Under the pieces are notes generated by a model. It saw only the letters and a program-made list of their open reading frames with translations, searched no databases and was not told the origin of the DNA. Below are positions 1-25,800 of a stretch of DNA of 25,800 nucleotides, piece by piece. A program made the translations under genes and the position numbers. Every line of letters begins with the position of its first letter. The first letter of the stretch is position 1. Origin of the DNA: a virus; IMG/VR virus record IMGVR_UViG_3300042368_002229, positions 1 through 25,800 of that record; one strand, 5' to 3'.

Positions 1-1084
1 ATTCGATATCTTTAACAGCCTGATCTAATTCGTCTTTATAAGACTTCACTTTTTCCATCATAGCTGTCATGAGTTTAATGGCATCTTCTGTGTCGCTGAG
101 AAGTACGCCTCTACCAACGGTAGAGAGCCATTGCATCCATTTTCCGGAAGAGGACCTTTCGGATTTAAGCACTTTATCTAATCTAGATGCGACTTGAGGA
201 GAAACTGAAAGGAAATTATCTAATAATACTTTTGTTTCTTCTACTTTGCCAGATATTTCTCTATCTAATTTAGAATTAAAAATTAATTTTGCTAAATTAT
301 GACGAGCAACAGCTTGTTGCTTTTTATTTGTAATACTTTCTACTTCAATGCTTCTTGTAGTAATTTTGGCTAATTCATCATCTAAGAAAGAAACGTCCTG
401 AAACATAGCTTCAACATTTTTAATATAAGGAGCTAATAGTGGTCCTGTTTGAGGGTAGTCGTCAATTACTTGAGATAATTTTTCTGTTAAAGCAGCTAGA
501 TCTGATTTAAGATTTTCGGAGGCGGGGAAATATTGGGCGCCAATGGCAGAGCCAATTAAAGCAGCGGCTGAAAGACCTAACACAGATAGCAATTTTGCTT
601 TCATTCCACCTGGAACACCGGCTTCTTTAACAAGAGAATCTGTGCAAGAATCTGCTAATACCATTAAAGATTCTTGGTTTTTGCTATCCAAGAAATGGGC
701 AAGTTTAATAGTTTCGTTGACAAGATCTTGATGAGCTTTAATATAGCGAGTATTGCTTTGAAGAATCTGTGGGTTTTTAAGGGCGATATGAGCCATCATA
801 TTATGGCGTTGATTTAAATTTTCCACGACTCCATTAAACTTGTCATAGGAAGGACCCATGACAACAGTTTTTGGATGAGCTTGATCTAATAATTCTTGAG
901 TAGGAGTTGTTTTAACTCCATAAAAAATCTCAGCTGTAGATAGATCTTTTTTATCTTCTTTGGATGGTTTTTTGTCTTTGGAGGAAGATTCTTCTTCATC
1001 TTCTTCGGCGGCATTAGAAACTAATCCTTTTTCAAGGGCGATTCTAGCATATTCTTCAAAAACATCACTGTGTCTTGGTTGCAT
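1..1084 (-). CDS. Hypothetical virion-region protein with one membrane segment (partial, C-terminus outside window)
   Basis: The frame is open from ATG at 1084 to the left edge, giving 361 visible residues and no stop. I chose this start because AAGGA lies 6 nt upstream of the ATG and the gene overlaps the end of its upstream neighbour by 20 bp. The N-terminus (about 4-25) has an Ala/Leu-rich stretch with EKGLV, followed by an acidic, Ser/Lys-rich linker (27-48). A hydrophobic segment at about 164-184, rich in Ala, Leu and Gly, could cross a membrane. The remainder (190-361) is predicted from composition to be helical and coiled-coil-like. I do not recognise a family. Last visible member of the minus-strand virion gene chain; an internal or tail-associated virion protein would fit, but that is inference from position only. 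Confidence 0.85.
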   Translation of the reverse strand, partial: MQPRHSDVFEEYARIALEKGLVSNAAEEDEEESSSKDKKPSKEDKKDLSTAEIFYGVKTTPTQELLDQAHPKTVVMGPSYDKFNGVVENLNQRHNMMAHIALKNPQILQSNTRYIKAHQDLVNETIKLAHFLDSKNQESLMVLADSCTDSLVKEAGVPGGMKAKLLSVLGLSAAALIGSAIGAQYFPASENLKSDLAALTEKLSQVIDDYPQTGPLLAPYIKNVEAMFQDVSFLDDELAKITTRSIEVESITNKKQQAVARHNLAKLIFNSKLDREISGKVEETKVLLDNFLSVSPQVASRLDKVLKSERSSSGKWMQWLSTVGRGVLLSDTEDAIKLMTAMMEKVKSYKDELDQAVKDIE

Positions 1085-2171
1085 TTAATTTCCTTAAAAA
1101 TTCGCTGGTGATAAATTTATCTACAACTTTTTTTTCTAATTCACTAATATTTTTTGAAACCACATATTCTTCTGGAAGTTCTACTTTGCGAGTGCCGATT
1201 CTTCCTGGATCTGAAAGTATAAAATTTGTTACATTTCTAAAATTAGCATCAGAATAGATTCTACTTTCTATATCTGGATATTGGTTTAATTCTGGATAGT
1301 AATGCAAAGCCCAGGCTTTTAGGGTAGCGGGAACTGAGCCATTGATGAGGTTGGTGGTCCAAACTAATCCACTGATTGGTTCTTCTTTTTTAGATCCGAA
1401 AAAAGACTTATTTTCTTTTGTTTCTGATTCGGGTTCTTTCTCTGATTTGGAAGTTTCTTGAGCTTGTTCTGTTTCTTCATCTTTTAGAGAATCTTTCTTT
1501 TTTGGACCAAAGATCATAGCGGCACCGGCTAAAAGTCCAAGGCTTAAAAAGATGTTCTTAAACATCCAGAAAACTAAGCCTTTTCCAACGTGCCAGAATT
1601 TGCTTCTTCCATAGGGCGTCGAAAACAAATCTCTTCCAAAAATTTTTTCTATAAAACCAGTTTTTCCGGAAGAGCCTCCAAATCCAAAAACAGAGTTTTT
1701 AACTAGATATGCTCTTTTGAGTAGAAAATCAAAAGATTCTTCTGCGGTAACGAATCCATCATCTGCGCTTGCGCCTGGAGCAGAGCCTGCGGCGGCATCA
1801 ACTGCGGATTTAATTTCTTGAGATGAAATTGGTTCTTGGGCGTCAATTTTAGGTTTTAGGGCTTTTGCTACTTTGACAGCGACGCCAGAGAGATCGAAAC
1901 CTATTTGGCTTAGAGCTAAATAGAATAGTCCTAAAAATGGATTGATTCTAAAGGCTACGGAAGGGGCTAAGAGATTAAGGATGCTGGTAAAGTAGCCGCC
2001 TGGAACTTCGGAAGAATCTTGGAATTGATCTCTAAGCCATTGGGCGGCAGAATTACCTCCAAGCGAATCGAAATAACCAGCTTGTTTAGTTAAGGAATTA
2101 GGTACTAGAATTTTCTCTAATTCCTCAACTAAAAAGTTTTCTCTTAAGAGTTTGATTTCTTCGTGGTTCAT
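1065..2171 (-). CDS. Hypothetical protein with two hydrophobic segments
   Basis: 368 aa from the ATG at 2171. A longer form starting at 2213 is possible, but the 2171 ATG makes an ATGA overlap with the stop of the upstream gene, a pattern repeated in this cluster, so coupled re-initiation is the likelier start. Neither start has a clear SD. Hydrophobic stretches lie at about 61-92 and 197-222; the second is followed by GPKKK and a highly charged Glu/Lys linker (about 226-265), the arrangement expected at a membrane boundary. The C-terminal part (about 275-368) is mixed and probably globular. Family not recognised. A virion protein that contacts or enters the host membrane, or an internal protein, would fit the position between a very large structural gene and another gene with a hydrophobic segment. 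Confidence 0.85.
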   Translation of the reverse strand: MNHEEIKLLRENFLVEELEKILVPNSLTKQAGYFDSLGGNSAAQWLRDQFQDSSEVPGGYFTSILNLLAPSVAFRINPFLGLFYLALSQIGFDLSGVAVKVAKALKPKIDAQEPISSQEIKSAVDAAAGSAPGASADDGFVTAEESFDFLLKRAYLVKNSVFGFGGSSGKTGFIEKIFGRDLFSTPYGRSKFWHVGKGLVFWMFKNIFLSLGLLAGAAMIFGPKKKDSLKDEETEQAQETSKSEKEPESETKENKSFFGSKKEEPISGLVWTTNLINGSVPATLKAWALHYYPELNQYPDIESRIYSDANFRNVTNFILSDPGRIGTRKVELPEEYVVSKNISELEKKVVDKFITSEFLRKLNATKTQ

Positions 2172-5100
2172 TTTGGAATTTTTGAAAATTGTCTTTGTAT
2201 TAATCTTACCCATTCATTATGATATGAGTTTAAAGTTCTTATTTGTCTTTGAATTTTATCGTTAGATTCTCCAGAATTTTGTATAAAATCAATTGCCCGA
2301 TTTTTTGCATCTGTTAATTGTGAAAAAAGTTCAGTTAAAAACTCCCCATATCTTTGCATTGATGGTATGTTGGAAATTTCTTCACGCAAACGCCTGTAAT
2401 CTGGTGTTGATTGGATGGGCATCCAATCTCCTGTTCTCGGATCTTTAATAGACGCCCCGAGCCCAGGTTCATTTCTCCAAGTGCCTCTGGGAACAAAATT
2501 TTCTATATAATAAGTTAATACTTGTTGTTCATTCCAAGATTCGGTTGGAAAACTTGCTTTTCCTGCTACTATAGGGCTAGCTAGCACGGTGCCTTTATCC
2601 AAGGTTCGTAATCCGTAACCTGATAAATTAAACCAAGGTCTGCCACTTTTATCTAAAGAGCTTAAGTAGACAGTTTCCGCATCAAAAGGAATATAGGTTC
2701 TTTGTCCTGATGCCCTCTCTACAGTACTTGTTCCAGCGCCCTCTGGACCACCCGCTGCTGAACTAGGTCCAAATCCAGCGCCTCCCACTCGACCACCTGG
2801 ACCCCTTGCACCAGCACCAGCACCTAATCCACCTGCTTGATCGCCCAAATCTCCACCCTCAGACAAAGTATCTTTTAATTGTAAAGTGCTCCAGTCTGAA
2901 GTGTTTATTTGTATCCCATTGCTTTCCATTTTCCTCATGAAAGCTTGAGATAAAGCTTGAACATATCTTAAATAAGATCTTGCCAGTCCTTTTGCAGGGA
3001 GAGAATCGGCAGTGGTAACTTTAGTTCCGGCTCTACCAGAAAACCAAACAATTAACTGCAGCCAATCTTCAGCAGTTGCTATGTCGAATGGAAAAGAGTT
3101 GACTTTACTACGCACAAAGTTAGAAAAATTTTTTAAATTAACTAAATCATTTTGTGTGACAGGAACTTCCCCATCTTGATTGAAATTTGTCAAATCTAAT
3201 ATCTCGCTAATTTTATCGAATACTACATTAACTCTACCCGGAGCGCCGGTTAAACTAAACCCCTTGCCTTGTAGAAAAGAAGTGATTAATTCATAATTTT
3301 TTTCTGCGGCAGATTTTATTTTATCTTGATCGTTGTTGAATGCTTTAATTGGTCCAAATTCTGAAATAGTTGTTACATATTTTTTGGCTGTTTTTAATGA
3401 TTTTGCGGTATTTGCTCCCCAAACTCCTTCTGGATCTGAAATTGCTCCCCCGGTTTTACCTATAATCATTATTGTGGACGCATCTGACATTTTAGATGTG
3501 TCCCCCGTTGCCATTAAATAGTCGCCTAACTTGCCTAAAGCCCATTGCATATTATAAACGGCTTTTTTGGTTTCGGTTAGTTCGACTGGCTGAGTGAGTT
3601 TAGCCCCACTGCTACCGCCAGCTGGTCTTGCTGAACCTGGTTTAGCTGGCTTTGCACCTGGAGCATTTATTCCCAATATGTTGGCTATTTTTTTTAAATT
3701 AGCTTCTTTAGAAAAAATACCATCACTTATTTGATCAAGGTCTTGTTCTTTAAGACCCGTAAAAGATTTTGCTTGTTCTAATGCGGAATCGGCTTCAGAT
3801 TTAATTAATGATAAATCTTTAATCTCAGCATTTCCTAAACTTTCTCTGATCTGCTCTAGTGTTCCTCCGTCTTTATAAGCTTTGCTTAGCTTGCTTATTG
3901 CTTGACCGATTTGTCTAATTGTTTCAATTGAACTAGATTTATTAGAATCTTTTTCACCAAGACTTGCTGAATACTGACCATAAATTTTTAAAGATTTATT
4001 CAATGAATTTATTACTTCAAGTAATTGAGATCTGTCGGATTTATCTTTAGAACGCAAAGGGCGATCTAAAATATAATTAATAGCTGCTTGTATATCCCCA
4101 TCTCCCGCTATGGCTAAAGAAAGAGAGTTCCATGTGTTCTCAGCCTGTGCTCTGATTAAAAGCACTCTAGAATCTTTGCTTAATGTTTTTGTAAATGTTT
4201 TTGCAATTTGTCTTAAATCGGAAGACGCTTCATTTAATTTATTTACTACAGGTATTGCTGTAGATTTTACTTCATCTTGAATTTCTTGAATTTTGCTATT
4301 AACAGCTAAATAAGGTGTTAATATTTGGTCTGTTAATAAACTTAGAACTTCAGCTTTAAGCGTTTCAATTTTTGAAGTAAAATATTTATTATATAAATCA
4401 TTATAAATTTTTGCCAAATTTTCAGCTACAGCATTAACAGCTGATGCATTTAAAACATGATCGTCCATTCCAATAGTATATTCGGCTTGTGATCTAGTGC
4501 CCCAATTGCCATGGACTAATCCAGCGTCAAGTAACCAGACGGAATTTGGATTAGATTTATATCTTGAATCGCTCCTTGCTTCATTATTAAGTGCTGCTAT
4601 TACATCTTTATCTTGTAAATCTGCATCATCTATTACGGAGCCTTTAAAATATGAATCAGCACTAAACCCTGCAATATTAAATTGCTGTGACCAAGATAAT
4701 AAAGCATCGTATTTAGATTTATCTTTATTACCTCCTCCGCCTACTTCATTAATTTTTGAAGCTATCGAATCTGCTGTTAAGGCGCCGCCAACAGCGGTAG
4801 TAACTGCACTATATTTGCTAAAAAAAGAAGATAGCTCAGATGCATCTTGATTTGTAGCTTTTGCATATAAATTTAAAGCTTCATTATTTTCACCAATATT
4901 CGAAAGGCTAGATGGCAACAAAGCATTAATTCTACTAGCTGTAATAGTTTGCTGAGCTAATTCTGAATTTTTTTGAAATTTTGATTTTAATTCTAATATT
5001 TTTTTATTAATATCTTTTGCATTCTGCTTTTGCTGAGCGGTTGCAGTTACATCCCACATTCTATCTTCCTCTGATAGATCTGCAGAAACTTCTTCTAGGT

Positions 5101-5608
5101 CAGAAGCTCCTTCCACTTCGCCTTGCGCAATCTTCAATAAGCCTAAAGCCTCGGCAGCAGCCATTACCAAGTTATTCATTACAGGGGCTGGAGAGCCAGT
5201 GCCAGGTTGATGCGTTAATGTCTCTAAAATCTTCTGTTGACGATCCATGTTGGTATGAACTACGCCCCAACCACCTTGAGCATCTACTATCTTGGTGCTC
5301 TCTGCGTGAGCGGCTTGTTGCAATGCACGGCTCTGCTCATCAATCAAATTAGAAAATGCTAATTGAGCCTTTTTGAAAATATTAAGCTTAACTTCTAAAG
5401 ACTCAGCTTGTTCATATAAACCAAGCTCACGCAAGCCAGAAGCTAAATTAACCAAATCCTGCATGAAATTACCAGTAGCAGCATATTTATCAATGCTAGT
5501 ACTAGCTGATTTGCTTAGTTTGTCCTCAGCAATCCATTCTTTTTGAACGGCTGTATTATAAAATTCTCTGAGAACAGGGCTGGTGATTAAATTAGCTTCT
5601 TTTTTCAT
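2168..5608 (-). CDS. Very large virion-associated protein (1146 aa) with a peptidoglycan-binding-like motif
   Basis: 1146 aa with GAGGA 5 nt before ATG at 5608 and a 7-nt gap from the upstream stop. The first 100 residues contain the helical module seen in other genes here (about 50-75, LRELGLYEQAESL). Residues 180-640 are almost wholly helical and coiled-coil-like. A Pro/Ala/Gly linker (647-672) leads into about 685-743, where MQWALGKLGDYL and EGVWGANTAKSL resemble the two halves of a PG_binding_1 domain (LQ..LG and G.wGpnT..al), although the spacing is longer than usual. A Gly-rich linker (918-958) precedes a C-terminal domain rich in Tyr and Trp (968-1146). Size, linkers and modularity suit a tail, baseplate or ejected internal protein, but no family is recognised. 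Its stop overlaps the next start as ATGA. Confidence 0.85.
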   Translation of the reverse strand: MKKEANLITSPVLREFYNTAVQKEWIAEDKLSKSASTSIDKYAATGNFMQDLVNLASGLRELGLYEQAESLEVKLNIFKKAQLAFSNLIDEQSRALQQAAHAESTKIVDAQGGWGVVHTNMDRQQKILETLTHQPGTGSPAPVMNNLVMAAAEALGLLKIAQGEVEGASDLEEVSADLSEEDRMWDVTATAQQKQNAKDINKKILELKSKFQKNSELAQQTITASRINALLPSSLSNIGENNEALNLYAKATNQDASELSSFFSKYSAVTTAVGGALTADSIASKINEVGGGGNKDKSKYDALLSWSQQFNIAGFSADSYFKGSVIDDADLQDKDVIAALNNEARSDSRYKSNPNSVWLLDAGLVHGNWGTRSQAEYTIGMDDHVLNASAVNAVAENLAKIYNDLYNKYFTSKIETLKAEVLSLLTDQILTPYLAVNSKIQEIQDEVKSTAIPVVNKLNEASSDLRQIAKTFTKTLSKDSRVLLIRAQAENTWNSLSLAIAGDGDIQAAINYILDRPLRSKDKSDRSQLLEVINSLNKSLKIYGQYSASLGEKDSNKSSSIETIRQIGQAISKLSKAYKDGGTLEQIRESLGNAEIKDLSLIKSEADSALEQAKSFTGLKEQDLDQISDGIFSKEANLKKIANILGINAPGAKPAKPGSARPAGGSSGAKLTQPVELTETKKAVYNMQWALGKLGDYLMATGDTSKMSDASTIMIIGKTGGAISDPEGVWGANTAKSLKTAKKYVTTISEFGPIKAFNNDQDKIKSAAEKNYELITSFLQGKGFSLTGAPGRVNVVFDKISEILDLTNFNQDGEVPVTQNDLVNLKNFSNFVRSKVNSFPFDIATAEDWLQLIVWFSGRAGTKVTTADSLPAKGLARSYLRYVQALSQAFMRKMESNGIQINTSDWSTLQLKDTLSEGGDLGDQAGGLGAGAGARGPGGRVGGAGFGPSSAAGGPEGAGTSTVERASGQRTYIPFDAETVYLSSLDKSGRPWFNLSGYGLRTLDKGTVLASPIVAGKASFPTESWNEQQVLTYYIENFVPRGTWRNEPGLGASIKDPRTGDWMPIQSTPDYRRLREEISNIPSMQRYGEFLTELFSQLTDAKNRAIDFIQNSGESNDKIQRQIRTLNSYHNEWVRLIQRQFSKIPK

Positions 5609-5615
5609 CTATTCC

Positions 5616-5939
5616 TCAAAAAGTTGAATCATCTAGATCTAACATCATTACTGCATTAACAAATTTGCTTCCTAGTTTTTTTGCTAGTCCAGGGTTTTCA
5701 GAAATTTGTTTTTGCATATCTAAAAATGCTTTCTTTAAAATTTCATTTTGCTTAATGCTTAATTCAAAATTGGCAAAAGATTCAAGGGCATTGCTCGTAT
5801 CTTCAAAAGAACGTTTTTCCCTTTTAACTTGCTCATCTGTCAATACTTTTTCTTTAGCTTCTCTTTCTAATTCTATAGATAAATAATTTCTAAAGACTTC
5901 AGATGACATTAATGCATTTAAATCTTGGTCGTTTCCCAT
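5616..5939 (-). CDS. Small helical hypothetical protein
   Basis: 107 aa, highly charged and probably all helical, with no transmembrane segment or Cys. The start at 5939 has AAAGGA upstream of the ATG at good spacing. The C-terminus (about 78-107, NPGLAKKLGSKFVNAVMMLD) is the most hydrophobic part. It sits 7 nt before the 1146-aa gene, so the two are very likely co-translated; a small assembly partner or chaperone for the large protein is a reasonable guess by analogy with phage tail-fibre and baseplate pairs. No family recognised. Confidence 0.8.
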   Translation of the reverse strand: MGNDQDLNALMSSEVFRNYLSIELEREAKEKVLTDEQVKREKRSFEDTSNALESFANFELSIKQNEILKKAFLDMQKQISENPGLAKKLGSKFVNAVMMLDLDDSTF

Positions 5940-5947
5940 TATATTCC

Positions 5948-5976
5948 TTTATGTCAAGTATTATATCTTAATATGG
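5948..5976 (-). promoter_or_regulatory. Weak candidate promoter in the 37-bp gap before the gene at 5616-5939
   Basis: On the minus strand the gap contains TATAAT about 20 nt before the ATG, with TTGAGT in the end of the preceding gene, 19 nt upstream. The -10 match is perfect but the spacer is longer than the usual 16-18 nt, and TATAAT is common by chance in DNA this AT-rich. A second TTGACA nearby overlaps the ribosome-binding site and has no -10. Low-confidence call. Confidence 0.25.
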
Positions 5977-6339
5977 CTAAATTAACTCAATTATTAAACT
6001 ATTTTCTTTGACCTCAGAAACAAAACCAAGCAACAAAGAATATTCAGAAATTTTTTTGTTTGTAAACTTTCCAAACTGACCGCAATATAATTTATCTTTA
6101 ATTTCAAATTTATCTGGTTCGATCATATTTGTCTCAAAAACCATCGCCTCATACCACACAGGTACTAGACCGAATTCGTCAGGATAATCTCCTATGACTC
6201 CAAACGGTTTTTCTCCATTGCAAATTTTAGCAATTCCATCATCCAAAGAAACAATCATCCCAGGATCTGGAAAATATAAAGCATCTTTGAAAAGCATTTT
6301 AATAGGCTTTTCAGTTAAAGAATCTATAACTTTAAACAT
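5977..6339 (-). CDS. Decoration-like beta-rich protein, short paralogue
   Basis: 120 aa, rich in beta-forming residues. It shares a two-part pattern with the upstream gene at 6341-7036: PGMIVSLDDGIAKICNG then PFGVIGD (about 26-51), and later LYCGQFGKFT (about 84-93) followed by LLGFVSEV. In the neighbour these are PGMIAQLKVYGNQVVCGVSDG, PIGIIDD, LFCGIDGKLS and VGIVTAP. The 'PG-hydrophobic-x-L ... PhGhI.D ... cG..GK.t ... hGhV' layout resembles small beta-barrel capsid decoration proteins; the exact family is not identified. The start is 1 bp after the stop of the upstream gene; there is no SD, so re-initiation is likely. No cysteine pairing is implied; only two Cys are present. Confidence 0.8.
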   Translation of the reverse strand: MFKVIDSLTEKPIKMLFKDALYFPDPGMIVSLDDGIAKICNGEKPFGVIGDYPDEFGLVPVWYEAMVFETNMIEPDKFEIKDKLYCGQFGKFTNKKISEYSLLLGFVSEVKENSLIIELI

Positions 6340-6340
6340 A

Positions 6341-7036
6341 TCAGAAATATGTCTTAAATTCTAAGAAGCTATAAATGGCTGATGGTGGAGCGGTAACAAT
6401 TCCTACAGGAGGGTAAGTTTCATCAATTCTAGAAGTTGATAGTTTTCCATCAATGCCGCAAAATAAAATGCTATTCAAAGCATAAGAAGCAGAAGTATCA
6501 AATTGATCGGTAGCAGCAATAATTTTACTGGTCCAAACTGTAATTCTACCCGTACCTTCGGTAGAATTTTCTCCTGGAATTCCTGGAACTTGATAGCTGT
6601 ATCGAACTACAACCCTAACAGAATCAAATACGCCGCTATTTGTAGAGCTATAGTTTAAAGGGGTTCCAGCGGGAACTGTAATAACACCATTTCTAGCATT
6701 AAGGACTACCAATTCTGGAGTACATACAAATGAATTAGGGTAAATGTTAGCATTCTCTAATTCATATTTTAAATCAATGGGAGTAACGTAAGTAGAGCCT
6801 GATAATGTGGGAATGGGACAGGTAATAATGCAAACTTCATCTACTTTAGCGGTAGAAAAGCTAGTTTTCTTAACATCATCAATAATTCCAATAGGGCTCA
6901 ATCCATCAGAAACACCGCAAACAACTTGATTTCCATAAACTTTTAGTTGGGCAATCATTCCGGGTTCAAATTCGGAATTAGGATCGACCAGCCAAGAATA
7001 TGGAAGGCTGTTATTGGTGTGTAGGATTCTTAACAT
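6341..7036 (-). CDS. Decoration-like beta-rich protein, long paralogue
   Basis: 231 aa and almost entirely beta-rich, with few Lys/Glu helices. The N-terminal third (about 1-75) matches the short paralogue downstream (PGMIAQL, VCGVSDG, PIGIIDD), and the last 50 residues match its second half (LFCGIDGKLS, VGIVTAP). Between them is an insert of about 100 residues with alternating hydrophobic residues (for example VRVVVRYSYQVPG), suggestive of an extra beta-sandwich or surface loop. A capsid decoration or head-surface protein is the best guess. The start at 7036 lacks an SD (TATAGTTAAAC precedes the ATG); the next internal Met would lose the conserved N-terminus, so 7036 is kept. Confidence 0.8.
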   Translation of the reverse strand: MLRILHTNNSLPYSWLVDPNSEFEPGMIAQLKVYGNQVVCGVSDGLSPIGIIDDVKKTSFSTAKVDEVCIITCPIPTLSGSTYVTPIDLKYELENANIYPNSFVCTPELVVLNARNGVITVPAGTPLNYSSTNSGVFDSVRVVVRYSYQVPGIPGENSTEGTGRITVWTSKIIAATDQFDTSASYALNSILFCGIDGKLSTSRIDETYPPVGIVTAPPSAIYSFLEFKTYF

Positions 7037-7064
7037 GTTTAACTATATATCAGTGAAAATTAAA

Positions 7065-7697
7065 TCAATTTTTTTTGGAAGAATAATGACGTTTGCAAAT
7101 GGCTTTTTCTTTATGGGCTCCTTTAGGAGCTTTCTTCCAGCCTTTGCATTCTTTGGACATGTCTTCGTCATCGGCGTCCCATGCATCCATGCAATCATAG
7201 GAGAGACCACAATCAGCGGCAGCATCGGAACAATATTTACTACAGAATCCGCCATCTTTTGCCATAGCATCTCCGCAATATCCGCAATCATTTTCCGGAG
7301 AGTCTTCAACTAAAAGATAATCATCTGTATTTCCACCATCAAACATCCATCCTTTTTCTTTTAAATTTTTTACAGCTTGCTTTGAGCTTTTAGGAATGGA
7401 TTTATCTTTAATTTTTTTACCGGAAGAATCAGTGAGCATTACGTCGTTTTTATCACCCTCATCATTTTCCTCGCCTTCCTCATCTTGATTTTCACCTAAG
7501 GAAGATAATATCCTATCAAGCATTGAGGCTTCATCTTCTAAACCGACTTCATCTAGGAGGGTAGCGGATAATTCAATTAATTTGATTGCTTTTTTTAAAT
7601 GTGTATCTTTAGAAATTTCTTCTTGAGAAGCAATTATAGAAAGATTATATTCTACACTGTCAATAAACTCTGATTCTGCAAATTTTTTAATAAACAT
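7065..7697 (-). CDS. Acidic protein with C-terminal Cys-rich, probable zinc-binding domain
   Basis: 210 aa; AAGGA lies 6 nt before ATG at 7697. Residues about 35-67 carry the helical module shared with other proteins here (LSATLLDEVGLEDEASMLDRIL). An acidic linker follows (70-85). The C-terminal 75 residues hold eight cysteines: C138-x2-C141-x10-C152-x3-C156, then C163, C169, C184 and C201, with His/Lys near the end. The C..C and C...C spacing is that of a small treble-clef or zinc-ribbon-like knuckle, so metal binding is likely; the exact fold is not identified. Position in the chain of small acidic proteins after the protease/core gene suggests an internal head or scaffold-associated protein. 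Confidence 0.82.
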   Translation of the reverse strand: MFIKKFAESEFIDSVEYNLSIIASQEEISKDTHLKKAIKLIELSATLLDEVGLEDEASMLDRILSSLGENQDEEGEENDEGDKNDVMLTDSSGKKIKDKSIPKSSKQAVKNLKEKGWMFDGGNTDDYLLVEDSPENDCGYCGDAMAKDGGFCSKYCSDAAADCGLSYDCMDAWDADDEDMSKECKGWKKAPKGAHKEKAICKRHYSSKKN

Positions 7698-7705
7698 ATT
7701 ATTCC

Positions 7706-7897
7706 TTAGAATTTAGAAGATAGCTTTTCCATTAGTTTTGTTAATTTTTTAGAATATTTTGGTTTATCAGCCAAATCAAAACATTTAGCGGCTTCATTTA
7801 AGCAGCGTAAAGCAACTGTTAGTTTTAAATCAGAAGACTCTAGTTGATGTTCTGAATTTAATTTTTCCATCATTTCTAAAGCTAAATCATCTTTCAT
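7706..7897 (-). CDS. Small helical protein (63 aa)
   Basis: 63 aa from ATG at 7897. A longer frame to 7912 exists, but the 7897 start has a strong SD (GGGAGG, about 7 nt before ATG) and forms an ATGA overlap with the stop of the upstream gene, so it is preferred. The protein is two or three amphipathic helices; LNEAAKCFDLADKPKYSKKL is a diverged version of the helical module found in its neighbours. It contains no other recognisable signature. Confidence 0.75.
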   Translation of the reverse strand: MKDDLALEMMEKLNSEHQLESSDLKLTVALRCLNEAAKCFDLADKPKYSKKLTKLMEKLSSKF

Positions 7898-8898
7898 ACT
7901 TCGTCCTCCCAAGCAAATCCAGTATCTAAGGCATCAAGTGCATGATGCATGTCTTTCAAATCTTCATCTTCTTCGCCACTGTCTTCTTCGTCCATCTCTT
8001 CGAACTCATCCATCTCTTCGTCCATTTCAGCATCTTCTTCTTTTAATTCCTCAAGCTCCTCATCTTCAGAGGATTCCTCTAACAAAGACTCAATTTCATG
8101 CATACAATCAAGAAGCTCCATAACTTCTTCTTCATCAAAACCTTCTTCATCTTCTAAAATTTCATCAAGTTGTTCTTTGCAGTCTTTGAGCAATACTAAG
8201 AGTTCTTCCCTGGACATGTCTTCTTCATCAGAGAAATCTTCGCCGTTATCTTCTTGAGTTTCTTCTACTGCCTCTTCGGATTCGTCCAACTCTTCTTCGT
8301 CATCTTTATCTTCATCGTCTGCTGCAAATTCATCAGGTGAGCCCATATACTCTCTTAAACTTGGATTGTTTTCATATTTACCCTTCCAATAACTAGGAGA
8401 TTCGGGCTCGATCATTGAAAGACTTTCTTCTGCACTTTCTTCTGCAGGTGTAGATTTAGAAGGACTTTTTTGGAGTGATCTGAAAAAATCTTCTAAATCA
8501 TCTGCATTAGAAGAGTCCATTTCAGATAATATTTCATCTGCTAATTCTACAGATTCTTCTGCTTCTTTTAATAATTTATTAGATGCAATTAGTAATAAAG
8601 AAGCTGCCTTATCAAATCCTTGAACGTCTAATTCTTCAGATGTTTCAAGAATCATATTAAACATTTCATTTGCAGATTTTGATTTCATATCGTTGCAGCT
8701 GGAGCAATCGCTAGAACATTTTGTTCCTGCTTTTCTGCATTTGCAACCCTGTCCACAATCGCAATCTGCCCCGCATTCAGAACAGCAAGATGCTTTAACT
8801 TTTTTGGCTTTCTTGGCAGCAGTTTTACCAAAACCAAAAGATGGATTGGAAATTAAAGAATCCATTTCAGCAGCAACTAAATTACTAATTTTTTTCAT
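7894..8898 (-). CDS. Metallothionein-like Cys cluster fused to a very acidic tail
   Basis: 334 aa; AGGGA lies 6 nt before ATG at 8898. After a basic Lys/Ala stretch (25-36) come ten cysteines in 31 residues: C38, C39, C42, C46, C48, C52, C54, C61, C65, C68, including CDC and CKC, the C-x-C spacing typical of metallothioneins. Residues about 76-112 carry the helical module (LDVQGFDKAASLLLIASNKL). From about 195 to 330 nearly every other residue is Asp or Glu, with a hydrophobic ending (LDALDTGFAWEDEV). The acidic tail resembles DNA-mimic or scaffold-type sequences. Metal binding is inferred from Cys spacing only. No known phage family is recognised with this combination. It is the third gene downstream of the core-protein terminator. 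Confidence 0.85.
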   Translation of the reverse strand: MKKISNLVAAEMDSLISNPSFGFGKTAAKKAKKVKASCCSECGADCDCGQGCKCRKAGTKCSSDCSSCNDMKSKSANEMFNMILETSEELDVQGFDKAASLLLIASNKLLKEAEESVELADEILSEMDSSNADDLEDFFRSLQKSPSKSTPAEESAEESLSMIEPESPSYWKGKYENNPSLREYMGSPDEFAADDEDKDDEEELDESEEAVEETQEDNGEDFSDEEDMSREELLVLLKDCKEQLDEILEDEEGFDEEEVMELLDCMHEIESLLEESSEDEELEELKEEDAEMDEEMDEFEEMDEEDSGEEDEDLKDMHHALDALDTGFAWEDEV

Positions 8899-8906
8899 CT
8901 TTATCC

Positions 8907-9182
8907 CTATTTAACTAATCCGTAGAGTTGACCAACATGTTTAACTTCTTCATCTGAAGAGGCTTCAATTAATGAAATTGCTGCTGCTTTTAAAGCTGTA
9001 GCAGTTTTTGACATGCCTCTTTTATTTAACTCGATTGCCATTTCTGCAATTTTAGCAACGGCTAAAGAAGTTGAATTATTTTTTTCTTCTAAAATAGAGG
9101 CTGTCTTAATGGAAGCAGTTTTAACAGATTCGCTTGCTAAAATGCCATTCATTTCTATATCTAAATTAAACTCTGGTTTCAT
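8907..9182 (-). CDS. Small Ala/Lys/Thr-rich helical protein
   Basis: 91 aa, ending at TAG. AGGA lies 7 nt before ATG at 9182. The N-terminus has a short repeat (VKTASIKTASIL). Residues about 40-75 form two helices around LNKRGMSKTATALKAA, one of the clearest copies of the module shared by this gene group. It is the first gene after the terminator hairpin at 9201-9245, with no room for a separate promoter, so expression probably depends on read-through from the core gene. Function unknown; a small internal head or scaffold-associated protein would fit. Confidence 0.8.
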   Translation of the reverse strand: MKPEFNLDIEMNGILASESVKTASIKTASILEEKNNSTSLAVAKIAEMAIELNKRGMSKTATALKAAAISLIEASSDEEVKHVGQLYGLVK

Positions 9183-9200
9183 TCATTATCCTATAGTCGA

Positions 9201-9245
9201 AAAAATAAGAAGGGCAAACTCTATATCTATGCTAGAGTTTGCCCT
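9201..9245 (-). terminator. Strong intrinsic terminator after the protease/core gene
   Basis: AGGGCAAACTCTA (9211-9223) pairs perfectly with TAGAGTTTGCCCT (9233-9245) around a 9-nt loop, giving a 13-bp stem. On the minus strand it is followed at once by TCTTATTTTTT. It lies 30 nt past the stop of the 1196-aa gene. On the plus strand the sequence after the stem is only moderately T-rich, so activity is chiefly for minus-strand transcripts. Only about 28 nt separate it from the next ATG, so it probably reduces rather than abolishes downstream transcription. Confidence 0.85.
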
Positions 9246-9274
9246 AATTATTTAATATTTCTTACTGACGTTTA

Positions 9275-11764
9275 TCAATATTTGCGGTTAGCAAAAGCTG
9301 CTGCAAATTCTGTGACAAGATCATTTGATTCGGTTGAAGCCGTTGCAATGAGTTCTTCGCTCATTAAACCAATTTGTGGCATTGCATAAGATGCGTTGCG
9401 TGTCATTGGTGTACGTTCAACGTGTTTCTTCATGGATTCAAAACCTGCGTCGTTGAAGCTCATGAGTTCATCAACTTGTTCTTTGATAGCATGTTTGTCA
9501 CGTCCGATGAGACCTTTGGTTGCCATTTCGTTAGCAAGGTCATAGGCGCGAGCAATTTTAACACGGAATGTTTCCATGTTTTCTGCTTTTTTAGCTTGAG
9601 CATGTTCTGAAGTTAATTCTGCTGCAAATTCTTTGCTAGCTTTATCTTTGGATTGACCGTAGAAGTCTTTCCAGTATTTAACTGCAGTTGCATCAAGACC
9701 TGCTTTAACGAGTTGATCAACTTCAGATGCTTCGATACGACCGGCTGTAACAAGTTTCTGGATATCTTCTGCTGCTTTCTTGGTTTTTGCAGAAACTTCT
9801 TTTGTTGCTACTTCATGGGTGGCTTCAGCAACTTCTTCGAGAGTTTCTACTTTGGCTCCTTCGCCTTTCATTCCTGAAAGAACTGGACCGCCTTTACCGT
9901 GTGCGTCTTGAAGAATTTTGCTGAACTGCATTGCTTTAGCAGCTTGTTTTGCACGATATGCTGCGCGACCTTCTTTGGTGGTAAGGTCATCTGAGGCAAG
10001 TGCAGCTTTGGCGTCTTCTGCGTTTTGGAATTCCATAGTTTTTCCTGATTTATCTGTTACTTTAACGGGACCATGATGAACGTCATCAGCTGCATCGTCT
10101 GAATCCATCATTGCAAGGATATCATCAACTGAAAGTTCATCGCCTTTATCCATGTCCATCATATGATGTTTATCCATCATGTGATCTGCGCCCATCATAT
10201 GATCTTTATCCATCATGTGATGCATGTCTTTTTTGCTCATGTGGTCCTTTGCTGCTCCATCATCTGCTAATGATGTTGGGTTATATGGTTGTGGCTTTGC
10301 GGTTGGTGCAGATGTGCCAGTAACTGCGCCTACCATTTTCAAAACTGCTTCAAGTTCTTTTTTAGCAGCGGGGGAGGCGGTTGGGCTGGCTAACATTTTT
10401 TGTAACTCAGCAAAAGATCTTGAGGCGGGTTTTGGTGCGCTTGATGTAATTTTATCTTCTGGTAATTTTACATTTTGTGCAACTTTAACCATGCGAACTT
10501 CTTGTTTTGCTTGTTTGACAAGTACTTCTGTTGAAGAAGCATATTTGCTAAATGCGCTCATAAGAGTGTATGCATCGGCAATAACTTCGCGTGCTGCTGC
10601 TTTGCTTTCTGCAACTGTATCTAGTACTTCAGCAGAAGCGTTCTTTACAAGAACTTGTCTTGCAAGTCTAAGTTCATCAATAACGCCAGCTAATTTAACA
10701 GATGTTTCTTTCATTGCTGAAAGAATTGTTCTGCCAAGTTTTTTCTGCATTGCCATGAGAGAAGCTGTTGTTGGAGATAATGCAGGTGATTGTGCAAGAC
10801 CTTCAAGTTCAGGAGTTGGTGATTCTGCAGCTTTTTCAGTGAGAAGTGCTTCTACACCTTTGCGAAGATCTGCGTGGAGTTCTTCGAGTTTGTCAAGTAA
10901 TCCAGGAAGGTCTTTAGCTGGGTCTCCAGATACGCCTGCTGCTGGTTTTTCTGCTGGCTCTTCGCCCATTTCAGGAAGTTCTGGCATTTCTGGCATAGCT
11001 AAATCTGCTGGAGCAGGAGCTGCTGGAGCGGCTGGTGCTGCGGGAGCAGGTGCAGCCTGAGCGGATTTGTACATGCTGGCAACTTTTTCTAGACCATTGC
11101 TGCGGATTTTTGCAATTAATGAACGACCAAAGCCTTCATTTGCAACGCTGTCATAAAGTGCAACTGTGCGACCGGCAGTGATTTCATTAACACTTGCTGA
11201 GAATACAAGTTTTTTGTCTGCAAATACTTCCCAACGTGAATTAGCAAGATCGTCATTGCCATTTGCAGAAGCTGCTTTTAAGAATCTAGCGGTGAGTTTT
11301 GCGCGAGAAAGCATTTGCTTCTTTTCTAGATCTTTGGGGAAAAGACCATCAACGGCACCTGTATCTGGGAATGGAGGAGCGCCTACCATTTGTTTATCCT
11401 GAGTGTTGCGGATTTTATCTGCATCTTCTTTTGGATATGTTTGTGGTTCGTTAGCTCCACCGCCACCTTGGAAGTAAGCTTGCTTTTTAGCAAGATTTGC
11501 TTTTGCAGCTTCTAATGCTGCTTGACGACGAATTGAACGCATTTCTTCTTCTGCTAAACGTTGTAATCTGCGTTTGCGTGCTTCTTCTGTTTCGCCAAAA
11601 GATTCATAACCAGGGTGCATTCCATCAACTGGACCGGTGTTCATTTGACCGACCATTTGTTTATCTTGGGTATTACGAACTTTTTCGGCATCTTCTTTTG
11701 GATATGTTTGTGGCTCGTTCATTCCGCCGCCACCTTGAAAATAAGCCTTTTTCTGAGTTGTCAT
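9275..11764 (-). CDS. Nested in-frame scaffold/core protein (829 aa) from an internal start
   Basis: Met368 of the 1196-aa frame is preceded by TAAGGATGAACAA directly before ATG (AAGGA at 11772-11776, 7-nt spacer), a better ribosome-binding site than many true starts here and nearly the same as that of the parent gene (AAGGATGATAA). By eye, codon choice changes around this point: downstream Arg is often CGT/CGC, with AAC, CAC and TTC frequent, whereas the protease part favours AGA/CGA, AAT and CAT. That is what an independently and highly translated product would show. The plan matches lambda C/Nu3, where scaffold is made from an in-frame start inside the protease gene. The product would be the internal scaffold, later digested. 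Not proven from sequence alone; the full-length fusion may also be made. Confidence 0.65.
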   Translation of the reverse strand: MTTQKKAYFQGGGGMNEPQTYPKEDAEKVRNTQDKQMVGQMNTGPVDGMHPGYESFGETEEARKRRLQRLAEEEMRSIRRQAALEAAKANLAKKQAYFQGGGGANEPQTYPKEDADKIRNTQDKQMVGAPPFPDTGAVDGLFPKDLEKKQMLSRAKLTARFLKAASANGNDDLANSRWEVFADKKLVFSASVNEITAGRTVALYDSVANEGFGRSLIAKIRSNGLEKVASMYKSAQAAPAPAAPAAPAAPAPADLAMPEMPELPEMGEEPAEKPAAGVSGDPAKDLPGLLDKLEELHADLRKGVEALLTEKAAESPTPELEGLAQSPALSPTTASLMAMQKKLGRTILSAMKETSVKLAGVIDELRLARQVLVKNASAEVLDTVAESKAAAREVIADAYTLMSAFSKYASSTEVLVKQAKQEVRMVKVAQNVKLPEDKITSSAPKPASRSFAELQKMLASPTASPAAKKELEAVLKMVGAVTGTSAPTAKPQPYNPTSLADDGAAKDHMSKKDMHHMMDKDHMMGADHMMDKHHMMDMDKGDELSVDDILAMMDSDDAADDVHHGPVKVTDKSGKTMEFQNAEDAKAALASDDLTTKEGRAAYRAKQAAKAMQFSKILQDAHGKGGPVLSGMKGEGAKVETLEEVAEATHEVATKEVSAKTKKAAEDIQKLVTAGRIEASEVDQLVKAGLDATAVKYWKDFYGQSKDKASKEFAAELTSEHAQAKKAENMETFRVKIARAYDLANEMATKGLIGRDKHAIKEQVDELMSFNDAGFESMKKHVERTPMTRNASYAMPQIGLMSEELIATASTESNDLVTEFAAAFANRKY

Positions 11765-12865
11765 TTGTTCATCCTTATTAAAACTGGAAAGTTTGTTAAT
11801 TCTTTCAAATATTGTGTCTAATTTATCAGAAATGTTTTTTAGTGCATATTCTGAAGATTTATCAGAAGCTTCTTTTCCTAATTGATTAGGTGAATTTTCT
11901 GATGGTTTGTCTTTTACTTCTTTCAATAATTCTTCAATTTGTGCTTTTAATGCACCTAATTGCTCTGTAGCTTCTTCTAAAGAAGATACCAATCCTTCCA
12001 TCTTGCCAGAAGTTTCTGGTTTTGATGTCTCTGATTCAGATGATTCTGATTCAGAGGCTTCGGGATCTTTTTTCAAGAATTCTTGTTCTTTTGCTTCAAC
12101 ATATTTAGCAATGCTATTAGCAGCTGCTATAATTGTTTTAATTTTTGCCTTTGGATCGGCACCATTTACAACAATGGATAATTCAATTGGGTTTAAATCC
12201 AAATTGACTTCACCATAACATGATTTATTTTTCATATGGTTACAGAAATCGGATTCTGTACGAGCCACATTGCCACAATCATAGCAAACTGCTTTGCCAA
12301 CACCTGTTCCCATAGAAACAGAGGCTGCATAACCAGTTGAAACTTTTCGTGCTAAATCTGGATAGTTCTTTTTATCCAAAGCACACAATGCAACTACTCT
12401 TTTTAATTTGTGATCATAATAAGTATCGACAATTAATCCTCGAATCATGTCAACAGAAGAGCTTTTATGATCTAAGCAAAGAGGTTTGCCAACCCATTTT
12501 TTATGAGCAGAAATAAGCTCTTGGGCGGGGAAGATATCAGAATTATTATTTTTATATGGTCTTATACTTGGATCATTGCTTTTCCAAATAACTCCATCGC
12601 CTTTTTTCTCCCACCAAACTTTAACGGGTTCGCCAGAAGCTGTAACTTTTAAGCTGCCATCTTCATTGATAGCTGAATGCTCAGCGGCGTGCATCATTAC
12701 TGCGCTAAAATAAAGAAAATCATCTCCTTTTGGAGCAATAATTTTTAATTCTTTGGCAATTTTTTCAAATTTATTTTGAATCTCTGGATCGGATAAAACG
12801 CTTTCAACGTCTTGAATATCCGATGCTGTAATTGAAATAGATTCACCAATTTTTACTAACGACAT
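9275..12865 (-). CDS. Prohead protease fused to a long scaffold/core region (1196 aa)
   Basis: AAGGA lies 7 nt before ATG at 12865. Residues about 50-245 look like a capsid maturation (prohead) protease: LCLDHKSS holds the likely catalytic His133 and STGYAASVSMG the likely Ser (S183 or S185), followed by a zinc-finger-like insert C194-x2-C197-x10-C208-x-H210-x5-C216 and ending LSIVVNGADP (229-238). Such 'VSMG + CxxCG + C.H' proteases occur in tailed-phage head operons. Residues 260-365 are a Ser/Glu linker and coiled coil. From 368 on come two near-identical repeats, a WEVFADKKLVFSASVNEI domain (545-600), an Ala/Pro linker (604-620), long helices, a His/Met-rich patch (875-905) and a helical C-terminus. 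The C-terminal part is helical like a scaffold, not an HK97 capsid fold. Typical proteases of this class are far shorter. Confidence 0.82.
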   Translation of the reverse strand: MSLVKIGESISITASDIQDVESVLSDPEIQNKFEKIAKELKIIAPKGDDFLYFSAVMMHAAEHSAINEDGSLKVTASGEPVKVWWEKKGDGVIWKSNDPSIRPYKNNNSDIFPAQELISAHKKWVGKPLCLDHKSSSVDMIRGLIVDTYYDHKLKRVVALCALDKKNYPDLARKVSTGYAASVSMGTGVGKAVCYDCGNVARTESDFCNHMKNKSCYGEVNLDLNPIELSIVVNGADPKAKIKTIIAAANSIAKYVEAKEQEFLKKDPEASESESSESETSKPETSGKMEGLVSSLEEATEQLGALKAQIEELLKEVKDKPSENSPNQLGKEASDKSSEYALKNISDKLDTIFERINKLSSFNKDEQMTTQKKAYFQGGGGMNEPQTYPKEDAEKVRNTQDKQMVGQMNTGPVDGMHPGYESFGETEEARKRRLQRLAEEEMRSIRRQAALEAAKANLAKKQAYFQGGGGANEPQTYPKEDADKIRNTQDKQMVGAPPFPDTGAVDGLFPKDLEKKQMLSRAKLTARFLKAASANGNDDLANSRWEVFADKKLVFSASVNEITAGRTVALYDSVANEGFGRSLIAKIRSNGLEKVASMYKSAQAAPAPAAPAAPAAPAPADLAMPEMPELPEMGEEPAEKPAAGVSGDPAKDLPGLLDKLEELHADLRKGVEALLTEKAAESPTPELEGLAQSPALSPTTASLMAMQKKLGRTILSAMKETSVKLAGVIDELRLARQVLVKNASAEVLDTVAESKAAAREVIADAYTLMSAFSKYASSTEVLVKQAKQEVRMVKVAQNVKLPEDKITSSAPKPASRSFAELQKMLASPTASPAAKKELEAVLKMVGAVTGTSAPTAKPQPYNPTSLADDGAAKDHMSKKDMHHMMDKDHMMGADHMMDKHHMMDMDKGDELSVDDILAMMDSDDAADDVHHGPVKVTDKSGKTMEFQNAEDAKAALASDDLTTKEGRAAYRAKQAAKAMQFSKILQDAHGKGGPVLSGMKGEGAKVETLEEVAEATHEVATKEVSAKTKKAAEDIQKLVTAGRIEASEVDQLVKAGLDATAVKYWKDFYGQSKDKASKEFAAELTSEHAQAKKAENMETFRVKIARAYDLANEMATKGLIGRDKHAIKEQVDELMSFNDAGFESMKKHVERTPMTRNASYAMPQIGLMSEELIATASTESNDLVTEFAAAFANRKY
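10151..10243 (-). repeat. His/Met-rich repeat tract (DHMM/HHMMD) in the core protein
   Basis: Residues about 875-905 of the fusion protein repeat short units such as DHMSKKDMHHMMDKDHMM and GADHMMDKHHMMDMD. At DNA level the words CATCATATGAT and CATCATGTGAT recur with 30-45 bp periodicity, so the tract probably grew by internal duplication. His and Met side chains could bind soft or borderline metals such as Cu, Ni or Zn; this is inference. Confidence 0.75.
11381..11479 (-). repeat. Second copy of the AYFQGGGG repeat in the core protein
   Basis: Residues 463-495 (AYFQGGGGANEP ... TQDKQMVG) repeat residues 374-406 with only a few conservative changes. Weaker similarity continues for about 12 residues (TGAVDGLFP against TGPVDGMHP). 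Copies are 89 residues (267 bp) apart. Confidence 0.9.
11648..11746 (-). repeat. First copy of the AYFQGGGG repeat in the core protein
   Basis: Residues 374-406 (AYFQGGGGMNEP ... TQDKQMVG), starting six residues after the internal start Met368, so this copy forms the very N-terminus of the nested product. The matching copy is at 11381-11479. Near-identity at protein level points to recent duplication or strong constraint. Confidence 0.9.
11765..11776 (-). promoter_or_regulatory. Internal ribosome-binding site for the nested core protein
   Basis: Minus strand reads AAGGATGAACAA then ATG. AAGGA with a 7-nt spacer matches the pattern at the starts of the genes at 12865 and 14962 (AAGGATGA in each), which argues that it is functional rather than chance. 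Confidence 0.65.
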
Positions 12866-12920
12866 TTATCATCCTTGTTTTAAATAAATATTTTCCTGAA
12901 TATACAAATTTAGCCATATA

Positions 12921-13055
12921 TTATTTCAATTTATCTTTGGAAGAATCTTTATTTTCTTCTTCGGCATTTTTTTGTATTTTTTCTTGTTCCTTCTTCATTT
13001 CTTCGGTGCTTAAAATTTTAATAGGAACAACATCACCAATTTTAATAAAAGCCAT
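12921..13055 (-). CDS. 44-aa ORF sharing its N-terminus with the protease
   Basis: A short frame from ATG (13053-13055) to TAA (12921-12923), preceded by TAAGGATAGT, a good SD. The product starts MAFIKIGDVVPIKIL, closely like the protease start MSLVKIGESISITA, then becomes a charged helix rich in Lys, Glu and Gln. It lies between two real genes with the same strand and spacing. It could be a small structural or regulatory peptide, or the remnant of a duplicated protease-gene start. The SD and the N-terminal match are the case for it being real. Confidence 0.6.
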   Translation of the reverse strand: MAFIKIGDVVPIKILSTEEMKKEQEKIQKNAEEENKDSSKDKLK

Positions 13056-13062
13056 ACTATCC

Positions 13063-13782
13063 TTACGTTGCTATTCTGGTAGCGTTTCTCAAATCTTGTG
13101 GATATGAAACCTTTTGAGAATCAGAGAAATTTAAACTTTGTGGTCTTTTTTTAATCTGTGGTAATTGACCACCTTCTGACTCATTTATTTTCTTATAAAT
13201 TTCTATAACAGTTGGTATTTTTTCTTCTAAATTTTCTTTATAATTATTATCAGAAATCCAACTATCACCTGCAATATTTTCTGACAAGTGTTTAATTATT
13301 CTATCTCTACAGAGTTCTTCTGTTTGGTTAATTTCTTTTCGAAGATTATCAATTGCCGCAATGAGTTTATCTTTAAACTCAGATATTGAATAATCGTCTA
13401 GTGTGTTAATTAGTTTTGATTTTGCTGAAAAAACATCAGAAATACTTTCTTTAAAAGTATTAATCAGTTCAATGCAATGAGTATCTGTAGAAAAATAATT
13501 TAAAGATTTTAAAGATTTAATAGAAATTTTTTGTAAAGTTGTAAAATGCTTTTTAACTTGTAATTTAATTAAATTTAATCTTCCACGAAATTTTATTAAA
13601 TCATCTTTTGGAATTGAATCTGCGGTTTTAAACGGATCGTATAATTTATCTAAATAATTTTTTATTATTGAAATAGAATTAATAACATAAGAGAAATTCT
13701 TAACAGCATGATTTGCAATTTCTTTTTCAGAATCAGGGACTTTAAAAGACATTTCTAATGCTGCAGCTAGTTTTGTAATCAT
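13063..13782 (-). CDS. Helical hypothetical protein (239 aa)
   Basis: 239 aa, strongly AT-rich, starting MITKLAAALEM. Nearly all helix by composition, with long heptad-like stretches around 20-120 and 120-165; the last 40 residues are Pro/Ser/Gln-rich and probably disordered. There is one Cys-containing turn (about 103) and no catalytic signature. No clear SD precedes ATG at 13782; the gene follows the only sizeable AT-rich gap in this stretch, so transcription may restart here. Its place just upstream of the protease/core gene suits a head-assembly or scaffold helper, but that is inference. Confidence 0.8.
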   Translation of the reverse strand: MITKLAAALEMSFKVPDSEKEIANHAVKNFSYVINSISIIKNYLDKLYDPFKTADSIPKDDLIKFRGRLNLIKLQVKKHFTTLQKISIKSLKSLNYFSTDTHCIELINTFKESISDVFSAKSKLINTLDDYSISEFKDKLIAAIDNLRKEINQTEELCRDRIIKHLSENIAGDSWISDNNYKENLEEKIPTVIEIYKKINESEGGQLPQIKKRPQSLNFSDSQKVSYPQDLRNATRIAT

Positions 13783-13853
13783 AGTTTTTACTTATAACAA
13801 GTATGTTTAAAATAATATATGAATATAATATATAATTGATAGCGTTAAACTAA
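13783..13853 (-). promoter_or_regulatory. AT-rich gap, candidate promoter region
   Basis: A 71-bp gap made almost only of A and T. On the minus strand it begins TTAGTTTAAC, a 10-mer also found upstream of the portal gene, and then has overlapping TATATT/ATTATAT words that could serve as -10 elements. No good sigma70 -35/-10 pair at normal spacing is visible. A phage-specific late promoter is possible. Confidence 0.35.
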
Positions 13854-14651
13854 TTAAATATCAACAAATCCTTCGCCCTCAACTGGACCCCTGCCTATCG
13901 TTTGAGGTACTCCATTTGTGCGAGTGCCCATTTGAATCATATTTTGAATTTGCGAGTCATAGTCATCAACAAGAGCATGCACTTTAGAGCCAATTCCATA
14001 ATATGGGATGCTTTCAAAAGGAGCAAAAGATGTCATTTTATGATGTTCGGATGGGTTTGGTAAATTATTAATTTGATAAATATTAGAAATTAAATCATTT
14101 AAATTATTTTTAAATTCACCATCATCGGCAGCAGAAGAAGAGGGACTTATTTCTGTTCCAGATTCTGTCTCTACGGATTTATCTTTATTTTTAGGATCTA
14201 ATAATTTTAGATATGTTTCCCATGATTGATATAAATTGGTATTAGTTCCAACTTTTCCGAAGTTTAATTTATTTTTAATTTCATCAATTACAGCTTGAGC
14301 TGATTGATTCATTCCAATTATTTTATATAAAGCAATAACAAATCCGACTTGATCTGTGTTTACAGAAGAATAAACATAGATAGGTCTTTTGCTGAAAATG
14401 TTTTTGATGTTATTTTTTAAGTAATTAACATCGCCCCTGGCAAATTCAGTTCCGCTAATTCCTACTTGAGTGTAAATGTCTCCAAATCCGGCTTGATTAA
14501 TATTTTCTTTAATTTTTTTATCAGTAGATTTATCAACACATAAAATGTTTTTTACATTAATAGTTTTTAAATACTTTAAAATATCTGGTGTCGGTGGGGG
14601 ACCGGCATAAATATCATTCCCAAGCGATTTATAAGATGTAAATTGAGCCAT
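13854..14651 (-). CDS. Degenerate dual-specificity-phosphatase-like protein
   Basis: 265 aa from ATG at 14651, two bases after the upstream stop; a TTG two codons earlier (14657) overlaps that stop and is an alternative start. No SD is visible. Residues 10-110 follow the dual-specificity phosphatase layout: NDIYAGPPPTPDILKYLKT, then NVKNILCVD, a middle strand-helix pair, and RPIYVYSSVNTDQVGFVIALYK where active enzymes have vHC-x5-R-tG. Here His is Tyr94, catalytic Cys is Ser95 and the phosphate-binding Arg is Gln101, while the final Gly103 and the following helix are kept. It should therefore be catalytically dead and perhaps act as a binding domain. Residues about 150-180 are a Ser/Asp/Lys linker; the C-terminus (185-265) is unrecognised. 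The fold call is by eye. Confidence 0.7.
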   Translation of the reverse strand: MAQFTSYKSLGNDIYAGPPPTPDILKYLKTINVKNILCVDKSTDKKIKENINQAGFGDIYTQVGISGTEFARGDVNYLKNNIKNIFSKRPIYVYSSVNTDQVGFVIALYKIIGMNQSAQAVIDEIKNKLNFGKVGTNTNLYQSWETYLKLLDPKNKDKSVETESGTEISPSSSAADDGEFKNNLNDLISNIYQINNLPNPSEHHKMTSFAPFESIPYYGIGSKVHALVDDYDSQIQNMIQMGTRTNGVPQTIGRGPVEGEGFVDI

Positions 14652-14653
14652 AA

Positions 14654-14962
14654 TCAATATAAGTGGTTTATAATATTATCTAAAACATTTTTAATATATC
14701 TGCTATCGTGACCAATTAAAATGGTTTTAATGAACGTAATAGACTGACCCATAGAAGAGCTAGCAGGTGTTTTCTTGGAAGAAATCTCGGTTGGGTTTAA
14801 TTTCCTAATCTTATCTCTCATTGATTTATAAACTTGAGGTCTTTTTTCCGGAGAAATTCTTGTTAATAAAAATTTAACAATTTCTGCAATGCCTTTTCCG
14901 GCAGATTCTGGAGAGCCCATTTCAATTGTAGCGGCGGCTAATTTAAACATTCTGTGATTCAT
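14654..14962 (-). CDS. Small conserved-position hypothetical protein
   Basis: 102 aa from ATG at 14962. The frame extends to an ATG at 14968, but that ATG lies immediately beside the SD; AAGGATGAAC gives correct spacing only for 14962. The gene overlaps the end of its upstream neighbour by 20 bp. The sequence starts MNHRMFKLAAATIEMG and has two or three helices with a Lys/Arg-rich middle (about 35-65) and a Ser/Thr linker. The KLAAA start resembles the openings of other proteins in the cluster. No family recognised. Confidence 0.72.
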   Translation of the reverse strand: MNHRMFKLAAATIEMGSPESAGKGIAEIVKFLLTRISPEKRPQVYKSMRDKIRKLNPTEISSKKTPASSSMGQSITFIKTILIGHDSRYIKNVLDNIINHLY

Positions 14963-15341
14963 GTTCATCCTTAGCTTGCATTTCTAACAAACAAATGCTT
15001 TCAATCTCATCAATGGGCGTGTTTTCAAGCAATGCTTTATCAAAAATTTTTTTAAATTTTTTCATTACCTCTTCTACGTTTTCCGAATTTGTTTTATTAA
15101 CATTTCTTAGATAGCTAGAATATGTAAGCTCTTCATCGTGATTGTGGTGATGATGACGGTTAGCCTTGGATTCTTTTTGATACTTTTTCACTCTCTCATC
15201 TTTATGCTTGAAAAATTCAATATCTTTTAAACGTTCTTGGGCTTCTGCTAAAGAGTGATAAGTACCCATGTTTTTTCCTTTTTCAGAAAAAACTCTCCAG
15301 GTATTTTGATTAATTTTTTTTATATATGATAATTTAATCAT
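14943..15341 (-). CDS. Small protein with a 'GK-x-hGtY-S-x-A-x-RL-x-x-hE-x-FK' domain
   Basis: 132 aa; its ATG overlaps the upstream stop as ATGA, so translation is probably coupled; no SD is visible. Residues 14-46 (TWRVFSEKGKNMGTYHSLAE ... RLKDIEFFKH) have the look of a short domain common in environmental phage proteins, where a beta-hairpin carrying Gly-Thr-Tyr is followed by an Ala/Arg helix; its function is unknown to me. Residues 63-68 are His-rich (HHHHNH) and then acidic. The C-terminal half is a charged helix. The His run is native to the gene: codons are mixed CAC/CAT. Confidence 0.78.
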   Translation of the reverse strand: MIKLSYIKKINQNTWRVFSEKGKNMGTYHSLAEAQERLKDIEFFKHKDERVKKYQKESKANRHHHHNHDEELTYSSYLRNVNKTNSENVEEVMKKFKKIFDKALLENTPIDEIESICLLEMQAKDEHESQNV

Positions 15342-15703
15342 TTTAATGATTGCATATAATTAAATTTTTCAGCAAAACCATCATATTCTTCTTCGTAAAT
15401 ATCTTTAATATATAGTTTTTCTTCTAATGCAACAATAGAACGAACGCTCCAAACATTAAGAAAAACTTTTGCAAATCTTCCCCTTTTTTCGACCAAAACA
15501 ATCAAAGAATCGCCAACGGCAGCAACTAACTTTCCCCGAATGACGTTTTTTTGCTCAATATCTTGTTCAGCAAATTTAGTTGTAGTTTTTACATCCCCAG
15601 AATAGACTTCTACTAATTGATCTTTTAAATGAACAATAACGGCAGCTGCATAGGGGTGAAGCTTTATATCTTCCATGTGAATATCATCGCCAGTTTCTAT
15701 CAT
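15338..15703 (-). CDS. Small beta-rich hypothetical protein
   Basis: 121 aa. Start at 15703 has GAGGA 5 nt upstream and overlaps the stop of the GH73-like gene as ATGA; the stop in turn overlaps the next gene by ATGA. The sequence alternates hydrophobic and polar residues (AAAVIVHLKDQLVEVYSG, GKLVAAVGDSLIVLVEKRG), indicating a small beta-barrel or sandwich with a C-terminal acidic helix. No family is recognised. Coupled translation with a virion hydrolase suggests a structural partner, perhaps neck or tail-associated. Confidence 0.8.
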   Translation of the reverse strand: MIETGDDIHMEDIKLHPYAAAVIVHLKDQLVEVYSGDVKTTTKFAEQDIEQKNVIRGKLVAAVGDSLIVLVEKRGRFAKVFLNVWSVRSIVALEEKLYIKDIYEEEYDGFAEKFNYMQSLK

Positions 15704-17650
15704 GAATTCCTCATTAAAAATTTTCTATGATTTGATTCGATTTCTTCATCAGAGATTTCATCTGCAAATGTAGGTAAATTTTCTGCTATTACAGTATATA
15801 CATTTTTATTAATTTTTTTATTAATTTCTTTTGATAATAAATTTGAAAGTTCAATTGCTGCTAGTTTAAAGTTACTTTCCGTATGTGCAATTGCTTGTAT
15901 TTGAATTTTATTATCTAATTTGTGCAATGTAGTTACACCTTTAAGATAATCCTGAATTAAATAACTTAAATTATTAGCATATTCTAAATTATCAGTTAAA
16001 TCGCTGCCTTCTACTTGAATTAATATTTTTTTCTCTGGATTATTTATTTTAAATATTGCATTTTTAACTAAATAAGTTAATGGAGATGCATATAATGTTT
16101 TTGATAATTCGTCTATTTTAGAAACAGATTGTTCCGCAGATCCAGGTGCGGAAACTTTCGAATCTTCTTTCTGTGGAGAAACTCTTGATAATTCGGGAAA
16201 TTTATCAGAGTATTTTTTTAAAAATCCATCATAAATAGATTTTACATTGCTAGTATATGTTTTAGGAGAAGCCGTATAATATTTTTCTTTTGATAATGTT
16301 TCAGAGGCTGCCACAGGCTTGCCTTCTTGAATTTTTTTAAAAGATTCTGGAAATTTATCTTTCAAAACCTTTAAGTAGTCTTTAAATCCATCCTCTAAAG
16401 TTGGGTGCGCTCTCCATTTCGCTCCCTTTAAAGGTGCATTTTTACCTTCAACTACTTCTATTGTATCCATTACATAATAAAAATTAGAACTATTTGAAAG
16501 CCATTTGTCAAATGCTTTAATATTTCCAACGTTATTTCCTTTGAATACATATTCTCTACCATGCTCCCAGGTAAGCTGAGCCCACATAAAGGCAAGCGTT
16601 TCTAAACTTGGAAGCTCTCCAATTAAATTTTGATATGCATCTTTTAGCATTTCCGCAACTTCATCTGGGCTATGAGGATTTAAAGTATTTTTAATATCAA
16701 CTCTTTTTGCTTTAATATTAGACTCTGATGATAGAGCGTTTTTAATAATTTTTGAATAAAAATCTTTTCTAACTTCTGAAATAGAAGACAATGATCCAGA
16801 AGATCCGGAAACAACTTTTATAACCTCAGTTTTTCTAAGGATAAATCTTTTATCATTAGTAAGTGTAGGATCAATTAACACTACATCTGCTTTAATTTTA
16901 ATATTCGTATCTGGAATAATAAAATCATCAGATAAAACAGAAAGCAATAAGTGACCTATAGTTGCAGATTTGCTTTGAGATGGAACTTGATATGCCACAT
17001 ATCCAATGGTTCCATTTAAAATGGCTTTAGCTAGTCTATTATAAAATTCTTCATTAATTTTATCTTCCATGTCTTCTAAAGAAATATTTAAACTGCCTTT
17101 GATAGCTTTATTTAATTTTTCTTTTAATGCATCTTGAGCTGATGGGGTAATTGTTATTGAAAAATTATTATAATTTAAATTTTTGTAGTAATTACTGTCT
17201 GAAAATTTAATATTAATAGATTTTTTTAATGGCAAGTCATAATTGTGCTCTTCCATTAATTTTTCGTATTCATTTACAACTTCTGAAGTTAATGAGCGAA
17301 AAGATTTTACACGACCAGTAACACTACTTACTATTCCAGCTTGGTCTAAATTTTTATCAGTTTTTATTAAAGTCTTGTCTAATAATTCTTTTAAAACTTT
17401 TAGCTCTGAACGATATTCTTCTAGCTCTTTATCTTTAATAGCTTCTTGGACTTTTTCAATTTGTTGTTTAATTTCATCTAATGTTGAAGAGTATTCGGCA
17501 GATTCTGTTTCTAATTTTTCAACTTCTTCTTTAAATTCTGGAGAAAATTGTGTCTTTAACCAATTTTTTAATCGGCGCAAGACTCCGGCAACCTTAACGA
17601 TTTGATCGTCAGGTAATCTGCTTAATTGGCTGCTGGATATTTTAATTAAT

Positions 17651-17658
<8 letters not shown>
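15700..17658 (-). CDS. Virion-associated peptidoglycan hydrolase-like protein (GH73-like glucosaminidase domain)
   Basis: 652 aa; GAGGGA precedes ATG at 17658, and the gene overlaps its upstream neighbour by 8 bp. Residues 41-105 are coiled coil. Residues about 345-485 fit the glucosaminidase (GH73/FlgJ-like) pattern: WAQLTWEHGREY with the probable catalytic Glu365, KGNNVGNI (N375, N376), an expected 'AKWRAHPTLEDGFKDYLKVL' substrate-side segment (about 413-432), and KEKYYTASPKTYTSNVKSIY (458-476) in place of the family's gYyTAd..Y motif. It would cut glycan strands in the host wall during entry or exit. A Ser/Pro linker and a C-terminal domain of unknown role (510-652) follow. It lies among structural genes, not beside a holin, which favours a virion-borne rather than a lysis role. 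Confidence 0.78.
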
Positions 17659-19291
<1,633 letters not shown>

Positions 19292-19349
19292 ATTAATTTT
19301 CCTGAGCTTATATTAACTACCAACTATGTCAATTTATTACTATTTAAAT
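19292..19349 (-). promoter_or_regulatory. 58-bp gap with a weak promoter-like TTGACA
   Basis: The minus strand contains TTGACA followed 14 nt later by TATAAG, just upstream of the SD of the 546-aa gene. The spacer is shorter than the usual 16-18 nt, so promoter function is doubtful. No terminator hairpin follows the portal gene here. Confidence 0.25.
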
Positions 19350-21071
19350 TTAAACTCCTGGTGGAGGTGGTGGTGGAACTCCTCCACCTCCCTCGGAGCC
19401 TTCAGGAGCTGCTGTAGATGAATCTTCTCCTGGCAATAGAACTTCTGGAGCCTCTGGAATTTCATCATTATCGCCCAATGCTCTAAGCTCATTCAATGAC
19501 ATCTTCTCCAGTGAAATCTTCTCTTTTGCCAAAATGGCTTCATCAATAGATTCTTGACGAATTCTTCTTTGCTCATCTTCCCAGTCCAATCCAAGGGAAC
19601 GATACAAGGTATGAAGACTGGCTTTTTTATTATTTGTATCTTGGGTCATATTCATTAGATTTTGAATATAATCGCCCATATCGAACATGCTCATGTGGTT
19701 CCAGTCAATTTCTGGAACAATTAATCTTTTCTCTTCGCCATCATAATCATAAAAATCATTAATAATGCTAATTGGTGCAAATATTTTTCTTCTTAACCAA
19801 TTCGTTAACATGTTTCTAAATTGAGTGTATCTCTGACGCAATACATCTAATCCAACCGAGCCGTTAGCATATGTTGTATCACTGCCGCCATCCATGATAA
19901 CAGAAGGCACCATTAATGCTGTAAATATTTCTTTTACTAATTGAGCTACAATGCTTGAATCATCATAAATAGCTCCACCGCTACCAATTTTCTCTACCGC
20001 AACATCTTGATGGGTAAATATTTTAAAGTTTCTATCGGCTTCGGCAGCTTCCCAAATATCACGATAAGAAGAAATATCTTCTGGACTTGGTTTAAACTCT
20101 GCGCTTCCAATTTTAACTAATGTCAAAGGATTGACCATCGATACTGCTTGAGTATACTTAGCTTCTCTAAATTGATCAAATAGCATCAGAGCTTTAAATG
20201 CAGGTACGATTAATCCTGTGCCGCGAGTTTCATAGGGTGAAATTCTTCGGGCTAAATGAGAGCAATTAAAATTGTCTAAAGGAATATTTTCACCTTTTCT
20301 GACTCTTTCTACAATTGCCGGATCTAATTTTGATCGCTGCATAATATCAGCAGGGGAATTTCCTGTAATAATCTTTTTAAGATTTTCATCAGGGCGCAAA
20401 CTAATTACTGGATCTCCGCCCAAAGAATTTTGAATAACAACATAATCTGGATTTTGAATAATTAATCGGCTCCATTTGCCTTTATTCTGATCTAGCTCGG
20501 CATATACAATGGCTTCACCTAAAATCCAATATTCTTGAGCAATTTGAACAATCATATCCATTAAATTAATTTCTTCAATCATTTCCGAGAAGAATTTTTC
20601 AACTTTTGGATTTTTACATTTAATATTTAATTTTGCTACTGGATAAGTGGAGTGCAGCGTACATGCATTATGAACAAACGGATTTAATGCAAAGAATGCA
20701 CGGCTCCAAGCATTAATAGTTGCTCGGTCTCTGGGAAGGCTTAAATTGCTATATAGCCATAAAGGAGAGTAAACCTCGCTAGCCTGATGTACTACTCCAC
20801 CGCCTCCACGCCAACTAGCACCAGCCCCGCCAGTTCCCATGGAATCATAATTGCTTGCTTTTTTAGAAAATCCAGCAGAAATACCGCTCAAATATGAATT
20901 TAGATTAGAATCTGCTGATTTAGTTACGCCTTTTTCGACAAATAAACCCTTATTAAGTTCGTCTTCTAACATGGCTCTGCGATACTGAGAAACGTTTTTT
21001 GCCATGTTATTTGTAATAAATGGTTTTAAATCCTGTCGAGGAACAAAAGAGCCATTTTTAAATTCAGTCAT
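19350..21071 (-). CDS. Portal-like protein
   Basis: 573 aa; AGGAAGG precedes ATG at 21071. Portal features read in order: a Gly-rich N-terminal loop (76-93), an aromatic 'hinge' region PLWLYSNLSLPRD (103-115), INAWSRAFFALNPFVHNACTLHSTYPV (119-145) and the stretch EKFFSEMIEEINLMDMIVQ with EYWILGEAIVYAELD and KGKWSRLIIQNPDYVVI (158-213), which is the familiar portal core ('e.~~~Gea..' then 'W..~~~~~pd.v.v'). It continues with a long helical stem/clip part, YDYDGEEKRLIVPEIDW (about 440-460), and ends with a Gly/Pro tail including six consecutive prolines. It forms the dodecameric DNA channel that binds the terminase. Position downstream of terL and its length agree. Exact family not identified; some phages have unrelated proteins of similar layout, but portal is the best call. 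Confidence 0.82.
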   Translation of the reverse strand: MTEFKNGSFVPRQDLKPFITNNMAKNVSQYRRAMLEDELNKGLFVEKGVTKSADSNLNSYLSGISAGFSKKASNYDSMGTGGAGASWRGGGGVVHQASEVYSPLWLYSNLSLPRDRATINAWSRAFFALNPFVHNACTLHSTYPVAKLNIKCKNPKVEKFFSEMIEEINLMDMIVQIAQEYWILGEAIVYAELDQNKGKWSRLIIQNPDYVVIQNSLGGDPVISLRPDENLKKIITGNSPADIMQRSKLDPAIVERVRKGENIPLDNFNCSHLARRISPYETRGTGLIVPAFKALMLFDQFREAKYTQAVSMVNPLTLVKIGSAEFKPSPEDISSYRDIWEAAEADRNFKIFTHQDVAVEKIGSGGAIYDDSSIVAQLVKEIFTALMVPSVIMDGGSDTTYANGSVGLDVLRQRYTQFRNMLTNWLRRKIFAPISIINDFYDYDGEEKRLIVPEIDWNHMSMFDMGDYIQNLMNMTQDTNNKKASLHTLYRSLGLDWEDEQRRIRQESIDEAILAKEKISLEKMSLNELRALGDNDEIPEAPEVLLPGEDSSTAAPEGSEGGGGVPPPPPPGV

Positions 21072-21111
21072 TACGCAACCTTCCTGATAATAATTTCATA
21101 TAATGTTAAGC

Positions 21112-21126
21112 GCTAGTTAAACTAAC
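21112..21126. promoter_or_regulatory. Operator-like palindrome and shared GTTAAACTAA element
   Basis: GCTAGTTAAACTAAC is a 15-bp imperfect palindrome with one mismatched pair around a central A. The 10-mer GTTAAACTAA in it recurs at 13844-13853 in another gap and at 3249-3258 inside a gene, each with AGCG at most a few bases before it. It lies between the divergent portal and phoH genes, so it could be a control site for either. Confidence 0.4.
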
Positions 21127-21141
21127 TATAACCTAAAGGAG

Positions 21142-21171
21142 TTACAGATCATCTATTGAAAATGCTATAAT
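21142..21171 (+). promoter_or_regulatory. Sigma70-type promoter for phoH
   Basis: TTACAG at 21142-21147 and TATAAT at 21166-21171 with an 18-bp spacer; TG at 21163-21164 forms an extended -10 (TGCTATAAT). This is the best promoter match in the window and points at phoH, the only plus-strand gene. The expected start of transcription, near 21178, leaves a leader of about 45 nt. Confidence 0.7.
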
Positions 21172-21221
21172 AATAGTCTTTTTAAAATCTGAATTTTAAC
21201 TCTAAAATGGCTATCATATAA

Positions 21222-22535
21222 ATGAAAAAAATATACATACTAGACACTTCAGTACTCGTTCAAAATCCATCGTGCCTAAACGAAATATCAAATTCGACAT
21301 TAATCTTGCCAATTACTGTGCTGGAAGAGCTTGATAAATTAAAATCTTATAGGGAAGAAGTTGGCAAAAACGCCAGAATGTTAATCAAACAAATTGATAA
21401 ACTTTCTTCTGAAGGTGATTTCCAAAGTGGAATAAATCTTCCATCTAATTCGATATTAAAAGTTGATGTTTCTGATGAAGGCTTCATAGGAAAAGATGAA
21501 ACCTATGGAGACAATAAAATCTTAGCATGTGCCTTAAAATATAAAAAAGGCAAAACTGTTCCTACTCTTTTATCTGCAGATCTTAATTTAAGAATCAGAG
21601 CAAAGGCATTAGGAATAAAAGCTGAAGATTATATTGAAAAGGGAGCAAAAACTTCAGAGTTTTATTCTGGAATTGCTAAAATTCACCACGAAGATGCTTT
21701 TCAAGAATTAATGGAAAAAAGTTCTTTTAATCCAAAAAACTACAATATAAAATTGCTACCAAATGAATTTGCTTTGTTTGTAGATGAAAATGGATACGAA
21801 CTAGGATTGGCTCGAAAAGTATCTGATGACAAAGTAAAGCTTGTAAAAAAACAAAGTGTCTGGGGAATTCATCCCAGAAGCAATGAACAAGCATGTCTTG
21901 TAGATCTATTAATGGACTCTAGTCTTCCATTAGTTACTGTTATGGGTCAAGCAGGTTCCGGTAAAACGTTGGTAGCCTTAGCAGCAGCACTAGAGCTGGT
22001 GCTAGAAAAACAAAAATATGATAAGTTAATTATTTATCGCCCAGTAGAAGTTATTGGAAAAGAACTTGGCTATATGCCAGGAAATAAATATGAGAAAATG
22101 GAACCATACTTTCAAGCAATCTTTGATTCTTTTGAAGCCTTGCTAGCTAGTAATACTGGCGGAAAAGATAAAAATAAAACTACTTTAACCTGGCGAGATA
22201 ATTTAGAATATTTTATTAAAAAAGATAAAATAGAACTTGATGTTCTTGCTTATGCTCGTGGTAGAAGCCTTGCAAATGCGCTCATTATTATTGATGAGGC
22301 TCAAAATTTACCATCTAGCGCTGCCAAAACATTACTAACTAGATTGGGCGCAGGTAGCAAAATTGTATGTACTGGCGATATTGAACAAATTGACGTAAAT
22401 AATTTAGATGCTATAAATAACACTATCAGCACAATAGTAGAAGCTTTTAAAGGGTCTAAATTGGCTGGTCATATCTCTCTAGTTAAGGGAGAGCGTTCAG
22501 AACTTGCTAATGAGGCAATTAAATTACTAACGTGA
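21222..22535 (+). CDS. phoH: PIN-PhoH fusion ATPase
   Basis: 437 aa. N-terminal PIN domain (about 1-135): YILDTSVLV with Asp8, LEELDKL with Glu35/Glu36, GDNK with Asp97 and LLSADLNLRIRAKA with Asp120, the acidic residues of a metal-dependent RNase. C-terminal PhoH ATPase (about 215-437): GQAGSGKT Walker A (242-249), LIIIDEAQ Walker B (354-361) and TGDIEQID (384-391). Two-domain PIN-PhoH (PhoH2-like) proteins bind and unwind or cleave RNA; phoH genes are frequent auxiliary genes in phages, their role uncertain. It is the only plus-strand gene, placed antisense between terL and the portal, with its own promoter and terminator. There is no SD before ATG at 21222; the leader is AT-rich with a five-codon ATG...TAA frame ending at the ATG. 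All key residues are present. Confidence 0.93.
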   Translation: MKKIYILDTSVLVQNPSCLNEISNSTLILPITVLEELDKLKSYREEVGKNARMLIKQIDKLSSEGDFQSGINLPSNSILKVDVSDEGFIGKDETYGDNKILACALKYKKGKTVPTLLSADLNLRIRAKALGIKAEDYIEKGAKTSEFYSGIAKIHHEDAFQELMEKSSFNPKNYNIKLLPNEFALFVDENGYELGLARKVSDDKVKLVKKQSVWGIHPRSNEQACLVDLLMDSSLPLVTVMGQAGSGKTLVALAAALELVLEKQKYDKLIIYRPVEVIGKELGYMPGNKYEKMEPYFQAIFDSFEALLASNTGGKDKNKTTLTWRDNLEYFIKKDKIELDVLAYARGRSLANALIIIDEAQNLPSSAAKTLLTRLGAGSKIVCTGDIEQIDVNNLDAINNTISTIVEAFKGSKLAGHISLVKGERSELANEAIKLLT

Positions 22536-22538
22536 AAA

Positions 22539-24407
22539 TCATCTCCATCTAGGTAAATAACCTAAAGTAATTGGAGGATCTTTACTAGCCCCGGCTTCTT
22601 TATAGTTGTCGGGGTTTTTAATTTTAAAATTATTGCTTGCTAAAGATAAAGCTCCAACATAAGCATATGTTAGACCCATAAGACCGTCATTGGGAATATG
22701 ACCTTTTACATATTTAGTCATAGGCTCTCCGCTGCGGTCATAAGTTACTTTAGTATCCATGCTAGCGCAATGCTCTACTAGCCAAGCAATTTTTTCATAA
22801 TCTTTATAAGGAAATTTAATTTCTCCTCTTTTAAATTTTTCAAATATTTGCTCTAATACATAATCTTTTTCAAAAATAACTGTATTTAAATTATCTTCTT
22901 CTTTTAAGCGATATTTGCCAGTTACATTGTGCAATCCGCTTGCGGCTAAAAATTTATGACCATATCTTTTTTGTAATATTTTACAAATTTCATATCCGAA
23001 TCCAATATCGCCCAGTGCTAAATCTGGATTGTAACGTCTAAATAGCTGTTCAGCTCTTTCAACTTTATAATCTAAATCATTTTTCATGAACCTTTCAGCC
23101 CATGCAACTCTAAATAACTTTGGACCTTCTTGAACAAGAACAATGGCAACGCTATAAGATTTTCCCCCAGAAGACTCTTCATCTCCTAAACCCGAATCTT
23201 CTACTTTTTGACCCCAGTCAAACCCGATAATAATTTTTCTATCAGGGCTAGATGACAACCTAGAGGCTAACATCATAGTTTGCTCGCCACAAATATGATC
23301 AATTTCATCAGTGGTAATTGGTTGACTTGTACCAGAATAAAATTCTCCTAAAATTTCATTTCGATAAGCTCTCTCAGTATTTACGGGATGATTCTCTGGC
23401 TTTTCCCCAATAACTTTCCATCTTGGAAAATTTGGAATATATAATTGATTTAAATGATACCCCATATATTGGGATTTAGGATCTTTATTATAACAGACCC
23501 ATTTTCCTCTTTTTGCAGCTGCTCTTTTATCTTGCTCATGTCCGCAATGGACACATTTAACTATAAAACCATGGCTTGGATGAGATTCAGGCAAAGAGTC
23601 TTCTATCCAAATATTTTCCCAATCATCGCTTCCTGGGGTGTATAAAGGAAAATCTTGTTCACATTTTTCACAACCTAAATGATAAAATTGTTGATTTGAC
23701 ACTGACCAGCGCTTATGAAAATCAGAGCCTTTTTTCTTAGGAGTGCCAAAATAAAATTGGACGCCATCTCCAGTTGCTCCATATTGAGCCTGAGTTAAGC
23801 TTTTTGTGGCGTTTTCAATTGCGGCAGTCCGCATGTCCTGAATTTCATCACCTAAGAAAATGTCAGCAGTAATACCACGTAAACGATCTCCGGTTAACCC
23901 CGTTGATTCAATAAATATGTGATTCCCTCCTTGAAAATACTTTAATTGCTGAGAGTCAGCGTCAGGCATTATCCTAGTTTCAATATAAGGTATTTTTTTA
24001 ATTTTATCTTTAGGAGAATCTACCAGCTTAGAAGTATTCACTACTGTATCAAATTTAGTAACAGAAAATCTTCTTGCCATTTCCAATTGAGGAAAGCAAT
24101 GCATAATTCGTATGGGGGGCTTGGTTTTAGTGCCGTACTGACCAGATGCTAATAAAAATAATTCAATAAATAATGCCGCCATAGTACCACCGACTTGGCG
24201 ACCTTTAAGAAAGATGACTTTTTTACCTTTTCTAGTTAGAGCGGTGACTCCAACATATCGATAAATATCAATGTATGGCTCCCAACCATCTCTTAATTTT
24301 AAGGGCTTTCCATCAATTGTAAGATATTTTTCACACCAATAAACAGGATCCATTTCTAGGATCTTTTCTTTCATCTCTAGAAAAAGATCTTTTTCTTTCT
24401 TGCTCAT
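22539..24407 (-). CDS. terL: Terminase large subunit (lambda gpA-like ATPase-nuclease)
   Basis: 622 aa. ATPase: KGRQVGGT (68-75) is a gpA-type Walker A variant in which the conserved Lys stands before the loop; DIFLGDEIQD (182-191) is Walker B with Asp187/Glu188. Then FYFGTPKKKG (218-227) and a zinc ribbon C246-x2-C249 ... C285-x2-C288, a feature of GpA-type terminases. Nuclease: KIIIGFDWGQ with Asp397, LALGDIGFGYE with Asp467 and HIPNDGLMGLTYAY with Asp574, a RuvC/RNase H triad. The enzyme cuts concatemeric DNA and drives it through the portal. It ends 3 bp from the phoH stop; the phoH terminator lies inside its last codons. The start at 24407 follows AAGAAAGAAAAATTA, a weak SD; no better Met is near. 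Confidence 0.93.
   Translation of the reverse strand: MSKKEKDLFLEMKEKILEMDPVYWCEKYLTIDGKPLKLRDGWEPYIDIYRYVGVTALTRKGKKVIFLKGRQVGGTMAALFIELFLLASGQYGTKTKPPIRIMHCFPQLEMARRFSVTKFDTVVNTSKLVDSPKDKIKKIPYIETRIMPDADSQQLKYFQGGNHIFIESTGLTGDRLRGITADIFLGDEIQDMRTAAIENATKSLTQAQYGATGDGVQFYFGTPKKKGSDFHKRWSVSNQQFYHLGCEKCEQDFPLYTPGSDDWENIWIEDSLPESHPSHGFIVKCVHCGHEQDKRAAAKRGKWVCYNKDPKSQYMGYHLNQLYIPNFPRWKVIGEKPENHPVNTERAYRNEILGEFYSGTSQPITTDEIDHICGEQTMMLASRLSSSPDRKIIIGFDWGQKVEDSGLGDEESSGGKSYSVAIVLVQEGPKLFRVAWAERFMKNDLDYKVERAEQLFRRYNPDLALGDIGFGYEICKILQKRYGHKFLAASGLHNVTGKYRLKEEDNLNTVIFEKDYVLEQIFEKFKRGEIKFPYKDYEKIAWLVEHCASMDTKVTYDRSGEPMTKYVKGHIPNDGLMGLTYAYVGALSLASNNFKIKNPDNYKEAGASKDPPITLGYLPRWR
22589..22625 (+). terminator. 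Intrinsic terminator of phoH inside the 3' end of terL
   Basis: CCCCGGC (22589-22595) pairs with GTCGGGG (22608-22614), with one G-T pair, around a 12-nt loop, followed by TTTTTAATTTT on the plus strand. It lies about 55 nt after the phoH stop, where a terminator would be expected, even though the same bases encode the terminase C-terminus. In the minus direction the bases after the stem are not T-rich, so terL transcription should pass. Confidence 0.75.
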
Positions 24408-24439
24408 TAATTTTTCTTTCTTAAAAATTTAAGAAATTA

Positions 24440-25135
24440 TCATTTCTTCTGGAGACTGTGAAGAAAATCTCTATTGCTTCCATCGTCTTCAATTTCTATA
24501 ATAGCTTTACCTAAATTGCCATCAACATTAGTTGTTCTAGGGTGATTCTTGTTATAAGATTCTAAGCATTTACCAATAAATTTGCTTAATTTAGAATCGT
24601 AAACATGATAAGCTTCTAATCCATCATTTTTTAATGACTTTAATAAATCATCTTGAATTGCAGGAATAGAAATATGACCATAATAAGAATTTACTTTATT
24701 ATTAACAAATGATTTAATTTTTTCTTTTAATACATCAGAAACATCAAGACCCAATTCATCGCTTTCATCTACAGAAATCATTACAACAGAATTATTAATT
24801 ACTGTTCCATTACTAGGAGACATATCCTGTGCTGTTTTAATATTATCTTTAGAGGCGTCTTCTTTTTCAGCCAATGTTTTTAAATATTGCTTTAAGCCAG
24901 TTAACTCTTGATATTCTTTAACAATAGAATCTACTGTTGCATGTTTTTTCTTACCACTGACAATGGAAGAAATTTGAGAATAATAATCAGTTTCGCTTTG
25001 ACGCAATCTAGCTGCCTCTACAGCGGTTGCACTTGATGTTTTTTCCCATTGAACCGCAAACTCATCAAGCCAAGAAGGAGAGGAAGAGCCTGAAGAAGTA
25101 AAATTATCTCTATCAAACATGCGATTACGTGACAT
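24440..25135 (-). CDS. Hypothetical protein upstream of terL
   Basis: 231 aa from ATG at 25135. A longer frame reaches 25168 but would overlap the upstream gene, whereas AAAGG lies 5 nt before the 25135 ATG, which overlaps nothing. The N-terminus is Ser/Gly-rich (10-22), then residues about 20-110 are charged helices. The middle has GTVINNSVVMISVDES (about 110-125), a beta pair, then helices. The C-terminus is KAIIEIEDDG and a basic tail. Being directly upstream of terL makes a terminase small subunit or a head-packaging partner possible, but no small-terminase DNA-binding motif is evident, so this is only a positional suggestion. Confidence 0.78.
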   Translation of the reverse strand: MSRNRMFDRDNFTSSGSSSPSWLDEFAVQWEKTSSATAVEAARLRQSETDYYSQISSIVSGKKKHATVDSIVKEYQELTGLKQYLKTLAEKEDASKDNIKTAQDMSPSNGTVINNSVVMISVDESDELGLDVSDVLKEKIKSFVNNKVNSYYGHISIPAIQDDLLKSLKNDGLEAYHVYDSKLSKFIGKCLESYNKNHPRTTNVDGNLGKAIIEIEDDGSNRDFLHSLQKK

Positions 25136-25143
25136 AAAAACCT

Positions 25144-25800
25144 TTATGCAGGGTACTGAGCAGCCCAATCGCCGTTTTCAGCACTAGTTAAATCAATTTC
25201 TTCACCAATCATCTTGGAGCGATCTCTCCAGACAGAAGCGTATCCCATGTCTTCAATTAAATGAACAACTTCAAGTTTTTGTTGTTTAGTTAGATCGTAT
25301 TTCTTGCAAAGATCCATAAAAACTTCTTCAATATCGTGACCCGCAGAAACAGAAGAATTAATACAAATTCTAGCTAGTAAACTTATAAAATAAGGAACAT
25401 TAACTTGAAATTGAATGGATTTTGCCTCTTTTACAAATCCAACTGAATCATCAGAGGCTTTTTTCTTTTTACGTTTCATTGGATTTTTAATAGATTCTAA
25501 TTTCTCTAAGCGATCAAATAATCTATCAAGACCATCATAAATTTCTTGACGAGCTTTTTCTAATAAAGAAGTCTCAACAAGATCATGAATATCTGTACGA
25601 CTTGCTTTGGAACATTCTCCTTCCAAATATTTTAAATAAGCAATTGCTTTTTCAATTCCAGAAATATCTTTGCCATTGTGGCGTGGGACTGTTTTTAATT
25701 TATTTTCTAGCCAAGGTAAAAATTTATCATGTGTCCATTTCCATGGATCATCTGTTACTTGAACTTTATCGTCTTCTTCTGATACAGAGAGTTCGGAAGG
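25144..25800 (-). CDS. Hypothetical protein (partial, N-terminus outside window)
   Basis: 218 residues are visible; the frame stays open to the right edge with no start codon needed inside it, so the real start lies beyond 25800. The visible part has DDPWKWTHDKFLPWLENKLK near the left, a Lys-rich stretch (KRKKKK), then VPYFISLLARICINSS and LIEDMGYASVWRDRSKMIGEE near the end, the most conserved-looking part. Its stop overlaps the SD of the next gene. Possibly a packaging or DNA-binding protein from its basic patch and position two genes before terL; not recognised. Confidence 0.75.
   Translation of the reverse strand, partial: PSELSVSEEDDKVQVTDDPWKWTHDKFLPWLENKLKTVPRHNGKDISGIEKAIAYLKYLEGECSKASRTDIHDLVETSLLEKARQEIYDGLDRLFDRLEKLESIKNPMKRKKKKASDDSVGFVKEAKSIQFQVNVPYFISLLARICINSSVSAGHDIEEVFMDLCKKYDLTKQQKLEVVHLIEDMGYASVWRDRSKMIGEEIDLTSAENGDWAAQYPA

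Follow-up and report, generated by a model that had tools for sequence, protein, structure and literature searches.

A candidate internal start for a proposed head-scaffold core within the protease gene of uncultivated giant phages

Described protease–scaffold genes and the locus compared with them

Phage lambda gene C encodes a head protease whose C-terminal part is the scaffold, and this scaffold, Nu3, is produced on its own as well, by initiation at an internal start in the same frame. Interactions between C and Nu3 have been described in lambda (PMC3224144), and phage Mu likewise has an in-frame scaffold start within its protease gene (PMC4378225), while the start in ORF 27 of the Mu-like Pseudomonas aeruginosa phage PaMx73, Val177, was predicted only; Mu and PaMx73 differ from the phage analyzed here in being small temperate phages unrelated to it. 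Herpesvirus UL26/UL26.5 comprises a protease–scaffold precursor plus an in-frame nested scaffold with a common C-terminus (PMC2949831). Phage T4 has its protease (gene 21) and core scaffold (gene 22) adjoining the major capsid protein (MCP) gene, the copy numbers being about 100 for the protease and 576 for the scaffold (PMC5694885), and gene 21 has a second, unexplained start at Met45 giving an essential short form (PMC9026906); in T4, however, protease and scaffold are separate genes, and the second start lies inside the protease. No published nested protease–scaffold of giant phages was found in the openly accessible literature, to which the search was confined.

The sequences compared here were metagenomic, and the window, i.e., the whole stretch of DNA analyzed, was a 25.8-kb record of an uncultivated virus. 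The window displayed on its minus strand a terminase gene (PF05876), several small genes, a 1196-aa ORF, and further head-type genes; a portal-like protein on the same strand was assigned by eye, with no Pfam match. The 1196-aa ORF shared with the nested type of lambda C/Nu3 and Mu (i) an N-terminal head-maturation protease (PHROG 18299), (ii) a conserved in-frame internal start with its own RBS (72/72 loci and a synonymous null; see below), and (iii) a C-terminal part of scaffold-like character, mostly helical or disordered, with the capsid protein separate in relatives. It differed from lambda in giving no Pfam match to the lambda protease family and in having a far larger core without detectable homology to known scaffolds. 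The parts of the gene were as follows:

9275..12865, minus strand: full-length protease-core fusion, 1196 aa (ORF list and sequence)
12872..12876, minus strand: parental SD AAGGA, with a 6-nt spacer before ATG 12865-12863 (sequence)
12224..12550, minus strand: head-maturation protease domain, aa 106-214 (PHROG 18299, PHROG 2774, phage G gp19 homologue, invariant columns)
12236..12286, minus strand: Cys/His knuckle C194-C197-C208-H210 (in 31 relatives, all three Cys were invariant and H210 almost so)
11765..12085, minus strand: acidic/coiled linker joining protease and core, aa 261-367 (highly variable in the alignment)
9275..11764, minus strand: candidate nested core/scaffold CDS, 829 aa (break in codon usage close to the start, MCP-like codons, mostly helical/disordered AF2 model)

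The head-maturation protease was thus joined to the 829-aa core in one frame, and the two parts made up a single ORF in 70/70 relatives with enough upstream DNA. A split of protease and core by a stop codon was found in none of the relatives; L062 and L092 seemed unfused as their contigs end there. Protease aa 106-214 matched PHROG 18299 'head maturation protease' (E=1.6e-12) and PHROG 2774 (E=9.8e-17), and gp19 of phage G aligned with the same residues (tblastn E=2e-20). The marks of the phage G/actinophage protease family (PHROG 18299/2774), namely, a conserved His, a conserved Ser, and CxxC..CxH, were found in alignments and by tblastn; the invariant H133 and S184 are likely the catalytic pair, and the knuckle is likely a Zn site. 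The core had been described as fused to a zinc-finger-bearing protease, and the CxxC...CxH element was indeed present, but it was not special to this gene, being found also in the proteases of phages G and Arash and in actinophage fusions such as those of Finch and Myrna. Against solved prohead proteases (T4 gp21-type, herpes-protease-like fold), the window protease gave no Pfam match and no PDB sequence match, and a Foldseek search with a modest model (pLDDT 68) gave no match at E<0.001.

Inteins of 155-377 aa were present in the protease part in five lineages (L013, L017/L019, L066/L067, L070, and L081), all at one identical site after YKN[NS]N, and that of L017 matched Pfam Intein_splicing and LAGLIDADG. 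All of them lay before the nested start, so that synthesis of the core need not depend on their splicing.

Several neighboring genes were also of note. A PIN-PhoH ATPase gene (21222-22535, plus strand) lay on the opposite strand between the terminase and portal genes, and the gene of ribosomal protein S21 is reported to be placed in a similar way, on the opposite strand, in giant phages of other kinds (PMC9723584). The 334-aa product of 7894-8898 (minus strand) contained a Cys-rich cluster in its N-terminal part and a tail of acidic character (Glu/Asp/Ser) that was very long, and L017 had a 1289-aa ORF after a 90-aa gene at the expected place of this gene. The gene at 6341-7036 (minus strand; about 230 aa, apparently beta-rich) is possibly a capsid decoration protein gene, and most relatives had ORFs of comparable length in a corresponding position 3' of the protease. 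In L021 (9723-10409) and L015 (9693-10298), the gene directly 3' of the protease-core gene had capsid-like codon usage and may encode another highly expressed head protein.

The internal start and its conservation

The internal site TTTTAATAAGGATGAACAAATG was composed of an SD, the spacer TGAACAA (7 nt), and an in-frame ATG at codon 368:

11772..11776, minus strand: internal SD AAGGA
11762..11764, minus strand: internal in-frame start codon ATG, Met368

The preliminary description had placed AAGGA, a 7-nt spacer, and ATG at 11764; these coordinates were exact, and the product from Met368 had 829 aa. It had also regarded the site as a copy of the parent gene's own RBS, which applied to the window sequence and its close kin, but the parental SD of other clades (e.g., CAGGGAGCTAATACGC) was unlike their nested SD (e.g., CAAGAGGAAAAT).

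Relatives were collected from IMG/VR by a first search (21 loci) and by a core profile search (80 loci, mostly new), and 72 distinct loci were scored. In the first set, the Met was invariant (18/18) within an otherwise unalignable linker, and the SD was kept in 18/18 despite the differing residues before the Met (NKDEQ-M, NEDKK-M, KKEDIDK-M, KIQEEH-M, DKEPK-M, and QNEGK-M). Among twelve well-conserved Met columns (counting the ordinary start codon, which was left unscored for SD), the Met368 column was the only one with an SD throughout (18/18), the next best having 6/18. In the full set, an ATG with an SD of <= -5.4 kcal/mol, as calculated with an anti-SD that may not be that of the host, was present in 72/72 distinct loci, i.e., in every relative carrying the junction; for L006, the aligned Met (E -5.8) was used as the internal start in place of a neighboring Met. 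Of the remaining in-frame ATGs of these genes, 13% were preceded by an equally good SD, so the site in one sequence could be luck, but its conservation in 72/72 is not.

The SD was then set against a synonymous null in which the protein was fixed and codons were drawn at each gene's own frequencies. For 24 representatives of <65% identity, the mean chance of an SD was 0.29 per sequence versus 24/24 with an SD, giving a product of 10^-14.6, an optimistic figure in which kinship is ignored; in these representatives the SD was always built with a G-ending Lys or Glu codon (AAG/GAG). The product was used instead of an earlier Fisher test over 10 sequences (p=0.02) because the event is all-or-none with discrete p values. 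The mRNA was also open around the internal start: the 50 nt around the ATG folded at -1.9 kcal/mol versus -7.75 in flanking windows (weaker in 24/24), and the site was less structured than under a protein-preserving null in 24/28 (p=8e-4), part of the weak fold thus being due to amino-acid composition. The nested start was more open than the parental start (-1.8 versus -4.2), while the mean SD energies of 65 relatives (parental -6.3, nested -5.9; the anti-SD may not be that of the host) indicated that the nested SD was no stronger.

In close pairs, synonymous codons just before the ATG were conserved; between the window and L002, those at -20 to -1 were identical in 18/18 (64% overall). The reach of this conservation to codons -20 to -8 in close relatives could hide a promoter, and the nested product would then come mainly from a transcript of its own and not from internal initiation on the long mRNA. 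Herpesvirus UL26.5 has its own transcript, unlike the internal initiation proposed here. A promoter search covering the sigma-70 type, not phage-specific late promoters, gave no sigma-70-like promoter for a separate core mRNA on the minus strand just upstream of the internal start, inspection by eye of the listed upstream regions gave no shared motif besides the SD, and the upstream region encodes a coiled helix that may itself explain the conservation; a separate transcript is accordingly considered distinctly unlikely. From the conserved SD–ATG we strongly infer that the core would be translated independently from Met368.

Codon usage and the two proposed products

Codon usage along the window gene was best split at codon 393, 25 codons after Met368, with a maximum LLR of 50.6 that was reached in 0/500 permutations of codons among identical amino acids. 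From the N-terminal to the C-terminal part, CGT+CGC rose from 1/6 to 25/31, AAC from 5/19 to 12/22, ATC from 2/25 to 8/18, and CTT+CTC from 4/27 to 41/60. A shift near 11764 toward CGT/CGC, AAC, CAC, and TTC had been noted by eye; it was borne out for CGT/CGC and AAC, but the CAC and TTC shifts were small and involved few codons, and the CTT+CTC shift had been missed. The break was significant in 15/16 relatives, at positions from 16 codons before to 117 after the internal start: it lay 74-117 codons downstream in L005, L008, L015, and L021, was only moderately significant in L013 and some others, and was not significant in the exception, L016. The protease-core genes had a mean z of 3.6, while 15 other long ORFs had a mean z of 0.7 and never reached z >= 5. 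In 6/6 genomes for which the capsid gene had been located, core codons leaned toward those of the separate MCP gene, the protease part doing so less; within the window, the core was the most biased coding stretch, and no other gene shared its codon usage.

This break fits a core expressed at a higher level than the protease, which would require separate initiation or transcription. A possible excess of the short product over the long one is supported by the MCP-like codon usage; the nested SD being no stronger than the parental SD, a large excess would need other causes, e.g., the open mRNA. Two readings in which internal initiation plays little or no part bear on the same data. If the core were freed chiefly by self-cleavage of the protease in the linker, which is long and acidic, the case would resemble T4 gp21 and SPN3US gp245, both processed C-terminally (PMC9026906, PMC10052503), but cleavage gives a 1:1 ratio and explains neither the conserved SD–ATG nor the codon break, so that this reading is very unlikely. 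The other supposes no separate product at all, the SD-like element slowing ribosomes between domains and the codon break stemming from domain origins or folding needs: SD-like sequences do precede 13% of other in-frame ATGs by chance, and among portal genes, which are not known to contain internal starts, 15% were marked as having one by a predictor (PMC9430671). A ribosomal pause, however, could do without an ATG, whereas one with the spacing of a start was kept in 72/72, the codon shift toward the MCP gene recurred across deeply diverged relatives, and the mRNA at the site was open, leaving this reading barely credible.

The best explanation, which we hold to be probable, is one gene with two products, a protease-core fusion and a separately started core that is the proposed head scaffold. 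The upstream ATG would give the 1196-aa fusion, and the internal SD–ATG at codon 368 would give the 829-aa core alone, in larger amount. Many nested cores and fewer fusions would co-assemble in the prohead through the shared core, which would bring the protease inside; the protease would then cut the core, further head proteins, and itself, and the fragments would be gone by the time the head is filled with DNA. The copy ratio is presumed here, as are co-assembly and cleavage. The proposal of a separate 829-aa scaffold in the manner of lambda Nu3, already made in the preliminary description, was supported by both sequence checks suggested there, the conserved SD–ATG (72/72) and the codon break toward MCP usage; of the refuting outcomes named there, the two open to computation (loss of the SD/ATG in relatives and lack of a codon break) did not occur. 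New relative to lambda and Mu are the unrelated core, its occurrence in giant phages, its length of 829 aa, and the very deep conservation.

The core and its counterparts in other phages

The core displayed the following parts:

11609..11749, minus strand: first N-terminal repeat copy, AYFQGGGG.NEP..YPKED..R..DKQMVG..TGPVDG (alignment)
11339..11482, minus strand: second repeat copy, AYFQGGGG.NEP...DKQMVG.PPFP.TG.VDG (alignment)
11057..11335, minus strand: small alpha/beta domain, core aa 144-236 (AF2 blocks mostly of pLDDT 74-88)
9413..9571, minus strand: C-terminal helical motif common to phage G gp21 (core HMM, blastp, hhalign)

Both AYFQGGGG-type copies lay within the first 140 core residues, and the AF2 model (mean pLDDT 58) was mostly helical and partly disordered, with one alpha/beta domain. 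The core was ruled out as the MCP itself: relatives had a separate downstream MCP of T4/G type (E ~1e-84), and the AF2 model had no HK97 fold. This T4/phage-G-type MCP was a separate downstream gene in six relatives and was present in pieces in a seventh, and no MCP gene was found in the window or flanking loci. On the 301-kb L019 contig (L035-L037), the MCP gene was matched as three pieces lying apart, which suggests that this capsid gene is interrupted by introns or inteins.

Homologues of the core were sought at several levels. Core residues 1-195 and the last 171 had no tblastn match at E<1 in 50,697 phage records, no significant PHROG match was obtained, neither search thus revealing homology to T4 gp22, no detectable homology to characterized scaffolds was seen, and none to BcepSaruman gp84 was found; against solved or viral structures nothing was significant, phage G gp21 ranking 8th at E=0.08, which is suggestive only. 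From the helical/disordered character, the gene order, and the expression-type codons, we infer that the core is a head scaffold and not an internal protein staying in the head. The latter reading, an abundant inner-body or ejected protein kept in the virion with the protease fused for targeting, is unlikely: a length of 829 aa, a multidomain build, and a folded alpha/beta domain are unusual for a scaffold, and giant phages, phiKZ among them, have abundant internal proteins with extensive head-protein processing (PMC13282480), but the core is encoded after the portal and adjacent to the protease, as scaffolds are, its universal protease fusion matches the protease–scaffold genes of lambda, Mu, and herpesviruses, and the T4 internal proteins are separate genes.

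A 68-sequence core HMM searched against 1239 ORFs around named-phage proteases matched gp21 of Bacillus phage G at E=6.8e-7 (next 0.21), the match covering about 60 residues of the C-terminal motif (blastp 3e-4; hhalign 2.5e-4). Phage G had the order protease gp19, gp20, gp21, and then MCP gp27; it shared with the window the homologous protease gp19 and the core C-terminal motif in gp21, and its MCP was homologous to that of the window's relatives, but its protease (300 aa) and gp21 (486 aa) were separate genes with gp20 between them. The HMM match to gp21, two genes past gp19, thus places the C-terminal core motif in a separate gene in phage G.

Eight actinophages (Myrna gp97, Alice, Tonenili, Phabba, E3, Pupper, Stormageddon, and Finch) harbored a gene joining a homologous protease to a long C-terminal region, directly followed by a small gene plus the MCP gene, but the C-terminal region had no detectable homology to the window-family core. 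Their linkers contained an ATG just before an RNDQGE block, aligned in 7/8 with a nearby one in Finch, and preceded by SD-like AAAGGA, GAGGA, or AAGGAG. A codon break at this analogous start was ruled out as a general feature, being significant only in E3 and Finch, and the data are suggestive only of a nested-start arrangement in actinophages. Myrna gp97 (L025 7839-11474; others L038-L043) was annotated as a tape measure in one record, yet it is a head-protease fusion.

It may tentatively be proposed, at somewhat less than even confidence, that nested scaffold starts inside protease genes are ancient and general in the head module shared by phage G type, large actinophages (Myrna and Bxz1 type), and uncultivated giants, that the unit came apart in phage G, and that the core is the counterpart of the T4 gp22 scaffold, a counterpart that, according to a 2017 report, had been confirmed in no giant phage. 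Phage G gp21 and Myrna gp97 offer culturable surrogates, and the actinophages grow in the laboratory. The locus described here provides, in >70 loci, a candidate for the missing head scaffold of an uncultivated giant-phage group together with a proposed mechanism of protease targeting; gene callers give one 1196-aa protein and would thereby miss what may be among the most abundant proteins of the immature head.
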